DNA of 64,000 bases from Shinella yambaruensis (GTDB lineage: Bacteria > Pseudomonadota > Alphaproteobacteria > Rhizobiales > Rhizobiaceae). The translations under genes and the position numbers were made by a program. Shown piece by piece: positions 1-64,000 of the stretch. The stretch spans positions 434,001-498,000 of the forward strand of contig NZ_JALJCK010000002.1 of NCBI RefSeq assembly GCF_022899355.1, written 5' to 3'. The notes beneath the pieces are model-generated. The model made no database searches. It had not been told where the DNA came from and saw only the letters and a program-made list of their open reading frames with translations. Position 1 is the first letter of the stretch, and each line of letters starts with the position of its first letter.

Positions 1-434
1 CAAAGCACGCGGTCCGTGGTGTTGGCGAGCATGATGTCGATCGATTCCTGGAGGGCGTCGATGTCTTCCTTCGTGTGCCGCTGTGTCGCCAACTCGGCTA
101 TGATCGGCTCGATGTGTTCGAGCGTCTCGTGGACCTGGTCGATCGAGGTGTTCTGCAGCCGCATGAGCGTTGTGATCGCCGGCACGAACTTCAGCGGATC
201 AGGCTCGCAGATCTCCGCGCCGCCGTTTCGGCCGGAGACCAGGCGGATGAGGCCTTCCGCTTCCAGCGTTCGCAAGGCCTCGCGGATGACCGCGCGGCTG
301 AAGCCGAACTGCTCGATCAGATCCTTCTCCTGCGGCAGGCGGTCGCCGACGCGCAGCTTGCCGGCATCGACCGCCTCTCGAATCTGAGAGACGATCACCT
401 GAGACGCTTTTCCGGGATTGGCTGAATCAAACAT
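1..434 (-). CDS. FadR-subfamily GntR transcriptional regulator, 3' end cut by window
   Basis: This is a DNA-binding regulator with an N-terminal winged helix-turn-helix (about residues 10-75; motifs LPQEKDLIEQFGFSRAVIRE and LRTLEAEGLI), followed by the start of an all-helical FCD-type ligand domain. The gene runs off the left edge, so only about 144 residues are seen. ATG at 434 is chosen from family N-terminal length. Its AGGA lies too close to the ATG to be a good ribosome site, so an in-frame GTG at 476 (GAGG about 10 bases upstream) is an alternative. It is downstream of, and on the same strand as, the oxidoreductase pair. FadR-type proteins usually sense small organic acids or acyl-CoAs and repress neighbouring catabolic genes. 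A role on the GTATAC boxes nearby is inference. Confidence 0.88.
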   Translation of the reverse strand, partial: MFDSANPGKASQVIVSQIREAVDAGKLRVGDRLPQEKDLIEQFGFSRAVIREALRTLEAEGLIRLVSGRNGGAEICEPDPLKFVPAITTLMRLQNTSIDQVHETLEHIEPIIAELATQRHTKEDIDALQESIDIMLANTTDRVL

Positions 435-570
435 CTTCCTGGTCGCCGCCTGCGATGTGTCTTGCTGAGTATCCACCAGACTAAGGCCTCGCGCTGTTTC
501 TCGATATCTGTCTATCGGGGTTACTATTCTACTCATACCCAATCCGTCTTTGCATGTCTATCATACGCCC

Positions 571-2025
571 TCAGGGCGTTTGATCTGTCGGTCGCAGCCC
601 TCCTTGCGTCGGATCGAGCCATGGCGCGACTTCACGCAGGGCCAAGGGTTTGACGGGCATTCGCGCCGTGTCGGGCGCCGGGATGCTGTCGGCGGCAGCG
701 CAATACCGGCGGACGAGTTGCGCGACGGCAAAACCGCACATCCGCCCCTGGCATCTTCCCATGCCGGCACGCGTGCATTGCTTCACCGCTCGCTGGGCCC
801 CGTCCCACATCTCGGCATGGTAGTCGATTTCCCTGCGAGGGACGGACTCGCATCGGCAGACGATCGTATCCGGCTTCGTGAGATCGAAGATCTTCGGCTT
901 CAGCGCGAAGGACTTCAGCATGTGGTGAGCGAACTGCCGGCCGGCCGACCTGGTTCGCGACGCTGCCTCCCGTTTTTGGACCGCTTCCGGAGCAAGCCTG
1001 TGGCCCAGGTGCTCGAGAACGCTTGCGGCGGCAAGGATGCCCTCGGCCTTCGCCACGCGGTGCCCGCCAATTCCGGCGATTTCACCGGCAAGATAAACGC
1101 CTTCACGCGAGGTTTGGAGCTGACCGTCGGCTTTGACGAAGTGTGCCTGCTGAACCGGATCCCAGCGCAGCTCGCATCCCAGAAGCCGGGCTATCTGAAC
1201 ATTCGGCACGAAGCTGAAACTGGTCAGCAACGTATCGGCGGGTATCGTTCGGCGCGTTCCGGGAATCTCGCTGTGCGCAGCGTCGAATTCGGCGACCACG
1301 ACCGCACGCAGAGCGACATCGCCAACAGCTTCCACGACGCTGGTGCCCATGGAGACGTGAAGGCCCAGTCGCCGCATCCTGGCCAGGTACCCGAGCGCTT
1401 CCCGATAGATATGAAAATGCCTGTAGGGCTGCTTGACGCGGAGAGGCCAGAAGCGATCACGCGACAGTTCGCAGATTGCCGCCAGTTCGGCGCCTGCAGC
1501 CGCCAGCTGGGTCGATACCGGATACAGAAAGGGGCCTGTGCCGGCAATCACGACCTGTTTTCCGGGAAGAATCCCCTGGGCTTTCAAGAGGGTCTGGGCG
1601 GCCCCGGCCGTCATGACACCGGGCAGAGTCCATCCGGGAAACGGGATAACCCGTTCATGGGCGCCGGTGGCCAGAATGATCGCTCCCGCCGATATGCGCC
1701 CCGAATGTCCGCCCTGCGTATAAAGGATGGTCTTGCTGTCCTCGACGCCCCAAACGAGGGTGTCGGTGGAGATGGTTGCGTGATCGGCCTTGATCTTGCC
1801 AATCAGGTCGCGACCCGCCTCCTGCGAGGGGCCGACGATCGTTTCGGGCAGGGAGCCGGCCAGCCTGCTCTGACGATAATACTGGCCGCCGGGACGCGCA
1901 TTCTCGTCGAGAACGACGACGTTCACACCCGCATCGCTGAGGAGCGCGGCGGCCGAAAGGCCGGCCGGGCCGGCACCGATGACCAGGACGTCCGTGCTGG
2001 CTGGAGGGCGCTGCTGCGTCGTCAT
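571..2025 (-). CDS. FAD-dependent oxidoreductase, HcnB / opine-hydroxyproline dehydrogenase alpha-subunit type
   Basis: A 484-residue flavoprotein with an N-terminal FAD Rossmann motif (GAGPAGLSAAALL), a second nucleotide-binding motif near the middle (VIAGTGPFLYPV) and a C-terminal BFD-like [2Fe-2S] segment with clustered Cys (CRCESV, then KQCTRAGMGRCQGRMCG). This architecture is shared by HcnB, octopine/nopaline oxidase and D-hydroxyproline dehydrogenase alpha subunits, which oxidise a C-N bond with a small ferredoxin subunit and usually a separate DadA-like catalytic subunit. The start at 2025 overlaps the stop of the upstream ferredoxin gene as ATGA, so the two are translationally coupled; an upstream in-frame Met at 2091 was rejected for this reason. 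No third subunit is adjacent. Substrate unknown. Confidence 0.88.
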   Translation of the reverse strand: MTTQQRPPASTDVLVIGAGPAGLSAAALLSDAGVNVVVLDENARPGGQYYRQSRLAGSLPETIVGPSQEAGRDLIGKIKADHATISTDTLVWGVEDSKTILYTQGGHSGRISAGAIILATGAHERVIPFPGWTLPGVMTAGAAQTLLKAQGILPGKQVVIAGTGPFLYPVSTQLAAAGAELAAICELSRDRFWPLRVKQPYRHFHIYREALGYLARMRRLGLHVSMGTSVVEAVGDVALRAVVVAEFDAAHSEIPGTRRTIPADTLLTSFSFVPNVQIARLLGCELRWDPVQQAHFVKADGQLQTSREGVYLAGEIAGIGGHRVAKAEGILAAASVLEHLGHRLAPEAVQKREAASRTRSAGRQFAHHMLKSFALKPKIFDLTKPDTIVCRCESVPRREIDYHAEMWDGAQRAVKQCTRAGMGRCQGRMCGFAVAQLVRRYCAAADSIPAPDTARMPVKPLALREVAPWLDPTQGGLRPTDQTP

Positions 2026-2324
2026 TCCGCACGATCCTTCGACAAGGCGGGAACCTCGATTGTCATGCCGGGCTTGCAGGCCGTCATGCACGCTCGCTGG
2101 GACCGCTGGCCGTCCACGTCGACAAGACAGTCGTAGCAGACGCCCATCCCGCAGAACTGGCCGCGTTCGCGGCCGGTTTCGCGAGTTTTCCTGAAAACGT
2201 TCATGCCCGCAGCGAGGAGGACACCGGCCACCGTCTCGCCGGGATATGCGCGGACCGGCATTCCATTCACGGAAATGTCGAACGGTTGTCCGCGCTTTAC
2301 GGGGGCGACGCGTAGATCAATCAT
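2022..2324 (-). CDS. (2Fe-2S)-binding small subunit, HcnA-like
   Basis: A 100-residue plant-type ferredoxin-like protein with the Cx4Cx2C ligand pattern (FCGMGVCYDC) and a fourth Cys in QRACM. It is the electron-transfer partner of the flavoprotein that follows and overlaps it by four bases. A GAGG ribosome site lies about seven bases before the ATG. It is the first gene of a two-gene minus-strand operon transcribed away from the hydroxyacid dehydrogenase. The intergenic space holds a perfect TAGTATACTA palindrome, a probable operator. Length fits the HcnA/SoxA-type family. Confidence 0.88.
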   Translation of the reverse strand: MIDLRVAPVKRGQPFDISVNGMPVRAYPGETVAGVLLAAGMNVFRKTRETGRERGQFCGMGVCYDCLVDVDGQRSQRACMTACKPGMTIEVPALSKDRAE

Positions 2325-2346
2325 TTTGACCTCACATTCATAAAAC

Positions 2347-2356
2347 TAGTATACTA
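2347..2356. promoter_or_regulatory. GTATAC-centred palindromic box (putative FadR-type operator)
   Basis: TAGTATACTA is a perfect 10-base palindrome just upstream of the HcnA-like gene and on the other side facing the 2-hydroxyacid dehydrogenase. Related boxes occur at 2473, 11025, 11041 and 11164. FadR-subfamily regulators commonly bind short palindromes with a GT-N-AC core, so assignment to the regulator at the left edge is a reasonable inference. Confidence 0.5.
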
Positions 2357-2472
2357 TATATCCTGCCATGAAGGGTAAGTCCAGTGAACGGAACAAACAT
2401 TCGAGGCGGCAGGAACCCGTTCTCCGTCGATGGTAGCGGACCTAGGCGGTTCCGTTGCGAAACTGCATTATT

Positions 2473-2482
2473 AGGTGTACTG
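2473..2482. promoter_or_regulatory. GTGTAC-centred box upstream of the 2-hydroxyacid dehydrogenase
   Basis: AGGTGTACTG lies 36 bases before the chosen start of the dehydrogenase. The ten bases GTGTACTGGT starting at 2475 recur exactly at 11166-11175, upstream of the binding-protein operon of the same cluster. A further half-site-like GGTATCATA follows at 2482. Confidence 0.4.
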
Positions 2483-2518
2483 GTATCATATAATCGTGCT
2501 GAGGGAGGTGAAACCGTC

Positions 2519-3502
2519 ATGGTGCATTTGGCGTTTCTGGATGCCGTGGATCCGAGGATTCGGGAAGAGATCGGCAGGCTTCTTCCCTCCGGCTGGCAGG
2601 TATCGTGCACCCTTTCCAACGATAGGCGCGACCGGCAGGCGGCTGTCGCAGGTGCTGACGTGGCGATGATAATCGGAACGGGGATCGATGCTGCGCTCCT
2701 GGAGGCAGCGCCGAATCTGAAGTTTGTCCAGAAGCTCGGTGCGGGTGTCGACAATGTGGACCCCCAGGCGTGCCAGCGGCACAATGTAGGGCTCGCGCGT
2801 CTTCAGGCCGGGAATGCGGGGCAGGTCGCCGAGCATACCGTCCTGTTGATGCTGGCGGCACTCCGCCGGTTACCCTATTTCGATCGTCGGACACGGGCCG
2901 GACAGTGGTTGCGGGCGGAAGGTCGGGCGACTCAGCGGCAATTAGCCGGCAAGACGGTCGGGATCGTCGGTCTCGGCGCGATAGGGCGCGAGGTTGCGCG
3001 CCTTCTTGCCGGTTTTGACGTCGATGTCGTCTATTACGATATCAGACGGCCGGACGAGGATACCGAGGCAAGACTGGCGGTCCGCTTTTGCGAATACGAG
3101 GAGCTGCTCACCTGCTGCGACGTGGTCAGCCTGCATGTCCCGCTCACGGCGCAGACCCGGAACATGCTCGATGAAAGACGCATCAGGATGCTGAAGCCGG
3201 GCGCCACGATCGTCAATTGCGCCCGAGGGGGCTTGATAGACGAAGCGGCATTGGCACTCGCACTCGATCGCAAGGGGATCTTCGCGGCGGGTCTCGATAC
3301 GTTCGACGTCGAACCTCTGCACGAATCGCCGCTGTTTACGCGCGACGATGTTGTGGTGACGCCCCATCTGGCGGGCGCGACACTGGAGAATTTCGTGAAG
3401 ATCTATGAACGCGGCCTGGCGAATATCGAGCTGTTTCTGTCCGGACGCCCGCTCCCCGACGGCGAACTCTGCATCCGGCTGGGCGAGGGATGGTCAAACT
3501 AG
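2519..3502 (+). CDS. D-isomer specific 2-hydroxyacid dehydrogenase
   Basis: A 327-residue NAD-dependent dehydrogenase of the D-2-hydroxyacid / phosphoglycerate dehydrogenase family. It has the Rossmann motif VGLGAIGREVARLL near residue 150, the family signature with the substrate-binding Arg (NCARGGLIDEAAL), and the late catalytic His in TPHLAGAT. The reading frame is open from 2384, but ATG 2519 follows a strong GGAGGTG and matches the family N-terminus, so it is preferred. The TAG stop is the first TAG of a CTAGAGCATTTCC repeat. It stands divergent to the HcnAB-like pair. Likely substrates are a 2-oxoacid/2-hydroxyacid couple such as hydroxypyruvate or glyoxylate; the actual one is not determinable. 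Confidence 0.9.
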   Translation: MVHLAFLDAVDPRIREEIGRLLPSGWQVSCTLSNDRRDRQAAVAGADVAMIIGTGIDAALLEAAPNLKFVQKLGAGVDNVDPQACQRHNVGLARLQAGNAGQVAEHTVLLMLAALRRLPYFDRRTRAGQWLRAEGRATQRQLAGKTVGIVGLGAIGREVARLLAGFDVDVVYYDIRRPDEDTEARLAVRFCEYEELLTCCDVVSLHVPLTAQTRNMLDERRIRMLKPGATIVNCARGGLIDEAALALALDRKGIFAAGLDTFDVEPLHESPLFTRDDVVVTPHLAGATLENFVKIYERGLANIELFLSGRPLPDGELCIRLGEGWSN

Positions 3503-3511
3503 AGCATTTCC
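3499..3511. repeat. Partial rhizobial intergenic repeat CTAGAGCATTTCC
   Basis: One arm of the CTAGAGCATTTCC element, containing the stop codon of the preceding dehydrogenase. A full inverted copy follows at 3562-3605 and a single arm recurs at 61713-61725. I know this motif as very common between genes in Rhizobiaceae. Confidence 0.7.
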
Positions 3512-3561
3512 AGCCGGAGCGGGATCGCTTCGGCGTCGGATAATGCGGTAAAAACAAGAAC

Positions 3562-3605
3562 CTAGAGCATTTCCGGTGAACCGGAGTTCACCGGAAATGC
3601 TCTAG
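3562..3605. repeat. Rhizobial intergenic repeat forming a perfect hairpin
   Basis: Two perfectly complementary 20-base arms (3562-3581 and 3586-3605, beginning CTAGAGCATTTCC) flank a CGGA loop. It sits between the convergent dehydrogenase and acyl-CoA synthetase genes and could act as a transcription stop or RNA-stabilising hairpin. No T-run follows on either strand. Confidence 0.8.
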
Positions 3606-3690
3606 GCGGTCTTCCGCTTGCCGTGCGAGGGGAGACTTCCGATCCGGCATGGCCGGCGTTCGTTCCCGGTGCCGCCTGGCGGAAAAATCA

Positions 3691-3727
3691 GGGCGCCTCG
3701 ATCGTGCTTTCGCCGGTCGAGGCGCCC
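3691..3727 (-). terminator. Rho-independent terminator of the acyl-CoA operon
   Basis: An 11-base perfect inverted repeat (GGGCGCCTCGA, 3691-3701, with its complement at 3717-3727) lies 20 bases after the acyl-CoA synthetase stop. On the minus strand it is followed by TGATTTTT, the expected U-tract. It closes the six-gene minus-strand operon. Confidence 0.8.
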
Positions 3728-3746
3728 ATTCCGCTGGATGGTCCGA

Positions 3747-5933
3747 TCATCCCTCGGTGACGATGAGGACGTCGAGTGCCTCGACCTTGTCCTCAAGGCA
3801 CCATAGGGGGTTGATTTCGAACGCCTGCACCTGATCGCCGAGCGACAGGCTCGCCTGCGTGATCCGGTGGATCGCCGCCGCGGCCTTTGCGATATCCACT
3901 TTTGGGCCGCCCCGAGCGCCGTTCAACAGCGGGCTTGCGCGCAGAGAGCGAAGCATCGTCTGGATATCGTCCTGCGTCACAGGAAGGACGCGCAGGCTCA
4001 CGTCCTTCAGGGTTTCGATCCAGATGCCCCCAAGTCCGACCGCGAGCGTGGGGCCGAAGGAAGGATCGATCGTGACGCCGGCGAAAAGTTCCACCCCACG
4101 AGGGCGCATCGGGCTCACAAGGACACCCTCGACATTGGCGCCCGCGACACGGCGCCCCGCCGCGGCGACGCGCTCGTAGGCGTCGCGCACCGCCTCGGCC
4201 GTCTGGAGATCGAGGGCTACGCCACCGACGTCGGACTTGTGCGCGATCTCGGCGGCGCAGATCTTCAGGACGACCGGATATCCGAGCTTTTCCGCGGCGA
4301 TGACGGCTTCCTGCGCGTCGTTCACCAGTTCCGCCGGAACAAGCGGCACGCCGCTCGCTTCGAGAAGCTCGCGGCCGGCATATTCCGACCAGGGGCCTTT
4401 GCGGGAATCGTGAAGCGTGATCGCCGGCGCCGGGGTTTCGGCTTTGCCTGCGGCGAGGGCCGCGCTGCGGGCCTTTTGCCACCGGACGCAATGCCCGAGG
4501 GCCGTCATGCCGAACTCGATGCCGCCGAGCATGAAGATGCGGTTTGCATCGTAGAGCTCCCGCGCAAACGGACCCACTTCCATGCAACTCAGGCTGACCG
4601 GAACGATCGCGACAGGGGATTTGTCCAGCATGTCCCGAACATAGGCCATTCGGGCCGCTTCCTTTTCCGCCGCGGCATCGTCGGGACGGGTCTGCGGAAC
4701 CACGTTGAAACCGAGATAGAGGACGAAGTCGATGTTCGGGTCACGGCTGACGATTTCCGCAACGACATCCATCGGAACGGCGGGCGTGCCCGTTTCGCGC
4801 AGGGTATCGACGGCAGCCGTGTCCAGGGGATTCTGCACCGTGGCGAATGAGGGGAGATAGTCCGCGAGCGCCTTCCTTGTCTCCGGGCTGAAGCCGGGAA
4901 GCTCCAGGCCTTCGTCGGATGCGCGGTCGGCAATGATGTCGCAGGCGCCGCCCGACGCGGTGACGGCGCCCATGCGTGCGCCCTTGATGTGCACGCCGCT
5001 CGCGAAGAGGCCGGCGGTGATCAGCAATTCCTCCAGGCTGCGCACGCGCGCAACGCCCACCTGGCGAAGGGCTGCATCGACCACGGCTTCGTCGCCGGCG
5101 ACCGCGCCGGTATGGGCAAGCGCGGCTTTCTGACCTTCCGGCGTGCGCCCGGCCTTGAGCACGACGATCGCCTTGCCTGCGACGAGAGCCTGGCGCGCGA
5201 GATCGAGGAAGCGGCGCCCGTTGCGGAATTGCTCGGCGAAGATCGCGATCACCCGGGTCTCGCCATCGGCGATCAAATGCTCGATCACGTCCGCCGTATC
5301 GACGATGGCTTCGTTGCCCATGCAGATGAGCTTGGAAACGCCGATGCCATGGGTCCGGGCGAGCCTCATGATGACGGTGGCAAGCGCGCCGCTCTGAAGG
5401 ACGATGGAAACGTTGCCGCTTTTCATCCCGGCCGGGATTTCCTGGCCATAGGCGGAAACACCCTCCGCGATGTTCACGAAGCCCGGGCAGTTCGGTCCAA
5501 GGATCGTGATGCCGTGCGCGGCGGCCTTGTCCTGCAGCTCGCGCTGGCGATCATGCGCGCCGGATTCGCCGAAGCCTGCGGCGATGATCACCGCGTTGCG
5601 GATCCCGACGCTGGAAGCATCGTCTAGGACCGACCCCACGAAATCGGTCGGAGTCGCGATATAGACGAGGTCCACCGGCTCCTTGAGATCGCGGAGGCTG
5701 GCGAGGCAGGGAATGCCGAAGATCGTCCGGCGCTTGGGATTGACCGGCACGATGCGGCCTTCGAAGCCCTGCGCTTTGAGGTTGCGGAAGATATTCCGGC
5801 CCCAATAGGACGTTTCGGACGCGCCGACGACCGCGATGCTGCGCGGTGAGAAAAAGCCGTTCAGGGAGAGGCCGGCGGAATGGCCGTTGGTTCGACCGTC
5901 GTCGCTCGACTGGCGGAGAGCCGGGGTGTTCAT
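3747..5933 (-). CDS. Acyl-CoA synthetase, ADP-forming (acetate-CoA ligase family)
   Basis: A 728-residue single-chain NDP-forming acyl-CoA synthetase that makes an acyl-CoA from a free acid, CoA and ATP through a phospho-His intermediate. In order: CoA-binding Rossmann domain (about 25-125; SIAVVGAS), succinyl-CoA-ligase-like domains (about 150-450) with the phospho-His loop AALAHTGAVAGDE, and a C-terminal ATP-grasp domain (about 510-728; GYPVVLKICAAEIAHKSDVGG). ATG 5933 is preferred over one 63 bases upstream because AGGAGA sits eight bases before it. Last gene of the operon, 49 bases after the DUF35 gene, so it probably activates the pathway's substrate or a late intermediate. Confidence 0.9.
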   Translation of the reverse strand: MNTPALRQSSDDGRTNGHSAGLSLNGFFSPRSIAVVGASETSYWGRNIFRNLKAQGFEGRIVPVNPKRRTIFGIPCLASLRDLKEPVDLVYIATPTDFVGSVLDDASSVGIRNAVIIAAGFGESGAHDRQRELQDKAAAHGITILGPNCPGFVNIAEGVSAYGQEIPAGMKSGNVSIVLQSGALATVIMRLARTHGIGVSKLICMGNEAIVDTADVIEHLIADGETRVIAIFAEQFRNGRRFLDLARQALVAGKAIVVLKAGRTPEGQKAALAHTGAVAGDEAVVDAALRQVGVARVRSLEELLITAGLFASGVHIKGARMGAVTASGGACDIIADRASDEGLELPGFSPETRKALADYLPSFATVQNPLDTAAVDTLRETGTPAVPMDVVAEIVSRDPNIDFVLYLGFNVVPQTRPDDAAAEKEAARMAYVRDMLDKSPVAIVPVSLSCMEVGPFARELYDANRIFMLGGIEFGMTALGHCVRWQKARSAALAAGKAETPAPAITLHDSRKGPWSEYAGRELLEASGVPLVPAELVNDAQEAVIAAEKLGYPVVLKICAAEIAHKSDVGGVALDLQTAEAVRDAYERVAAAGRRVAGANVEGVLVSPMRPRGVELFAGVTIDPSFGPTLAVGLGGIWIETLKDVSLRVLPVTQDDIQTMLRSLRASPLLNGARGGPKVDIAKAAAAIHRITQASLSLGDQVQAFEINPLWCLEDKVEALDVLIVTEG

Positions 5934-5982
5934 TGGTTTTCTCCTGGGTTGAGGAGGTACGCTTTTTTGGTGTGTGCCGGGC

Positions 5983-6411
5983 CTAAGCCTCGGCACGCAC
6001 GACCGGACGGAACTTCGGCAGCGTCACGTCGTCCGTGACATGGTGGTAGACGATCTCGACGGGCATGCCGATCCTGACATGATCGGGATCCGCAGGGGCG
6101 TCGACGATGTTCGTCATCATGCGGCAGCCTTCGTCGAGTTCGACGAGCGCGACGACGTAGGGCGCATCGGCCTTGAAGGCCGGCCCCGGCGCCTTGTGGA
6201 CGATCGTGAGCGTGTAGATCCGGCCGCGCCCGGAGACCGGGGTCCATTTCAGCCGGCGCGAACTGCAATGGGGGCAGAGCGCGCGGGGATAGAAAATGTG
6301 GGCTTCGCAATCGTCGCAACGCTGAACCTCGATTTTCTCCCGCTTGAGGCTTTCCCAGAACGGCGCCGTGACGGGGTCGGCTTTCGGAAGCGGCTTCGTG
6401 TATTCGGTCAT
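5983..6411 (-). CDS. Zn-ribbon / OB-fold (DUF35) protein, thiolase partner
   Basis: A 142-residue acyl-CoA-associated DUF35 protein: an N-terminal rubredoxin-like zinc ribbon with two CxxC knuckles (CDDC, CPHC) followed by an OB-fold (GRGRIYTLTIVHKAP onward). Proteins of this family pair with thiolase-fold enzymes. In steroid side-chain degradation the DUF35 part of ChsH2 binds the aldolase Ltp2. It lies directly after the thiolase-fold gene with a three-base gap. No catalytic residues of its own are expected; it probably completes or stabilises the active complex. Confidence 0.9.
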   Translation of the reverse strand: MTEYTKPLPKADPVTAPFWESLKREKIEVQRCDDCEAHIFYPRALCPHCSSRRLKWTPVSGRGRIYTLTIVHKAPGPAFKADAPYVVALVELDEGCRMMTNIVDAPADPDHVRIGMPVEIVYHHVTDDVTLPKFRPVVRAEA

Positions 6412-6414
6412 GGT

Positions 6415-7560
6415 TCAATCTGCCGCCAGAATGGCGGTCCCCGTTGCTGAAAGCTTGCCGCCCGTGCCATGGACCAGGCCGATCTTCGCGTCGGCGACCT
6501 GGCGCAGGCCCTGTCCGCGGAAATCTCCACGAAGCTGGCGGATGCATTCGATGATGGTGAAGATGCCGAACATCCCGGGATGGGTATAGGAGAGGCCGCC
6601 GCCGCTCGTATTCAGCGGGAAATCGCCACCGGGCGCGATCCGGCCGCCCGAGACGAAATCGCCGCCTTCGCCCTTCCTGCAGAAGCCGAGATCTTCCAGC
6701 GATGTCAGAACCGTGTAGGTGAAGGAGTCGTAGACCTCGGCAACATCGACATCCGCGTGCTTGACGCCAGCCATCGCGAAAGCGTCAGGGCCCGAAATCC
6801 GGCCGGGGCCTGATGTGACGTCCGGCATCTGGCTGATGATCTGGTGATCGTGGCCTTCGCCCCAACCGAGCACGCGCACCGGTGCCTTCTTCAAGTCCCT
6901 TGCGCGTTCGACGCTGGTGACGACGACGGCGCCTGCTGCATCGGTCACGAGGCAGCAGTCCAGCTTGCGGAACGGCCAGCTGACATAGGGGGAGGCGAGG
7001 ACCTCCTCGATCGTCAGCGGATCGCGCTTGAACGCCCTGGGGTTCAGTCGCGCCCATTGGCGCGCGGCAACGGCGATTTCCGCAAGCTGGCGGTCTGTCG
7101 TGCCGTACTGGTGCATATGGCGCGCGCAGGCCATGGAATACGCGCCCGGCGCGCCGGGCATGCCGTAGGGATTTTCGAACTGGCCTTCCATTCCCTGCGC
7201 GCTGCTGGCCGAAGCGGGCAGGCCGACACGAGACCTGCCGCTTTCGCCGTGGACGATCAGGGCCACCTCGATCCTCCCCGAGGCGATTGCCGCTGCGGCA
7301 TGGCCGAGATGCACGACGAAGGACGAGCCGCCGACATGCGTTCCGTCGTAATAGCGGGGGTGGATGCCCAGATATTCGGCCACCTCGGTCGTGCGGAACC
7401 CCGCCGTGAACAGTCCATCCACGTCGCGGAGCGCAAGGCCGGCATCGTCGAGCGCATTGAGCACGGCTTCACCCTGGAGTTGAAGCGTGGATTTGTTCGG
7501 AACAACGCCGATCTCGTCGGATTCGGCAACGCCGACGACGGCGGCCTGTCTGGTTGGCAT
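6415..7560 (-). CDS. Thiolase-fold protein (SCP-x / Ltp2-like) lacking the nucleophilic Cys
   Basis: A 381-residue member of the SCP2-thiolase group. The segment where thiolases carry the acylated Cys reads THVGGSSFVV, with Gly/Ser instead of Cys. The C-terminal His motif is kept (SGGGLSYTHPGMFG). Thiolase-fold proteins without the Cys that pair with DUF35 proteins, such as Ltp2 of actinobacteria, act as retro-aldolases on beta-hydroxyacyl-CoA thioesters rather than as thiolases. The next gene is a DUF35 protein, so an aldolase role is a serious option. ATG 7560 overlaps the stop of the SDR gene as TAATG and has GAGGAG upstream. Confidence 0.85.
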   Translation of the reverse strand: MPTRQAAVVGVAESDEIGVVPNKSTLQLQGEAVLNALDDAGLALRDVDGLFTAGFRTTEVAEYLGIHPRYYDGTHVGGSSFVVHLGHAAAAIASGRIEVALIVHGESGRSRVGLPASASSAQGMEGQFENPYGMPGAPGAYSMACARHMHQYGTTDRQLAEIAVAARQWARLNPRAFKRDPLTIEEVLASPYVSWPFRKLDCCLVTDAAGAVVVTSVERARDLKKAPVRVLGWGEGHDHQIISQMPDVTSGPGRISGPDAFAMAGVKHADVDVAEVYDSFTYTVLTSLEDLGFCRKGEGGDFVSGGRIAPGGDFPLNTSGGGLSYTHPGMFGIFTIIECIRQLRGDFRGQGLRQVADAKIGLVHGTGGKLSATGTAILAAD

Positions 7561-8552
7561 TACCTGCTCTCCTCTTTGCGCACCCAATAGCGGCGTCCCT
7601 CGCCGATCGCGTGCCAGTCATCGTCGCCCAGGTTGTCGACGTCGCGGCCGAACGGCATTGCGGGACGGGGCTTCATGTCGGGTTCCATATATGTGTCGAA
7701 GGCATCTGCCAGGCTCTCGGCCGTCCAGGCATGATCGCCTTCCAGCCGCGCCAGCGTGCGCGGAGGTTCAATGAGCGTGTAGCCGAAACCGTAGGAATGG
7801 AAGACCTGGCCGTTGACGTTCGCGGCGCGATCGGAAGCAAGGAAGGAGACCAGCGGCGCGACATTATCGGGATCCTTGGGCGTGCCTCTGGCGTGCTCGC
7901 TCGGCCATTTGCCGGTTTCCTCGAAGATCTTCCGCGATTCCGGCTTCGAGTCGATCATGCGCGTCGTACCGGTCGGCAGGACGACGTTCGAGGTGACGCC
8001 GTATTTTGCCATCGCATTGGCCGTGGAATAGCTGAGCCCGATGATGCCGGCCTTGGCGGCGGAGTAGTTCGGCTGTCCCGCGTCGCCATAGGCCGAGCCC
8101 GACGCCAGCGAAATGATGCGGCCGCCCTTCTGCTGCCGCATCAGGGCCGTTGCCGGGCGCAGAACGTTGAACAGCCCCTTGAGGTGAACGGCGACCACGA
8201 CGTCCCATTCCTCCTCCGTCATGTTGAAGATCATCCGATCGCGCAGGACGCCCGCCGCGTGGACGACGATATCAAGGCGACCGAAGGTGTCGACCGCCTG
8301 TTCAACCATTCCCTGGGCGGCGGCATGGTCGGCGACCGAACTGCCGTTGATGACGGCTTTACCGCCGAGCGCCTCGATGGCGGCTTGCGTTTCTTGCGCC
8401 GGTCCGGCGTCGGTGCCGTCTCCTGCCAGTCCCGCACCCAGATCGTTGATGACGACTTTCGCACCATTGGCCGCCAGGGACAGCGCGATCCCGCGACCGA
8501 TCCCGCGTCCTCCGCCGGTGACGAGCGCGACTTTTCCGTCCAGCAACTTCAT
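7560..8552 (-). CDS. SDR family dehydrogenase, MFE-2 hydroxyacyl-CoA dehydrogenase type
   Basis: A 330-residue short-chain dehydrogenase with the cofactor loop TGGGRGIGRG, HAAG in place of the usual NNAG, Ser in SLASGSAYG and the YSAAK catalytic pair. It is longer than a classical SDR by about 70 C-terminal residues, as in the 3-hydroxyacyl-CoA dehydrogenase domain of peroxisomal multifunctional enzyme 2. In this operon it would oxidise a 3-hydroxyacyl-CoA after the dehydrogenase and hydratase steps. Translation is coupled to the thiolase-fold gene by a one-base overlap. NAD(H) versus NADP(H) preference is not obvious. Confidence 0.9.
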   Translation of the reverse strand: MKLLDGKVALVTGGGRGIGRGIALSLAANGAKVVINDLGAGLAGDGTDAGPAQETQAAIEALGGKAVINGSSVADHAAAQGMVEQAVDTFGRLDIVVHAAGVLRDRMIFNMTEEEWDVVVAVHLKGLFNVLRPATALMRQQKGGRIISLASGSAYGDAGQPNYSAAKAGIIGLSYSTANAMAKYGVTSNVVLPTGTTRMIDSKPESRKIFEETGKWPSEHARGTPKDPDNVAPLVSFLASDRAANVNGQVFHSYGFGYTLIEPPRTLARLEGDHAWTAESLADAFDTYMEPDMKPRPAMPFGRDVDNLGDDDWHAIGEGRRYWVRKEESR

Positions 8553-8604
8553 TTCCGTTCCCTTTCCTGTCGTTCCTGCGTGCCCAAGTCCTCGGGCGTG
8601 TCGG

Positions 8605-9786
8605 CTATGCCACCTCGGGCGGTTTCATCCGATCGTCCTGCGTCCGCGCGCGGATATGTTCGGGCAAAGTCTGACTGAGTTTCTTCAGGTACCAGTCGGC
8701 ATCGCCGAACATCGCTTCGCAGACGCACAGCCGCTTGTAGAGATGGCCGGCTTTCAACTCGTCCGTCATGCCGATGCCGCCATGGAGCTGAAGGCTCTGG
8801 GTCCCGACGAAGCGCGCGGACTGGGCGGTCTGTACCTTCGCCTGCCAAACGGTGCGCTGCGCCGACGCTGCGCCGACGTCGAGCGCTTCAAGCGCGGCAT
8901 GAACGATCGCGCGCGCCTCCTCGCAGGCAAGGCTCATATCCACCAGGCGGTGCTGGAGAACCTGGAATTTGGCAAGAGGCTGGCCGAACTGCTCGCGGAC
9001 CTTCAGGTATTCGATCGTGTTTTGCGTGGCCTCGGCCATGGCCCCGCAGGCCTCGGCACAAACCGCGATCGCGGCCCGGTCGATGAGATGGTCGATCGAG
9101 GCGGTCCGGTCGACATCGGCACGGCCGAGCAGCGTGGAACCCGGAACCCGGGCCGACAGGCGGACTTCAGCGCCAAGCCGCGCATCGAGGGCAGGGGCTA
9201 TGTTGAGAGAAACGCCGTCCGTTTCGCGCGGTACGAGGAACAGGCCGACAGGGCCATCGGCCGCGCCCACGCGCGCCGAAACGACCAGCAAGTCTGCCGC
9301 CTGTGCGCCGAGCGTGAAGGCCTTGCGGCCTTCCAGGGCGTAGCCGCCGTCGACCGGACGGGCGATCGTGGTGACGTAGTCGCGCGCATATCCGGCGTCC
9401 TGTTCGGAATGACAGAAGGCGAGACGCAGCTCTCCGGCAGCGATTTTCGGAAGCAGGTCGCCCTTTTGCGCTTGCGTACCGGCCAGTTCGATGGCGCCGG
9501 CTCCAAGAACGACGGTGCCGAGCAGCCCTTCGAGAACCATGTGCCGGCCGGCCGCCGCCATGACGATGGCAAGTTCCGTCAGCCCTCCGCCGGTGCCTCC
9601 GAATTCCTCGGGTATCGCAACGCCGAGCCATCCGAGATCCGCAAACTGACGCCATTCATTTGAACCGTATTGATCGCCGGACGGACCCGAACGCTGCTGC
9701 CACCGTTCAAAGCCGTATTTTTCCGAGAGGAAGTTCTGCAGGCTTTCGTCGAGAAGCTGGCGTTCGTCAGCGGAGAAACTGGTCAT
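8605..9786 (-). CDS. Acyl-CoA dehydrogenase (second of a pair)
   Basis: A 393-residue FAD acyl-CoA dehydrogenase-like protein: N-terminal helical domain (GWLGVAIPEEFGGTGGG), middle beta domain and C-terminal helical domain ending in QLHGGIGMTDE. The expected flavin-binding tryptophan/threonine segment is degenerate (AFCHSEQDAGYARD). It lies 10 bases from another acyl-CoA dehydrogenase on the same strand. Adjacent unequal pairs of this type form alpha2beta2 enzymes in steroid side-chain catabolism (FadE26/27, FadE28/29), where one subunit has a partial active site. That assembly is inferred here from tandem arrangement and sequence style. Confidence 0.9.
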   Translation of the reverse strand: MTSFSADERQLLDESLQNFLSEKYGFERWQQRSGPSGDQYGSNEWRQFADLGWLGVAIPEEFGGTGGGLTELAIVMAAAGRHMVLEGLLGTVVLGAGAIELAGTQAQKGDLLPKIAAGELRLAFCHSEQDAGYARDYVTTIARPVDGGYALEGRKAFTLGAQAADLLVVSARVGAADGPVGLFLVPRETDGVSLNIAPALDARLGAEVRLSARVPGSTLLGRADVDRTASIDHLIDRAAIAVCAEACGAMAEATQNTIEYLKVREQFGQPLAKFQVLQHRLVDMSLACEEARAIVHAALEALDVGAASAQRTVWQAKVQTAQSARFVGTQSLQLHGGIGMTDELKAGHLYKRLCVCEAMFGDADWYLKKLSQTLPEHIRARTQDDRMKPPEVA

Positions 9787-9796
9787 GGGTCGATCC

Positions 9797-11005
9797 TCAA
9801 AGCCCCAAGGCGCCCTTGGCGATGATGTTCCGTTGCACCTCGTTCGAGCCGCTGTAGATCGTCGCCGCCCGGCGGTAGAGGTGCTCGTAGATCAGGCCCG
9901 CGGAGACGTCCGGGCCGACAAATTCGCCGTCCCAGTTCTGTTCCAGCGCCAGGTCCTGATAAACGGGCCCGTTCCGGCCGAGCACTTCCAGTCCCATCTG
10001 GAGAATGCTTTGCTGGAGTTCGGTCCCGCGAAGCTTCAACGCCGCGGCGCCCATCATCGGCGGAGAGCCGGTCGTCCGAGCGGCGGCCAGCTGGTCGGCC
10101 ATCAGCGCTTTTGCCGTCGCCATCCTGACGTCGAGTTCCGCGAGCTTCCGCCGATAGGTGGGATCTTCCGACAGGGGGCGCCCGCCATCCTTGACGACGT
10201 CGAGCGCTTTGCGGATCTTCGCCAGATAGGCTTCGAACTTCGCGAAGCTCAGACTGTGCAGCCGCTCGTTGGCAAGGAGGAACTTGGCATAGGTCCACCC
10301 CTGGTTCTCTTCGCCGATGCGGTTCTCGACAGGCACGCGGACATTGTCGAAGAAGACTTCGTTGAGGTGGTGGTGCCGTGTGATGCCGATGATGGGGCGG
10401 ACGGTGATGCCCGGGGTGTTCATATCGATCAACAGGAACGAGATCCCGGCCTGCTTCTTGACGGTCGCATCCGTCCGCACCAGGACGAAGATCATGTCGG
10501 CCCAGTGAGCCCACGAGGTCCAGGTCTTCTGGCCGTTGACGACGTAATGATCCCCGTCGCGGACAGCGCGGGACTTGAGGCTTGCGAGATCGGAGCCGGC
10601 GCCCGGTTCCGAATAGCCCTGACACCACCAGGTGTTGTTCTTGGCGATATCGGCGAGGTACTTCTTCTTCTGCTCGTCGTTTCCGAAGGTGAAGATGACG
10701 GGACCGGCCAGATTGATGCCGAAATTGATCAGGGGCGGTGCCCCCGCCTTGCCGAGCTCTTCCTCGAACACGAGGAACTGTTCGGGCTCCCATCCGAGGC
10801 CGCCATACTCCTTCGGCCACTTGCCGGTGAGCCAGCCTTTTTCTCCGAGCAGCTTCAGCCAGGCATCATATTCCGCTTTATCGAGGTGCTGTGACTTCTC
10901 CTGCTTTCGCCGGATTTCCGCAGGGATCTTTTCGCGGCAGAATTGGCGGACCTCCTCGCGGAATGCATTCAAGCGGTTGTCGCTGCCGACAGACCTTATG
11001 AACAT
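9797..11005 (-). CDS. Acyl-CoA dehydrogenase (first of a pair)
   Basis: A 402-residue acyl-CoA dehydrogenase with well-kept motifs: GWLTGKWPKEYGG in the N-domain, the FAD/substrate loop CQGYSEPGAGSDLASL, and the C-terminal IYSGSNEVQRNIIAK segment. It should introduce the alpha,beta double bond into the acyl-CoA. ATG 11005 has AGGAGG six bases upstream. It is the first gene of a six-gene minus-strand operon, and two GTATAC boxes lie 20-45 bases ahead of it. The long open frame extending upstream to 12124 is antisense to the binding-protein gene and is not real. Confidence 0.93.
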   Translation of the reverse strand: MFIRSVGSDNRLNAFREEVRQFCREKIPAEIRRKQEKSQHLDKAEYDAWLKLLGEKGWLTGKWPKEYGGLGWEPEQFLVFEEELGKAGAPPLINFGINLAGPVIFTFGNDEQKKKYLADIAKNNTWWCQGYSEPGAGSDLASLKSRAVRDGDHYVVNGQKTWTSWAHWADMIFVLVRTDATVKKQAGISFLLIDMNTPGITVRPIIGITRHHHLNEVFFDNVRVPVENRIGEENQGWTYAKFLLANERLHSLSFAKFEAYLAKIRKALDVVKDGGRPLSEDPTYRRKLAELDVRMATAKALMADQLAAARTTGSPPMMGAAALKLRGTELQQSILQMGLEVLGRNGPVYQDLALEQNWDGEFVGPDVSAGLIYEHLYRRAATIYSGSNEVQRNIIAKGALGL

Positions 11006-11024
11006 GCGTGCCTCCTGCACAAAT

Positions 11025-11050
11025 AAGTATACTATTTGCCCGGTATACCT
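11025..11050. promoter_or_regulatory. Tandem GTATAC boxes before the acyl-CoA operon
   Basis: AAGTATACTA (11025-11034) and CGGTATACCT (11041-11050), centres 16 bases apart, lie between the first acyl-CoA dehydrogenase and the divergent binding-protein gene. They match the palindrome at 2347 in core and length. About one and a half helical turns between centres would allow two dimers on nearly opposite faces. A putative operator of the FadR-type regulator. Confidence 0.5.
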
Positions 11051-11163
11051 AATATCGCTTTTGCTTGTCAACCGATCTTCGCGGATTCTGGCAGATTCCG
11101 CTGCCCATATCGGCACGAGAAAAACACACATCCGGCAATTGACGAAAAAGTAAAATAGTCGCA

Positions 11164-11173
11164 CAGTGTACTG
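11164..11173. promoter_or_regulatory. GTGTAC box upstream of the binding-protein operon
   Basis: CAGTGTACTG, followed by GTGCAC at 11175, lies 73 bases before the start of the periplasmic binding protein. It shares GTGTACTGGT exactly with the promoter region of the 2-hydroxyacid dehydrogenase. Confidence 0.4.
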
Positions 11174-11245
11174 GTGCACTCTTTTATCGCGGCCGGACAA
11201 GGCAAGCCGGGTGCGTCCTTTCAGGTCATAATCAGGGGAATTCAA

Positions 11246-12091
11246 ATGAGCAGACGAGCAATGCGTTTTCTGGTTGCCATCGCCGGGCTTGGCTTCATGA
11301 CTGCCGCGGCGAGCGCGGCATGTGAGCCCGACAAGGCCGCCGAGAAATACCCGACCTTCGCCGGAAAGCCCGTGAAGATCGCCATATCGCCGCTTTACGC
11401 GCCGTTCGCCTATAACGAGGAGGGCTCCGACAAGCTCATCGGGAGTGACGTCGAGATCGGCGAAGCGGCCCTGGAATGCGTCGGCCTCAAACCGGAATAT
11501 GTGAAGGGCGTCTTCACCAGCTTGCTTCCGACCGTGCTGAACGGCCAGACCGACATCATGAACGCAAACCTCTTCTACAACGAGGAGCGTGCGCAGAACG
11601 TCGATTTTGTCGTCTACATGAAGGCCGGCAGCGCCTTGGTGGTGCCGAAAGGGAACGAGCACGATATCAAGTCGATGGACGACCTCTGCGGCCTTACGAC
11701 AAGTGCGGTTATCGGCACCTTCTCGCAGAAGGCGCTGGAGGAGCAGTCGAAGGCGTGCGAGGCGGCGGGCAAGTCCGCGATCAATATCGTGGTCGCGACC
11801 GAAACGGATGCGGCCGTGCGCGGGATCTTGAACAAGCGCATCGACTTTCTGCTCGACAATGCGGGCGCCGCCGTCGTGCGGGTGAAGGACGATCCGGAGA
11901 CGCTGGAGATCGCCTTTACCCAGGCGCGTGACGTGAAGGTCGGCTTTGCCGCCAAGAATGACAACAACGAGATTCTCGACGCCTATCTGAACGGGATGCA
12001 GGAGATCTATCGGAACGGCACGGTTGCGAAGATCCTTGAGAAATATGGGATCGACCCGCAGCTTGCCATCGAGCCCGAGATCGTGCGCTGA
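11246..12091 (+). CDS. Periplasmic amino-acid-type ABC substrate-binding protein
   Basis: A 281-residue family 3 solute-binding protein with a Sec signal peptide (about residues 1-24, hydrophobic core FLVAIAGLGFMTAAASA). The mature part shows the family pattern (PLYAPFAYNEEGSDKLIGSD, then DIMNANLFYNEERAQNVDFV). ATG 11246 has AGGGGA eight bases upstream and gives a proper signal peptide; the frame is open from 11174 but that start would spoil it. It heads the plus-strand operon. No permease or ATPase is adjacent, so it must borrow a transporter or act as a sensor partner. Probably imports the pathway substrate. Confidence 0.9.
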   Translation: MSRRAMRFLVAIAGLGFMTAAASAACEPDKAAEKYPTFAGKPVKIAISPLYAPFAYNEEGSDKLIGSDVEIGEAALECVGLKPEYVKGVFTSLLPTVLNGQTDIMNANLFYNEERAQNVDFVVYMKAGSALVVPKGNEHDIKSMDDLCGLTTSAVIGTFSQKALEEQSKACEAAGKSAINIVVATETDAAVRGILNKRIDFLLDNAGAAVVRVKDDPETLEIAFTQARDVKVGFAAKNDNNEILDAYLNGMQEIYRNGTVAKILEKYGIDPQLAIEPEIVR

Positions 12092-12109
12092 CCTGGAGCG
12101 CAGACGGGA

Positions 12110-12132
12110 CCGGCCCGATTCCATCGGGCCGG
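12110..12132 (+). terminator. Hairpin after the binding-protein gene (attenuator-like)
   Basis: CCGGCCCGAT and its exact complement with a three-base loop, 19 bases past the stop and just before the ribosome site of the next gene. There is no T-run. It may stabilise the upstream mRNA so that the binding protein is made in excess. Confidence 0.5.
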
Positions 12133-12153
12133 CCTTCGACCCGGAGGCCGACC

Positions 12154-12624
12154 ATGCGCTTGCGCGTCATTTCGACCTGCGCCGACCTCCAAGCCCTCCT
12201 CGCGAAGGACCTTGGCCCAGGCGCATGGTCGCAGATCAGCGAAGAACAAGCTCGACGCTTCGAGGCGGCTCGGCGTGCCGGACCGCACGACACCGGGAGG
12301 AGATGCACGAAATCCAGGCCGGCGCTTGTTGACGGGGCATTGCTTCTCTCCCTTCTCGGGCGATTGCGGGCGAGCATCGAGGATCTGCGTTTCGAGTTTC
12401 CCAGCCGGATGAACCTCCTCTACGGCTTCGACGACGTTCGCTTTTCCGATCCGGTGCCGGCGCCCGTCATGATCCGCCTTTTCCTTAGGATCATCGACGT
12501 GAAGCTGCTCGAACCGGGGACGATCCATGTCGTTTACGCGCACCGTCTCGAAACGTCCGAGGGTCTCACGATCCTTGAGGCAAACGCGATCAACCGCATT
12601 TACCTGCAGGAGCAGGCTGTTTGA
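12154..12624 (+). CDS. MaoC-like hotdog protein with degenerate active site
   Basis: A 156-residue protein whose middle and end fit the NodN/MaoC hydratase fold: an N-terminal DLQALLAKDLGPGAWSQIS segment, the long hotdog helix LVDGALLLSLLGRL and the strand NLLYGFDDVRFSDPVPA. In active members the helix start reads AHG and an upstream Asp-x4-His segment supplies the hydratase dyad. Here the region is short (ARRAGPHDTGRRCTKSRP) and AHG is VDG, so the dyad is absent. Start ATG 12154 follows GGAGG by six bases. It may be a non-catalytic subunit, an acyl-CoA-binding protein or a decayed hydratase. Confidence 0.65.
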   Translation: MRLRVISTCADLQALLAKDLGPGAWSQISEEQARRFEAARRAGPHDTGRRCTKSRPALVDGALLLSLLGRLRASIEDLRFEFPSRMNLLYGFDDVRFSDPVPAPVMIRLFLRIIDVKLLEPGTIHVVYAHRLETSEGLTILEANAINRIYLQEQAV

Positions 12625-12633
12625 GGAAACCTG

Positions 12634-13413
12634 ATGTCGATAGATTTTCTCGCTGATGAGAATGGAATTGCCACGATCACGATCAATCGGCCGGAACGCT
12701 TGAATGCCCTCGACCGCGCTCACTACGCCGAGCTTTCCAGGGCGTGGGTGGAGGTGCGGGACGACCCGAAAATCCGGTGCGCCATCGTGACGGGGGCGGG
12801 CGAGAAATCGTTCTGCGCGGGCGCGGACATCAAGGATGTCATCGGCGCGAGGGAAGAACTGCGGAACCTCTGGCAGACCCAGGAAATGCCGTTGCTGAAC
12901 CGTGGCCTTGAACTGTGGAAGCCGGTGATCGCGGCGGTCAACGGCCATTGTCTCGGAGGGGGCATGACGTTGCTTCTCGCCACCGATATCAGGGTCGCCT
13001 CGCCGAATGCCGCATTCGGCGTCGCGGAAGTCAAGCGCGGCATCGTTGCCGGTCTCGGCGGAACCCAACGGCTGGTGCGGCAACTGGCCCATGCGCACGC
13101 GATGGAAATGCTCTTGACCGGAGACACCATCGATGCGGAAACGGCGGAACGGCGCGGCCTCATAAATCGTGTCGCGCCTGCGGGCGAATTGATGGCCGTG
13201 GCGAGGCGCTATGCGGACACCATGGCCCGCAATGCACCGCTCGCCGTTCAGGCGACGAAGGAATTGGCAATGCGCGCGCGTGACATGAGCCTCCAGGACG
13301 GGCTGCGGATCGAGCAGCTGCTGAACAATCTGCTTCAGCGCAACTCGGTTGACGTCGCTGAAGGGCGCGCTGCCTTTATCGAAAAACGGTCCGCGGCATT
13401 CCGCGGGGAATAG
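12634..13413 (+). CDS. Enoyl-CoA hydratase/isomerase (crotonase) family protein
   Basis: A 259-residue crotonase with both oxyanion-hole segments (KSFCAGADIKD and GHCLGGGMTL). Of the two catalytic Glu of classical enoyl-CoA hydratase, the second is kept (GVAEVKRG), while the first, which follows GGG(C/F), is Thr (GGGMTL). The enzyme may therefore isomerise, hydrolyse or cleave an acyl-CoA rather than hydrate a simple enoyl-CoA. It starts nine bases after the MaoC-like gene with GAGGAAA as ribosome site and is followed by the AtzG/amidase pair, in one probable operon. Confidence 0.9.
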   Translation: MSIDFLADENGIATITINRPERLNALDRAHYAELSRAWVEVRDDPKIRCAIVTGAGEKSFCAGADIKDVIGAREELRNLWQTQEMPLLNRGLELWKPVIAAVNGHCLGGGMTLLLATDIRVASPNAAFGVAEVKRGIVAGLGGTQRLVRQLAHAHAMEMLLTGDTIDAETAERRGLINRVAPAGELMAVARRYADTMARNAPLAVQATKELAMRARDMSLQDGLRIEQLLNNLLQRNSVDVAEGRAAFIEKRSAAFRGE

Positions 13414-13440
13414 CGCAAGGGGCCTCTCGAAGGGCGTGTT

Positions 13441-13629
13441 ATGGCTGAGACAACTTTTGAAGATTTCATCGTCCTTGTCCGTCGGAGCGGACTGCCTCAT
13501 GACGACGTCGACCTTGAGCTGCTGTTTGATGGTTATCTCAAGCTTCAAGGCATGATCGCCTCCCTCCGCCGGCCGTCGGACCTCACGACCGGCCTTGCCG
13601 TCGGCTTTCAGCCGGAACCCGTCGAATGA
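13441..13629 (+). CDS. AtzG-like small amidotransferase subunit (DUF4089)
   Basis: A 62-residue helical protein resembling AtzG, the GatC-like partner of the AtzE amidase: an N-terminal helix (FEDFIVLVRRSGLP), a second helix (LLFDGYLKLQGMIASL) and an extended tail ending in FQPEPVE. Its stop overlaps the amidase start by four bases (ATGA), the classic layout of atzG-atzE. In cyanuric acid degradation AtzG stabilises AtzE and helps form its active site. Small size makes recognition less certain than for its partner, but context is strong. Confidence 0.75.
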   Translation: MAETTFEDFIVLVRRSGLPHDDVDLELLFDGYLKLQGMIASLRRPSDLTTGLAVGFQPEPVE

Positions 13630-15017
13630 GCCCGTTGACGATCGCTGAAGCGGGCAGGAAGCTTGCCGCAAAAACAGTGTCGCCTGTCGAGCTTACCCGC
13701 GAATGCCTCGATCGGATCGAGGCTCTCAATCCGACGCTCGCAGCGTTCATCACGGTGACGGGCGAACGAGCGCTTGCCGATGCCCGGGCGGCTGAAGAGC
13801 GGATGATGAAGGACCAGAGGCGAACGCCGCTGGACGGCATTCCCATCGCCCACAAGGATCTTTTTGAAACGGCGGGAATTCTGACGTCTGCGCATTCCCG
13901 GATCTTGCAGGATAATGTTCCTTCGTCCGATGCCACCGTTGTACGCCGCCTGGCGGACGCGGGGACCGTCATGCTCGGTAAGCTCGCCACGCTGGAATTC
14001 GCTCTTGCCGGGCCTTCGTTCGATTTGCCCTGGCCTCCCGCCCGGAACCCCTGGAATCCCGATTACTTCACCTCGGGCTCAAGCAGTGGAACGGCCGCGG
14101 CGGTGGCTTGCGGCATGGCTCTTGGCGGGACCGCCACCGATACCGGCGGCTCCATCAGGGGACCGGCCGCCATGTGCGGTGTTTCCGGCATCAAACCCAC
14201 ATTCGGCCGCTGCAGCCGATCCGGCGTGATTCCCCTTGCCCATACGCTCGACCACATCGGGCCCATGGCGTGGACGGCGCAGGATTGTGCCCTCCTGCTT
14301 CAGGAGATGGCCGGCTTCGACCCCTCGGATCGGGCGAGCGCCGACGTTCCCGTTCCCGATTTTTCAGGTGAGATCGGCAAGAGCCTGCGGGGTTTGAAAG
14401 TTGGCGTTGTCGCTCACTTCCATGAAAGAGACAATCCCGTCAGCGAGGAGACGGCAGTCGCGGTATCGCAGGCCATCGAGATCCTGCGGGACGGCGGCGC
14501 TGTCGTTTCCGACGTCAAGCTGTCGTCCCTGGCGGAATATTCCTCGGCAAACCGCGTGATAATGAACGCGGAGGCCGCCGCGTACCACGAGCAGACGCTG
14601 AGGAGCCGCTTTCGCGATTTCGGTGAGCGTTTACGGCACAGGTTGCTGCTGGCATCCTTCATGACGAGCAACGACTACATCCAGGCGCAACGGCGCAGGC
14701 GCGAACTGTGTGACGAGTTCGCGCAGGCTATGGAAACGGTCGATGTCCTCATAACCGCAGCTTCGGCTTCCGAGGCGCCGCTCATCGAGGACGTCCCTTT
14801 CTGGGACGGCCTTGAAAAGCCGAGCTTTGCATTGCCTTGGAATTTGACCGGCTATCCTGCCATCGCGGTCTGCATGGGGTTTGGGCCGAAAGGCCTGCCG
14901 CTCTCCGTGCAGATCGGCGGCCGACCCTTCGGCGAGGCCACGCTTTTCCAGGTCGCCACGCTCCTTGAAACTTCAACCCCATGGAGGCAGAGACGCCCTG
15001 TTCTCTGCTCGTCCTGA
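13626..15017 (+). CDS. Amidase-signature hydrolase, AtzE/GatA-like
   Basis: A 463-residue amidase with the Ser-cisSer-Lys triad visible: Lys in IPIAHKDLF, cis-Ser in the glycine/serine loop FTSGSSSGTAAAVA and the nucleophile in DTGGSIRGPAAMCG. Length and coupling to an AtzG-like protein place it nearest to AtzE (1-carboxybiuret hydrolase) and GatA-like enzymes. Here it shares an operon with a binding protein and a crotonase rather than cyanuric acid genes, so it probably hydrolyses an amide, ureido or carbamoyl group in the substrate of this cluster. The last gene of the plus-strand operon, converging on the two-component system. Confidence 0.88.
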   Translation: MSPLTIAEAGRKLAAKTVSPVELTRECLDRIEALNPTLAAFITVTGERALADARAAEERMMKDQRRTPLDGIPIAHKDLFETAGILTSAHSRILQDNVPSSDATVVRRLADAGTVMLGKLATLEFALAGPSFDLPWPPARNPWNPDYFTSGSSSGTAAAVACGMALGGTATDTGGSIRGPAAMCGVSGIKPTFGRCSRSGVIPLAHTLDHIGPMAWTAQDCALLLQEMAGFDPSDRASADVPVPDFSGEIGKSLRGLKVGVVAHFHERDNPVSEETAVAVSQAIEILRDGGAVVSDVKLSSLAEYSSANRVIMNAEAAAYHEQTLRSRFRDFGERLRHRLLLASFMTSNDYIQAQRRRRELCDEFAQAMETVDVLITAASASEAPLIEDVPFWDGLEKPSFALPWNLTGYPAIAVCMGFGPKGLPLSVQIGGRPFGEATLFQVATLLETSTPWRQRRPVLCSS

Positions 15018-15089
15018 CATTGTGCGGGGCTGCCTTGCCGCGCGCCCGATGGCGTTCTGCTCGGCATGCATGTATGGCGGCCGCGGGGC

Positions 15090-16301
15090 TCAGGGCGTAT
15101 CCAATCGTGGCAGCCGCAGTATAAACCGTGTCCCCCCATCCCTGGGCGGGTCGTGCAGCACCGTTCCTCCATGCAGCTGTGCGATCTGGCGCACGAGGGA
15201 AAGGCCGAGGCCCCATCCTCCGGCAGCCTCGCCGTGGCCGCCCGGGCGGTAAAAGGGTTCGAAGACACGTTCGCCTTCTCCCGCGGGGATACCGGCACCA
15301 TGGTCGCGGACCGACAGTTCGGTCATGGCACCCGTGGACCCGACGCTGATCGTGATGGGCGCCGCGCCATGACGAACCGCGTTCTGTATCAGGTTGCGGA
15401 TCGCCCGGGACAGGAGCCGCGCATCGCCCATGACCTCCGCCGGCGTTCCGGAGGCGTCCAGCCCCGCCCGCGCGGCCTCTTCCGCGGCAAGCGCCAGAAG
15501 GTCGAGCGGCTGGAACGCTTCGGTCCGCTCGCCATGGGTCAGCCGGCTGGAAAGCAGGATTTCGCCGACAAGGTCGTCCAGTTCGCCCAGGTTCCGCGCG
15601 ATCTCCTCGCGCTGCGTCTGTGTGGGGTTGTCCTCATGGAGATGCACGGCCATGCGCAGGCGGGCAAGCGGGGAGCGTAGCTCGTGGCTGGCATTGGCCA
15701 GGAGCGAACGGTTCGAATTGACCAGCGCCTCGACCTGCGCAGCGGCCCGGTTGAAACTGTCGGCGACGCTCGCGACTTCGTCGCGCCCCTCGATGGCGAC
15801 GCGCAGGGACAGGTTGCCCTTCCCCCAGCTCTCGACACCGTGGCGCAGGCGCTCCAGCCGGCGCGTAAGGTTGCGCACGACCGGCCAGGCCGCGAGCGCC
15901 GTCAAGCCGGCAACGAGCGCCAGAAGCAGCAACGGATTGCCGCGCGGCCGGAACGGCAGGGTGAAACGCGCGGTCAATGTTCCGCCGTCCCGCACCGCAA
16001 CGGTGACGGGAGCGAAGGCGGTGATGCCATCCCGTTCGGCGGGTCGATAGGCCGCGACGACGGTTCCCGCCGCATCGCGCAGTTCGATCTCCGCATGGCT
16101 TGCCGGGCCGATGCGGTTCAGCACGGCCTGCGGCTCCTCGGGACCGGACAGCATGGCCGCCAGCAGTTCGGCACGCTGGTTGACCCAGCCGCGATCCTCG
16201 CGATCGACGAACAGCGCCACCATGACGATCCCCGCAATCGCGAGGATCGCGATGCCGGCCAGGACCGTCAGATAGATCTTGAGAAACAGCCGCCCGCGCA
16301 T
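15090..16301 (-). CDS. Two-component sensor histidine kinase, CpxA/EnvZ-like
   Basis: A 403-residue membrane kinase: TM1 (about 10-32, IYLTVLAGIAILAIAGIVMV), a short periplasmic domain of about 90 residues, TM2 (LLLLALVAGLTALAAWPV), HAMP, an H-box with the phospho-accepting His (NASHELRSPLARL), N-box (NLIQNAVRHG) and G-boxes (DHGAGIP, GWGLGLSLV). ATG 16301 lies one base after the response-regulator stop. The frame extends 141 bases further but into the regulator gene. Last of a four-gene operon with a Spy/CpxP-like protein, which suggests sensing of envelope damage or metal. Confidence 0.92.
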   Translation of the reverse strand: MRGRLFLKIYLTVLAGIAILAIAGIVMVALFVDREDRGWVNQRAELLAAMLSGPEEPQAVLNRIGPASHAEIELRDAAGTVVAAYRPAERDGITAFAPVTVAVRDGGTLTARFTLPFRPRGNPLLLLALVAGLTALAAWPVVRNLTRRLERLRHGVESWGKGNLSLRVAIEGRDEVASVADSFNRAAAQVEALVNSNRSLLANASHELRSPLARLRMAVHLHEDNPTQTQREEIARNLGELDDLVGEILLSSRLTHGERTEAFQPLDLLALAAEEAARAGLDASGTPAEVMGDARLLSRAIRNLIQNAVRHGAAPITISVGSTGAMTELSVRDHGAGIPAGEGERVFEPFYRPGGHGEAAGGWGLGLSLVRQIAQLHGGTVLHDPPRDGGTRFILRLPRLDTP

Positions 16302-16302
16302 G

Positions 16303-16998
16303 TCAGTCCTTGTCGTCCTGGCGTCGTGCGAAGACATAGCCCGCGCCGCGCACGGTGACGATGCGGCGAGGGTGCCGGGGATCGTCCTCGATCGCCGCCC
16401 GGATACGGGAGACATGGACATCGACCGACCGGTCGAACGCATCGGCTTCGATCCCCTTCACGCGATCAAGCAGCTGCTCGCGCGTGAGAATCCGCCCGGC
16501 GCTTTCGGCAAGGGCTAGAAGGATGTCGAACTGGTGGCCGGTCATGTCGCAGACCTGCCCGTCGAGCCGCGCGCTGCGGGAGCCGGGGTCGATCTCCAGC
16601 CGCCCGAAGCGAAGGATGCCCGCCACCGGAGAGGCGCTGCGGCGGCGCAGGATCGCGCGCAGCCGGGCCAGCAGCTCGCGGGGGCTGAAGGGTTTGGGCA
16701 GATAGTCGTCGGCGCCGATCTCGAGCCCGACGATGCGATCGGTCTCGTCTCCCCTGGCGGTCAGCATCAGGACCGGGACGTCCGATCCGGCGCGGATGCG
16801 CTTCAGTACCTCGAAGCCGTCGAGGTCGGGCAGCATGACGTCGAGGATCACCGCCTCGGCAGGACTGCGGCTGAGATCGGCCAGTCCCGCCGCGGCCGTG
16901 GGCGCCGATCGCACCCGATAGCCATTGGCGGACAGGTAGTCGTTCAGCATGGCGGAAAGCCTCGTGTCGTCGTCGATGATCAGGAGATGTTCCGCCAT
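16303..16998 (-). CDS. OmpR-family response regulator
   Basis: A 231-residue response regulator: receiver domain (1-120) with the acidic pair IIDDD, phospho-acceptor Asp in VILDVMLPD, Thr in LTARG and Lys in DDYLPKPF; then a winged-helix DNA-binding domain ending in VRGAGYVFA. It partners the kinase one base downstream. It lies nine bases after the cytochrome b561 gene. By neighbourhood the likely targets are its own operon, including the Spy/CpxP-like protein. Confidence 0.94.
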   Translation of the reverse strand: MAEHLLIIDDDTRLSAMLNDYLSANGYRVRSAPTAAAGLADLSRSPAEAVILDVMLPDLDGFEVLKRIRAGSDVPVLMLTARGDETDRIVGLEIGADDYLPKPFSPRELLARLRAILRRRSASPVAGILRFGRLEIDPGSRSARLDGQVCDMTGHQFDILLALAESAGRILTREQLLDRVKGIEADAFDRSVDVHVSRIRAAIEDDPRHPRRIVTVRGAGYVFARRQDDKD

Positions 16999-17007
16999 GC
17001 CCGTTCC

Positions 17008-17544
17008 TCAGCGCACCGCGCTGTCCTTGCCATACCACAAACGCGTGAAGATCGCCTCACGCCGGACGAAGGCGTGATAGAGCGCGGCCCCGACATGGGC
17101 AACCAGGAGGCCGACAAGAGCCATCGCGCCGGTCCCGTGCGGGCCGCGCGGCGCATAGGCCGCGAAATCCGGCAACGACCCGGTCCCGCCGAACAGGATG
17201 GCTCCGGCCCCGCTCATCGCCATCAGCGCGATGCCGCTGCCGAACATGCCGAAGAGGACGATATAGAAGGCGGCATGAACCCCTCGCGCCAGCCGTTTCT
17301 GCCAGGGCGGCGTATTTGCCATGGGCGCCGGCTTGCGGTCGAAGACCAGCCACCACGCCACGCGCAGGATCGTCAGCGCAAGGGTGGCGATGCCGAGCGG
17401 CACATGCACGCGCAGGAACATCGCCGGATCGCTCGAGGCGGCGGCTCGAAAGCCGGTTCCCAGGAGGACGAGAATCGCGGCGGCGCTGAGCCAGTGGATT
17501 GTCACGGCAACGCTGCCGTAGCGATCTGCGCTGCTCTTCATCAT
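17008..17544 (-). CDS. Cytochrome b561 family membrane protein
   Basis: A 178-residue four-helix membrane protein with the dihaem His pattern of cytochrome b561 proteins: His in VTIHWLSAA, VHVPLG, RGVHAAFY and VAHVGAALYHAF. Such proteins pass electrons from the quinone pool, some to superoxide or periplasmic acceptors. ATG 17544 (followed by a second ATG) is chosen because AGGAG lies eight bases upstream; the frame is open 78 bases further. Between the Spy-like gene and the two-component genes in one operon. Confidence 0.9.
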   Translation of the reverse strand: MMKSSADRYGSVAVTIHWLSAAAILVLLGTGFRAAASSDPAMFLRVHVPLGIATLALTILRVAWWLVFDRKPAPMANTPPWQKRLARGVHAAFYIVLFGMFGSGIALMAMSGAGAILFGGTGSLPDFAAYAPRGPHGTGAMALVGLLVAHVGAALYHAFVRREAIFTRLWYGKDSAVR

Positions 17545-17614
17545 GATCGGAACTCCTGATTGGATATCGGGTCGGGGAGCCGGGGCGTGGCCGCCCCGGC
17601 CGAACCATGCGCCT

Positions 17615-18100
17615 TCATTCACGGCCCGGCCTGAAGCCGGGACCGAAAGAGCGGCGCTTCTCCAGCAGTTCCGTCCGCTGTTCGGGCGTCAGGACCTCGG
17701 CTGCCTGGATGAAGGCGTCGAGCGCCCGGGCTGAGACGGCGTCGGCGGTGGCAAGGACTTCCTTCCGCAGGGTTTCGATCGCGGCGCGGTCCAGCGTCTC
17801 GGCCCTCACGAGGGCGGCCAGGCGGTCGCGCCGGTCGTCCAGATCGCTGATCATGGGGCGGATTTCCGTCCGGGCGGCATCGACGATGGCCCAGATTCTC
17901 TGGCGCTGCTCTTTGGTCGTGTCCACCGATTTCAGCGCGCGTTCCAGGCCGAAGCCGCCGAAGGGGTCGCCGAATCCATGGCCGCGAAAGCCGTTCGCCT
18001 GAACCACGCCGGTGACTGCGAGCGCGCCGAGCGCCAGAACCGCGGTCATCCCGCCTACCAGATACTTGCGCAGGCGGCCTTTCTTGCTGCTGTCTTCCAT
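17615..18100 (-). CDS. Spy/CpxP-like periplasmic stress protein
   Basis: A 161-residue exported protein. After a basic N-terminus and one hydrophobic segment (about 14-35, VGGMTAVLALGALAVTGVV) comes a Gly/Phe-rich linker, then a helical domain with LTPEQRTELLEKRR and TTKEQRQRIWAIVDAAR, the LTxxQ-type pattern of Spy, CpxP and zinc-resistance proteins. These act as periplasmic chaperones or metal-stress sensors. ATG 18100 has GAGGAG before it. First gene of the operon that includes a two-component system, a feedback arrangement like cpxP-cpxRA. Confidence 0.82.
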   Translation of the reverse strand: MEDSSKKGRLRKYLVGGMTAVLALGALAVTGVVQANGFRGHGFGDPFGGFGLERALKSVDTTKEQRQRIWAIVDAARTEIRPMISDLDDRRDRLAALVRAETLDRAAIETLRKEVLATADAVSARALDAFIQAAEVLTPEQRTELLEKRRSFGPGFRPGRE

Positions 18101-18266
18101 GTTGCTTCTCCTCGTCTTGCACGGCCTCTCATCGCCGCGACAAGGAGAAGATGATGTCCGCGTGTTTCTCCCATCCACGCGTCATATTAAGTTTTGTGAA
18201 GAAGCAGGAGGAGGGCGCCGACGGACATTCGCGTGCCGGGCCGCCGGCTGGCGTCCTTCAAGATCC

Positions 18267-19208
18267 CTAGCCATCGGGTGCTTTTGCGCCCGCTGGCAGA
18301 TCGGTGTCTTGCGCGCACGCGACGAGTACGTTCACGGCTTCCTGCAACATGGGGCCCAGATATCGGCCTTTCTGCCAGAACACGACGTAGTGATAGAGCG
18401 CGCTTGGCTCGAAGGGGCGGATCTCGACGTTGAAGCACGCAGCCTGCCGGGCGGCGAAGGTATTGCTGCTTGAAATGCCGAGGCCGGCGGCGACGAAACT
18501 GACCTCCTGGCCGATGACATCCACCTGGATGGCGAGGTGCGGCTCCGCTCCCATGTAGCGAATGGCATTCTCGCTCATGAGGTGGGATTGCATCTGCGGT
18601 TCGATATCCGCAAGCGGCTCGCCGACCAGATCCTCCGGCCGGATCAAGTCCTTCCGGGCAAACCGGTGCTCCGGATGGAAGATGCATACATTGGTCGCCG
18701 TCGTCATCGGGCGCCAGTCGAAGACGTTTTCGTCGAGCGGCAGGCGGCCAAGTCCGAGATCCGCCCGCCCTTCGAGCACATGGTCCGTTACCTCCCGGTA
18801 GGTGCCGGATTTGATGTGGACCGCCGCGACCGGCTGGCGCGACCGCAGCATGCGGATGGCATCGGGAAGTAGCCGGAGCGAGAAGACGTGCGGCGCGGCG
18901 ATGCCGATCGTGTCGCTGTCGATGCCCTTCAGCGAGGAGACGGTGCGGGCGATCCTTTCCATCTGCACGAAGGTCGCATCGGCGTCGCGAAAGAGGGTCA
19001 TCGTCTGCGCCGTTGGAACGAGCCGCCCCTTGTCGCGCATGAACAGCTGCACGCCGAGCAGGGTTTCCAGCTGCTTGATCTGCTGGCTGACGGCGGGTTG
19101 GGTGATGTCGAGGGCCTTTGCCGCCGCCCTTTCGGAACCGGTCCTGACGACCTCGCGCAGAATCTGAAGCTGGCGAAGCGTGACGCCCGTCCCTGCGATT
19201 TCGACCAT
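18267..19208 (-). CDS. LysR-family transcriptional regulator
   Basis: A 313-residue LysR regulator with the N-terminal helix-turn-helix (VTLRQLQILREVVRTGSE, then ALDITQPAVSQQIKQLE) and a periplasmic-binding-like effector domain. ATG 19208 is preferred over 19253 because it matches the family N-terminus. It is divergent to the ABC importer operon, with an inverted repeat of LysR type between them, so it very probably controls that operon in response to the imported compound. Confidence 0.93.
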   Translation of the reverse strand: MVEIAGTGVTLRQLQILREVVRTGSERAAAKALDITQPAVSQQIKQLETLLGVQLFMRDKGRLVPTAQTMTLFRDADATFVQMERIARTVSSLKGIDSDTIGIAAPHVFSLRLLPDAIRMLRSRQPVAAVHIKSGTYREVTDHVLEGRADLGLGRLPLDENVFDWRPMTTATNVCIFHPEHRFARKDLIRPEDLVGEPLADIEPQMQSHLMSENAIRYMGAEPHLAIQVDVIGQEVSFVAAGLGISSSNTFAARQAACFNVEIRPFEPSALYHYVVFWQKGRYLGPMLQEAVNVLVACAQDTDLPAGAKAPDG

Positions 19209-19314
19209 GATGATGCGTTCCTGCGCGCGCGGTTCGTAGCTCTGCAAATGCAAAGATCAACTTATACCCTCTCGCGCGGAACCGCCACCTCCGAGCCGAA
19301 TGGCTCTTCTTCAT

Positions 19315-19349
19315 ATAAGCTAGGCTTATCTAAAAATAATCCTGCTTAT
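19315..19349. promoter_or_regulatory. LysR-type binding sites in the divergent promoter
   Basis: ATAAGC-TAG-GCTTAT (19315-19329) is a perfect inverted repeat with a T-N11-A core. A second, weaker copy ATAATCCTGCTTAT follows at 19336-19349. A strong upstream site plus a weaker promoter-proximal site is the usual recognition/activation-site layout of LysR regulators. Confidence 0.65.
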
Positions 19350-19477
19350 AAATTGACCCTATGGGCGCGACAGGCAATTCTATGTCCGTAACGCCGCCGT
19401 GACGGACAGCCGGCGCCGAAGGAACACAAGGGGTTCCGCTACATCGAAAATCGAAAGCGAAAGGGTGGTGCCGCTTC

Positions 19478-20302
19478 ATGCGCGCAGCAAAGGCTTTGTC
19501 GTATCCTGCATTCGGCGTCGGTGAACCGGCCGCGGAACCCGGTATCCGCGCCGAGCGGATCGAAAAGCGGCTCGGCGGCAACGATGTCCTGCGGGGTGTC
19601 GAGCTTATCGTCCGTCCCGGCGAGATCCTCTCGATCCTCGGCAGCAGCGGTTCGGGCAAGAGCACGCTGCTCAGGTGCCTCAATCTCCTGACCATTCCCG
19701 ATCGCGGAGACATCTGGGTGCACGGCGAGAAGCTGGCGATCCGCGCCGCATCGCAGCACGGCGGACCTGCCGGCATCCTCGATCACCGGCAGGTCCGAAG
19801 GGTGCGGGCTTCCATGGGCATGGTTTTCCAGAACTTCAATCTCTGGCCGCACAAGACGGCCCTCGAGAACGTCACGGAGGGGCCGGTTCTCGTCAAGGGG
19901 ATCCGGCGCGGCGCCGCCGCCGAGCTCGGCCGTCACTACCTCGCCAAGGTAGGGCTCTCGGACAAGGCGGACGCCTATCCGCGCCATTTGTCCGGCGGCC
20001 AGCAGCAGCGCGTGGCGATCGCCCGGGCGCTGGCGATGGAGCCGCAGGTGCTGCTTTTCGACGAGCCGACCTCGGCGCTGGACCCGGAACTGGTGGGCGA
20101 AGTGCTGCGTGTCATGGCGGCGCTTGCCGGGGAGGGGCGGACCATGGTGATCGTCACCCACGAACTTGCTTTCGCGCGCGAGGTCTCGACGCGGGCCGCC
20201 TTCATGCACGGCGGGCTGATCGAAGAGGAAAGCCCGCCGCAGGAATTCTTCTCCTCTCCCGTCTCAGGCCGTCTTCGCGGCTTTCTCGCTTCCCATCGAT
20301 AG
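19478..20302 (+). CDS. Polar amino acid ABC transporter ATPase
   Basis: A 274-residue ABC ATPase of the HisP/GlnQ/OccP type: Walker A GSSGSGKSTLLR, Q-loop VFQNFNLWPH, signature LSGGQQQRVAIARAL, Walker B LLFDEPTSALDPE and switch His in VTHELAF. The N-terminus is about 20 residues longer than usual. First gene of a plus-strand operon that also encodes two permeases, a racemase-fold protein, a binding protein and a CapA-like protein. Confidence 0.93.
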   Translation: MRAAKALSYPAFGVGEPAAEPGIRAERIEKRLGGNDVLRGVELIVRPGEILSILGSSGSGKSTLLRCLNLLTIPDRGDIWVHGEKLAIRAASQHGGPAGILDHRQVRRVRASMGMVFQNFNLWPHKTALENVTEGPVLVKGIRRGAAAELGRHYLAKVGLSDKADAYPRHLSGGQQQRVAIARALAMEPQVLLFDEPTSALDPELVGEVLRVMAALAGEGRTMVIVTHELAFAREVSTRAAFMHGGLIEEESPPQEFFSSPVSGRLRGFLASHR

Positions 20303-20315
20303 GAGGACCTCGCGC

Positions 20316-20975
20316 ATGGACGGTTTCGTGGTGCAGTTCGTCAACGGACTGAAGACGACGGTACTGCTGGCGCTTGTCAGCGGCGCGCTCGGCATGGCGC
20401 TCGGATTGCTTGCCGCGGCGGGGCGGCTGTCGCGGTGGAGGGCGGTAAGCGCCGCGGTCGGCTTCTACACGACGATCATTCGGGGCGTGCCCGAACTCAT
20501 CATCATCCTGCTGATCTATTTCGGCGGAACGGTCGCCATCAGTGCCTTCTTCGGACGCTATGTCGAGGTCAACGCGTTCCTCGCCGGGGTCGTTTCCCTC
20601 ACCGTCGTCTTCGGCGCCTATACGGCGGAAATCTTCCGAGGGGCGGTGCTCAGCATACCGGCAGGGCAGATCGAGGCGGCCCGCTCGCTCGGGCTGCATC
20701 CCTGGCAGACCTGGCTGCTCGTCATCCTTCCGCAAATGCTGCGCATCGCCCTGCCGGCGCTTGCGAACCAGTGGATCTCCCTTGTCAAGGAAACGTCGCT
20801 GATCTCGATCGTCGGGCTGACCGATATCATGCGGGTCGCCGCCATCGGCGCGGGGTCGCTGCGGGCGCCGCTGACATTCTATCTTGCGGCATCGGCGCTC
20901 TATCTCGCGCTGACCAGCCTGGCGCTGGTGATCTTCAATCTCCTCGAACGGCGTTTCGCCGTTCCCGGGCGGTGA
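20316..20975 (+). CDS. Polar amino acid ABC transporter permease (first)
   Basis: A 219-residue HisM/HisQ-type inner-membrane permease with about five helices and the EAA coupling loop (IEAARSLGLHPWQTWLLVILPQ). A strong AGGAGG lies nine bases before the ATG. Forms a heterodimer with the next permease. Confidence 0.93.
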   Translation: MDGFVVQFVNGLKTTVLLALVSGALGMALGLLAAAGRLSRWRAVSAAVGFYTTIIRGVPELIIILLIYFGGTVAISAFFGRYVEVNAFLAGVVSLTVVFGAYTAEIFRGAVLSIPAGQIEAARSLGLHPWQTWLLVILPQMLRIALPALANQWISLVKETSLISIVGLTDIMRVAAIGAGSLRAPLTFYLAASALYLALTSLALVIFNLLERRFAVPGR

Positions 20976-20986
20976 GGTGCCGCGCC

Positions 20987-21718
20987 ATGGATATCATGCT
21001 CCTCCTCACCAGCACGGTCACGCTTACCGGCGGCATTCCGCTGACGCTTCTCCTGACATTCGCATCGCTCCTGGCGGGTTTCGTCCTCGCCGTGCCCCTT
21101 GCCTTCATGCGGGCGTCGCCGCGCAAGTGGCTTTCCCTACCAGTGCTCGCCTATACATACGTGTTTCGCGGCACGCCGCTGCTCGTCCAGCTTTTCATCA
21201 TCTATTACGGCCTCGGTCAGGTCGGCGCCATTCGCTCGAGCGTGCTCTGGGTCCTGCTGCGCGATCCCTTCTGGTGCTGCCTGCTGGCGTTCTCCCTGAA
21301 CGGCGCCGCCTACACGACGGAGATCTTTCGCGGCGGGATCCAGGCCGTGGCGACCGGCATGATCGAGGCGGCGCAGGCGGTCGGCATGTCGCCGTTGCAG
21401 ATCAAGCGCCGGATCATCTTTCCGATCGCCTTCAGAAGCGTGCTTCCGTCCTATGCCAACGAGGTCATCAGCCTGGTGAAGGCGACGTCGCTCGCCAGCA
21501 CCGTGACCTTGCTGGAGATCACCGGCCTTTCGCGAAAACTGGTGTCGGAGACCTTCGCACCCTACGAGATCTTCATCGCCGCGGGCGTGCTCTATCTCGG
21601 CCTTACCTTCCTCCTGACCGGCTTCTTCAACGTGCTGGAGGCCCGGTTGAACGCGGCGCCCCAGGCAAGGACACATCCGCGCCGGGTCATCCTGCGGCAG
21701 GTGCCCCATGAACAGTAA
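20987..21718 (+). CDS. Polar amino acid ABC transporter permease (second)
   Basis: A 243-residue HisM/HisQ-type permease with the EAA loop IEAAQAVGMSPLQIKRRIIFP. ATG 20987 has GAGGTG overlapping the previous stop. The reading frame stays open upstream to 20435, but that part is antiphase to the first permease and not real. Its end overlaps the racemase-fold gene by 11 bases. Confidence 0.92.
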   Translation: MDIMLLLTSTVTLTGGIPLTLLLTFASLLAGFVLAVPLAFMRASPRKWLSLPVLAYTYVFRGTPLLVQLFIIYYGLGQVGAIRSSVLWVLLRDPFWCCLLAFSLNGAAYTTEIFRGGIQAVATGMIEAAQAVGMSPLQIKRRIIFPIAFRSVLPSYANEVISLVKATSLASTVTLLEITGLSRKLVSETFAPYEIFIAAGVLYLGLTFLLTGFFNVLEARLNAAPQARTHPRRVILRQVPHEQ

Positions 21719-22874
21719 CGCCCGTCAAGACCTGCTGCCGCTCTGGGAGAGCGCGTGGCGCGAGATCGATCCGTCGGCGATTGTTTCCAACTACCGCGCC
21801 ATACGGGCGGCGATCGGTCCCGGGACAAAGATCTTCGCCTGCCTGAAGCAGGACGCCTATGGATGCGGGGCGGGTAAAGTTGCCTCTCTCCTGTCCGCGG
21901 CCGGCACCGATGCCTTCGGCGTCGTGTCCATCGCCGATGCGATCGCCGTGCGGCGGGCAGCGCCCGGAACGCCGATCCTCATGTATCCGGGCATCGGCCC
22001 GGATGCCGTCGACCTTGTCAGGGACCTCGACCTGACGATTTCAGTTTCCGGCGAGGAGGACCTGCAGGGCTGGCTTGCGACCGGCGTGCCGCTCAAGGTT
22101 TTCGTGAAGGTGGATCTCGGCTTTTGGCGCGCCGGCGTGGTGCCCGCCAGCCTCCGGGGCCTGGTGAAACTGTGCGCCTCGCAAAGCAATCTCGCCGTTG
22201 ACGGCCTTTATGCCCATCTCAGTGAGTTCGGCGACGCCGGGTCTTCTGCGCCGGCGCAGGTCGCACGCCTGACGCCGCTTCTTGACGCGCTGAAGGCGGA
22301 GGGGCGGCTTCCCTCGACCGTCATGGTTTCAAGCAGCGAAAGCCTGCTTCAGCACCCGGAATTCGACATGGACGCGGTCGATCCCGGTGCCCTCCTCTTC
22401 GGATTGGCCCGTTCCGGGGCCGGGCGTCGGACCCTCTCCATCCGGCCGGCCCTGTCGGCGATCAAGGCGCGCATCGTAGCGCTCAAGACGTGCCACGACA
22501 GCATGGGAAGGCCGCCGGGCCTGCCGGGCTACCACCCGGCGATGCGCCTTGCCGTGCTGGGGATCGGCTGGGGGCACGGGGTGCCGCGAGACCTCGGCTC
22601 CTCGGCCTCGGTGCTCGTCCGGGGGCGGCGTGCGCCCGTCGTGCCGCCCGTCCATCTCGAACATCTTCGCATCGACGTCACGGATATTCCCGAAGCGGTG
22701 CTCGGGGATGAGGCGGTCCTGCTCGGCTCTTCCGGTGCGGACCGCATCACGCTGCCGCAACTCGCCGAAGCCTGGAACACCGATGAAACAGGCGTCGGCT
22801 GCGGCCTCAGGGAGAGCCTGCGGCGGATAGACGCCGCACCACGATCGAAACCGAACCAAGAAGAAGGGGAATGA
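21708..22874 (+). CDS. Alanine-racemase-fold (fold III PLP) protein with altered active site
   Basis: A 388-residue PLP enzyme. The Schiff-base Lys lies in FACLKQDAYGCG, close to the VVKANAYGHG of alanine racemase, and the DLGFWRAGV and DGLYAHLSEFG segments follow the family order. The second catalytic base of alanine racemase, the Tyr of the GYaDG loop, is Trp here (GIGWGHGVPR), so ordinary alanine racemisation is doubtful. Overlap with the permease gene and a one-base gap to the binding-protein gene place it firmly in the import operon. It may racemise or otherwise process an unusual amino acid. Confidence 0.85.
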   Translation: MNSNARQDLLPLWESAWREIDPSAIVSNYRAIRAAIGPGTKIFACLKQDAYGCGAGKVASLLSAAGTDAFGVVSIADAIAVRRAAPGTPILMYPGIGPDAVDLVRDLDLTISVSGEEDLQGWLATGVPLKVFVKVDLGFWRAGVVPASLRGLVKLCASQSNLAVDGLYAHLSEFGDAGSSAPAQVARLTPLLDALKAEGRLPSTVMVSSSESLLQHPEFDMDAVDPGALLFGLARSGAGRRTLSIRPALSAIKARIVALKTCHDSMGRPPGLPGYHPAMRLAVLGIGWGHGVPRDLGSSASVLVRGRRAPVVPPVHLEHLRIDVTDIPEAVLGDEAVLLGSSGADRITLPQLAEAWNTDETGVGCGLRESLRRIDAAPRSKPNQEEGE

Positions 22875-22875
22875 C

Positions 22876-23721
22876 ATGAAACGACAACTGACCTGCGCCC
22901 TCGCGGCGCTCCTGCTGGCTGCCGGCCTTGCCCATGGCGCGGAGCGCACGGCCATCACCATCGCCTCGGAAGGCGCCTCGCCGCCGTGGGACTATATCGA
23001 CGAGAACGGCGCGCTCGTCGGTTTCGACATCGACGTCGGCAACGAGCTCTGCACCCGGATGAAGCTGCAATGCACCTTCGTCGCGCAGGACTGGGACGGC
23101 ATCATCCCCGGCCTTCTGGTGAAGAAGTACGATGCGATCATGGCCGGCATGTCGATCACCGAAAAGCGCAAGAAATCAATCGCCTTCTCCGTTCCCTATG
23201 CGGTGGCGCCGAACCAGATCGTCATGCGCCGGGCGCTCGGCCTGCCGCCCGGGGATAGCGAGGCGAAGCTGAACCTCACGGATATCGACGCGGCGAAGAA
23301 GGAGACCATCGACAAGCTGAGGGAAAGCCTGAAGGGCAGGACCCTCGGTGTCCTTCGCTCCTCCAACTCGGAGGCGGTCGTGCAGGAACTCTTCGGCGAC
23401 ATTGCGGAGGTGCGCAGCTATGACAGCCAGGAAAACCTGAAGCTCGACCTGACATCGGAGCGTATCGACGGTGGCCTCGGCGATCGCCTGGTCTGGAAGC
23501 AGTTCCTCGACACGCCGGAGGGCAAGGCGGTGGAGTTCTTCGGCCCTGAACTTTCGGGAGGCACCTGGGGCCCCGGCGTCGGTGTCGGTCTTCGCAAGGA
23601 GGATGCCGATCTTGCCGAGGCCTTCGACAAGGCCATCGAAGCGAGCACCCGGGACGGCACGCTCGGGAAGATCAGCCAAAAATGGTTCGGCGTGGATATT
23701 GCTCCGCAGCTCGCGAACTGA
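22876..23721 (+). CDS. Amino acid ABC transporter substrate-binding protein
   Basis: A 281-residue HisJ/ArgT-type binding protein with a Sec signal peptide (residues 1-21, ALAALLLAAGLAHG) and the family motifs GASPPWDYIDENGALVGFD and DWDGIIPGLLVKKYDAIMAG. It is the periplasmic receptor of the importer encoded just upstream. Ligand class: a polar, perhaps basic or opine-like amino acid. Confidence 0.93.
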   Translation: MKRQLTCALAALLLAAGLAHGAERTAITIASEGASPPWDYIDENGALVGFDIDVGNELCTRMKLQCTFVAQDWDGIIPGLLVKKYDAIMAGMSITEKRKKSIAFSVPYAVAPNQIVMRRALGLPPGDSEAKLNLTDIDAAKKETIDKLRESLKGRTLGVLRSSNSEAVVQELFGDIAEVRSYDSQENLKLDLTSERIDGGLGDRLVWKQFLDTPEGKAVEFFGPELSGGTWGPGVGVGLRKEDADLAEAFDKAIEASTRDGTLGKISQKWFGVDIAPQLAN

Positions 23722-23739
23722 CTGTCCCCCTGCGACTAT

Positions 23740-23759
23740 CGGCGGCCCTAGGGCCGCCG
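23740..23759. terminator. Perfect GC palindrome after the binding-protein gene
   Basis: A 20-base perfect palindrome around GGCCCTAGGGCC lies between the binding-protein gene and the CapA-like gene. No T-run follows, so it probably acts as an mRNA-stabilising or partial-termination hairpin that sets relative expression. Confidence 0.5.
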
Positions 23760-23790
23760 CCTCCTGAATTCTTCTCCAAGGTACATCGCC

Positions 23791-25035
23791 ATGTCTTCAC
23801 CGTTCACGCTCGCCGTCACCGGGCAATCTCTCATTCATCATGATGTCCGGCAGGTCCGGGACGATGGATTTGCCGCAATCAAGGCACTGATCAAGCAGGC
23901 CGATATCGCTTTTACGAATTTCGAGACGACGGTGTTCGGCCGGCATGGCGGGTGGCCGATGAAAGGTTCCTATTTCGGATGTTCGGCGCCGTTTGTGCTG
24001 GATGCGCTGAAGGACATCGGCTTCAACACCCTGGCGCTCTCCAACAACCACGCCTTCGACCTCGGCCCTCCGGGCGTTCTGTCGACGCTGGAGGAAGTGG
24101 CGGAGAGGGGGTTCCTTCACGCCGGTATCGGTGTCGATGCCACAGACGCGGGCCGGCCGGGAATGAAAACCTTCGGCACAAGACGGGTGGCGCTCGTTGC
24201 CATGGACGCCGGCCCCGGCCCGGCGACCATGTATGCGGCCGACGCGACGGACCGGCGTCCGGCAAGGCCGGGCGTGAATGGGCTCGACGTGTCGAGGCGT
24301 TTTGCGGTCGAGCCCGCGGTATTCGCGAGCCTCTCCGGCATTCAGGACATCTTCCAGAGCAGTCCGATGGAACGGGGCAACTACGCCCAGCCGCACGATC
24401 CGCCGGACCTGCAATCGGCCGATGAGATCGATTTTTACGGAACGGTCTTTTGCCGCGCCCCGGAGAACCGGCGCCGGATCCTGGTGGACGAGGCGAGCCT
24501 GCAGCGTCATCTGTCGGCGATCCGCCGCGCTGCCGCGGAAGGCGCCTTCGTCATCGCCTACCTCCACCATCATCATTGGGAGCCGAACTGGCGGGAGGTG
24601 CCTTCCTGGGTTCAGGCGTTCGCACGGGCTTGTATCGATGCCGGCGCGGGGATGTTCGTCAGTCATGGCGCGCCGGTCCTGCAGCCCATCGAAATCTATC
24701 GCGGCGCGCCGATCTTCTTCGGGCTCGGCAATTTTCTCTTCCATCTCGATGAGGGGGAGGTCGTATGGAGCGCACCGGACGTCTGGAAAAGCGTCGTGGC
24801 GACATGCCGCTTTGATGCCGACGCCAGGCTCCGGTCGATCGACCTTCATCCTGTCGTCATCGGCGGCGAGAATCTGGACGCTGACAATTATCACGAACGG
24901 ATCGTTCCGGTCCCTGCCCCGGAAGGGCTGGCAGCGAGGATGATCGAGGATTTGGCAATCCGCTCGAAGGCACACGGCGTGTCGATTGCCTTCGTCGAGC
25001 GTTTTGGGAGAATAACGGCAGAGATCAGCGCGTAA
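23791..25035 (+). CDS. CapA/PgsA-like metallophosphatase-fold protein
   Basis: A 414-residue protein of the CapA family (bacterial capsule synthesis protein PGA_cap), related to PgsA of poly-gamma-glutamate synthesis. Family blocks are clear: an Asp/Asn/Glu metal site (ADIAFTNFETTV), LSNNHAFDLGPPG, YLHHHHWEPNW and SHGAPVLQPIEIYRG. There is no signal peptide or membrane anchor, unlike PgsA, so it is probably a cytosolic hydrolase rather than a capsule protein. The last gene of the LysR-controlled operon; with the racemase-fold enzyme it suggests processing of an imported amino-acid conjugate or peptide. Reaction unknown. Confidence 0.8.
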   Translation: MSSPFTLAVTGQSLIHHDVRQVRDDGFAAIKALIKQADIAFTNFETTVFGRHGGWPMKGSYFGCSAPFVLDALKDIGFNTLALSNNHAFDLGPPGVLSTLEEVAERGFLHAGIGVDATDAGRPGMKTFGTRRVALVAMDAGPGPATMYAADATDRRPARPGVNGLDVSRRFAVEPAVFASLSGIQDIFQSSPMERGNYAQPHDPPDLQSADEIDFYGTVFCRAPENRRRILVDEASLQRHLSAIRRAAAEGAFVIAYLHHHHWEPNWREVPSWVQAFARACIDAGAGMFVSHGAPVLQPIEIYRGAPIFFGLGNFLFHLDEGEVVWSAPDVWKSVVATCRFDADARLRSIDLHPVVIGGENLDADNYHERIVPVPAPEGLAARMIEDLAIRSKAHGVSIAFVERFGRITAEISA

Positions 25036-25051
25036 CGACAATGACCGGCGA

Positions 25052-25525
25052 TCAGCTTTGGTAACTGAGCGACCCCGAGAATCCAGGGTAAAGCACGTCG
25101 AATACCTTCGCGGTTTTCCGGTCAACCGCCTCCGCAAGGTGATCGTAACCGGACCGAGGGATCTCCGATGCAGGGCGAATTGTCGTGCCTGCTTCTTCCA
25201 GAACCTGCTGGAACGCTTTGACGCAGCCTCTTGGCATGGTGTCGAGCGAGCCGATCTCGTCGAGCAGCGCCTCCTCAACCGAGGTCAGAACGGAACTGTC
25301 ATTTTTTGTTCGTCGCCTATTCTGGTCCGGAAGCGTTCCAAAAAGGTCAAACAGCGACAGGAGGCCCTCTCGCAGGCGGTCATTCTTCAGCATTTCGGTC
25401 AGGCTGCCTTCGGCCTCCTTGCATGTCGAGCCACAAGATTGCCAGTGCCGGAAAACCGAAACGACGAATGCTTCGTCACTGGTCAGATCGGAAAAGCCAA
25501 GCGGGGTAAAATTGATGGTTTCCAT
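25052..25525 (-). CDS. Hypothetical protein, 157 residues
   Basis: I do not recognise this protein. It is soluble and mixed helical, with two close Cys near the N-terminus (SCGSTCKEAEGS), a basic patch (QNRRRTKND) and no signal peptide or membrane segment. It converges on the CapA-like gene 16 bases away and stands divergent to acnB. Base composition of the stretch is less GC-rich than its neighbours, which together with the orphan character hints at acquisition. Coding is supported by an uninterrupted frame and a plausible ATG, but codon bias is weak. Confidence 0.5.
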   Translation of the reverse strand: METINFTPLGFSDLTSDEAFVVSVFRHWQSCGSTCKEAEGSLTEMLKNDRLREGLLSLFDLFGTLPDQNRRRTKNDSSVLTSVEEALLDEIGSLDTMPRGCVKAFQQVLEEAGTTIRPASEIPRSGYDHLAEAVDRKTAKVFDVLYPGFSGSLSYQS

Positions 25526-25643
25526 AAATCCAGTCCGAGCGGCACGCGGAGGCCTTCTTTAGACGATTAAAGTTGATTTCGAAACACCACTTTTTAATGA
25601 AATGCGGTATCTTGTCACGCGGTCCTGGTTGACGTACTCGAAA

Positions 25644-25661
25644 CCCACAGAGCCCTGTGGG
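25644..25661. promoter_or_regulatory. Hairpin in the acnB leader
   Basis: CCCACAG and CTGTGGG separated by AGCC, about 65 bases before the acnB start. It may belong to the 5' untranslated region. Function unknown. Confidence 0.35.
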
Positions 25662-25726
25662 CCAAGCAACAAACCGCTCGGTGGCGCTACGTTTCCGCGC
25701 CATGCAGTTCATGACGTGGGATAGCG

Positions 25727-28516
25727 ATGAACCTTTACCTGGATTACCTGGCTGAGATCAAAAGCAGAGAAGCACAAGGGCTCGCCCCCAAGCCGATCGA
25801 CGACGGCGGATTGACCGGCGAAATCATTGCAATCATCCAGGATGCCGGTAACGAGCATCGGGCCGATGCCCTGAATTTCTTCATCTACAATACGCTGCCG
25901 GGCACGACCAGCGCGGCTGGCGTCAAGGCCGCTTTCCTGAAGAAGATCATCCTCGGCGAAACGATCGTCCCGGAGATCACCCCCGAATTCGCCCTCGAAC
26001 TGTTGTCGCATATGAAAGGAGGCCCTTCGATCGACGTGCTGCTCGACATCGCGCTTGGCGATGACGCCGCGATCGCCGGGCAGGCCGGCGAGGTGCTGAA
26101 GACGCAGGTCTTCCTCTACGATGCCGACATGTTCCGGCTGCGCGATGCCTTCAAGGCGGGCAATGCCATCGCGAAGGGCGTTCTGGAGAGCTATGCCAAG
26201 GCCGAATTCTTCACCAAGCTCCCGGATGTCGAGGACGAGATCAAGGTCGTGACCTTCATCGCCGCCGAAGGCGATATATCGACCGACCTGCTGTCGCCCG
26301 GCAACCAGGCGCATTCGCGCTCGGACCGCGAGCTGCACGGCCAGTGCATGATCACGCCCGAGGCGCAGCAGGAAATCGTGGCGCTGAAGAAGCAGCACCC
26401 GGACAAGCGCGTGATGATGATCGCCGAAAAGGGCACGATGGGCGTGGGCTCGTCGCGGATGTCCGGCGTGAACAATGTGGCGCTCTGGACCGGTAAGCAG
26501 GCCAGCCCCTATGTGCCCTTCGTCAATTACGCGCCGGTCGTCGCGGGCACCAACGGCATCTCGCCGATCTTCGCGACCACCGTCGACGTGACCGGCGGCA
26601 TCGGAATCAACCTGAAGAACTGGACTAGGAAAACCGGCGAGGACGGCAAGCCGATCCTCAACAACGACGGCAACCCGGTCCTCGAGCAGCAATTCTCGGT
26701 CGAGACCGGGACAGTCCTGAAGATCGACACGAAGAACAAGAAGCTCCGCGACGAGAACGGCAAGGAGCTGGTCGACGTCGCCGCCGCTTTCACACCCCAG
26801 AAGATGGAGTTCATGAAGGCCGGCAGCTCCTATGCTATCGTCTTCGGCAAGAAGCTCCAGACCTTTGCCGCCCAGACGCTCGGGGTCGAGCCGACCCCGG
26901 TCTTCGCCCCGAACAAGGAAATCACCGTCGAGGGCCAGGGCCTGACCGCGGTCGAGAAGATCTTCAACCGCAACGCCGTCGGCGTGACGCCGGGCAAGGT
27001 GCTGCACGCGGGCTCGGACGTGCGGGTCAAGGTGAACATCGTCGGCTCGCAGGACACCACCGGCCTGATGACCGCGCAGGAACTCGAGGCGATGGCGGCC
27101 ACCGTCATCTCGCCGCTCGTGGACGGCGCCTACCAGTCGGGTTGTCACACGGCATCCGTCTGGGACAAGAAGGCGCAGGCGAACATTCCGAAACTCATGG
27201 CCTTCATGAACAACTTCGGCCTGATCACCGCCCGCGACCCGAAGGGCGTCTATCATTCGATGACGGACGTGATCCACAAGGTGCTGAACGACATCACCGT
27301 GGATGACTGGGCGATCATCATCGGCGGCGACAGCCACACCCGCATGTCCAAGGGCGTGGCCTTCGGCGCCGATTCGGGCACCGTGGCGCTGGCGCTGGCC
27401 ACCGGCGAGGCGACCATGCCGATCCCGCAGTCGGTCAAGGTGACCTTCAAGGGAACGATGAAGCCCTATATGGACTTCCGCGACGTGGTGCATGCGACCC
27501 AATCGCAGATGCTCAAGCAGTGTGGGGACAACGTGTTCCAGGGCCGGGTGATCGAGGTCCATATCGGCACGCTTCTGGCCGACCAGGCCTTCACCTTCAC
27601 CGACTGGACGGCCGAGATGAAGGCCAAGGCGTCGATCTGCATCTCGCAGGACGAGACGCTGATCGAGTCGCTGGAAATCGCCAAGTCGCGCATCCAGATC
27701 ATGATCGACAAGGGCATGGAAAACGCGGCACGGACCCTGCACGGCTTGATCGCCAAGGCGGACAGGCGCATTGCCGAGATCCGCTCGGGCGAAAAGCCTG
27801 CGCTCGCGCCCGATGACAATGCGAAATACTTCGCCGAAGTCGTCGTCGACCTGGACGTGATCGACGAGCCGATGATTGCCGACCCCGACGTGAACAATGC
27901 CGATGTGTCCAAGCGCTATACCCACGACACGATCCGCCCGGTGTCCTATTACGGCGGCGCCAAGAAGGTCGATCTTGGCTTCGTGGGCTCGTGCATGGTG
28001 CACAAGGGCGACATGAAGATCGTCGCCCAGATGCTGAAGAACATCGAGAAGGCCGAGGGTAAGGTCGAGTTCAAGGCGCCGCTCGTCGTCGCCGCCCCGA
28101 CCTACAACATCATCGACGAGCTGAAGGCCGAAGGGGATTGGGAAATCCTGCAGAAGTATTCGGGCTTCGAGTTCGACGACCTGATGCCGAAGAGCAAAGC
28201 GCGGACCGAATACGAGAACATCCTCTATCTCGAGCGTCCGGGCTGCAACCTGTGCATGGGCAACCAGGAAAAGGCGGAGAAGGGCGATACCGTCCTGGCG
28301 ACCTCGACCCGCCTGTTCCAGGGCCGCGTCGTGGAAGACACCACCGAGAAGAAGGGTGAATCGCTGCTGGCCTCGACCCCGGTCGTGGTGTTGTCGGCGA
28401 TCCTCGGCCGCACGCCGAGCATGGAAGAGTACCGGGCTGCCGTCGACGGAATAGACCTGACAAAGTTCGCTCCGCCGAAAGTCGCTCCGATCGATTCCCT
28501 GTCCGTCCATTACTAG
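25727..28516 (+). CDS. acnB: Aconitate hydratase B (bifunctional aconitase / 2-methylisocitrate dehydratase)
   Basis: A 929-residue AcnB: N-terminal HEAT-like domain (1-160), swivel domain 4, then the catalytic domains 1-3. Cluster ligands of the [4Fe-4S] centre are visible as the late GCNLCMGNQEKAEKG pair with an earlier Cys in VGSCMVHKGD. Other signatures are SRSDRELHGQCM and GGDSHTRMSKGVAFGADSG. AcnB interconverts citrate and isocitrate in the TCA cycle and can dehydrate 2-methylisocitrate. It is longer than the E. coli enzyme. Rhizobia mostly rely on AcnA, so this gene is notable here. It stands alone and is not obviously part of an operon. Confidence 0.96.
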   Translation: MNLYLDYLAEIKSREAQGLAPKPIDDGGLTGEIIAIIQDAGNEHRADALNFFIYNTLPGTTSAAGVKAAFLKKIILGETIVPEITPEFALELLSHMKGGPSIDVLLDIALGDDAAIAGQAGEVLKTQVFLYDADMFRLRDAFKAGNAIAKGVLESYAKAEFFTKLPDVEDEIKVVTFIAAEGDISTDLLSPGNQAHSRSDRELHGQCMITPEAQQEIVALKKQHPDKRVMMIAEKGTMGVGSSRMSGVNNVALWTGKQASPYVPFVNYAPVVAGTNGISPIFATTVDVTGGIGINLKNWTRKTGEDGKPILNNDGNPVLEQQFSVETGTVLKIDTKNKKLRDENGKELVDVAAAFTPQKMEFMKAGSSYAIVFGKKLQTFAAQTLGVEPTPVFAPNKEITVEGQGLTAVEKIFNRNAVGVTPGKVLHAGSDVRVKVNIVGSQDTTGLMTAQELEAMAATVISPLVDGAYQSGCHTASVWDKKAQANIPKLMAFMNNFGLITARDPKGVYHSMTDVIHKVLNDITVDDWAIIIGGDSHTRMSKGVAFGADSGTVALALATGEATMPIPQSVKVTFKGTMKPYMDFRDVVHATQSQMLKQCGDNVFQGRVIEVHIGTLLADQAFTFTDWTAEMKAKASICISQDETLIESLEIAKSRIQIMIDKGMENAARTLHGLIAKADRRIAEIRSGEKPALAPDDNAKYFAEVVVDLDVIDEPMIADPDVNNADVSKRYTHDTIRPVSYYGGAKKVDLGFVGSCMVHKGDMKIVAQMLKNIEKAEGKVEFKAPLVVAAPTYNIIDELKAEGDWEILQKYSGFEFDDLMPKSKARTEYENILYLERPGCNLCMGNQEKAEKGDTVLATSTRLFQGRVVEDTTEKKGESLLASTPVVVLSAILGRTPSMEEYRAAVDGIDLTKFAPPKVAPIDSLSVHY

Positions 28517-28840
28517 GGGCTCGACATCGAGAGGGCGCCGTAAAGCCTGACGCCGATTGGGTGGCCCGGCGAGGCGCCCTGCTGTCAGGCGGGCGTAAGC
28601 CCGAGCGATTCATTACACTCGCTCATCCCCGGAATCTGCGCACGGATGAAGATCCGGCGCGGACCGGCGGCGCGTTGTCCCGTGGCACCCCTGCCGCTGG
28701 GTGAGTGCGGGCGCGCTCGGGAGGGCTTGATTTTACGGGCAGTATTCTATTGTTTTAGTAGGGAATGCCGTGTCACCCACTCGTCGGACAGGACGAGTTC
28801 CTGGAAACCGCCTCACGCCGTGCAGGAAAGGAACCCATCG
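28517..28840. other. Intergenic region after acnB
   Basis: It holds two interleaved inverted repeats right after acnB: AGGGCGCC (28532-28539) with GGCGCCCT (28573-28580), and GCCTGAC (28545-28551) with GTCAGGC (28584-28590). The arms alternate, so the RNA could form either hairpin or an H-type pseudoknot. Further on lies the sulfur-type box at 28744. No convincing gene is seen. Confidence 0.55.
28744..28760. promoter_or_regulatory. Sulfur-island box before the first FAD/NAD(P)-binding gene
   Basis: ATTCTATTGTTTTAGTA matches 15 of 17 bases of the element at 39027-39043 next to ssuD, and shares ATTCTAT with the ssuA promoter. It lies 81 bases before the gene start. Confidence 0.5.
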
Positions 28841-30226
28841 ATGACGCTTGCGCCCGCCCAACTCCTTCCGCAATCGCAGGACGCCGATACCCTCGCACGG
28901 ATCGCCATCATCGGTCGTGGCTTCACCGGCCTCATGACGGCAATCGCGCTCTTGAAGGCCGTCCACAGGCCGTTCCATCTCGTGATGTTCGACCCCTATC
29001 CGAAAATCGACGGCGGGGAGAGCATCGGCCGCCCGGCGTCCGGGCTCCTGAACAGCCGCGTCCGCGATCTCTCGGTCGATCCGGCGGCCCGCGACGATTT
29101 TCGTCATTGGCTGGAGGCCAATGACGGCTGGCGTGACCGCGACCAGGCGGTGCCCGGCAATGTCGATCATGCCTTCGTGCCCGGGGAGGTGTTCAGCGCC
29201 TATGCCTATCAGCGTTTCTCCGAAGCGCTGCGCGAACGGGCCGATGTGATGGTTCAGGTGCGTGCCGAGAGTGTCGCGGCCATCGGGCGCCACTCGCGGG
29301 GCGGTCTTTCCGTTCTTTCGGGCGAGGGCGATCAGGCGCGCTTCGATGCCGTCTTCCTGGCGACGGGCTATGGCCTGCGCGAGATCGCCGAAGGCAATGC
29401 CGGCCCGACCGGCGCAAGGGAGGTGCAGGTCATCGGCGGCGGCGTTCATGCCGTCGACCGTGCGCTGCGCCTGCTTGCGGCAGGGGAGGCGTCCCATGTC
29501 ACGCTCATTTCCGCGTCCGGTTTCCTGCCGCAGCCGCATGCGCCGTCGGCCGTCGGCGCCGTATCCTCCGATCGTCCGTTCCCGAACACGCTCCGCGGCG
29601 CCTTCCGCCATCTGCGCGAGGCCGCGAACCGGGCGGCACTGGAGGGGACTGGCTGGCAGGGCATCATGAACGATTTCCGCCTGCGCGCCCGCGAGCTCTG
29701 GCAGGGCCTGACGCCGGAGGAGCGGCGTCGCTTCAAGCGCCATGTCAAGCCGATCTACGACAGCCACCGCAACCGTCTTCCGCTCGGCCACTATGAGCGG
29801 CTGCGCCGGGCAATCGACAGCGGGGCGATCACGGTGCGCAAGGGCAAGATCGAGCGCATCGCGACCAATGGCGTGCTGCTCTCGGGCGCGGGGGGACTGC
29901 AGGTTCTGCCGGCGGACCGGACGATCGATTGTCGTGTCCGCCCGACCGATCTCGATTCCCCGCTCTTCCGCTCGCTCCTGTCGGCGCAGCTTGCGCGGCG
30001 GGACGAGCTCGACCTCGGCATCCTCGTCGACGGTGACGGCCGGGTCTTTTCGCAAACGGGGGCATTCGAGGGGCTCTTCGCGATGGGGCCGCTGGGTCTT
30101 GGAAGCCTGCCGGATATCGACCTCGTGCCGCAGATCGTCGTTCAGGCTCACGCGGCAGCCGACGCCCTCGGGGCTTGGCTTGCGGAAACCGCGAGCAGCA
30201 AAGCCGCGGAGTCTCGCACGCGCTAG
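28841..30226 (+). CDS. FAD/NAD(P)-binding protein (first of two in the island)
   Basis: A 461-residue flavoprotein with an N-terminal dinucleotide fold (IIGRGFTGLMTAIALL) and a second one in the middle (VQVIGGGVHAVDRALRLL). It belongs to the PF13454-type FAD/NAD(P)-binding family and is related to the protein at 59794 (GGGFTGAACAYHLV), at the other end of the sulfur island. ATG 28841 follows GGAAAGGAA; the frame is open upstream but without homology. It could reduce flavin or an oxidised sulfur or nitrogen group; the reaction is not known. A sulfur-type promoter box supports co-regulation with the monooxygenases. Confidence 0.8.
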   Translation: MTLAPAQLLPQSQDADTLARIAIIGRGFTGLMTAIALLKAVHRPFHLVMFDPYPKIDGGESIGRPASGLLNSRVRDLSVDPAARDDFRHWLEANDGWRDRDQAVPGNVDHAFVPGEVFSAYAYQRFSEALRERADVMVQVRAESVAAIGRHSRGGLSVLSGEGDQARFDAVFLATGYGLREIAEGNAGPTGAREVQVIGGGVHAVDRALRLLAAGEASHVTLISASGFLPQPHAPSAVGAVSSDRPFPNTLRGAFRHLREAANRAALEGTGWQGIMNDFRLRARELWQGLTPEERRRFKRHVKPIYDSHRNRLPLGHYERLRRAIDSGAITVRKGKIERIATNGVLLSGAGGLQVLPADRTIDCRVRPTDLDSPLFRSLLSAQLARRDELDLGILVDGDGRVFSQTGAFEGLFAMGPLGLGSLPDIDLVPQIVVQAHAAADALGAWLAETASSKAAESRTR

Positions 30227-30289
30227 AAAGACGCCGGCCCGGCCGGCAGCCGGGTCAGACCAGTCGCGAGAGGCCGCGACAGGTGCGGA

Positions 30290-30625
30290 TCAGCGGGGCA
30301 GCAGCGCCTGTTCGTAGATCTTCGTCGAACGGGCGCCGGAACGGCAATAAGCCAGGATCGGCCGGGGAAGATCGTCCAGAGCCTGGATCATGCTGCCCAC
30401 GGCCTCGTCCGTCAGTCCCGTGGAAAGCACGGGGATATGCCGGACCTCGATGCCGAGCTGGGCCGCGCGGCCGGCAATCGACGAGAATGCGGGCTGGTCG
30501 GCTTGCTCCCGGTCGGGCCGGTGGCAGACGATGGAGCGGAACCCCAGCAGGCTGACGATGTCGACATCTTCAGCCTCGATCTGCGGTGAAACCGAGTAGT
30601 CCTCGTTGATCTTGCGGATGTCCAT
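30290..30625 (-). CDS. TIGR01244-type sulfur transferase / PTP-like phosphatase
   Basis: A 111-residue protein of the beta-lactamase-hydrolase-like phosphatase family, with the active-site loop AYCRSGARSTKIYEQ (nucleophilic Cys, loop Arg, following Ser), as in rhodanese and small tyrosine phosphatases. Members are found as stand-alone proteins or fused to persulfide dioxygenase/Blh proteins and are linked to persulfide or sulfide handling. ATG 30625 gives the family N-terminus (MDIRKINEDYSVS); the frame is open upstream without support. It lies in a minus-strand group with a small membrane protein and the FMN reductase. Confidence 0.85.
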   Translation of the reverse strand: MDIRKINEDYSVSPQIEAEDVDIVSLLGFRSIVCHRPDREQADQPAFSSIAGRAAQLGIEVRHIPVLSTGLTDEAVGSMIQALDDLPRPILAYCRSGARSTKIYEQALLPR

Positions 30626-30674
30626 GCCTGTCCTTCCTTTGTCGTTCTGGCGAAGGCGTGTTGTCTTTCGGGCT

Positions 30675-30818
30675 TCAGGAAAAGCCCAGGGGCCGCACAG
30701 ACACGCTGAGCCACAGGGCGGCGGCAACGAGCGCCACGGCTGCCGCCACCCCGACGAAAAACCAGCTCAGTTCGCTCGAAGGCCTCAAGACCGGCCGGCG
30801 GCCGATGTCACGCCGCAT
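30675..30818 (-). CDS. Small single-pass membrane protein
   Basis: A 47-residue protein with a basic N-terminus and one hydrophobic helix (WFFVGVAAAVALVAAALWL). Its ATG overlaps the end of the FMN reductase gene by 11 bases and has AAGGA eight bases upstream, so it looks translationally coupled. No homology is recognised. Placement between the reductase and the sulfur transferase makes it part of the same transcript. Confidence 0.5.
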   Translation of the reverse strand: MRRDIGRRPVLRPSSELSWFFVGVAAAVALVAAALWLSVSVRPLGFS

Positions 30819-31368
30819 GATGGACATCCTTGTCGACAGCCGGAAGAAGGCCGGACAGATCCGACAGGAGGTCGTCGAAGCGCGCCGCAAGGCGGGCCGA
30901 TGCAACCCTGTGGTCCTTGAAATCGACATCGGATGCATAGATCGCCGTCGGGAGTGTCCGGGCGCTGAAGAAGCCGAAGAGGGGACGCAGCTGATGCTCG
31001 ACCACCAGCGCATGCCGGTCGCCGCCGCCGGTCGCCGTGAGGATGACGGGTTTCCCGCGCAGTTCGAGAGGGTCGATCAGGTCGAACAGGTGCTTGAAGA
31101 GGCCGGGATAGGAGCCCTTGTAGGTGGGCGAGCCGACCAGCAGCAGGTCTGCCGTGACGATATCGGCGAAGACTTGCCGGGCCTGATGGTCGAGGTCCTT
31201 GCGCCAGAGCGCGCGGCCGAGCGAAGGGCCGACGTCATTGAGGTCGTAGGACGATGTCTCCACCGCGTAGCGGGCCTGGATCAGCGAGGCGATGTGCCCG
31301 GTAAGCGCCTGGGTTTTCGACGGTCTGTTGTAGCTGCCTGTTATGCTGACGAGCCTCGGTATCGACAT
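30808..31368 (-). CDS. msuE: NADPH-dependent FMN reductase, MsuE type
   Basis: A 186-residue flavodoxin-fold FMN reductase (ITGSYNRPSKTQALT, then VGSPTYKGSYPGLFKHLFDLI, then GGGDRHALVVEHQLRPLFGFF). MsuE and SsuE supply FMNH2 to sulfonate monooxygenases. This is the only such reductase in the window, so it probably serves SsuD, both NtaA-type monooxygenases and the DszC/SfnB-type proteins. ATG 31368 has GGAG before it; an in-frame ATG at 31380 directly abuts the AT-rich inverted repeat and lacks a ribosome site. Confidence 0.92.
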   Translation of the reverse strand: MSIPRLVSITGSYNRPSKTQALTGHIASLIQARYAVETSSYDLNDVGPSLGRALWRKDLDHQARQVFADIVTADLLLVGSPTYKGSYPGLFKHLFDLIDPLELRGKPVILTATGGGDRHALVVEHQLRPLFGFFSARTLPTAIYASDVDFKDHRVASARLAARFDDLLSDLSGLLPAVDKDVHHAA

Positions 31369-31714
31369 GGCGTTCTCCATTTTAATCTATGATTCTCTAT
31401 AAAAATTATAGATTAAAGGAAAAGCACGCTATTTTCGGCTCGTCTGGAGGAAAGATCGCCCACGCATCCGGTGGCCTCCTAGGCCCCGGCGGGCGTATCG
31501 CGCGCCGCTCCTGCTTTTCCGGAGCCTTCCCGTCTCTCAGATAACGGAGGATTTTCCGTGATATCGAACGGTTTTGCATTCGCAGCGGATGGGGCGTTCG
31601 TTCCATTGGAGGAAAGATTCTTGGAAAGAATTTTCTCCTTGAGCGTGTTTCGCGCATTTATTACCCATCCGGTCATTGAAACGCGAAACACGGGCCGCGG
31701 GCCGGGAGACTTCG
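31369..31714. other. Control region between msuE and the Met-rich gene
   Basis: Next to msuE lies the inverted repeat at 31381-31417. The remaining 300 bases form the leader of the Met-rich gene. It contains a GGAGG followed by an in-frame GTG at 31558, but that frame runs into low-complexity sequence over the Met-rich gene and is not credible. No known riboswitch was recognised. Confidence 0.5.
31381..31417. promoter_or_regulatory. Ten-base inverted repeat of the sulfur box at msuE
   Basis: TTTAATCTAT (31381-31390) and ATAGATTAAA (31408-31417) are exact complements separated by 17 bases that contain CTATAAAAATTATAG-like sequence. This carries the AATCTAT/ATAGATT core seen at ssuA, at the second SBP gene and at the sugar-type importer. 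Confidence 0.6.
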
Positions 31715-32044
31715 ATGAACACTGCGATGAACATGATGCCGATGATGAACGCCATGATGGGTGGCATGGGCCAGCCGATGATGTCGCCGATGATGATGAA
31801 CGGCATGATGCCGATGATGGGCGGCATGCCCATGATGATGCCGATGCCCATGCCGATGATGATGAGCACGATGTCCTGCAAGATGACCGACGCCGGCATG
31901 GTCTGCGAGATGAAGCCGATGGACGGCATGGACCCGGCGATGTTCATGGAATGCTGCAAGCGCATGATGGCCATGATGAACGGCGGCATGCCGATGATGA
32001 TGATGTGCGGCGGCATGATGATGTGCTGCTCGATGGCCGCCTGA
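31715..32044 (+). CDS. Methionine- and cysteine-rich small protein
   Basis: A 109-residue low-complexity protein with 48 Met (about 44%) and seven Cys, so about half of all residues contain sulfur. Runs such as MMNGMMPMMGGMPMMMP are joined to a short less repetitive part (CKMTDAGMVCEMKPMDGMD, then FMECCKRMM). There is no signal peptide. Three points support this frame over others that are open because of repeated ATG: GGGAGA eight bases before ATG 31715, GC-rich third positions in non-Met codons, and a terminator 24 bases after the stop. It may store sulfur or bind copper(I) through thioether groups. Its place in a sulfur island next to a SutR-like regulator favours a sulfur role, but this is inference. 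Confidence 0.75.
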   Translation: MNTAMNMMPMMNAMMGGMGQPMMSPMMMNGMMPMMGGMPMMMPMPMPMMMSTMSCKMTDAGMVCEMKPMDGMDPAMFMECCKRMMAMMNGGMPMMMMCGGMMMCCSMAA

Positions 32045-32067
32045 GGCGCATCGCACCGCAAAGCTAT

Positions 32068-32093
32068 AAGGCCTCCCCTCCGGGAGGCCTTTT
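32068..32093 (+). terminator. Rho-independent terminator of the Met-rich gene
   Basis: AAGGCCTCCC and GGGAGGCCTT form a ten-base stem with loop CTCC (32068-32091), ending in TTTT. It closes the Met-rich transcript. Confidence 0.85.
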
Positions 32094-32102
32094 CATATGG
32101 CC

Positions 32103-32123
32103 GGGCCTCCCTTGGGGAGGCCC
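32103..32123. terminator. Second hairpin between convergent genes
   Basis: GGGCCTCCC and GGGAGGCCC with a three-base loop, directly beyond the stop of the XRE-cupin gene on the minus strand. It is a likely stop for that gene, although no clean T-run follows. Confidence 0.5.
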
Positions 32124-32124
32124 C

Positions 32125-32742
32125 TCATATGTGGATGACGTCCCGGTATGTCGAGACGAGATAGACGGTCGCGGGGCTGCCGGTCATGTTGCGGTAGACG
32201 TGCGGCACGTCCGCCTCGAAGACGAGGGCGTCGCCTTCACCGAGAATATAGGGCTGCTTGCCGACGATCACTTCGACCGTGCCTTGCGCGACGACGAGGT
32301 TTTCCACGGTGCCGTTGCGGTGGGCTTCGGCCCGCTCGGCATGGTGCGGCGCCAGCCGCAATTCGTAGAATTCCACGGTGCGGTCACCGTCATAGGGAAA
32401 GAGCGCGCGGGTCTCGAATTTCCCGTCGCTCGACGACAGAGTCTTGGAGGCCGAGCGGGTGAGCAGCACCGTCGCCGGCTCTTCCGCCTCGATGATCAGC
32501 GAGCCGCAGGTGACGTCGAGGGCCGCGGCGATCTTGGCGAGGATGCTGAGCGTCGGGCTGCTCTTGCCGGTTTCGATCTGCCCCAGCATGGCCCGGCTGA
32601 CGCCGGAGACCTTGGCGAGCCGGTCGAGCGAATAGCCGCGCCGCGTTCTCAGCCGGCGCAGGTGCTGGCCGGTCCGTATGCAGATCGCGTCCGACGGCGC
32701 CGGAGCGGTTTCCCGGTCGAGCACGGCGACTTCACCGCGCAT
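32125..32742 (-). CDS. XRE-cupin transcriptional regulator, SutR-like
   Basis: A 205-residue regulator with an N-terminal XRE helix-turn-helix (about 25-80; LRTRRGYSLDRLAKVSGVSRAMLGQIE as spaced motif LRRLR...VSGVS...QIETGKSSPT) and a C-terminal cupin (about 110-200; EAHRNGTVENLVVAQG and ALVFEADVPHVY). E. coli SutR (YdcN), a regulator of sulfur utilisation genes, has this architecture. It sits in the middle of the sulfur island, overlaps a 61-residue protein gene upstream and faces the Met-rich gene. It is a good candidate to bind the shared AT-rich boxes, but this is not proven. Confidence 0.9.
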   Translation of the reverse strand: MRGEVAVLDRETAPAPSDAICIRTGQHLRRLRTRRGYSLDRLAKVSGVSRAMLGQIETGKSSPTLSILAKIAAALDVTCGSLIIEAEEPATVLLTRSASKTLSSSDGKFETRALFPYDGDRTVEFYELRLAPHHAERAEAHRNGTVENLVVAQGTVEVIVGKQPYILGEGDALVFEADVPHVYRNMTGSPATVYLVSTYRDVIHI

Positions 32743-32917
32743 AGGCCCACGGGCTCGTAACGACCGGGAAGAACGTCCAGACAGGAACCCACATCATCAT
32801 CGGCTGCATGCCGGTCGGCTGTATTGCGGCCTGCGCTGGAAGAGACGGCGCGGAGGCCTTGCGGCGTGCGTCGCGATAGGCCTGGAAATCAACGATTTTC
32901 GCACTTTCGGCTGCCAT
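32732..32917 (-). CDS. Small conserved-looking protein overlapping the SutR-like gene
   Basis: A 61-residue protein with a polar N-terminus (KIVDFQAYRDARRKA), then a Pro/Gln linker, then MQPMMMWVPVWTFFPVV at the C-terminus. ATG 32917 has GGGGGA six bases upstream and the stop overlaps the regulator start by 11 bases, so translation is probably coupled. Not recognised as a known family. The aromatic/Met C-terminus might interact with a membrane or with the Met-rich protein; this is only a suggestion. Confidence 0.6.
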   Translation of the reverse strand: MAAESAKIVDFQAYRDARRKASAPSLPAQAAIQPTGMQPMMMWVPVWTFFPVVTSPWAYAR

Positions 32918-33251
32918 GAATGTCCCCCGGCGTGATTGTCTATAAGAATTATGTGTTTCTCGCCGGCATGAAAGGCAGGCCCACTCAAAAGGGGTGGCGT
33001 GGCAGGAAAAGTTTTTCCTTTGCCGGGCTCGGCGCGAAACGGGAGGCGAGGCGCCAGGGTGGTTCTGCGATGCCGGGCCGGCCAAGCGGCCGGGCATTTT
33101 TCTGCCATGGCTGCGGCGCCGATGCCCGGCGAAAGGGGGCGGCATAGGAGAAAAAACTACGAGGCCCGGGAAAGGTTGGAATGGGTGCCCTCGAAATCAA
33201 TTATATTCTATAGATTATATAATCTACATGATCTTGACCCAGGGGAACGCC
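32918..33251. other. Divergent control region upstream of ssuA
   Basis: It separates the small protein/SutR-like pair from ssuA. A GC-rich hairpin with T-run (about 33071-33102, GGCCG...CGGCC then ATTTTT) may be a terminator or leader element. The sulfur box lies at 33205-33226. Open frames here show no family features, so no gene is called. Confidence 0.5.
33205..33226. promoter_or_regulatory. Sulfur box with 16-base perfect palindrome at ssuA
   Basis: ATTCTATAGATT begins at 33205 and is fused to TAGATTATATAATCTA (33211-33226), a perfect palindrome 25 bases before the ssuA start. TATAGATTATAT is shared exactly with 50819-50830. Confidence 0.65.
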
Positions 33252-34205
33252 ATGAAGATTTCACGCCGCTTTTTCTCGACGGCTCTTGCTGCCCTGCTCG
33301 CCCTGCCGCTTCTCGGCGGTGGGCCGGCATACGCTTCCGACAAGACGGTCCGCATCGGCTACCAGAAATACGGTACGCTCGTTCTGCTCAAGGGCAAGGG
33401 CCTCCTCGAGGAAAAGCTGGAGAAGATCGGCTATACGGTGACCTGGACGGAGTTCCCCGCCGGCCCGCAGCTGCTGGAGGCGCTCAATGTCGGCGCCGTC
33501 GATTTCGGCACGACCGGCGAAACGCCGCCGATCTTCGCACAGGCCGCCGGCGCGCCGCTCATCTACATCGCCCACGAACCGCCGGCCGCGCGCGGCGAGG
33601 CGATCCTCGTGCCCAAGGACAGCCCCATCAAGACGGTGGCGGACCTCAAGGGCAAGACGGTCACGCTCAACAAGGGATCGAATGTGCACTACCTGCTCGT
33701 CAAGGCGCTGGAGGAGGCGGGCCTGAAATATAGCGACATCAAGACCTCCTTCCTGCCGCCGGCCGATGCCCGCGCCGCCTTCGAGCAGGGTGCGGTCGAT
33801 GCCTGGGTGATCTGGGATCCCTTCCAGGCGGCCGCGGAAGTGGCGATCGAGGCACGCGAGCTGCGCAACGGCGAAGGCATCGTGCCGAACCACCAGTTCT
33901 ATCTCGGTGCGAAGAGCTTCGTGGAGAACAATCCCGAGGCGGTCGACGTGGTCATCGAGGCCGTTGCCGAGATCGACGAATGGGCGAAGGCCAATACCGC
34001 GGCGGCCGCGGCGGAGCTCGCGCCCTCCGTCGGCATTCCGCAGGATGTGCTCGCCATCGCGCTCGAGCGCCAGTCCTATGGCGTCAAGGCGATCGACGAG
34101 AGCGTCGTCAGGCAGCAGCAGTCGATCGCCGACACCTTCTTCGACCTCGGGCTGATCCCCGAGAAGATCTCGATCGCGGATGTCGTGCGCAAGGGTGGTG
34201 CCTGA
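33252..34205 (+). CDS. ssuA: Aliphatic sulfonate ABC transporter substrate-binding protein
   Basis: A 317-residue SsuA/TauA-type periplasmic receptor with a Sec signal peptide (1-29, ALAALLALPLLGGGPAYA) and family blocks RIGYQKYGTLVLLKGKG, FPAGPQLLEALNVGAVDFGTTGE as spaced motifs, and PPADARAAFEQGAVDAWVIWDP. ATG 33252 follows AGGGGA by six bases; the frame is open further upstream without signal-peptide logic. First gene of ssuACB, preceded by the best palindromic sulfur box. Confidence 0.95.
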   Translation: MKISRRFFSTALAALLALPLLGGGPAYASDKTVRIGYQKYGTLVLLKGKGLLEEKLEKIGYTVTWTEFPAGPQLLEALNVGAVDFGTTGETPPIFAQAAGAPLIYIAHEPPAARGEAILVPKDSPIKTVADLKGKTVTLNKGSNVHYLLVKALEEAGLKYSDIKTSFLPPADARAAFEQGAVDAWVIWDPFQAAAEVAIEARELRNGEGIVPNHQFYLGAKSFVENNPEAVDVVIEAVAEIDEWAKANTAAAAAELAPSVGIPQDVLAIALERQSYGVKAIDESVVRQQQSIADTFFDLGLIPEKISIADVVRKGGA

Positions 34206-35041
34206 TGGCGGAGACGTCGGTGGCCGGTTATGCTGCCGGCGAAACCCGCAAGCTCAACCTCAAGGGCCTGGGGAGCGCGCTGGCGCCCTGGGCCCTTCCC
34301 ATCGTTCTCCTCATCGTCTGGGAGATCGCGGCGCGGACGGGCCTTGTGACCGCCCGCCTTATGCCGGCGCCCACGACCGTCGCCGCCGCCTTCTGGCGGT
34401 CGCTGCTGGACGGTTCGCTTCTCGTCCACACGCTCGCCTCCACGCAGCGCGCGCTGATCGGCCTTGCCATCGGCGGCGGGCTCGGCTTCGTCGCGGGTGT
34501 CGTCAACGGATTGTGGAAGCCGGCCGAGACGGCATTCGACAGCACGCTGCAGATGGTGCGCAACATCCCGCATCTGGCGCTCATCCCCCTCGTCATCCTC
34601 TGGTTCGGCATCGACGAGACGGCGAAGATCTTCCTCGTCTCGATCGGCGTCTTCTTCCCGATCTACATCAACACCTTCTACGGCGTGCGTACCATCGATC
34701 CGCAGCTCGTCGAGATGGCCTCCGTCTACGGGCTCGACCGCAAGGCGCTGATCACGCGCATCATCCTGCCCGGCGCATTGCCCTCCATTCTCGTCGGCCT
34801 GCGCTATGCCCTCGGCTTCATGTGGCTGACGCTCATCGTCGCCGAGACGATCTCCGCCACCAGCGGCATCGGCTACATGACGATGAACGCGCGGGAATTC
34901 CTGCAGACGGACATCGTCCTGCTCGGCATCATCGTCTACGCCCTTCTCGGCAAGCTTGCGGATGTGGCGACCCGCGCGATCGAAAAGCGCGTGCTGGTCT
35001 GGCACCCCGCCTATCAGGCACGGCAGGGAGGAGAGCGATGA
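34205..35041 (+). CDS. ssuC: Sulfonate ABC transporter permease
   Basis: A 278-residue permease with about six helices and the EAA loop typical of SsuC/TauC (LVEMASVYGLDRKALITRIILPGA). Start ATG 34205 overlaps the ssuA stop as TGATG and its end overlaps ssuB by four bases. The permease of the SsuABC importer. Confidence 0.95.
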   Translation: MAETSVAGYAAGETRKLNLKGLGSALAPWALPIVLLIVWEIAARTGLVTARLMPAPTTVAAAFWRSLLDGSLLVHTLASTQRALIGLAIGGGLGFVAGVVNGLWKPAETAFDSTLQMVRNIPHLALIPLVILWFGIDETAKIFLVSIGVFFPIYINTFYGVRTIDPQLVEMASVYGLDRKALITRIILPGALPSILVGLRYALGFMWLTLIVAETISATSGIGYMTMNAREFLQTDIVLLGIIVYALLGKLADVATRAIEKRVLVWHPAYQARQGGER

Positions 35042-35781
35042 GCATCGCCGCTTTCCATGTGCCGGATGCCGCGGCGGGCCTGCCGATCTCGCTGTCGCGG
35101 GTGGAGAAGTCCTTCGGCAAGCTGAATGTGCTCGCGAACTTCAACCTAGAGATTCCGGCGGGCCAGTTCCTTGCCGTCGTCGGCCGGTCGGGCGGCGGGA
35201 AGTCGACGCTGATGCGTCTTGTCGCCGGCCTCGACACGCCTGACAGCGGCCGCGTCGGCATCGGCGGGGGCAGGGTCGAGCGCCTGCATCCCTCCGTCCG
35301 CCTTCTCTTCCAGGAGGCGCGCCTGGTGCCGTGGCAGCGCGTCGTCGAGAATGTCGGCATCGCCCGCGGTGCGAACTGGCAGGAGAAGGCGAGGCGCACG
35401 CTTGTCGATGTCGGGCTCGAAGGCCGCGAGAACGACTGGCCGAGCGTGCTTTCCGGCGGCCAGCGGCAGCGCGTGGCGCTCGCCCGGGCGCTGGTCAGCG
35501 AGCCGCAGATCCTGCTGCTCGACGAGCCCTTCGGCGCGCTGGACGCGCTGACGCGCATCGAGATGCACCGCCTGCTGGAGCGGATCTGGACGGATCGCCG
35601 CTTCACCAGTGTGCTGATCACCCATGACGTCGCGGAAGCCGTGGCACTGGCCGATCGCGTAGTCGTGCTGCGCGATGGCGCCATCGCCCTCGATATCGAC
35701 ATCGATCTCGACCGTCCCCGGCAGGAACTTGCCGACCCGCGGGCCGTCGATCTGCAAAGGCAGATCCTGGACGCCGTGTAG
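35038..35781 (+). CDS. ssuB: Sulfonate ABC transporter ATPase
   Basis: A 247-residue ATPase: Walker A GRSGGGKSTLMR, Q-loop LFQEARLVPWQ, signature LSGGQRQRVALARAL, Walker B ILLLDEPFGALDAL and switch His in THDVAEA. The PWQ Q-loop and length are typical of SsuB. The open frame upstream to 34180 is a shadow of ssuC. A short GC hairpin follows the stop. Confidence 0.95.
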   Translation: MSIAAFHVPDAAAGLPISLSRVEKSFGKLNVLANFNLEIPAGQFLAVVGRSGGGKSTLMRLVAGLDTPDSGRVGIGGGRVERLHPSVRLLFQEARLVPWQRVVENVGIARGANWQEKARRTLVDVGLEGRENDWPSVLSGGQRQRVALARALVSEPQILLLDEPFGALDALTRIEMHRLLERIWTDRRFTSVLITHDVAEAVALADRVVVLRDGAIALDIDIDLDRPRQELADPRAVDLQRQILDAV

Positions 35782-35829
35782 AACCATCCGGCCGCGGCGC
35801 CGGCCGGAAGTCATCCTTATGAGGCCCCC

Positions 35830-36870
35830 ATGACCATCCACGCCAAACCCGTCCACCTGCCGACCATCGACTTTTCCCGCTTCTACGGCAGCCCCGAAGA
35901 GCGCACGGGTTTCATCCGGGAAATGACGCGCATCCTGCACGATCACGGCTTTTTCTATCTCACCGGCCATGGCGTGCCGCAGAGCCTGATCGATGACGTG
36001 CTGGCCGCATCAAAGCGGTTCTTCGCCCTGCCGGAGGCGGACAAGCTGTCGATCGAGATGGTGAAGTCGCCGCATTTCCGCGGCTACAACCGGGCCGGCT
36101 ACGAGCGCACCCGCGGCGAGCAGGACTGGCGCGAGCAGCTCGACATCAACACGGAAGGCAAGCCGGTCGAGGATGGGCCGGGCACGCCCTGGAACCGCCT
36201 CTACGGCCCCAACCAGTGGCCTGAAGCCCTGCCGGAGCTGAGGCCGCTGCTGCTGCGCTACCAAGCCGAGGTCACCCGCATCGGCATCGATGTGCTGAAA
36301 GCCATCGCACTTTCGCTCGGCCAGCCGGAAAACGCCTTTGCCGAAATCTACGAGCCGTCGCCCTCGCAGCTTCTGAAGATCATCCGCTATCCCGGCCGCG
36401 AGGCCGCCGGCAGCGACCAGGGCGTCGGCGCGCACAAGGACGGCGGCTTCGTCACGGTGCTGCTGCAGGATACGACGCCGGGTCTGCGTATCCGCACGGA
36501 GGAGGGCGTCTGGATCGAGGCGCCGCCGGTGCCGGGCACCTTCGTCATCAACAGCGGCGAGCTCCTGGAGCTTGCGACCAACGGTTTCGTGCGCGCCGAC
36601 GTGCACGATGTCGTCACGCCGCCCGCCGGCACGGAGCGCTTCTCCGTCGCCTTCTTCCTCGGCGCGCGCTACGACGCGACCATCCCCGTCATTCCCCTCG
36701 CGGAGGCGTTGAAGCGCGGCGAGCGCGGCGTGACGGTCGATCCGCTCAACCCGATATTCCGCGAGGTCGGCATCAACCACCTGAAAAGCCGCCTCAGGTC
36801 CCATCCGGATGTCGCGGCAAAGCACCATCCGGACCTGCTGCATCTGTTGGAGAAGCCGGCAAAGGCGTGA
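35830..36870 (+). CDS. 2-oxoglutarate/Fe(II) oxygenase, isopenicillin N synthase-like
   Basis: A 346-residue non-haem iron oxygenase with the N-terminal DIOX_N domain (DHGFFYLTGHGVP) and the Fe(II)/2OG domain carrying HxD...H (GAHKDGGF and ADVHDVV) and the Arg-x-Ser anchor (RFSVAFF). It lies between ssuB and cysE and is transcribed with them. Related oxygenases hydroxylate small molecules, and in sulfur islands 2OG enzymes can release sulfite from sulfonates, but those (TauD) belong to a different subgroup. Substrate unknown; a role in processing an imported sulfur compound is likely by context. Confidence 0.88.
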   Translation: MTIHAKPVHLPTIDFSRFYGSPEERTGFIREMTRILHDHGFFYLTGHGVPQSLIDDVLAASKRFFALPEADKLSIEMVKSPHFRGYNRAGYERTRGEQDWREQLDINTEGKPVEDGPGTPWNRLYGPNQWPEALPELRPLLLRYQAEVTRIGIDVLKAIALSLGQPENAFAEIYEPSPSQLLKIIRYPGREAAGSDQGVGAHKDGGFVTVLLQDTTPGLRIRTEEGVWIEAPPVPGTFVINSGELLELATNGFVRADVHDVVTPPAGTERFSVAFFLGARYDATIPVIPLAEALKRGERGVTVDPLNPIFREVGINHLKSRLRSHPDVAAKHHPDLLHLLEKPAKA

Positions 36871-36905
36871 AGTCCTTTCCCGTCCCAGTCCGAGGAGATC
36901 GGGCC

Positions 36906-37754
36906 ATGCCCGGACACGAGAGCAACGTCGTTTTCCTTCCCGTCGAGGACGCGGCCCGCGGCGTGGTCGCCACGCTTTGGCAAACCCTGCGGGAGGAAGC
37001 AGCCGCGGCAGCCCAGCGCGACCAGGCGCTGGCGCGGGCGATGAACTCGGCCGTGCTGATGCATGCGAGTTTCGGCCATGCGCTCTCGCACCGGCTGGCG
37101 ATCAAGCTGGCCGATCACGACGTCGACCGCGACGAGCTGCTCGCGCTCATTTACGGCGCCTATACCGACAGGCCGGGCCTGCTCGGGGCGGCGGCAGCGG
37201 ACCTCCAGGCGGTGAAGGACCGCGACCCCTCGAACAGCGAGGCACTGACGCCCTTCCTCTATTTCAAGGGCTTTTCCGCATTGCAGGCCTACCGTGTCGG
37301 CCATTGGCTCTGGGCGACGGGCCGGCGGCACCTTGCCCGCCACATCCAGAGCCGGATTTCGGAGACCTTCGCGATCGACATCCACCCGGCCGCGGTGATG
37401 GGACGCGGCATCATGCTGGATCACGGCAGCGGCCTCGTCATCGGCGAGACGGCGGTGGTGGAGGATGACGTCTCCATCCTGCAGAACGTGACGCTCGGCG
37501 GGACCGGCAAGGAAACGGGCGACCGGCATCCGAAGGTGCGCCGCGGCGTGCTGATCGGCGCGGGCGCGAAGATCCTCGGGAACATCGAGGTGGGTATCGG
37601 CGCGAAGATCGGGGCCGGCAGCGTCGTCGTCGGGCCGGTCGCGCCCTACACGTCTGTCGTCGGCGTTCCGGCGCGACCGGTGGGCAGGCCCCATACGGTC
37701 CTGCCGGGCGTGACCATGGACCAGAGCCTCAGCGAGCCGGAATACATGATCTGA
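36906..37754 (+). CDS. cysE: Serine O-acetyltransferase
   Basis: A 282-residue CysE: N-terminal helical domain, then the left-handed beta-helix of hexapeptide repeats (IDIHPAAVMGRGIMLDHGSGLVIGETAVV, given as the blocks IHPAA, LDHGSG and GNIEVG) with the active-site Asp-His. It makes O-acetylserine for cysteine synthesis, the acceptor of sulfide from released sulfite. The C-terminus ends in Ile (EPEYMI), as needed to dock into cysteine synthase. ATG 36906 has GAGGAGA upstream and is preferred over ATG 36867. Confidence 0.93.
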   Translation: MPGHESNVVFLPVEDAARGVVATLWQTLREEAAAAAQRDQALARAMNSAVLMHASFGHALSHRLAIKLADHDVDRDELLALIYGAYTDRPGLLGAAAADLQAVKDRDPSNSEALTPFLYFKGFSALQAYRVGHWLWATGRRHLARHIQSRISETFAIDIHPAAVMGRGIMLDHGSGLVIGETAVVEDDVSILQNVTLGGTGKETGDRHPKVRRGVLIGAGAKILGNIEVGIGAKIGAGSVVVGPVAPYTSVVGVPARPVGRPHTVLPGVTMDQSLSEPEYMI

Positions 37755-37772
37755 GAAGGCTCGTGTTTGCCG

Positions 37773-37794
37773 CCGGGTGGCGGATGCCACCCGG
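37773..37794. terminator. Hairpin between convergent cysE and ssuD
   Basis: CCGGGTGG and CCACCCGG with a six-base loop lie in the short gap between the two convergent genes. A likely bidirectional stop, although without a strong T-run. Confidence 0.6.
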
Positions 37795-37810
37795 GGAGGC
37801 TGGATTGCGG

Positions 37811-38980
37811 CTAGGATGCCGACGTCAGCTTGACGTTGCCGCCGTGGCCGCCGCCGCCGAAGACCTGATGGCCGCCGAAGGACGAGCGCAGCTGGCCCCG
37901 GGGGCCGGGCAGGCCGAGTTCGGGGAAGAGGAGCTCGGAGACGCGATAGGCCTCCTCGACATGCGGATAGCCCGAGGCGATGACCGTGTCGATGCCGAGC
38001 GCCTGGTATTCGCGAAGCCGGGCGGCGACGGTTTTCGGCGAGCCGACGAGGGCGGTGCCGGCGCCCGAGCGCACGAGGCCGATGCCGGCCCACAGGTTCG
38101 GCGAGACCTCCAGCTTGTCGCGCCGGCCGTTGTGCAGGGCCACCATGCGGGCCTGGCCGACGGAATCGGAATTCTTCGTCAGCACCGCCTGAGCCGAGGC
38201 GATGGCCTCGTCCGAGAGCTTGGAGATCAGCCGGTCGGCGGCCTCCCATGCCTCTTCGTCCGTCTCGCGGACGATGAAATGCAGGCGGATGCCGAAGGTC
38301 GCCTCGCGGCCTTTCGCGGCGGCGGCCTTGCGGGCATGGGCGATCTTCTCGGCGACTTGCGCCGGCGGCTCGCCCCAGGTGAGGTATTTGTCGACGATGC
38401 CGCCGGCGAAATCGATCGCCGCATCGGACGACCCGCCGAAATAGATCGGCGGGCGCGGCTGCTGCACCGGTGGCAGGCCGAGCTTCGCGTCGATTGCCTT
38501 GATATACTTGCCGTCGAGGGTGGAACGGCCGGTCTCGATCAGCTCGTTGAAGACCTGGATGAATTCGGCCGCGTGGTCGTAGCGCTCGTCATGCGGCAGG
38601 AAGATGCCGTCGCCGGCAAGCTCTTGCGCGCTGCCGCCGACCACGATGTTGAGCAGCAGGCGGCCGTTCGACACGCGGTCGAGCGTGGAGGCGAGGCGGG
38701 CGTAGTAGGCGGGCGTCGCCGTGCCGGGGCGGATGGCCACGAGGAATTTCAGCTTCTCGGTCCGGGCGGCGAGATCGGCGGCGAGCACGAAGGATTCCTC
38801 GCACGCCGCGCCGACGGGAATGAGCACGCCGGAATAGCCCAGCCGGTCGGCCGCAACCGCGATCTCCCGGAAATAGCCCGGATCCGGCGGTCGGCTGAGC
38901 TCGTCCGAGCCGAGATAGGAACCGTCGCCGGAACTGGGGATGAACCAGAGGAAATCGAGGGGCTGGTCGGATTTGCTCAT
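37811..38980 (-). CDS. ssuD: FMNH2-dependent alkanesulfonate monooxygenase
   Basis: A 389-residue SsuD of the bacterial luciferase family. It cleaves alkanesulfonates to aldehyde and sulfite using FMNH2 and oxygen. Residues known to matter in E. coli SsuD have counterparts: the Cys in [11 protein letters not shown], Arg and His in [10 protein letters not shown], and the Arg of the mobile loop in [13 protein letters not shown]. It is a single minus-strand gene converging on cysE. Its control region carries the ATTCTATAGTTTGAG box. Confidence 0.96.
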
Positions 38981-39026
38981 GCGCTGTCTTCCGGATTGAG
39001 GAACGGGATGCCTCGTAAGATAATAA

Positions 39027-39043
39027 ATTCTATAGTTTGAGTA
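39027..39043. promoter_or_regulatory. Sulfur box at ssuD
   Basis: ATTCTATAGTTTGAGTA, 47 bases from the ssuD start, matches the box at 28744 in 15 of 17 positions and shares ATTCTATAG with the ssuA promoter. Confidence 0.55.
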
Positions 39044-39390
39044 AGAAATTATATTCTCTTGTACCGCCCGCCCGCGAATTAATCCTTGCGCGGCGCCGGC
39101 GCCGCACCGTTGGTGGAGCCGGATCTCGTCCTGCCGCGCGCTACAGCTTTCCGGGGACAGCGCTTGATGGCCGGTTTCGATCTGCGAAGCGTGGGGCTGC
39201 CTGTAACCTGGGAGGCTTGGGTGTTTCTCGAAGGGGCCGGCCGGAGAACCCGCGGACGGTGTGCCCGGGCCAGGCCGCTTGCGGTGACATGCAGTCCCAA
39301 GGAGGCGCCTGTTGCCTTTGCGCGAAGGAACGGCAAATCCGTCGCGCGGGCGAACGGCAAAAGAATATTCCCCGATAGCCTTTCGAAATA

Positions 39391-39409
39391 ATCTATAAAA
39401 TCTATAAAC
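39391..39409. promoter_or_regulatory. Direct repeat of AATCTATAAA
   Basis: AATCTATAAA occurs twice, at 39391-39400 and 39400-39409, a nine-base period, about 50 bases before the binding-protein gene. It shares AATCTAT with the msuE and ssuA boxes. Confidence 0.5.
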
Positions 39410-39459
39410 TAAATATGATTTTGCTACGCTGGCCGCATCACTTCGCGAGGGGACATCCG

Positions 39460-40494
39460 ATGAGCCAGCAATCCGAAACCATGCTTTCCAGGGGCCTGTC
39501 GCGCCGCGGCCTGATCAAGGCAGCCGGCGTCACGGCCATTGCCGCCACCGCAGGCGTCATCGGCGCGCGCTCGACGCGCTATGCCATTGCCGGCAACCTC
39601 ATTCCGATCAAGCTGGAATGGACCGAGGTCGCCGCCTGCCATTCTCCCGTCGGCTTCGGCCTTGCCAAGGGCATCTATGCCAAGCACGGCCTCGATGTGG
39701 AACTGTTCTACCAGGGGGCGAGCGGCCAGACGCTCATCCAGGCGCTCGCCACCCGCAAGGCCGAGGCCGGCCCCGGCCTGCTCTACGACTGGCTGAAGCC
39801 GATCGAACAGGGCTTCGATGTGCGGCTCTTCGCCGGCTCGCACGGCGGCTGCCAGAGCATCCTCGTCAAGCCGGAGAGCGATATCACGACGCTGACGGAC
39901 CTCAAGGGCAAGACGATCGGCACGTTCGACGTCATGTCGCCCTCGCGCGTCGCCTTCTCGGTCGCGCTCGCCAAGGCGGGGCTTAATCCGGAAACCGACG
40001 TCACCTGGAAGGTCTTCCCCTTCGACCTCGTGGCCGAGGGCGTGCTGAAGGGGGAGGCAGATGCCGTCGCGCACATGGACCCCTGGGCCTATTCCTATGA
40101 GAAGCTGCACGGCTTCCGCCGCGTCGCCGACACGCAGACCGGCAGCTTCAAGGACCGCGTCTGCTGCGTGCTCGGCGTCAATGGCGACTACTACGAGGCC
40201 AACAGGGACGCCATCAAGCGCGTCGCCGCCGCCAACCTCGAAATCCACCAGTACACGGCCAAGCACCCGGACGAGGTGGCCAAGTGGTATTTCGACACCT
40301 TGAAGCCGGGCCTCTCGCTGGAGGACCTGACGGAGGTGCTTGCCGCCTTCACCTACCACGACCACTGGTTCGGCAAGGACCTGCTGAAGGAGGTGCGGAT
40401 CGGCTACGAGGACCTGAAGCTGACCGGTGTCATCGACGCTTCCACCGATCCCGAGGAGATCGCAAGCCGCATCACCATCGACATCTTCGCATGA
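39460..40494 (+). CDS. Tat-exported ABC substrate-binding protein, sulfonate/taurine/nitrate type
   Basis: A 344-residue binding protein of the SsuA/TauA/NrtA group with a twin-arginine signal ([20 protein letters not shown]) instead of a Sec signal. Mature blocks include [21 protein letters not shown] and [23 protein letters not shown] 39460 follows AGGGGA. First gene of an importer operon that continues into O-acetylhomoserine sulfhydrylase. Tat export suggests folding before export, which is seen in other rhizobial sulfonate receptors. Ligand unknown. Confidence 0.9.
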
Positions 40495-40498
40495 TGCC

Positions 40499-41500
40499 AT
40501 GAGCACGGCGGTCGAGGACACATTCGGCGGGGCAGGGCGGCGCACCTTCGCCCCCTCTCTTCCCGGCATCTGGCGCAACGGGCTGTTTGCGGCCGGCACG
40601 TGGTTTCTCGCCGCGGCGCTGACCTATGCTCTGCCCGATGTCATCACCTGGGGTGCGACGCAGCTCTTCGCCGTCCTCGCGCTGGCCGGGGCGGGGATTT
40701 TCCTTGCGCTGTCGGTCACGGTCCACCGGCTCGGCGGCCTTGGCCGCACGCTCGTCCATTACGGGCCCTGGTTCATCGTGCTCGGCCTTTGGCTTGCGGT
40801 CTGGGAAGTGCTGACCGCCAAGCTCGGCTGGCTGCCGAAGCCGTTCTTCTCGCCGCCGCAGGGCCTGCTGCATGTCTATGTCACGGACTGGGACCGCCTG
40901 CTGATCTGCGTCGCCTATACCGGCCGGCTCTGGGGGCTCGGCTTCTTTTCCGGCGTCCTCGTCGGCTTTGCCGGCGGCGTCGCGCTCGGCTGGTCGAAGC
41001 GTTTCGCCTATTGGGGCATGCCGCTTCTCAAGCTGATCGGACCTGTGCCGGCAAGCGCCTGGATTCCCTGCACCTTCTTCATCTTCCCATCCACCTTCCA
41101 CGCCTCGATCTTCCTCGTGGCGCTCGCTTCGGGCATCCCGGTCGCGATCCTCACGGCGGCGGGCGTCAGCCAGGTCAACCGGTCCTTCTACGACGTCGCC
41201 CGCACGCTCGGCGCGGACAACCGCTTCCTCATCTTCAAGGTCGCGATCCCCGCTTCGCTGCCGAACGTCTTCGTCGGCCTCTTCATGGGGCTCTACTATT
41301 CCTTCGCCGTGCTGGTTGTCGCCGAAATGCTCGGCGCCAAGTTCGGCCTCGGCTGGTATCTCCAGTTCAACACGGCCTATTCGGCCTATGCCAATGTCTA
41401 TGCCGCCCTCATCGTCATGGCGCTGATCTGCGCCGGGCTCGTGCGCCTCCTGTTCGTCGTGCGCGACCGCCTGCTCGGCTGGCAGAAGGGGATTCTATGA
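40499..41500 (+). CDS. ABC transporter permease (SsuC/TauC type)
   Basis: A 333-residue permease with an N-terminal extension containing two extra predicted helices before the standard core, and an EAA-like loop (FYDVARTLGADNRFLIFKVAIPA). Starts four bases after the binding-protein stop and ends with an ATGA overlap with the ATPase. The extra N-terminal helices are unusual for SsuC-type proteins. Confidence 0.9.
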   Translation: MSTAVEDTFGGAGRRTFAPSLPGIWRNGLFAAGTWFLAAALTYALPDVITWGATQLFAVLALAGAGIFLALSVTVHRLGGLGRTLVHYGPWFIVLGLWLAVWEVLTAKLGWLPKPFFSPPQGLLHVYVTDWDRLLICVAYTGRLWGLGFFSGVLVGFAGGVALGWSKRFAYWGMPLLKLIGPVPASAWIPCTFFIFPSTFHASIFLVALASGIPVAILTAAGVSQVNRSFYDVARTLGADNRFLIFKVAIPASLPNVFVGLFMGLYYSFAVLVVAEMLGAKFGLGWYLQFNTAYSAYANVYAALIVMALICAGLVRLLFVVRDRLLGWQKGIL

Positions 41501-42285
41501 TGGCGCTCGCTCTCGCAGAAACCGCTGCCGACAGCATCGCGCTCGACGTGGAAGGCGTTTCCCACCGCTACGAGCTCGACGGCAAGGACCTGCAGGTTCT
41601 CGACGATGTGAGCCTTGCGATCGCGCCGGGCGAATTCGTCGCCCTGCTGGGACCGTCCGGCTGCGGCAAGTCCACGCTGCTGCGTCTTGCCGCCGGGCTG
41701 GAGACGCCGACCGCCGGCAAGGTGCTTGAAAACGGCCGGCCGATCACCACGCCGAATCCCGACCGCATCCTCGTCTTCCAGGATGCGACGCTGTTTCCCT
41801 GGCGCACCGTGCGCGGCAACGTCGCGACGGGCCTTGAGGCGCGCGGCCTTGTCCGCGAGCGGAAACACCGCATCGACGAGGTGCTGACGCTGGTGAAGCT
41901 GGAAGGCTTTTCCGATTTCTACCCGCACCAGCTTTCCGGCGGCATGGCGCAGCGCGCCGCGCTCGCCCGCGCGCTCGTCAACGATCCCAAGCTGCTGCTG
42001 CTCGACGAGCCCTTCGGCAAGCTCGATTCGCTGACGCGGCTCAGGATGCAGAACGAGCTCCTCGATCTGTGGAAGAGCGCCGGCTTCACCGCGCTGCTCG
42101 TCACGCACGATGTCGAGGAGGCCCTGCTGCTCGCCGACTGCGTCATCGTGCTCTCCGACCGGCCCGCTTCCATCGTCGCGGAGGTGCGCGTCGGCCAGCC
42201 GCATCCGCGCCGCCGGGACGATCCGAACCTCGTCGCGCTGCGCCGGTCGCTGCTCGAAAAGCTGGGGATCTCCCATGACGTCTAG
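41497..42285 (+). CDS. ABC transporter ATPase (SsuB/TauB type)
   Basis: A 262-residue ATPase: Walker A GPSGCGKSTLLR, Q-loop VFQDATLFPWR, signature LSGGMAQRAALARAL, Walker B LLLLDEPFGKLDSL and THDVEEA. Coupled to the permease by ATGA. Its end overlaps the next small gene by 11 bases. Confidence 0.93.
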   Translation: MMALALAETAADSIALDVEGVSHRYELDGKDLQVLDDVSLAIAPGEFVALLGPSGCGKSTLLRLAAGLETPTAGKVLENGRPITTPNPDRILVFQDATLFPWRTVRGNVATGLEARGLVRERKHRIDEVLTLVKLEGFSDFYPHQLSGGMAQRAALARALVNDPKLLLLDEPFGKLDSLTRLRMQNELLDLWKSAGFTALLVTHDVEEALLLADCVIVLSDRPASIVAEVRVGQPHPRRRDDPNLVALRRSLLEKLGISHDV

Positions 42286-42574
42286 CGCGCGGCTCGCCCA
42301 CCACGCCGTCGCGCTTGCCGGCGGTGTCCTCGCTGTCCTTGCCGTCGGCTGGTGGTGGCTGATCTTCAGCAAGGTCGTCGAGAACGACTACCTCACCGTC
42401 CGCCAGGCCGTCACGTGCCTTGCCGGCGCGAGCGACCTCTGCACGCTCGCCCAGGCACTGTGCACCAACGATCATCTCTACGGCATCCGCTGGTATGCGC
42501 CGGAAGCCTTCTGGGCCGCGGCGAGCATTCTCGTCGCGGGCGCCATCCTGTCCGTCCGTCCCTCGCGCGCCTGA
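42275..42574 (+). CDS. Small two-helix membrane protein with Cys-containing loop
   Basis: A 99-residue protein with two predicted membrane helices (about 12-32, LAGGVLAVLAVGWWWLIF, and about 73-93) linked by a periplasmic or cytosolic loop with three Cys (VTCLAGASDLCTLAQALCTND). ATG 42275 overlaps the ATPase stop. It is wedged between the importer and O-acetylhomoserine sulfhydrylase in one operon. No family is recognised. It could be an accessory subunit of the importer, for example with the unusual permease. Confidence 0.7.
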   Translation: MTSSARLAHHAVALAGGVLAVLAVGWWWLIFSKVVENDYLTVRQAVTCLAGASDLCTLAQALCTNDHLYGIRWYAPEAFWAAASILVAGAILSVRPSRA

Positions 42575-42600
42575 ATGCGCCGCAGCAAAGGAGAAGTGCC

Positions 42601-43962
42601 ATGACGATCCATCAAGCCCCCGAGGTCGCCGAACAGGATATCGTCGAGGTCCCGGCCGGAGCCGCGACCTTCAAGAGCCGCCATCCCGAGACGATCGCGC
42701 TGCACGGCGGCAGCTTCCGCTTCGATCCGGCAAGCGGTGCGGTCGCCGTGCCGATCTACCAGACGACGTCCTTCCAGCTGCCCGGCACGGACGGCGCCGA
42801 CAGGCTCTTCGCCCTCGAAGCGCCCGGCCATCTCTACACCCGCGTCTCCAACCCGACACAGGACGCCTTCGAGCAGCGCCTTGCCGAGCTTGAAGGCGGC
42901 GCGGCCGCGCTGGCGCTCTCCTCCGGCCAGGCGGCCTTGGCTTTCGCGATCCTCAACGTCGCCCGGGCCGGCGACAACATCGTCAGCGCCGCTGGTCTCT
43001 ACGGCGGCACCTGGGCGCTCTTCGCCGCCACCCTGAAAAGCTTCGGCATCGAGACCCGTTTCGTCGATGCGTCGGACCCGCAGGCCTTCGAGGCGGCGAC
43101 CGACGAGCGTACACGCGCCTACTACGCCGAATCCCTGCCGAACCCGAAGCTGGAAGTCTTCCCGATATCCGAGGTCGCGGCCATCGGCCGCCGGCACGGC
43201 ATTCCGCTGATCGTCGACAACACGGCAGCGCCCTTGATCATCCGGCCGCTGGAGCACGGCGCGGCGGTCGTCGTCTACTCGACCACGAAATATATCGGTG
43301 GCCACGGCACCTCCATCGGCGGCGCGATCGTCGACGGCGGCAATTTCCCCTGGGCGGAGCATGCCGCGCGCCAGCCGAACCTCACCGAGCCGGATGCAAG
43401 CTACCAGGGCAAGACGTGGATCGAGAAGGCCGAGGCCATCGCCTTCCATCCCTATATCCTGCGCGCCCGCGCCGTACTGCTGCGCGATCTCGGCGCGGCG
43501 ATCAGCCCGCAGAACGCCTTCCAGTTCATCCAGGGCCTCGAGACCCTGCCGCTTCGCCTTCGCCAGCACAACGAGAACGCGGTGAAGGTCGCCGAATATC
43601 TCAAGGGCCATGACAAGGTGAAACGTGTCATCTTCCCGAAATTCCAGGACGGCGAGGCGAAGGCGCGGGCGGACACATATTTCAAGCCGGGTTATTTCGG
43701 CGCGCTGGTGGGCTTCGAGCTGAAGGGCGGGCGCGAGGCGGGGCGCCGCTTCATCGACAGCCTCCAGCTTTTCTATCACCTCGCCAATATCGGCGACGCC
43801 CGGTCGCTGGCGATCCACCCGTCGACGACGACCCATTCGCAGCTCTCGCTGGAAGACCAGCTCGCGACCGGCGTCACGCCCGGCTATGTGCGCCTTTCCA
43901 TCGGCCTCGAACATCCCGACGACCTGATCGCCGATCTGGAACGAGCCATCGCGCTGGCCTGA
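42601..43962 (+). CDS. O-acetylhomoserine sulfhydrylase (aminocarboxypropyltransferase)
   Basis: A 453-residue fold-I PLP enzyme of the Cys/Met metabolism family. The PLP Lys is in YSTTKYIGGHG; other blocks are YQTTSFQLP, YTRVSNPTQDAFEQRLAELEGG (spaced) and IDSLQLFYHLANIGDARSLAIHP. It captures sulfide, or methanethiol, onto O-acetylhomoserine to make homocysteine or methionine. AGGAG lies before ATG 42601. The last gene of the second importer operon, so import and assimilation are joined. metY and metZ are both used names; I leave the symbol open. Confidence 0.94.
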   Translation: MTIHQAPEVAEQDIVEVPAGAATFKSRHPETIALHGGSFRFDPASGAVAVPIYQTTSFQLPGTDGADRLFALEAPGHLYTRVSNPTQDAFEQRLAELEGGAAALALSSGQAALAFAILNVARAGDNIVSAAGLYGGTWALFAATLKSFGIETRFVDASDPQAFEAATDERTRAYYAESLPNPKLEVFPISEVAAIGRRHGIPLIVDNTAAPLIIRPLEHGAAVVVYSTTKYIGGHGTSIGGAIVDGGNFPWAEHAARQPNLTEPDASYQGKTWIEKAEAIAFHPYILRARAVLLRDLGAAISPQNAFQFIQGLETLPLRLRQHNENAVKVAEYLKGHDKVKRVIFPKFQDGEAKARADTYFKPGYFGALVGFELKGGREAGRRFIDSLQLFYHLANIGDARSLAIHPSTTTHSQLSLEDQLATGVTPGYVRLSIGLEHPDDLIADLERAIALA

Positions 43963-43987
43963 GGCCGGCCACCCCGATCGGCGTGTG

Positions 43988-44017
43988 ACCCGGCGCTTCC
44001 TCCTCGCGCCGGGTTTT
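43988..44017 (+). terminator. Rho-independent terminator after the sulfhydrylase gene
   Basis: ACCCGGCGC and GCGCCGGGT (nine-base stem, nine-base loop) followed by TTT, 25 bases after the stop. Confidence 0.85.
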
Positions 44018-44076
44018 CCTTGCGCTGCGTGCGCTCCGGCAGCGAGGGGAACAGCGTTTCGCTTTGTAATATATAA

Positions 44077-44099
44077 AAAAGATAGAATTTCTGTATTTA
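44077..44099. promoter_or_regulatory. 23-base sulfur promoter element, copy 1
   Basis: The 23 bases here (core GATAGAATTTCTGTAT) are identical to 58228-58250. The complement contains AATTCTATC, relating it to the ATTCTATAG boxes. It lies 84 bases before the first DszC/SfnB-type gene. Confidence 0.65.
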
Positions 44100-44182
44100 T
44101 CCGCAGCGAAGGCTACCCTCCTCGTCAATTCCAAGCGTGACCGGTCCGAAGGCCGGCACGGCAGCGACGATGAGCAGGATGC

Positions 44183-45415
44183 ATGACGCAGATCGACAAT
44201 GCCTGGGGCGCCGGCCCCGGTGAACGATATGAGGCGCTGGCCGCGCCGTTCCGGCCGATTTTCGCGGAGATCGCCGCGCAGGCGACCGCGCGCGACCTGG
44301 GGCGCGATCTGCCATACGAGGCGATCCGCCGCTTGAAGGAGGCCGGTTTCGGCGCGGTCCGCCTGCCGGTGGAGGCGGGCGGCAAGGGGGCGAGCCTGCC
44401 GCAGTTCTTCAATCTGCTGATCGAGCTTTCCGCAGCCGATTCCAATGTCACGCAGGCCCTGCGCGCCCATTTCGGCTTCACCGAGGATATCCTGAACACG
44501 AAGGATGCCGCACGCCGCGCCCTGTGGCTCGCCCGCATCGCGCGGGGCGAGACCGCCGGCAGCGCCTGGAGCGAGATCGGCGCAGGCGCGGCGCTCGACC
44601 GCTTCTCCACGACCGTCGCGGAGAAGGACGGCCGGCTCGTCCTCAACGGCGAGAAATACTACACGACCGGCTCGCTCTTCGCCGACTGGATCGATGTCGG
44701 CGCGAGCGACGCGGCGGGCGAGGGGATCGCCGTCGCGGTGCGGCGCGAGGCCGCCGGCGTCGCGGTCATTGACGACTGGGACGGTTTCGGCCAGACGCTG
44801 ACGGCGAGCGGCACGGCCATCTTCCGCGACGTCGTGGTCGAGCCCGGGGACATCGTCGTCGACGACGAGCGCTTCAAATATTCGGCCGCCTTCTACCAGC
44901 TCGTGCACCTCGCCACGCTCGCCGGCATCGGCCGGGCGATCGCTGCCGACGTCGCGAAAGCCGTGGTGGAGCGCCGGCGCACCTATACCCACGCCGCGGC
45001 CGCGCGCCCCAGCGAGGATCCGCAGGTCCTGCAGGTCGTCGGGCGCATCCGCGCCGCGGCCTATGCGGCGGGCGCGATCACCCTCCAGGCGGCCAACGGC
45101 CTCCAGCGCGCCTTCGAAGCGCATTTCGTCGACGATGCGGAGGCGGAGGAAAAGGCCAATGCCATCGCCGAGCTTGAAGCCGCGCAGGCCCAGACGGTCG
45201 TCTCCGACCTCATCCTCGAAGCCGCGACGCTGCTCTTCGATGCGCTCGGCGCCTCCGCGACGAAGAAGTCCGCCGGCCTCGACCGGCACTGGCGCAACGC
45301 CCGCACGCTCGCCTCGCACAATCCGCGCATCTACAAGCACCGCATCATCGGCGATTTCGCCGTCAATGGCACGCCGCCGCCCTATCAGTGGCGCATCGGC
45401 GCAAGCGCGGGCTGA
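44183..45415 (+). CDS. DszC/SfnB-type flavin enzyme (acyl-CoA dehydrogenase fold), copy 1
   Basis: A 410-residue member of the acyl-CoA dehydrogenase-fold flavin monooxygenases linked to sulfur acquisition. N-domain GFGAVRLPVEAGGKGA, middle domain GEKYYTTGSLFADW, and a C-terminal RNARTLASHNPRIYKHR. In the other copies of this island the last motif is RTHTLHDP, whose His corresponds to a catalytic His of DszC; here it is LASHNP, so the His is kept but the context differs. It precedes metNIQ with a five-base gap and carries the 23-base promoter element. Substrate unknown. Confidence 0.88.
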   Translation: MTQIDNAWGAGPGERYEALAAPFRPIFAEIAAQATARDLGRDLPYEAIRRLKEAGFGAVRLPVEAGGKGASLPQFFNLLIELSAADSNVTQALRAHFGFTEDILNTKDAARRALWLARIARGETAGSAWSEIGAGAALDRFSTTVAEKDGRLVLNGEKYYTTGSLFADWIDVGASDAAGEGIAVAVRREAAGVAVIDDWDGFGQTLTASGTAIFRDVVVEPGDIVVDDERFKYSAAFYQLVHLATLAGIGRAIAADVAKAVVERRRTYTHAAAARPSEDPQVLQVVGRIRAAAYAAGAITLQAANGLQRAFEAHFVDDAEAEEKANAIAELEAAQAQTVVSDLILEAATLLFDALGASATKKSAGLDRHWRNARTLASHNPRIYKHRIIGDFAVNGTPPPYQWRIGASAG

Positions 45416-45420
45416 CGGCG

Positions 45421-46473
45421 ATGATAAGGCTTGAACGCGTCACGAAGAGTTTTGCCGGCAAGGAAGGCGCGGCCGCCGCGCTCGACGGCGTCGATCTCTC
45501 CGTCGCCAAGGGCGAGATTTTCGGCGTCATCGGCTCCTCCGGCGCGGGGAAGTCGACGCTTGTGCGGCTCATCAACCTCCTGGAGCGCCCGAGCGGCGGT
45601 GACGTCTTCGTCGCCGGCGAGCGGGTGACGGAGGCCCGCGGCGAGCGTCTGCGCGCGCTGCGCCGGTCGATCGGCATGGTCTTCCAGCATTTCAACCTGC
45701 TCAGCGCCCGCACGGTCGCCGGCAATGTCGCCTATCCGCTGGAGCTGACCGGCGAATACGGCAAGGCCGAGATTTCCGGGCGGGTCGCCGCGCTGCTTGC
45801 CCGCGTCGGCCTTTCCGAACACGCCGGGAAATATCCGCGCCAGCTTTCGGGCGGGCAGAAACAGCGCGTCGGCATCGCACGGGCGCTCGCCTGCGAACCC
45901 TCGGTCCTTCTCTGCGACGAGGCGACGAGCGCGCTCGATCCGCAGACGACGGGCGCGGTGCTCGATCTCCTGCGCCAGATCAACCGCGACCTCGGCGTCA
46001 CCATCGTGCTCATCACCCATGAGATGGACGTGATCCGCCGCACCTGCGACCGCGTTGCCGTGCTCGATCGCGGCCGCGTGGTGGAGGAGGGACCGGTGAC
46101 GGACGTCTTCCTGCACCCGCGCCACCCCGCGACGCTGCGGCTGGTGCGCGAGGCCGAGCCGGACGGCGGCTCGCTCGACGCCGTCGCAGGGGCCGATCTT
46201 GGCGGGCGCACGGTGCGCCTCACCTTCACGGGGCCTGCCGCGCACAAGCCCATCCTCGGCCGCATCGCCCGGGAAAACCTCGTCGACTACGCCATCCTCG
46301 CCGGCCGGGTCGGCCATATCCGCGAGACGCCCTATGCGCAGTTCATCGTCTCGCTCTCCGGGCGGGACGTGGCAGGGGCGATCGCGGGCCTTCGGGCGAG
46401 CGGCGTCGACGTGGAGCTGCAGGGCGGCGCGCCGCTCGCGCCGCCCGAGGAAAGGCCCCGCCATGTCGTTTGA
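45421..46473 (+). CDS. metN: Methionine ABC transporter ATPase
   Basis: A 350-residue MetN: ABC core with GSSGAGKSTLVR, VFQHFNLLSAR, LSGGQKQRVGIARAL, LLCDEATSALDPQ and THEMDVI, followed by the C-terminal NIL domain (about 265-340) that senses methionine and inhibits transport. Starts five bases after the DszC/SfnB-type gene. It imports methionine or related compounds such as the sulfoxide. Confidence 0.95.
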   Translation: MIRLERVTKSFAGKEGAAAALDGVDLSVAKGEIFGVIGSSGAGKSTLVRLINLLERPSGGDVFVAGERVTEARGERLRALRRSIGMVFQHFNLLSARTVAGNVAYPLELTGEYGKAEISGRVAALLARVGLSEHAGKYPRQLSGGQKQRVGIARALACEPSVLLCDEATSALDPQTTGAVLDLLRQINRDLGVTIVLITHEMDVIRRTCDRVAVLDRGRVVEEGPVTDVFLHPRHPATLRLVREAEPDGGSLDAVAGADLGGRTVRLTFTGPAAHKPILGRIARENLVDYAILAGRVGHIRETPYAQFIVSLSGRDVAGAIAGLRASGVDVELQGGAPLAPPEERPRHVV

Positions 46474-47122
46474 GAACATCTACTGGGGCGATATCGGTGC
46501 GGCGCTCGGCCAGACGCTCGCCATGGTCGGCGGTGCGCTGCTGCTCACCGTCATCGTCGGCCTGCCGCTCGGCATCCTGCTGTTCCTCACCGGGCGGCAG
46601 CAGCTCTTCCAGGCGCCGGTCGCCTATGGCGGGCTCTCCTTCGTTCTGAACATCATCCGCTCGGTGCCCTTCATCATCCTGCTCATCGTGCTGATGCCGG
46701 TCACCGTCATCGTCACGGGCACGTCGCTCGGCATCCGCGGCGTCATCTTCCCGCTCGTCGTCGGCACCGCGCCCTTCTTCGCGCGGCTGGTGGAGACGGC
46801 GCTGCGCGAGGTGGATCGCGGCGTCATCGAGGCGAGCCTGGCCATGGGCGCCTCGACGCGCCAGACGATCCTGCGCGCCGTGCTGCCCGAAGCGCTGCCG
46901 AGCCTGCTGGCGGCCGTCACCGTCACGGCGATCGTGCTCGTCGACTATACGGCGATGTCCGGCGCGATCGGCGGCGGAGGGCTCGGCGACCTCGCCATCC
47001 GCTACGGCTACCACCGGTTCCAGACTGAAATCATGCTGGTCTGCGTGGCGATCCTCATCGTCTTCGTCCAGCTCATCCAGGCGAGCGGCAACCGTCTCGT
47101 CGCCCACTTCTCCCGTAAATGA
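46463..47122 (+). CDS. metI: Methionine ABC transporter permease
   Basis: A 219-residue MetI permease with about five helices and the EAA loop (VIEASLAMGASTRQTILRAVLPEA). Overlaps metN by 11 bases. Confidence 0.95.
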   Translation: MSFENIYWGDIGAALGQTLAMVGGALLLTVIVGLPLGILLFLTGRQQLFQAPVAYGGLSFVLNIIRSVPFIILLIVLMPVTVIVTGTSLGIRGVIFPLVVGTAPFFARLVETALREVDRGVIEASLAMGASTRQTILRAVLPEALPSLLAAVTVTAIVLVDYTAMSGAIGGGGLGDLAIRYGYHRFQTEIMLVCVAILIVFVQLIQASGNRLVAHFSRK

Positions 47123-47142
47123 CCCGCGCCAGGAGGACCCAC

Positions 47143-47955
47143 ATGCGCATCCTGAAATCGCTCACCATCGCCGCCAGCCTCGCCTTCGCCGTCTTCGGCT
47201 CCGCCAGGGCGAACGAGACGCTCGTCGTCGGCGCCACCGCCATTCCGCACGCCGAGATCCTCGAATTCGTCAAGCCGATCCTCGCCAGGGACGGCCTCGA
47301 CCTCGATATCCGCGTCTTCACGGACTACATCCAGCCGAACGCCCAGCTCGTCTCCGGCGAACTCGATGCCAACTACTACCAGTACCGGCCGTTCCTAAAC
47401 GACTACAACCGGGAGCGCGGCACGGAGCTGGTGCCCATCGTGCCTGTGCATATCGAGCCCTTCGTCGCCTATTCGACGAAGATCGATTCGGTTGAGAAGA
47501 TCGAGGACGGCGCGACCGTCGCGATCCCGAACGATCCGGTCAATGGCGGGCGCGGCTTGCTGCTGCTCCAGAAGCTCGGCCTCATCAAGGTCTCCGGCAA
47601 GCCGGAGCTGACATCGCCGGAAGACCCGCTGCCGACCATCAAGGACGTGGTCGAGAATCCGAAGAACCTCAAGATCGTCGAGCTGGAATCCGCACTCCTG
47701 CCGCGCGCGCTCGGCGAGGTCGATCTCGCCGCGCTCAACGGCAACTACGTCTTCGAGGCCAAGCTCGACATCTCCAAGGCGCTGCTGATCGACCGCGGCC
47801 AGGACGGCCACAATGTCTGGAGCGAATATCTCGTCACCCGCCCCGAGACCAAGGACGACGCGCGCGTCGCCAAGCTCGCCAAGGCGCTGAACAGCGAGGA
47901 GACGCGGAAATTCATCGAGGAGCGCTACAAGGGACAGGTGGTCGCCGCCTTCTGA
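47143..47955 (+). CDS. metQ: Methionine ABC transporter substrate-binding protein
   Basis: A 270-residue NlpA/MetQ-family receptor (VGATAIPHAEILEFVKPILA, then DANYYQYRPFLNDYN, and YSTKIDSVEKIEDGATVAIPNDP as separate blocks). The signal peptide (residues 1-24, ending SARANET) lacks the lipobox Cys of E. coli MetQ, so the protein should be soluble in the periplasm. ATG 47143 has AGGAGG before it; ATG 47119 would overlap metI. Confidence 0.95.
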   Translation: MRILKSLTIAASLAFAVFGSARANETLVVGATAIPHAEILEFVKPILARDGLDLDIRVFTDYIQPNAQLVSGELDANYYQYRPFLNDYNRERGTELVPIVPVHIEPFVAYSTKIDSVEKIEDGATVAIPNDPVNGGRGLLLLQKLGLIKVSGKPELTSPEDPLPTIKDVVENPKNLKIVELESALLPRALGEVDLAALNGNYVFEAKLDISKALLIDRGQDGHNVWSEYLVTRPETKDDARVAKLAKALNSEETRKFIEERYKGQVVAAF

Positions 47956-47971
47956 TTTTTCGTCCCTCGCC

Positions 47972-47999
47972 GCCGGGCTGCGCCCTATCGCAGCCCGGC
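47972..47999. terminator. Hairpin after metQ
   Basis: An 11-base perfect stem (GCCGGGCTGCG with its complement, six-base loop) between metQ and the next DszC/SfnB-type gene, followed by AATCCCTTT. Probably a partial terminator inside a longer transcript. Confidence 0.6.
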
Positions 48000-48029
48000 A
48001 ATCCCTTTCTGAAATGACGGCCGAGACCG

Positions 48030-49295
48030 ATGACCCCGACCCAAGCCACCGCCCGACAAACCCCCGCCGATCCCGCGCCCGGCAACCCCGGCTGGCTGCC
48101 CGCCCCGCCGGAAAGGCCTGCCCATGTCATCCGCGACGACGCGGAGGCGATCGCCGTCGCGGGACGGCTGAAGCCGCTGTTCGCCGCCGAGGCGAAGGAA
48201 CGCGACCGGGAGCGGCGTCTCCCCTTCGCGGAGGTCGACCTCTTCTCCGAAAGCGGCCTGTGGGGCATCACCATCCCGAAGGAATATGGCGGGGCCGGCG
48301 TCTCGCAGGTCACGCTTGCAAAAGTTTTCGCGACGCTTGCGGCGGGCGATCCCTCGCTGACCCAGATCGCCCAGAACAGTTTCGAGATCATCGATGTCAT
48401 CCGCCAGACGGGGAGCGAGGCGCAGAAGCACGAGCTGTTCGGCGCGGTGCTGGCCGGCAAGCGGCTCGGCAACGCGTTTTCCGAATTCGGCGGCAAGAAC
48501 GTCGAGGCCTTCGAGACGAAGCTTGTCCGCAAGGGCGATCATTTCGTGGTCTCGGGCCGGAAGTTCTACGCCACCGGCGCGCTCTTCGCCCATCTCGTGC
48601 CCATCGTCGCGCTGGATGAGGCCGGCCATGTCGTCGTCGCCGTCGCCGATCGGGGCGCGGCGGGGCTGGAGGTCGTCAACGACTGGTCGGCCTTCGGCCA
48701 GCGCACCACGGCAAGCGGCACGGTGATCCTCGACGAGGTGGCGATCCCGGAAGCCCGCGTTCTGCCCGCCCATATCGTCTACGAGAACCAGAGCGCCGTC
48801 GGCCCGCAGAGCCAGCTCATCCATGCGGCGATCGACGCCGGCATCGCGCGCGGGGCCATCGAGGCGACAATCGACCTCGTGCGTAACCACGCCCGCCCAT
48901 GGATCGACAGCGGTTCCGACACGGCGTCGGACGATCCCTACACGATCGCGGCGATCGGCGACCTCAAGATCCGCCTTCACGCCGCCGAGGCGCTCTTGGA
49001 GCGGGCCGGCCGCCAGCTCGACGAGACCATCGCCGACGTCACCGAGGAGACGATCGGCAGGGCGAAGATCGCCGTCGCGGAAGCCAAGGTGCTGACGACG
49101 GAAGTGGCGCTCGCCGCATCCAACAAGCTCTTCGAGCTTGCCGGCACGCGTTCCACGCTCGGCACGCACAATCTCGACCGTTTCTGGCGCGACGCACGCA
49201 CCCACACGCTGCACGATCCGGTGCGCTGGAAGTTCCATGCGGTCGGCCAGTATTACCTCAACGGCGTGCAGCCGCCGCTGCATTCGTGGATTTGA
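48030..49295 (+). CDS. SfnB-family sulfur acquisition oxidoreductase, copy 2
   Basis: A 421-residue SfnB-type protein of acyl-CoA dehydrogenase fold. A Pro-rich start is followed by GLWGITIPKEYGGAGVSQ, FSEFGGKNVEAFETKL (replacing the usual acyl-CoA dehydrogenase loop), GRKFYATGALFAH and the C-terminal RTHTLHDPVRWKFHA with the DszC-type His. SfnB proteins are tied to use of dimethylsulfone and other organosulfur compounds and probably act as FMNH2-dependent monooxygenases. Followed after 35 bases by an NtaA-type monooxygenase. Confidence 0.92.
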   Translation: MTPTQATARQTPADPAPGNPGWLPAPPERPAHVIRDDAEAIAVAGRLKPLFAAEAKERDRERRLPFAEVDLFSESGLWGITIPKEYGGAGVSQVTLAKVFATLAAGDPSLTQIAQNSFEIIDVIRQTGSEAQKHELFGAVLAGKRLGNAFSEFGGKNVEAFETKLVRKGDHFVVSGRKFYATGALFAHLVPIVALDEAGHVVVAVADRGAAGLEVVNDWSAFGQRTTASGTVILDEVAIPEARVLPAHIVYENQSAVGPQSQLIHAAIDAGIARGAIEATIDLVRNHARPWIDSGSDTASDDPYTIAAIGDLKIRLHAAEALLERAGRQLDETIADVTEETIGRAKIAVAEAKVLTTEVALAASNKLFELAGTRSTLGTHNLDRFWRDARTHTLHDPVRWKFHAVGQYYLNGVQPPLHSWI

Positions 49296-49330
49296 ACGGG
49301 GAGGGCGCGTGCCGCCCTCCGCAAGAAGAC

Positions 49331-50698
49331 ATGCGAAAAGAAATCCTTCTCAACGCCTTCACGATGAACTGCGCCGGCCATATCAACCATGGGCTTTGGA
49401 CTCATCCGCGCGACCAGTCTCACCGCTATACCAGGCTCGGCTACTGGACGGACCTGGCGGCGACGTTGGAGCGCGGCCTGTTCGACGGCGTGTTCCTCGC
49501 CGATATCGTCGGGGTCTACGATGTCTATCAGCAGTCCGTCGACCTGACCTTGCGCGAATCCATCCAGCTTCCGGTCAATGATCCGCTGATGCTGGTCTCC
49601 GCCATGGCGGCGGTGACGAAGGGGCTCGGCTTCGGCGTCACGGTCAACGTCAATGCGGAGGCGCCCGCCATCTTCGCGCGCCGTATCTCGACGCTCGACC
49701 ACCTGACGGAAGGCCGCATCGGCTGGAATATCGTCACCGGCTATCTCGACAGCGCGGCGCGGGCGATGGGCGAAACCGCGCTCGGCGAACACGACCAGCG
49801 CTACGACCGGGCCGACGAATTCCTCGATCTCCTCTACCGGCTCTGGGAAGGAAGCTGGGACGACGACGCCGTCATCCGCGATCGCCGCGCCCGCGTCTAT
49901 TCGGACCCGGCCCGGGTGCGCAAAATCCGGCACGAGGGAAAATTCTACCGCGCCGAGGCCTATCATCTGAGCGAGCCCTCGCGCCAGCGCACGCCGGTGC
50001 TCTACCAGGCCGGCACCTCCGGTCGCGGCCGGATGTTCGCCGCCCGCCACGCTGAATGCGTCTTCATCTCGCCGCCCGACACCGGCGTCGCCCGCGCGGC
50101 GTCGCGCGCCATCCGCCAGGGCGCGGTGGAAGCGGGCCGGCGGGCGGAGGACGTGCGCATCTTCGCCGGCCTCACCGTCGTCGTCGATCGTACGGAAAAG
50201 AAGGCGAAGGAGAAGTTCGAGGATTATGCCCGCTATGCCAGCCCCGAGGCGGGCCTTGCGCATTTCTCCGCCGGCACGGGCATCGATTTCTCGCAATACG
50301 ATCTCGACGAGCCGATCGCCTACGGCAAGGGCAATTTCGTGCAGACCTCGGTCGACCTTGCCCGCGCGCGCGGCTGGACGAAGCGCTCCATCCTCTCCGG
50401 TATGGCGCTCGGCGGGCGTTATCCGCTGATCGTGGGCGATCCCGCTCAGGTTGCCGATGCACTGGAGGTGTGGATCGCCGAGGGCGAGGTGGATGGCTTC
50501 AATCTCGCCCGCACCGTCGCGCCGGAAAGCTACGAGGACTTCATCGATCTCGTCATTCCGATTCTGCAGGAGCGGGGGCGCTACAAGACAGCCTACGGCG
50601 CGGGCAGCCTTCGCAACCGCCTTTTCGGCGAAGGCGACCGCCTGCCGGACCGCCATCCTGCCGGTGCGTTTCGCGCGCAGGCGGAGGGCGCGGAGTGA
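49331..50698 (+). CDS. NtaA/SnaA/DszA-family FMNH2 monooxygenase, copy 1
   Basis: A 455-residue luciferase-like monooxygenase of the nitrilotriacetate/dibenzothiophene sulfone group. Blocks: LNAFTMNCAGHINHGLWTHP, FDGVFLADIVGVYDVYQ, GRIGWNIVTGYLDSAAR and TPVLYQAGTSGRGR. These enzymes open C-S or C-N bonds with FMNH2 from a separate reductase, likely MsuE here. The open frame upstream of ATG 49331 is a shadow of the SfnB gene. Related to the copy at 58344, but clearly diverged. The pairing with an SfnB protein recalls the DszC-DszA order of attack: oxygenate sulfur, then cleave. Confidence 0.93.
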   Translation: MRKEILLNAFTMNCAGHINHGLWTHPRDQSHRYTRLGYWTDLAATLERGLFDGVFLADIVGVYDVYQQSVDLTLRESIQLPVNDPLMLVSAMAAVTKGLGFGVTVNVNAEAPAIFARRISTLDHLTEGRIGWNIVTGYLDSAARAMGETALGEHDQRYDRADEFLDLLYRLWEGSWDDDAVIRDRRARVYSDPARVRKIRHEGKFYRAEAYHLSEPSRQRTPVLYQAGTSGRGRMFAARHAECVFISPPDTGVARAASRAIRQGAVEAGRRAEDVRIFAGLTVVVDRTEKKAKEKFEDYARYASPEAGLAHFSAGTGIDFSQYDLDEPIAYGKGNFVQTSVDLARARGWTKRSILSGMALGGRYPLIVGDPAQVADALEVWIAEGEVDGFNLARTVAPESYEDFIDLVIPILQERGRYKTAYGAGSLRNRLFGEGDRLPDRHPAGAFRAQAEGAE

Positions 50699-50818
50699 GG
50701 GGCGGGCATGGGACGGATATGGCGCCGGCGTCCCTCCGGTCCGCCGCGCCGAATCTTTTCCCAAGGCGCCCGTATTTTGGAAATTCCTGCCTGTCGCCGC
50801 TCGTTAGTATATTTAATT

Positions 50819-50830
50819 TATAGATTATAT
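50819..50830. promoter_or_regulatory. Sulfur box at the sugar-type importer
   Basis: TATAGATTATAT, identical to 33209-33220 at ssuA, lies 25 bases before the binding-protein gene. The surrounding 50 bases are strongly AT-rich. Confidence 0.55.
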
Positions 50831-50854
50831 CATTATTGATCTGACGGGGACATC

Positions 50855-51859
50855 ATGACCGACGACATCCGCTCCGGCGTCAACCGCCGCAATCTCCTCA
50901 AGCTCACCGCAGTGGCCGGCGTGGTGGCGGGAACGGGCCTTCTTGCGGCGCGCACCGCCGCGGCCGAGGACGGGCTTTCGCTCAAGGGCAAGCGCATCGG
51001 CATCAGCACCGCCGGCACCGATCATTTCTTCGATCTCCAGGCCTACAACGCCCAGATCGAGGAGGTGAAGCGTCTCGGCGGCGAGCCGATCGCCGTGGAT
51101 GCCAGCCGCAATGACGGCAAGCTGGTCTCCCAGCTCCAGACGCTCATCGCCCAGAAGCCGGACGCCATCGTCCAGCTTCTCGGCACGCTCAGCGTCATCG
51201 ATCCCTGGCTGAAGAAGGCGCGCGAGGCAGATATTCCGGTCTTCACCATCGATGTCGGCTCGGTCAACTCGATCAACAATTCCACCTCGGACAACTGGGG
51301 CATCGGCAAGGATCTCGCCCTCCAGCTCGTCTCCGACATCGGCGGCGAGGGCAATATCGTCGTCTTCAACGGCTTTTACGGCGTCACGCCCTGCGCCATC
51401 CGCTACGACCAGCTCGTCAACGTGGTCAAATATTTCCCGAAGGTGCAGATCGTGCAGCCGGAGCTGCGCGACGTGATCCCGAACACCGTTCAGGATGCCT
51501 TCACCCAGATCACCGCGATCCTCGCCAAATATCCGGAAAAGGGATCGATCAAGGCCATCTGGTCGGCCTGGGACATCCCGCAGCTCGGCGCGACGCAGGC
51601 GCTCGCCGCCGCCGGCCGCACGGAGATCAGGACCTATGGCGTCGACGGCAGCCCGGAAGTGCTCCAGCTCGTCGCCGATCCGAATTCGCCGGCCGCCGCC
51701 GACGTTGCCCAGCAGCCCGCCGAGCTCGGCCGCGTCGCGATCCGGAACGTCGCCCGCTACCTCGCCGGCGAGACGCTGCCGCGCGAGACCTATGTGCCGG
51801 CGCTGCTCGCCAACAAGCAGAATGTCGGCGAGGTCTCCAGGAAGCTCGGCATCGGCTGA
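50855..51859 (+). CDS. Sugar-type ABC substrate-binding protein (RbsB/peripla_BP_4), Tat signal
   Basis: A 334-residue receptor of the ribose/AI-2 binding family with a twin-arginine signal (VNRRNLLKLTAVAGVVAG). Blocks: KRIGISTAGTDHFFDLQAYN, VDASRNDGKLVSQLQTLIAQ and IVVFNGFYGVTPCAIRYDQL. It heads an RbsABC-type importer between sulfur genes and behind a sulfur box. The ligand is therefore likely a sulfur-bearing compound, but nothing in the sequence names it. Confidence 0.9.
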   Translation: MTDDIRSGVNRRNLLKLTAVAGVVAGTGLLAARTAAAEDGLSLKGKRIGISTAGTDHFFDLQAYNAQIEEVKRLGGEPIAVDASRNDGKLVSQLQTLIAQKPDAIVQLLGTLSVIDPWLKKAREADIPVFTIDVGSVNSINNSTSDNWGIGKDLALQLVSDIGGEGNIVVFNGFYGVTPCAIRYDQLVNVVKYFPKVQIVQPELRDVIPNTVQDAFTQITAILAKYPEKGSIKAIWSAWDIPQLGATQALAAAGRTEIRTYGVDGSPEVLQLVADPNSPAAADVAQQPAELGRVAIRNVARYLAGETLPRETYVPALLANKQNVGEVSRKLGIG

Positions 51860-51870
51860 AATCCGGCGCG

Positions 51871-51894
51871 GACCGCGGCGGCCTCGCCGCGGTC
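51871..51894 (+). terminator. Attenuator-like hairpin after the binding-protein gene
   Basis: GACCGCGGCG and CGCCGCGGTC with loop GCCT, followed by TCTTTC, between the receptor gene and the ATPase gene. It would lower ATPase expression relative to the receptor. Confidence 0.65.
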
Positions 51895-51920
51895 TCTTTC
51901 TGTCAACGGGGAATGCGGCC

Positions 51921-53453
51921 ATGGCGGACACGGCAGGGCGCGGCGCGGCGATCGTCCGGCTCGAAAACATCGTCAAGCGCTTCGGCGGCGCCGAGGCGCT
52001 TTCGGGTGCGTCGCTCACCGTCGAGCGCGGTTCGGTGCATGGCCTCGTCGGCCAGAACGGCGCCGGCAAGTCGACGCTGATCAAGCTCATCGCCGGGCTT
52101 CACCGGGCGGACGAAGGCACGGTCGAGATCGACGGCAAGGTCTATGACCGGCTGACGCCGCATCTCGCGGAAGAGCTCGGCATCCATTTCATCCACCAGG
52201 ATCGCCTGCTCGTCCCGACCTTCACGGTGGGCGAGGCGCTGTTCCTCGGCCGCGAGCTGCGGTTTCCCGGAACGCCCTTCCTCGACCGCGCGGCGATGCG
52301 GCGGAGGTCCGCCGAGATTCTCGAGCGCTATTTCGGTCTCGCGCTGCCCCATTCCGCGCTGATCGCCGATCTTTCGGCGGCGGAAAAGCAGATCGTGCAG
52401 ATTACCCGCGCGCTCATCGCCAGTCCCAAGGTGCTGGTCTTCGACGAGCCGACCGCGGCGCTCGTCCGGCGCGAGGCGGACCTGCTCTTCCAGCTCATCC
52501 GCCGCCTCAGTGCGGAGGGCGTCACCATCCTCTACATCTCGCACTATCTCGGCGAGATCGTCGACCTCTGCGATACGGTGACGGTGCTGCGCAACGGCCG
52601 CGACGTCGCAACCCTGCCGGTCGCCGGAACCTCGGCGGCGGAGATCGGCGCCCTGATGGTCAACCGCGATATCGGCGAGCTCTATCCCAAGCCCGACGTC
52701 GCGCCCGGCGAGGTGGTGCTGGAGGTGGAAAACCTGGCGCTTGCCGGCCGCTTCGATGCCGTTTCCTTCACGCTGCGCAGGGGCGAGGTCCTGGGTCTTA
52801 CCGGTCTCGTCGGCTCGGGCGCCAAGGAGGTGGTGCGCACGCTCTTCGGCCTCGACCGGCCGACCGGCGGTACGGTCTCCGTCAAGGGCGAGGCCGTGTT
52901 CTCCGCCGATCCCGCCGCGGCCACCGACCGCCGCCTGGCGCTGGTGCCGGAGGACCGCCGCCGCGACGGCGTCGCGCTTGACCTCTCGGTCACCGAAAAC
53001 ACCACGCTCGCCAGCCTCGGCCGTTTCTCCCGCGGCCTCATCGACCGCGGCGCGGAACGGCGCCAGACGGAAGACCTTGTCAAACGGCTGCAGATCAAGA
53101 CCGACGGCGTCGATGCGCTGGTGAAGACGCTCTCGGGTGGTAACCAGCAGAAGGTGGCGATCGCCAAATGGCTGAGCCGCCAGTCGGAAATCTACCTGCT
53201 CGACGAGCCCACGGTCGGCGTCGACATCGCCGCCAAGGTGGAGATCTACCGGCTGATCGGCGAGCTTGCCGAACGCGGTGCGGCTGTGCTCGTGCTCTCC
53301 TCCGACATCGAGGAACTGCTCGGCGTCACCGATCGCCTTCTCGTCTTTTTCCGTGGCCGTGTGACGCGGCAGTTCATCTCCTCCGAAACGAGCCCGGACC
53401 AGGTCCTTGCGGATGTGACGGGTGCCTACGAGACGCTTCGCCATGCTGGTTGA
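51921..53453 (+). CDS. Sugar-type ABC transporter ATPase (RbsA-like, two ABC domains)
   Basis: A 510-residue ATPase with two ABC domains. The first has Walker A GQNGAGKSTLIK, a degenerate signature (LSAAEKQIVQITRAL) and Walker B VLVFDEPTAAL. The second has a degenerate Walker A (GLVGSGAKEVV), as usual in RbsA proteins, with signature LSGGNQQKVAIAKWL and IYLLDEPTVGVD. ATG 51921 sits in GGCC-ATGGC; upstream frame is shadow. Overlaps the first permease gene. Confidence 0.93.
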   Translation: MADTAGRGAAIVRLENIVKRFGGAEALSGASLTVERGSVHGLVGQNGAGKSTLIKLIAGLHRADEGTVEIDGKVYDRLTPHLAEELGIHFIHQDRLLVPTFTVGEALFLGRELRFPGTPFLDRAAMRRRSAEILERYFGLALPHSALIADLSAAEKQIVQITRALIASPKVLVFDEPTAALVRREADLLFQLIRRLSAEGVTILYISHYLGEIVDLCDTVTVLRNGRDVATLPVAGTSAAEIGALMVNRDIGELYPKPDVAPGEVVLEVENLALAGRFDAVSFTLRRGEVLGLTGLVGSGAKEVVRTLFGLDRPTGGTVSVKGEAVFSADPAAATDRRLALVPEDRRRDGVALDLSVTENTTLASLGRFSRGLIDRGAERRQTEDLVKRLQIKTDGVDALVKTLSGGNQQKVAIAKWLSRQSEIYLLDEPTVGVDIAAKVEIYRLIGELAERGAAVLVLSSDIEELLGVTDRLLVFFRGRVTRQFISSETSPDQVLADVTGAYETLRHAG

Positions 53454-54492
53454 CGCCCCCTATATTCCGGCCTCCGCTCTCGAAATCGAGGCGCAGAAGG
53501 CTGTCGAGCCGGGAAGGCCCGGCCCCGCCTTCGGCCGCCGCCTCGCCACGCTGGCGCTGCGGGGCGGCGCGCTTGCCGTCTTCGTCGGCGTCCTTGTCGT
53601 CTTCTCCGTCACCGCACCCTTCTTCCTCACCATCGGCAATATCGGCAACGTGCTCGGCCAGTCGGCCATTGCCGGCGTTCTGGCGATCGGGCTCACCATC
53701 GTCATCATCGCGGGCGGCTCGAACGTGGTGACGGGCGGGATCGACCTGTCGCTCGCCGCGAATATGGGGCTCAGCGCCGCCGTCTACGCCTCGCTGGCAC
53801 AGGCGGGGCATGGCGACGGCGTCGCCATTGCAGGCGCGCTCGGCACGGGGCTCGCCATCGGCGCGGTCAACGCCGCCGCCGTCACGCTCGCCGGCATCGT
53901 GCCGCTGCTCGCGACGCTCGCCGTCATGAATGTCGTCGCCGGCCTTGAGCTGGTGCTGACGCAGAACACCGTCGTCCCGGCCTCGAGCGAATTCCTCTCC
54001 GCGCTTTCCGCCGGCGGTCCCTTCGGCATCCCGGTTCTCGCCTATGTCCTGCTCGGTTTCACGCTGGTCGTCGCGGCCATCGTGCAATATACGCCGCTGG
54101 GCCTTCGCCTCTATGCGGTCGGCGCGTTTCCGGATGCGGCGCGGGCGGCGGGCCTTCCCGTCAAGTCCTTCGTCGCCGGCTCGTTCCTGACGAGCGGCCT
54201 GTGCGGCGGGCTCGCCGGCATCCTGTCGGTCTCCTACCTCTCGGGCAGCACCACCGGGGCCGGCGACATGCTGCTGCCGGTCGTCGTCACCGCCCTGCTG
54301 GGCACGGTCTTCTCCCGCCGGCTGGTGCCGACCGTGACCGGCACGCTGCTGTCGGCGCTCTTCGTCGGCTTCCTCATCAACGGCTTCCAGCTCCTCAACA
54401 TTTCCAGCACGCTGGTGAGCGGCGTGCAGGGGCTGCTGATCCTGCTCGTCGTTTCCGCCACCACGCTGCTCGGCCGCAAGGAGAACGCCTGA
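53443..54492 (+). CDS. Sugar-type ABC transporter permease (RbsC-like), first
   Basis: A 349-residue RbsC-type permease with about nine to ten helices and the family motif VVTGGIDLSLAANMGLSAA. Start ATG 53443 overlaps the ATPase stop by 11 bases; ATG 53422 lies inside the ATPase gene. Pairs with the next permease. Confidence 0.92.
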   Translation: MLVDAPYIPASALEIEAQKAVEPGRPGPAFGRRLATLALRGGALAVFVGVLVVFSVTAPFFLTIGNIGNVLGQSAIAGVLAIGLTIVIIAGGSNVVTGGIDLSLAANMGLSAAVYASLAQAGHGDGVAIAGALGTGLAIGAVNAAAVTLAGIVPLLATLAVMNVVAGLELVLTQNTVVPASSEFLSALSAGGPFGIPVLAYVLLGFTLVVAAIVQYTPLGLRLYAVGAFPDAARAAGLPVKSFVAGSFLTSGLCGGLAGILSVSYLSGSTTGAGDMLLPVVVTALLGTVFSRRLVPTVTGTLLSALFVGFLINGFQLLNISSTLVSGVQGLLILLVVSATTLLGRKENA

Positions 54493-54493
54493 C

Positions 54494-55471
54494 ATGGCGA
54501 CGACCGCTCTTTCCTCCTTCACCCGCGGCGTCGCCCGCTATGCGCTGGTCGCGGCGCTCGCCGCCGTCTTCGCCCTCTTCGCAGCGCTCGCGCCGGGCTT
54601 CCTCTCGGGTGCGAACCTCCTCAGCGTGCTTGTGAACAATTTCGCCCTGCTCGCCATCGTCGCCATCGCCATGACCTTCGCCGTCTCGGCGGGCGGCATC
54701 GATCTCTCGGTCGGCACGGCGGTCGATTTCGCGAGCTTCGCCTTCGTTTCCCTCGTGCTCGCCGGACAGCCGATCGCGCTTGCCGCCCTTGGCGGGCTTG
54801 CCGGCGGGGCGCTTGTCGGCGTCTTCAATGCCGTGCTCATCGCCGGCATCGGCATCTCGCCCTTTCTCGCCACGCTCGGCACGCTCTTCGTCGGCCGCAG
54901 CGCGCAGCAATTGCTGACGAATGGCGGCAATCCGGTCTACCTGCCGCCGGCCGGCGTGCCGGAAGCCTTCCGCTTCCTCGGCCATGGCACGGTCGCCGGC
55001 ATTCCCGTGCCGCTCCTCGTCACCGCGCTCGTCGTCGCCGGTGCCTGGCTCGTGCTCTCGCACACCCGCTTCGGCCGGGTGACGCTCGCCGCCGGCATCC
55101 AGGCGAGTGTCGTGCGCTATTCGGGCCTGCGCCTGTCGCGCATCACCGCCCTGACCTATGTGCTCGTCTCGACGATTGCCGCCGTGGTCGGGCTCATCCT
55201 CACCTCGACGGTCACGGTTTACATTCCGTCCTCGGGCAACGCGTTCCTCCTGAACGCCATCGGCGCGACCTTCATCGGCACCACCTTCGACCCGCACGGC
55301 CGGCCGAACGTGCCGGGCACCGTGCTTGGCGTGCTGCTGCTCGGCGTCGTCGCCAATGGCCTCCTGCTGTCGGGTCTCAATTTCTACTGGCAGCAGGTCG
55401 GCACCGGCCTGCTCATCTTCTCCGTCCTCGCCATCGGCTTCGCCAATCGCAAGGCGGCTGCCCGGGCCTGA
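54494..55471 (+). CDS. Sugar-type ABC transporter permease (RbsC-like), second
   Basis: A 325-residue RbsC-type permease with SAGGIDLSVGTAVDFASF and GISPFLATLGTLFVGRSAQ. Starts one base after the first permease stop. Two different permease genes, rather than a homodimer, is less common in RbsABC systems but seen in AI-2 and autoinducer-like importers. Confidence 0.92.
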   Translation: MATTALSSFTRGVARYALVAALAAVFALFAALAPGFLSGANLLSVLVNNFALLAIVAIAMTFAVSAGGIDLSVGTAVDFASFAFVSLVLAGQPIALAALGGLAGGALVGVFNAVLIAGIGISPFLATLGTLFVGRSAQQLLTNGGNPVYLPPAGVPEAFRFLGHGTVAGIPVPLLVTALVVAGAWLVLSHTRFGRVTLAAGIQASVVRYSGLRLSRITALTYVLVSTIAAVVGLILTSTVTVYIPSSGNAFLLNAIGATFIGTTFDPHGRPNVPGTVLGVLLLGVVANGLLLSGLNFYWQQVGTGLLIFSVLAIGFANRKAAARA

Positions 55472-55497
55472 ACCCGGATATCTCGAAAGGATTTCTC

Positions 55498-56712
55498 ATG
55501 AGCAGCGTCACCCGGCTCGCCAACCCCCAGGACACCGCCCATCGTATCGCCAGCGAGGACGAGGCGCTTGCCGTCGCCCGCACGCTTGCCGGCGAATTCG
55601 CCGGCGGCGCGAGCCGGCGGGATTACGAGCGGGCGCTGCCGTACGAGGAGCTGGACCGGCTTTCCGCCTCCGGCCTCCTCGCCATCACCGTTCCTGCCGA
55701 ATATGGCGGCATCGACGTCTCCAATGCGGTGCTCGCCGAGGTCACGGCGATCCTCTCCGAGGCCGACAGCTCGATCGGCCAGATCCCGCAGAACCATTTC
55801 TACATTCTCGAGGCGCTCCGTCACGACGGCAGCGAGGCGCAGAAGCGCTTCTACTTCAGCCGGGCTCTCGCCGGCGACCGCTTCGGCAACGCCCTTTCCG
55901 AGGTCGGCACCAAGACGGTCGGTGACTACAACACGCGGATTACGCCCGATGGCGCGGGTTTCCGTATCAACGGGCGGAAGTTCTATTCGACGGGTGTGCT
56001 CTTCGCCCACTGGGTGGCGATCTTCGCGCTCGACGACGAGGACCGCCTCACCATGTCGTTTGCCCCGCGCGAGACGGAAGGCATCGAGATCGTCGATGAC
56101 TGGGATGGCTTCGGCCAGCGCACGACGGGCAGCGGCACGACGATCCTGCGCGACGTCTACGTGCCGGCCGAGGCCGTCGTGCCGCACCAGAAGGGGTTCG
56201 AGCGCCCCGGCACGATCGGCTCGGTCGGCCAGATCATCCATGCCGGCGTCGATCTCGGCATCGCCCGCGCGGCGCTGAAGGAGACGATCGGCTACGTGCG
56301 CGACACCGCGCGGCCCTGGACGGACAGCGGCGTCGAGCGTGCCGCGGACGATCCGCTGACCATCGCCCGCATCGGCGAGCTCGCCATCCGCGTCGAGGCG
56401 GCCGAGGCGACGCTGGAGCGGGCCGGGCGCAAGGTCGACCAGGCGCAGGTCAACCTCAATGCGGAGAATGCCGTGGCCGCGACGCTGGCGGTGGCCGCCG
56501 CCAAGGTGCTGACGACGGAGCTCGCCATCGACGCGACCAACGTGCTCTTCGAGCTGGCCGGCACGTCCGCCACCAGGCGCGGCCTGAACCTCGAACGCCA
56601 TTGGCGCAATGCCCGCACCCATACGCTGCACGATCCGGTGCGCTGGAAGTACCACGTCGTCGGCAACTATCACCTCAACGGCGTCACGCCGCCGAAGAAC
56701 GGCGCGCTCTGA
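55498..56712 (+). CDS. SfnB-family sulfur acquisition oxidoreductase, copy 3
   Basis: A 404-residue SfnB-type flavin enzyme: GLLAITVPAEYGGIDVSN, ADSSIGQIPQNHFYILE, GRKFYSTGVLFAHW and C-terminal RTHTLHDPVRWKYHV with the conserved His. Follows the importer by 26 bases, so importer and enzyme form one transcript ended by a strong terminator. Close to copy 2 (48030) in motif detail. Confidence 0.92.
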   Translation: MSSVTRLANPQDTAHRIASEDEALAVARTLAGEFAGGASRRDYERALPYEELDRLSASGLLAITVPAEYGGIDVSNAVLAEVTAILSEADSSIGQIPQNHFYILEALRHDGSEAQKRFYFSRALAGDRFGNALSEVGTKTVGDYNTRITPDGAGFRINGRKFYSTGVLFAHWVAIFALDDEDRLTMSFAPRETEGIEIVDDWDGFGQRTTGSGTTILRDVYVPAEAVVPHQKGFERPGTIGSVGQIIHAGVDLGIARAALKETIGYVRDTARPWTDSGVERAADDPLTIARIGELAIRVEAAEATLERAGRKVDQAQVNLNAENAVAATLAVAAAKVLTTELAIDATNVLFELAGTSATRRGLNLERHWRNARTHTLHDPVRWKYHVVGNYHLNGVTPPKNGAL

Positions 56713-56743
56713 AATCCAACCCTCGTGGTGGGGGTGGTCACCT

Positions 56744-56776
56744 GGCCGCAATCCTTCGGGGTTGCGGTCTTTTTTT
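56744..56776 (+). terminator. Strong rho-independent terminator
   Basis: An 11-base stem with a TTCG tetraloop (56744-56769) directly followed by seven T. It ends the sugar-type importer/SfnB transcript. Confidence 0.92.
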
Positions 56777-56814
56777 GCCCAAGGGCGGCGAAGCTTGCAG
56801 GAACGGTGCCTGCC

Positions 56815-56842
56815 AAAAAACAAGAAGCGGCCATCGGCCGCC
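56815..56842 (-). terminator. Rho-independent terminator of the DszC-like gene
   Basis: On the minus strand GCGGCC and GGCCGC with a three-base loop are followed by TTCTTGTTTTTT. It ends the convergent DszC-like gene. Confidence 0.8.
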
Positions 56843-56867
56843 TTCGTTTCGTCAGCCGATCCTCGCC

Positions 56868-58079
56868 TCAGCTATAGAGGCTCGGCTCCGGCACGCGGCC
56901 GTTGAGGGCGAAGTCGCCGACTTCGCGGGCCTTGTAGAAGACCGGGTCGTGCAATGTGTGGGTGCGCACGTTCCTCCAGTAGCGGTCGAAACGGTGGTGA
57001 GAGGCCGTCGAGCGGGCGCCGGTCAGCTCGAAGATGCGCGAGGTGACGTCGAGCGCCACATGGGTGGCGTTGACCTTTGCGGCGTAGGCCTCGATCGCCG
57101 CTTCGCCGCGTTCGCGGGCGGTGACGCCCCTGCCGCGCGCAAGCGACGACTGGACGACGGCGGCGGCCGCATCGGCGAGCGCGGCGGATGCCTTCAGCGC
57201 TGCGCGGAACTCGCCGATGCGTTCCAGGATATATGGATCCTCGCTCGCCTTTTCGAGGCCGGACGTGACCCAGGGGCGCGTCGTGGTGCGCACATAGTCG
57301 GTGGCTGCCGCCAGCGCGCCTTCCGCCGTGCCGAGGTAGAAGTTGACGAAGACGAGCTGGATCAGCGGCGTGTTGAACGTCGCCTGCACGGGCGGGGCGT
57401 CATCCTTCCTCGCAAGCGGCAGCAGGAAGTCGCTTTCGTAGACCGGGAAATCCCGGAATTCCACGCTGCCGCTGTCGGAGAGCCGCTGGCCGATATTGTC
57501 CCAGTCGTCATTGGCGATGTAGCCGGGCCGGTCGGTCGGCAGCACGATATTGGCGATCTCGTCGCCGAAGGCCGCATTGGCATTGATGCGGTCGGAGACA
57601 TGCGCGCCGGTCGAGAACGTCTTGCGGCCGTTGAGCAGGTAGTGGTTGCCGCTGCGGGTCAGCGTGAGGCCGGGATCGCGCGGGTTGACGGCGGCACCCC
57701 AGTAGAGCCTCTTTGCGACAGTCTCGACGCCGAGGTCCCAGGCCTTGTCCGGGTCGTCGGCCGCCCAGTAGACGTACTGGCTGTTGACGAAATGATAGCC
57801 GAGCAACTGGCCGATCGAGCTTTCGCCGCGCGCCAGGATGCGCACGAGCCGCAGCCCGTCCACCCAGTCGAGACCGCCGCCGCCGATCTCGACCGGGTGC
57901 AGCGCGGTCAGGAGGCCCTCCGTCTTCAGCCGCTCGATTTCCGCGAACGGCGGCTTGCCGTCGGCATCGAGCTGCGCCCCGCGGCGGGCAAGGTCGGCGG
58001 AAATCTCCTCGGCCTTCGCGAAGAGGCGGGCCCGATCGTCCTGAAGGTCGGACTCCTTGACAAGGTGTAGGGCGGTCAT
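56868..58079 (-). CDS. DszC-like acyl-CoA dehydrogenase-fold monooxygenase, copy 4
   Basis: A 403-residue flavin enzyme nearer to DszC than the other copies: LLTALHPVEIGGGGLDWVDG, SSIGQLLGYHFVNSQYVYW, WGAAVNPRDPGLTLTRSG, NGRKTFSTGAHVSD and C-terminal RTHTLHDPVFYKAREV with the catalytic-type His. DszC oxidises dibenzothiophene to its sulfone with FMNH2. Here an aliphatic or aromatic thioether or sulfone is plausible. A single minus-strand gene convergent to copy 3 and divergent to the second NtaA-type monooxygenase. Confidence 0.92.
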   Translation of the reverse strand: MTALHLVKESDLQDDRARLFAKAEEISADLARRGAQLDADGKPPFAEIERLKTEGLLTALHPVEIGGGGLDWVDGLRLVRILARGESSIGQLLGYHFVNSQYVYWAADDPDKAWDLGVETVAKRLYWGAAVNPRDPGLTLTRSGNHYLLNGRKTFSTGAHVSDRINANAAFGDEIANIVLPTDRPGYIANDDWDNIGQRLSDSGSVEFRDFPVYESDFLLPLARKDDAPPVQATFNTPLIQLVFVNFYLGTAEGALAAATDYVRTTTRPWVTSGLEKASEDPYILERIGEFRAALKASAALADAAAAVVQSSLARGRGVTARERGEAAIEAYAAKVNATHVALDVTSRIFELTGARSTASHHRFDRYWRNVRTHTLHDPVFYKAREVGDFALNGRVPEPSLYS

Positions 58080-58227
58080 GGTCGGTCTCCTGCTCTCCGG
58101 CCGATCCCGGGCAGGTCGCCACGGTCGGGGTGGGTGAAAGGGTGCGCACGGTTTTCCGCCGCTGCGCGCATCTTCCCAGAGTCCCCGGACGGCAGCCAGA
58201 AAAGCCGTTTCCGAAATTAATACATAT

Positions 58228-58250
58228 AAAAGATAGAATTTCTGTATTTA
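58228..58250. promoter_or_regulatory. 23-base sulfur promoter element, copy 2
   Basis: Identical over 23 bases to 44077-44099 (core GATAGAATTTCTGTAT). It lies in the divergent region between the DszC-like gene and the second NtaA-type monooxygenase. Confidence 0.65.
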
Positions 58251-58300
58251 ATGGAAGAAGGCGCTATCTTCGCCCCGGCCAATGCCGCCAGGCATTCTCG

Positions 58301-58335
58301 ATACCCTGGCCCGATACCCTGGCCCGATACCCTGG
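58301..58335. repeat. Tandem 13-base repeat in the leader of the monooxygenase gene
   Basis: ATACCCTGGCCCG twice (58301-58313, 58314-58326) plus ATACCCTGG (58327-58335). The last copy runs into the GGAGAGA ribosome site of the following gene. Confidence 0.85.
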
Positions 58336-58343
58336 AGAGACCC

Positions 58344-59756
58344 ATGGCACGCCATATCCGCTTCAATGCCTTCGACATGAACTGCGTGGGCCACCAGTCC
58401 CCCGGCCTGTGGGCGCATCCGCGCGACAGGTCCTGGAAATACAAGGACCTGGACTATTGGCAGGATCTCGCCCGCACGCTGGAACGCGGCGTCTTCGACG
58501 GCATCTTCATCGCCGACGTCATCGGCTACTACGATGTCTACAAGGGCTCGAACTATCATGCCATCCACCAGGCCGCGCAGATTCCGGTGAACGATCCGCT
58601 GCAACTTGCAGCCCCCATCGCGCTCGCCACCGAGCATCTCGGCATCGGCATCACGGCGTCCACCTCCTTCGAGCATCCCTATACCTTCGCCCGCCGCCTC
58701 GCGACGGCCGACCATCATTCCAAGGGCCGCGTCGGCTGGAACATCGTCACCTCCTATCTGGAGAGCGGCGCGAAGAATGTCGGGCAGGGCGGCCTTCGCC
58801 GGCACGACAACCGCTACGAGGTCGCCGCCGAATATGTGGAAGTGCTCTACAAGCTGCTGGAAGGCTCCTGGGAGGAGGGCGCGGTGGTGCGCGACGGCAA
58901 CAGGCGCATCTTCACCCATCCGGAAAAGGTCCACGAGATCGGCCACAAGGGCAAGTATTTCGAGGTGCCGGGTTACGGCCTCACCGAGCCCTCGCCGCAG
59001 CGCACGCCGGTTCTCTACCAGGCCGGCGCCTCCGGGCCGGGCAAGGCGTTCGCCGCCGCGCACGCCGAGTGCATCTTCGTCGCCGCGCCGACGAAGTCGG
59101 TGCTCAAGGCCTATGTCGCCGATATCCGCCAGCGCATCGCCGCTGCCGGCCGCGACCCCAGAAAGGTCTATATCTACACGCTCGTCACCGTCATCACCGA
59201 CGAGACCGAGGAGAAGGCGCAGAAGAAATTCGAGGATTACAAGAGCTATGTTTCCTATGACGGCTCGCTGACCTTCATGTCCGGCTGGAGCGGCATCGAT
59301 TTCGGCCAGTATGCGCCGACGGATGTGGTGGAGAAGATCGAGACCAACGCCATCCACTCCTTCGTCGAGCACATTGCCGGCGGCGACAAGTCGTGGACCA
59401 TCGACGAGCTTGCCCGGTTCGGCGGCATCGGCGGCATGGGACCGGTCTTCGTCGGCTCGCCGGAGCGCATTGCCGACATCCTTCAGGAATGGGTGGCCGA
59501 TACGGATGTCGACGGCTTCAACCTCGCCTATGCGGTGACGCCCGACAGCTTCGAGGATGTCGTCGCCCATATCGTGCCGGAGCTGCAGAAGCGCGGCGCC
59601 TATCCGACGGCCTACAGGGAGGGTACCTTGCGGGAGAAGCTGTTCGGCGAGGGACCATACCTGCCGAAAACCCATCCGGCCGACGGCTACAGGGATATCG
59701 AGGCCGTGAAGCGGCGCGACGCCGAGCTCCCGGCGCTGAAATCGGTCGGCGCGTGA
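58344..59756 (+). CDS. NtaA/SnaA/DszA-family FMNH2 monooxygenase, copy 2
   Basis: A 470-residue luciferase-like monooxygenase: FNAFDMNCVGHQSPGLWAHP, FDGIFIADVIGYYDVYKG, GRVGWNIVTSYLESGAKN and TPVLYQAGASGPGKAF. ATG 58344 has GGAGAGA upstream; the frame is open from 58251 through the tandem repeats, but that extension has no homology. With the divergent DszC-like gene it forms a DszC/DszA-like pair under the second copy of the 23-base promoter element. FMNH2 would come from MsuE. Confidence 0.93.
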   Translation: MARHIRFNAFDMNCVGHQSPGLWAHPRDRSWKYKDLDYWQDLARTLERGVFDGIFIADVIGYYDVYKGSNYHAIHQAAQIPVNDPLQLAAPIALATEHLGIGITASTSFEHPYTFARRLATADHHSKGRVGWNIVTSYLESGAKNVGQGGLRRHDNRYEVAAEYVEVLYKLLEGSWEEGAVVRDGNRRIFTHPEKVHEIGHKGKYFEVPGYGLTEPSPQRTPVLYQAGASGPGKAFAAAHAECIFVAAPTKSVLKAYVADIRQRIAAAGRDPRKVYIYTLVTVITDETEEKAQKKFEDYKSYVSYDGSLTFMSGWSGIDFGQYAPTDVVEKIETNAIHSFVEHIAGGDKSWTIDELARFGGIGGMGPVFVGSPERIADILQEWVADTDVDGFNLAYAVTPDSFEDVVAHIVPELQKRGAYPTAYREGTLREKLFGEGPYLPKTHPADGYRDIEAVKRRDAELPALKSVGA

Positions 59757-59793
59757 CGCGGCGATGCCGCTGCGTGGCGCGGAGGTGAAACGG

Positions 59794-61248
59794 ATGCCGG
59801 CAAGGCCAGTCGTGGCGATCATCGGGGGCGGCTTCACCGGTGCCGCCTGCGCCTATCATCTCGTGCGGCGGCTTCCCGTCGGCGCCGCGAGGATCGTCGT
59901 CTTCGAGCCCCGGGCGATGCTCGGGGGCGGCCTTGCCTATGATACGGACGAGACGACGCACCGCATCAATGTGCCCGCGACGCGCATGTCGCTCCTTCCC
60001 GACGACGGCGATCATTTCCAGCGCTGGCTCGTCCGCAGCGGGACCCTTGCGGACGATCCGGAGGCCGTCACGCCGGAGGGACACGCCTTCGCGCGCCGTT
60101 CCGCCTTTGGCCGTTATGTTTCCGACAACCTTGCCCCCTTGGTCGCGAGCGGAGCGATCGAGCATCGCCGCAGCCGCGTCCGTGCGTTGACGGCGGCGCG
60201 CTCGGGGCGCTGGCATGTCGAGACCGGGGACGGCCCGGCGCTGGAGGCCGATATCGTGGTCGTCGCGACGACGCATCCAAGCCCGCAGCCGCCCGCAACC
60301 CTCCACCGCGCCCTTTCCGGCCGTGCCGGCTACATCCCGGATGCCACGGTGCCCGGCGCCCTCTCCGGCATCGCCCCGGACGACCGGGTGCTGGTCGTGG
60401 GCACGGGGCTCACCGCAGCGGACGTCATCGCGACACTCGATGCCGCGGGGCATCGCGGCAGGATCACGGCCGTCTCGCGCCGCGGCCTTCGCGCGCGCGG
60501 GCACAACCTTTCCGCTCAGGAGCCGTTCGGCGAGTTTGCCGATCCGCCATCCCGCTCGGCGCGGGCCTTGCTGCGGCGGATCCGGGAGGGCCTTGTCCAG
60601 GCCGATGCTGCGGGGCTCAGCTGGCATGCGGTTTTCGACCGGGTTCGCGGCCAGGGCGGCGATATCTGGCGCTCTCTGCCAGTCGCCGAGCGCCGGCGCG
60701 TCGCGCGCTTCCTGCGACCCTATTGGGACGTGCACCGTTTCCGTATCGCGCCCCAGGTGGAAGCGGTCATCGACCGGCGCCTGGCCGCTGGCACGCTTTC
60801 CTTTCATGCTGCGGCCATCGCCGGTGTAACCTGCCCCGCAGAGGGCGGGATTGCCGTGGATTTTCGCCCGCGCCATGGGCGGGAGCCGTTCCAGGAAACG
60901 TATGGCAGCCTGATCGTGACGACAGGCCCGGGGCATGCGTCGGTGCTTTCAAGCCAGCCATTCCTCGCGGGTCTCGCCACCGCGGGCGATCTGCAACCGG
61001 ATGCCGTCGGACTTGGCATCGCGGTCGACGAGCGAAGCCGCGCCATCGGAACCGATGGGCAGGCGCTGAATAGCCTCTACATCGCCGGCCCGTTGGCCCG
61101 CGGCACGTTCGGTGAGTTGATGGGCCTGCCCCAGGTGACGGACCATGCGGTCTTCGTGGCGGAAGACATCGTGCGCCAGATGAACGCCACGGCGACCTTT
61201 CGCTCTCGGCAGTCGAGCTATCACGGCGATCACGACATCGCTGGGTAG
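59794..61248 (+). CDS. FAD/NAD(P)-binding protein (second of two in the island)
   Basis: A 484-residue PF13454-type flavoprotein: VAIIGGGFTGAACAYHLV, then YDTDETTHRINVPATRMSLLP, and RVLVVGTGLTAADVIATLD, ending with IAGPLARGTFGELMGLPQV. ATG 59794 has GGAGGTG before it; 59764 is an alternative. Related to the protein at 28841 and follows the monooxygenase by 37 bases. Homologues often accompany sulfur monooxygenases; function unknown, possibly an N- or S-oxygenating or reducing flavoenzyme. Confidence 0.85.
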   Translation: MPARPVVAIIGGGFTGAACAYHLVRRLPVGAARIVVFEPRAMLGGGLAYDTDETTHRINVPATRMSLLPDDGDHFQRWLVRSGTLADDPEAVTPEGHAFARRSAFGRYVSDNLAPLVASGAIEHRRSRVRALTAARSGRWHVETGDGPALEADIVVVATTHPSPQPPATLHRALSGRAGYIPDATVPGALSGIAPDDRVLVVGTGLTAADVIATLDAAGHRGRITAVSRRGLRARGHNLSAQEPFGEFADPPSRSARALLRRIREGLVQADAAGLSWHAVFDRVRGQGGDIWRSLPVAERRRVARFLRPYWDVHRFRIAPQVEAVIDRRLAAGTLSFHAAAIAGVTCPAEGGIAVDFRPRHGREPFQETYGSLIVTTGPGHASVLSSQPFLAGLATAGDLQPDAVGLGIAVDERSRAIGTDGQALNSLYIAGPLARGTFGELMGLPQVTDHAVFVAEDIVRQMNATATFRSRQSSYHGDHDIAG

Positions 61249-61344
61249 AGGAGGCGGGACGCGGAGGTACAAAACGCGCGCTGAGAGTACCTCAATAAGT
61301 TCCAGCTACGCTCCGGCCTATCGAAAGCGATCTGGTGGATAGAC

Positions 61345-61656
61345 ATGGTCGGAGCAGTCTCCTCGACGACATCGGCAACCGTGACACTCACGTCCTCGTC
61401 CGGCGGCACCAGCCTTTCCGCGCTTCAAGCGCAGCTCTCGGCCAAGGAGAGCGAGCTTGCCGAAGCGATGGACGAGGAGGCCCAGGCCGAACTCAAGGAA
61501 GCGATCGCCAGCCTCAAGGCCGAGATCGCTGCGCTGAAGGCGAAGGAGGCGGGTTCGGCACAGCGGCAGACCGCCGAAGGCGAAAGCACCTCGCGCATCG
61601 GCACGCGCAATTTCGAGGATGGCGATCCCTTTGGCGAGCGGGAAATATACGTCTGA
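61345..61656 (+). CDS. Small coiled-coil protein, FlxA-like
   Basis: A 103-residue protein: Ser/Thr-rich start, then a heptad-like coiled coil (about 28-68, LSALQAQLSAKESELAEAM and ELKEAIASLKAEIAALKAK), then a polar tail. It resembles FlxA-like proteins. No signal peptide. Placed alone between the sulfur island and the efflux system. Confidence 0.65.
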   Translation: MVGAVSSTTSATVTLTSSSGGTSLSALQAQLSAKESELAEAMDEEAQAELKEAIASLKAEIAALKAKEAGSAQRQTAEGESTSRIGTRNFEDGDPFGEREIYV

Positions 61657-61712
61657 GCAGGTTCAATTGTCTTTGCGCGTTTCCGGACGCAGAACCGCGT
61701 CGCACTTTTTCT

Positions 61713-61725
61713 GGAAATGCTCTAG
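61713..61725. repeat. Rhizobial repeat arm CTAGAGCATTTCC
   Basis: Complement GGAAATGCTCTAG. The TAG stop of the TetR gene is the first TAG of the repeat on the minus strand, exactly as at 3500-3502 for the hydroxyacid dehydrogenase. Confidence 0.7.
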
Positions 61726-62384
61726 ATAGCGGGCGATTTTCCGGTGCCGTGGACGAAGATGCGGATGCAGCGCCGCATGTAGTCCTTGCGTGCGTCGAAG
61801 CCCGGCCATTCGGCGCCCGCGCCCGTCTTCGTGACGACGGCGCCGAACATCATGTCCATGAGGATCGTCGCGGCGCTCGTCGTATCGTCGACGAAGAGCC
61901 TTCCGGCCCGCTTTTCCCCTTCCATCCATTCGGCAAGCAGCGCATGGGCCCGCTGGCCGCCGAGCCTCTTCATCATCTCGCCGACTTCTGGATAGCGCGC
62001 GGCTTCCACGATGGTGAGGTTGAGGAAGGCCGCGCGCGCGCTATCCTCTTCCGCGCTGATATCGATCTGGAAGATGCGTTCGAGGGCGTCCGAGAGGCTC
62101 AGGCCCGTATAGTCGCCAGGAAGCGCAAGCATGCTGGTGCGGTGCTGCTCGATGATCGCGGCGAGCAGATCGGTCTTGGAGGGGAAGAGTTCGTAGAGCG
62201 TGCGCTTGGAGATATGGCAATGGGCGGCAACCTCGCTCATCGTCGTCCTGCCGTAGCCTTCGGCCAGGAACAGCTTGCGCGTCGCCTCGACGATCTTGGC
62301 CCTCTGTTCGGCAGGCGTCGCGAGTCTGGGACGGCCGCGTTTCCGGCGCTTGGCCGGGAGAGTTGTGGCGGTTGTTTCGGTCAT
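61722..62384 (-). CDS. TetR-family transcriptional repressor
   Basis: A 220-residue TetR regulator with a basic N-terminal tail (AKRRKRGRPRLATP), the helix-turn-helix (TTMSEVAAHCHISKRTLYELF) and an AcrR/AmeR-like ligand domain. It is divergent to the RND operon and should repress it. Neither ATG 62384 nor ATG 62411 has a good ribosome site; 62384 fits the family. The stop lies in a CTAGAGCATTTCC repeat. Confidence 0.92.
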   Translation of the reverse strand: MTETTATTLPAKRRKRGRPRLATPAEQRAKIVEATRKLFLAEGYGRTTMSEVAAHCHISKRTLYELFPSKTDLLAAIIEQHRTSMLALPGDYTGLSLSDALERIFQIDISAEEDSARAAFLNLTIVEAARYPEVGEMMKRLGGQRAHALLAEWMEGEKRAGRLFVDDTTSAATILMDMMFGAVVTKTGAGAEWPGFDARKDYMRRCIRIFVHGTGKSPAI

Positions 62385-62407
62385 GGAGGTTATCCAGAGG
62401 CGGGCCA

Positions 62408-62448
62408 TTGACAATGCCGATATCCGGATATTAATGGTACTCATGAGT
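62408..62448. promoter_or_regulatory. RND promoter with two palindromic operators
   Basis: TTGACA (62408) with a possible -10 TTAATG 17 bases later. ATATCCGGATAT (62420-62431), a perfect palindrome, lies between the two elements, and ACTCATGAGT (62439-62448), also perfect, lies just after. Either could bind the TetR repressor. Confidence 0.55.
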
Positions 62449-62501
62449 TTTGTAAATATGGCAAGCGTGCGGCATGATCCGCCACTCCGAAGAAAAGGTG
62501 C

Positions 62502-63722
62502 ATGATGCGCGAGAAAACCCTGCGGATCGGCCTCGTTGCCGCCGGCCTCTTCCTGGCCGCCTGCTCGGACCAGAGCGGTGGAAACGCTCCGCCCGGCGCA
62601 GGGGCCTTGCCCGCGGCCGAGGTGGGCTTCGTGGTGCTGAAGGCGCAGTCCGTTCCGCGTTATACCCAGCTCTCCGGCCGCGTGGTGGCGCACGCCACGG
62701 CGGAGATCCGCCCGCAGATCGACGGCATCATCGAAAGCATCGATTTTCGCGAGGGCCGGCAGGTGAAGGCCGGTGACATCCTCTTCAAGGTGCGCGATGC
62801 GAAGTTCAGCGCGGCCTATGCGGCGGCGGCGGCCACGCTGTCGCGCGCCGAGGCGACGCAGCAGTCGGCGCAGTCGGCTTTCGACCGGAACCAGCGGCTG
62901 CAATCGCAGAGCGCCGTGAGCCAGCAGGCGCTGGACGAGGCGACGGCAGCGCTGCTGCAGGCGAAGGCGGATGTGGAATCGGCCAAGGCCAGCCTTGAGA
63001 CGGCGCGCATCGATCTCGACAACACCACGATCAAGGCGCCGATATCGGGCATCATCGGCACGGCCGGCGTCAGCGTCGGCTCGCTGGTCACGCAGAACCA
63101 GACGGATGCGCTGGCGACGATCCGCCAGATCGATCCCGTCAATGTCGACCTCGTCGATACCAGCGCCAACCTTTTGCGGATCCGGCAGGATGTCGAGGCG
63201 GGGCGCCTCGGCCGCGACGGCGCGGGGGCGCCGAGCGTCAGGCTGACGCTCGAGAACGGCGAGGACTACAAGACCATCGGCACGATCTCGCTGGCGACGG
63301 TCAATGTCAGCGAGAGCACGGGCACCTTCACCCTGCGCGCAAGCTTCCCCAATCCGGAGCGCATCCTGCTGCCGGGCATGTTCGTGCGCGCCTCCGTCGA
63401 TCTCGGCACCATGCCGAACGCCTTCCTCGTCCCGCAGCGCGCCGTCCAGCGCAGCGGCACGGGCGATCCCATCGCCTATGTCGTCTCGCCCGACAGCAAG
63501 GTGGAGCAGCGCAAGCTTGCGACCGAGGGCACGAGCGGCAACAACTGGATCGTGACCGACGGCCTGAAGGACGGCGAGCACCTGATCGTCGATGGCTTCC
63601 AGAAGATTTCCGCGGGCGCTGCCGTGACGGCCGTGGAAGCGACGATCGATGAGGACGGCGTGGTCAAGCAGTCCCTCGCCAGCCCCGCCGGTGCGGGCGA
63701 AGCGTCGGAGGCCGCCCAATGA
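62502..63722 (+). CDS. RND efflux membrane fusion protein (AcrA/MexA family)
   Basis: A 406-residue periplasmic adaptor lipoprotein. The signal ends in a lipobox (FLAACS, Cys at about 21). Then the barrel-sandwich hybrid (PQIDGIIESIDFREGRQVKAG), alpha-hairpin (about 105-165), second lipoyl half (TIKAPISGIIGTAGVSVGS) and beta-barrel (LLPGMFVRASVD). ATG 62502 is followed by a second ATG. Overlaps the pump gene by four bases. Drug or toxic-compound export with the AcrB-type pump. Confidence 0.93.
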   Translation: MMREKTLRIGLVAAGLFLAACSDQSGGNAPPGAGALPAAEVGFVVLKAQSVPRYTQLSGRVVAHATAEIRPQIDGIIESIDFREGRQVKAGDILFKVRDAKFSAAYAAAAATLSRAEATQQSAQSAFDRNQRLQSQSAVSQQALDEATAALLQAKADVESAKASLETARIDLDNTTIKAPISGIIGTAGVSVGSLVTQNQTDALATIRQIDPVNVDLVDTSANLLRIRQDVEAGRLGRDGAGAPSVRLTLENGEDYKTIGTISLATVNVSESTGTFTLRASFPNPERILLPGMFVRASVDLGTMPNAFLVPQRAVQRSGTGDPIAYVVSPDSKVEQRKLATEGTSGNNWIVTDGLKDGEHLIVDGFQKISAGAAVTAVEATIDEDGVVKQSLASPAGAGEASEAAQ

Positions 63723-64000
63723 CCGAAGCCTTCCGGCGCAATGCCCTGGCGAGCTTCTTCATCGCCCGCCCCGTCTTTGCCATCGTGCTCGCGATCGCCA
63801 CGCTGCTTTCCGGCGTCATGGGCATCTACTCGCTGTCGATCTCGCAATATCCCGATGTCGCGCCCGTCACGGTCCGTATCGGCGCGACCTATTCCGGTGC
63901 CACGGCGGAAGCGGTCGAGAACTCGGTCACGACGAAGATCGAGGGCGCGATGACCGGCCTCGATGGCCTGCTCTACATGGAATCCACGTCGAACACCGGC
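63719..64000 (+). CDS. RND efflux pump (AcrB family), 3' end cut by window
   Basis: The first 94 residues of an AcrB-type inner-membrane pump: SFFIARPVFAIVLAIATLL (TM1), then SISQYPDVAPVTVRIGATYSGATAE and VENSVTTKIEGAM. ATG overlaps the adaptor stop (ATGA). The rest lies outside the window. Confidence 0.93.
   Translation, partial: MTEAFRRNALASFFIARPVFAIVLAIATLLSGVMGIYSLSISQYPDVAPVTVRIGATYSGATAEAVENSVTTKIEGAMTGLDGLLYMESTSNTG

Follow-up and report, generated by a model that had tools for sequence, protein, structure and literature searches.

A methionine-rich protein paired with an XRE-cupin regulator in Shinella yambaruensis and distant bacteria, and its possible role as a sulfur amino acid reserve

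The window is a stretch of 64,000 nucleotides from Shinella yambaruensis (assembly GCF_022899355.1, contig NZ_JALJCK010000002.1, positions 434,001 to 498,000). It contains a small gene for a methionine-rich protein. The gene converges with a regulator gene, which overlaps a gene for a micropeptide. The features of the locus are as follows.

31555 to 31568, + strand: dyad site A, one mismatch, a proposed operator 42 bp upstream of site B.
31597 to 31610, + strand: dyad site B, TCCR-N6-YGGA, one mismatch, a proposed operator (promoter comparison).
31704 to 31708, + strand: Shine-Dalgarno-like GGGAG, 6 nt 5' of the ATG.
31715 to 32044, + strand: Met-rich protein gene, 109 aa with 48 Met and 7 Cys (translation and frame selection tests).
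31715 to 31858, + strand: residues 1 to 48, a variable low-complexity Met/Pro/Gly/Asn tail (comparison with 39 relatives).
31859 to 32041, + strand: residues 49 to 109, a conserved core (alignment; predicted beta-beta-alpha-beta-beta, low confidence).
32068 to 32091, + strand: terminator-like hairpin then TTTT, between the convergent genes (folding z of -4.2 for 32040 to 32150).
32125 to 32742, - strand: SutR-like XRE-cupin regulator, 205 aa (domain, SutR and 1Y9Q matches).
32732 to 32917, - strand: micropeptide, 61 aa, overlapping the start of the regulator gene by 11 nt.

The translated 330-base frame has a Met+Cys share of 50.5%. Of the window's 364 ORFs that are 60 aa or longer, the runner-up has 13.5%. 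A preliminary description had given the product 48 Met and seven Cys in 109 residues and the gene its own ribosome site and terminator. Translation confirms the composition. The ribosome site is conserved in relatives, and the hairpin and T run form a terminator-like element. The hairpin was absent from the output of a terminator consensus scan, and a sigma-70 scan returned no promoter. Control by a leader peptide or riboswitch was rejected. The window contained no Rfam family, and no sulfur operon lies downstream on the same strand, so the Met-rich gene is not a leader peptide. An alphaproteobacterial ar15 sRNA (1789-1903, - strand, of locus L011) was the sole Rfam match in 13 loci.

The Met frame is the frame under selection. 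Over 11 disjoint pairs of gap-free cores, the ratio of nonsynonymous to synonymous change, relative to expectation, was 0.17 in this frame. It was 0.57, 1.1, 1.3, 1.4, and 2.0 in the five other frames. With all pairs on the Met-frame alignment, which are not independent, it was 0.34 in the Met frame versus 1.0 to 3.9 in the others. Core differences at codon positions 1, 2, and 3 numbered 56, 53, and 92. Of 49 loci scanned by script, 42 have a Shine-Dalgarno-like site ahead of the Met-rich ATG. The script took an earlier start in four further loci (L007, L036, L038, and L039). Their starts were set by the motif, GGAG or AGGAG, seen in the DNA before the Met-rich ATG. The remaining three are L004 (wrong strand read), L044 (a remnant), and L049 (tail lost). 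The frame chosen in the preliminary description is therefore upheld, by selection in that frame and by the kept ribosome site. Its statement that frames stay open on both strands held in part. The antisense His frame has a stop in only 2 of 39 relatives, but frame +1 is interrupted in all 39 and frame -2 in 37. The set of 39 relatives leaves out L049, whose tail is missing.

The protein belongs to a real family common to distant bacteria. Relatives were retrieved from Rhizobiales, Rhodocyclus, Myxococcota, and a proteobacterial family (f44), and their distribution is patchy. The collection of named species contained 41 loci with relatives. Five pairs of loci were taken as the same genome under two identifiers (L003/L006, L004/L016, L027/L070, L013/L080, and L023/L104). 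In the genus of the window, 2 of 20 other genomes carry a relative, or 3 of 21 with the window's own; the Met-rich gene is thus dispensable. A sample of its family across 109 genera gave 3 positive genomes among 199. The phylum of the myxobacterium Pyxidicoccus gave 7 of 97. A profile search of the phylum gave 8 of 398, five of them in f44, and 14 of 25 genomes were positive in one f44 genus. The gene was single copy in all 20 genomes examined. The f44 copies, conceivably from Pseudomonas, contain a core duplicated in tandem. Another 44 plasmid records match, and every annotated feature beneath a match is a hypothetical protein.

The Met-rich protein gave no family match in Pfam, NCBIfam, PADLOC, or PHROGs at the thresholds used, and its profile matched no PDB chain at an E value of 10. 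We found no account of the family in the open-access literature. No described family appears to fit, and the module appears to be new.

The tail is 27 to 95 residues long in the 39 relatives and is made of M, P, G, N, and A. Its Met fraction has a mean of 0.517 (standard deviation, 0.027), and it contains no Cys. Across these sequences the tail conserves its composition but not its order. Whole proteins contain 43 to 53% Met+Cys. The tail is without a charged residue in 35 of 39 relatives, and Lys makes up 0.1% of tail residues. His occurs 3 times in the 4,560 residues of the set, and 37 of the 39 proteins have none; the f44 copies carry one each. The first 30 residues lack K and R in 38 of 39 relatives, so there is no sign of an export signal.

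The core is about 60 residues long. Every one of the 37 rows of alignment A5 has Met at core positions 1, 9, 14, 36, 40, 47, 48, and 53. Core Cys 7, 16, and 50 are kept at 0.92 to 0.97 in the same alignment, equal to the best Met positions. Mean retention in the core is 0.83 for Met positions and 0.78 for Cys positions. Met and Cys positions are thus retained to a similar degree on average, and the core is therefore more than a tally of sulfur atoms. AlphaFold2 models the core as strand-strand-helix-strand-strand with a mean pLDDT of 60.9, or 68.5 with more alignment rows. A fold search with the latter, low-confidence model gave 107 matches, none with E <= 0.001. We treated these matches as meaningless because the pLDDT was only 68.5. 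In Mesorhizobium sp. AR10 (L049, 5940-6168), the Met-rich tail is lost and the core and regulator are retained.

The regulator encodes HTH_3 (E = 1.3e-14) and Cupin_2 (E = 2.6e-13) domains in Pfam. The preliminary description had called it SutR-like, and it shares 36% identity with E. coli SutR over 180 aligned columns. E. coli SutR has a role in sulfur utilization, as cited in the available portions of PMC8464067 and PMC11332829. The closest solved structure is 1Y9Q (E = 5e-26). According to the available text of PMC7901475, 1Y9Q was solved with D-methionine in its cupin pocket. The same text presents XRE-cupins as local regulators with palindromic sites that sense metabolites of the pathway they control.

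A convergent regulator gene lies within 500 bp of the Met-rich gene in 58 of 62 loci. This count omits L009, L010, L014, L030, L044, L047, L048, L049, L068, L070, and L104, because they are near duplicates, lie at contig ends, have decayed or lost the tail, or were not added. The four loci beyond the limit are L089 (regulator 4.7 kb away), L090, L091, and L092. The regulator match is about 10 kb off in L091 and L092, and in L092 it covers 80 residues only. Lipase_3 and Sel1-repeat proteins lie between the Met-rich gene and the regulator in L089 (628-5338). Other genes also intervene in L091/L106 and L092/L105 of f44. All 40 named-species loci with sequence at that position contain the convergent regulator, including the decayed L044; L014 ends too early.

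Regulators that accompany the Met-rich gene are 46 to 89% identical to that of the window, across phyla. Other XRE-cupins of the same genomes are 23 to 36% identical, except for one fragment of 57 residues (53%). In G001 and G724, two genomes that lack the Met-rich gene, no XRE-cupin exceeds 30% identity to the window's regulator. Judged by these identities, the regulators that go with the Met-rich gene form a separate orthologue group. The micropeptide completes the module. It is 43 to 85 aa long with a VIDFQAYR-like start and was found by pattern in 42 of 43 loci. Those of L045 and L065 lack the MPVW/PV tail, which leaves 40 convincing cases. It matches no Pfam, PADLOC, or PHROGs family. A role in antiphage defence was rejected: PADLOC gave generic HTH matches of the regulator only, and none for the Met-rich protein or micropeptide.

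Conserved dyads precede the Met-rich gene. Of 43 Met-rich gene promoters, 19 contain exact TCCR-N6-YGGA, where 0.45 would be expected; for the micropeptide-regulator unit the count is 8 of 42 promoters, where 0.5 would be expected. With up to one mismatch, 35 of 40 promoters have dyad B near position -119 relative to the ATG. Dyad A lies about 42 bp further upstream in 20 of 40. Nine control windows contained the dyad in 0 to 4 of 40. These figures describe rather than test, as the pattern was derived from the same, often closely related sequences. The exact dyad is present in all three myxobacteria of the first set, and Rhodocyclus has it with one mismatch. Four f44 promoters contain no exact dyad. 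An extended operator pattern has one perfect site in the S. yambaruensis genome, before the Met-rich gene. Sites with three mismatches equal the control, and no other site beats chance; the sulfur genes are therefore not shown to share the regulator.

Palindrome TCTATAANNNTTATAGA was also considered as the regulator's operator. It has 0 mismatches upstream of the msuE-like gene and 3 at the micropeptide promoter. It was set aside because the element conserved ahead of the Met-rich gene is the TCCR-N6-YGGA dyad. The perfect palindrome TCTATAAAAATTATAGA before the msuE-like gene has a copy with three mismatches at the micropeptide promoter (31396-31412 and 32939-32955). The window contained 5 palindrome matches versus 0.1 expected. 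TCTATAAAAATTATAGA may mark a second, shared sulfur regulator.

The preliminary description had placed the gene in a sulfur-acquisition island. That setting is frequent but not obligatory. Of 20 loci, 10 have sulfur-acquisition genes no more than 6 kb away (L007, L011, L012, L017, L033, L039, L040, L041, L043, and L045). These genes include SsuA/TauA-like binding proteins, MetY-type enzymes, SsuD, MsuE, CysE, and nitrogenase-like genes beside MetY. The other 10 loci, including all three myxobacteria, contain no recognised sulfur gene within 6 kb. The island as a conserved unit is ruled out; the regulator and micropeptide recur instead. The scan covered 147 of 153 selected ORFs from 20 loci in 20 genomes, with ORFs under 150 aa left out and long ones cut to 600 residues. 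NMT1 was found in 6 neighbour ORFs versus 0.37 expected (190 copies in 134.9 Mb), which fall in five loci by phmmer. Cys_Met_Meta_PP was found in 4 versus 0.29 expected. Both enrichments are optimistic, since the loci share ancestry and the choice of sulfur families followed inspection of the neighbours. The NCBIfam neighbour tally was swamped by ABC ATPases and was not used. The binding proteins of L041 and of Rhodocyclus (L045) pass the NCBIfam cut-off for taurine.

In two loci (L040, 7515-11865; L043, 7558-11810), the module has MetY and genes resembling nitrogenase and NifB as neighbours. The nitrogenase-like genes score far below the Nif cut-offs. At a guess, they encode methylthio-alkane reductases, which feed methionine salvage according to the available part of PMC12552129.

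In Metarhizobium album (L044) the module has decayed. Its msuE-like gene is 94% identical to that of the window, and its ssuA and ssuD are 97% identical. At 1552-2160 of the locus, only a 27-residue remnant of the Met-rich gene is left, and the match to the regulator spans 84 of 205 residues. Gene and regulator decay jointly and the sulfur genes do not, so in this one case the regulator appears to serve the Met-rich gene first.

Several known systems resemble parts of the module. Met-rich copper proteins (CusF and relatives) contain Met motifs, and by analogy those of the window protein could hold Cu(I). Unlike them, the family has no copper context with six E. coli queries, almost no His, and no export signal seen. 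Met-rich storage proteins of seeds, such as zeins, are described in the available literature excerpts as likewise storing sulfur amino acids in protein. Zeins are plant seed proteins without sequence relation to the window protein so far as tested. We found no bacterial counterpart to them in the open-access literature. MrpX of Azospira suillum and BcrX of Brucella are, like the window protein, small and strikingly Met-rich, with a proposed action of Met side chains. According to the available text of PMC8315932, they carry MXKDX repeats, reside in the periplasm or envelope, and are encoded together with MsrPQ in operons under an ECF sigma factor. No MXKDX repeats were seen by eye in the sequences of the relatives. 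The family also lacks an MsrPQ neighbour in 53 loci and has a SutR-like regulator instead. Operon partners and repeat type set MrpX and BcrX apart. The partner regulator shares its XRE and cupin domains with SutR (YdcN) and 1Y9Q but forms a separate group tied to the Met-rich gene. The Pseudomonas aeruginosa XRE-cupin units (PsdR, PauR, ErfA, and others) offer a similar architecture in the available text of PMC7901475, with the regulator beside its target, palindromic sites, and a tendency to transfer. Their targets are catabolic or transport genes, whereas here the target is a Met-rich protein and the regulator comes with a coupled micropeptide.

The protein could quite plausibly be a cytoplasmic methionine or sulfur reserve or buffer under methionine-sensing control. 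A methionine-gated reserve is the simplest reading because 1Y9Q holds D-methionine, the partner protein is half sulfur amino acids, and the sulfur setting recurs. Storage is favoured but unproven. In this mechanism the protein would hold methionine in the cytoplasm, as both reserve and buffer of reduced sulfur. The cupin would sense methionine or a close sulfur metabolite, and the regulator would bind the two dyads upstream of the Met-rich gene. Synthesis would be allowed when methionine is plentiful, by repression or activation. The core would supply a fold or permit assembly. Proteolysis would give methionine back when sulfur is short. Kept composition, the lack of an export signal, a regulator group of its own, likeness to 1Y9Q and SutR, sulfur neighbours, and dyad B count for a reserve. 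The 10 of 20 loci without a recognised sulfur gene, the lack of a shared operator, the missing f44 dyads, and the patchy distribution count against it. Core Cys 7, 16, and 50 are also more ordered than storage needs, which counts against a plain store.

Those cysteines bear on an unlikely alternative that deserves some weight, namely that the protein buffers a soft metal, for example Cu(I) or Ag(I), in the cytoplasm through thiolate and thioether groups. The core CxM motifs and Cys pair would act with the Met-rich tail. Core Met 5, 9, 14, and 18 are nearly invariant along with the three Cys, and the CxM...GMxCxM spacing resembles a site. The available portion of PMC2684688 lists zinc for the cupin of 1Y9Q. 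However, L036 and the second core of L045 are examples of lost core Cys, and His is nearly absent, though the f44 copies carry one. The preliminary description had weighed the case that orthologues always lie beside copper-resistance genes. That case did not occur. E. coli copA, cusC, cusF, cusB, cusA, and cueO, searched against 53 loci and the window, gave two stray matches: a distant P-type ATPase (L045) and a generic RND pump (L050).

Somewhat less likely again is a sacrificial oxidant sink or redox sensor. Met would be oxidized to the sulfoxide and repaired, or oxidation would switch self-assembly of the tail. High exposed Met content is a known feature of MrpX and BcrX in the available text of PMC8315932, and eukaryotic Met-rich low-complexity domains are discussed in available excerpts as redox-tuned assemblers. 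The repair enzymes are not neighbours here. E. coli MsrP and MsrQ gave no match in 53 loci and the window at an E value of 1e-6. MsrA gave none in 53 loci, and MsrB matched in one genome among them (L027 = L070). The unseen export signal also argues against this role. No ECF sigma-factor partner was noticed, and the SutR-like regulator is the constant partner.

We consider it improbable that the protein is instead a regulatory partner of the XRE-cupin. The core or micropeptide would then act on the regulator or another protein, and Met would tune assembly or report methionine supply via translation. The near-obligatory pairing, the conserved micropeptide that accompanies the same regulator, and a core conserved beyond storage needs fit this proposal, whereas the free variation in tail length and order does not. 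A spurious frame, with an antisense His- or Ile-rich ORF or a non-coding repeat as the true element, is hardly credible and was ruled out by the frame tests. In its favour, four of the five plasmid records opened (L046, L047, L048, and L050) have the annotated CDS on the opposite strand; L049 has it on the Met strand. Against it, selection is confined to the Met frame, and relatives keep the Shine-Dalgarno site ahead of the Met-rich ATG. The opposite-strand calls in those four records mark a blind spot of annotation.

The methionine reserve may be taken one step further, a little more tentatively. The three genes may form a transferable module through which methionine is stored in protein form and set free by proteolysis, and the protein may be the first dedicated bacterial sulfur amino acid reserve protein. 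Known bacterial reserves hold carbon, nitrogen (cyanophycin), and phosphorus. We know of no dedicated bacterial protein reserve of sulfur amino acids, and none was found in the open-access literature. If the reading is true, the module would be the sulfur counterpart of cyanophycin, and the protein would offer a natural polymer enriched in Met. A regulated Met store would give a new picture of sulfur starvation in soil and plant-associated bacteria. Even as a metal or redox device, the protein would be extreme and undescribed, with a tail that is more than half methionine.
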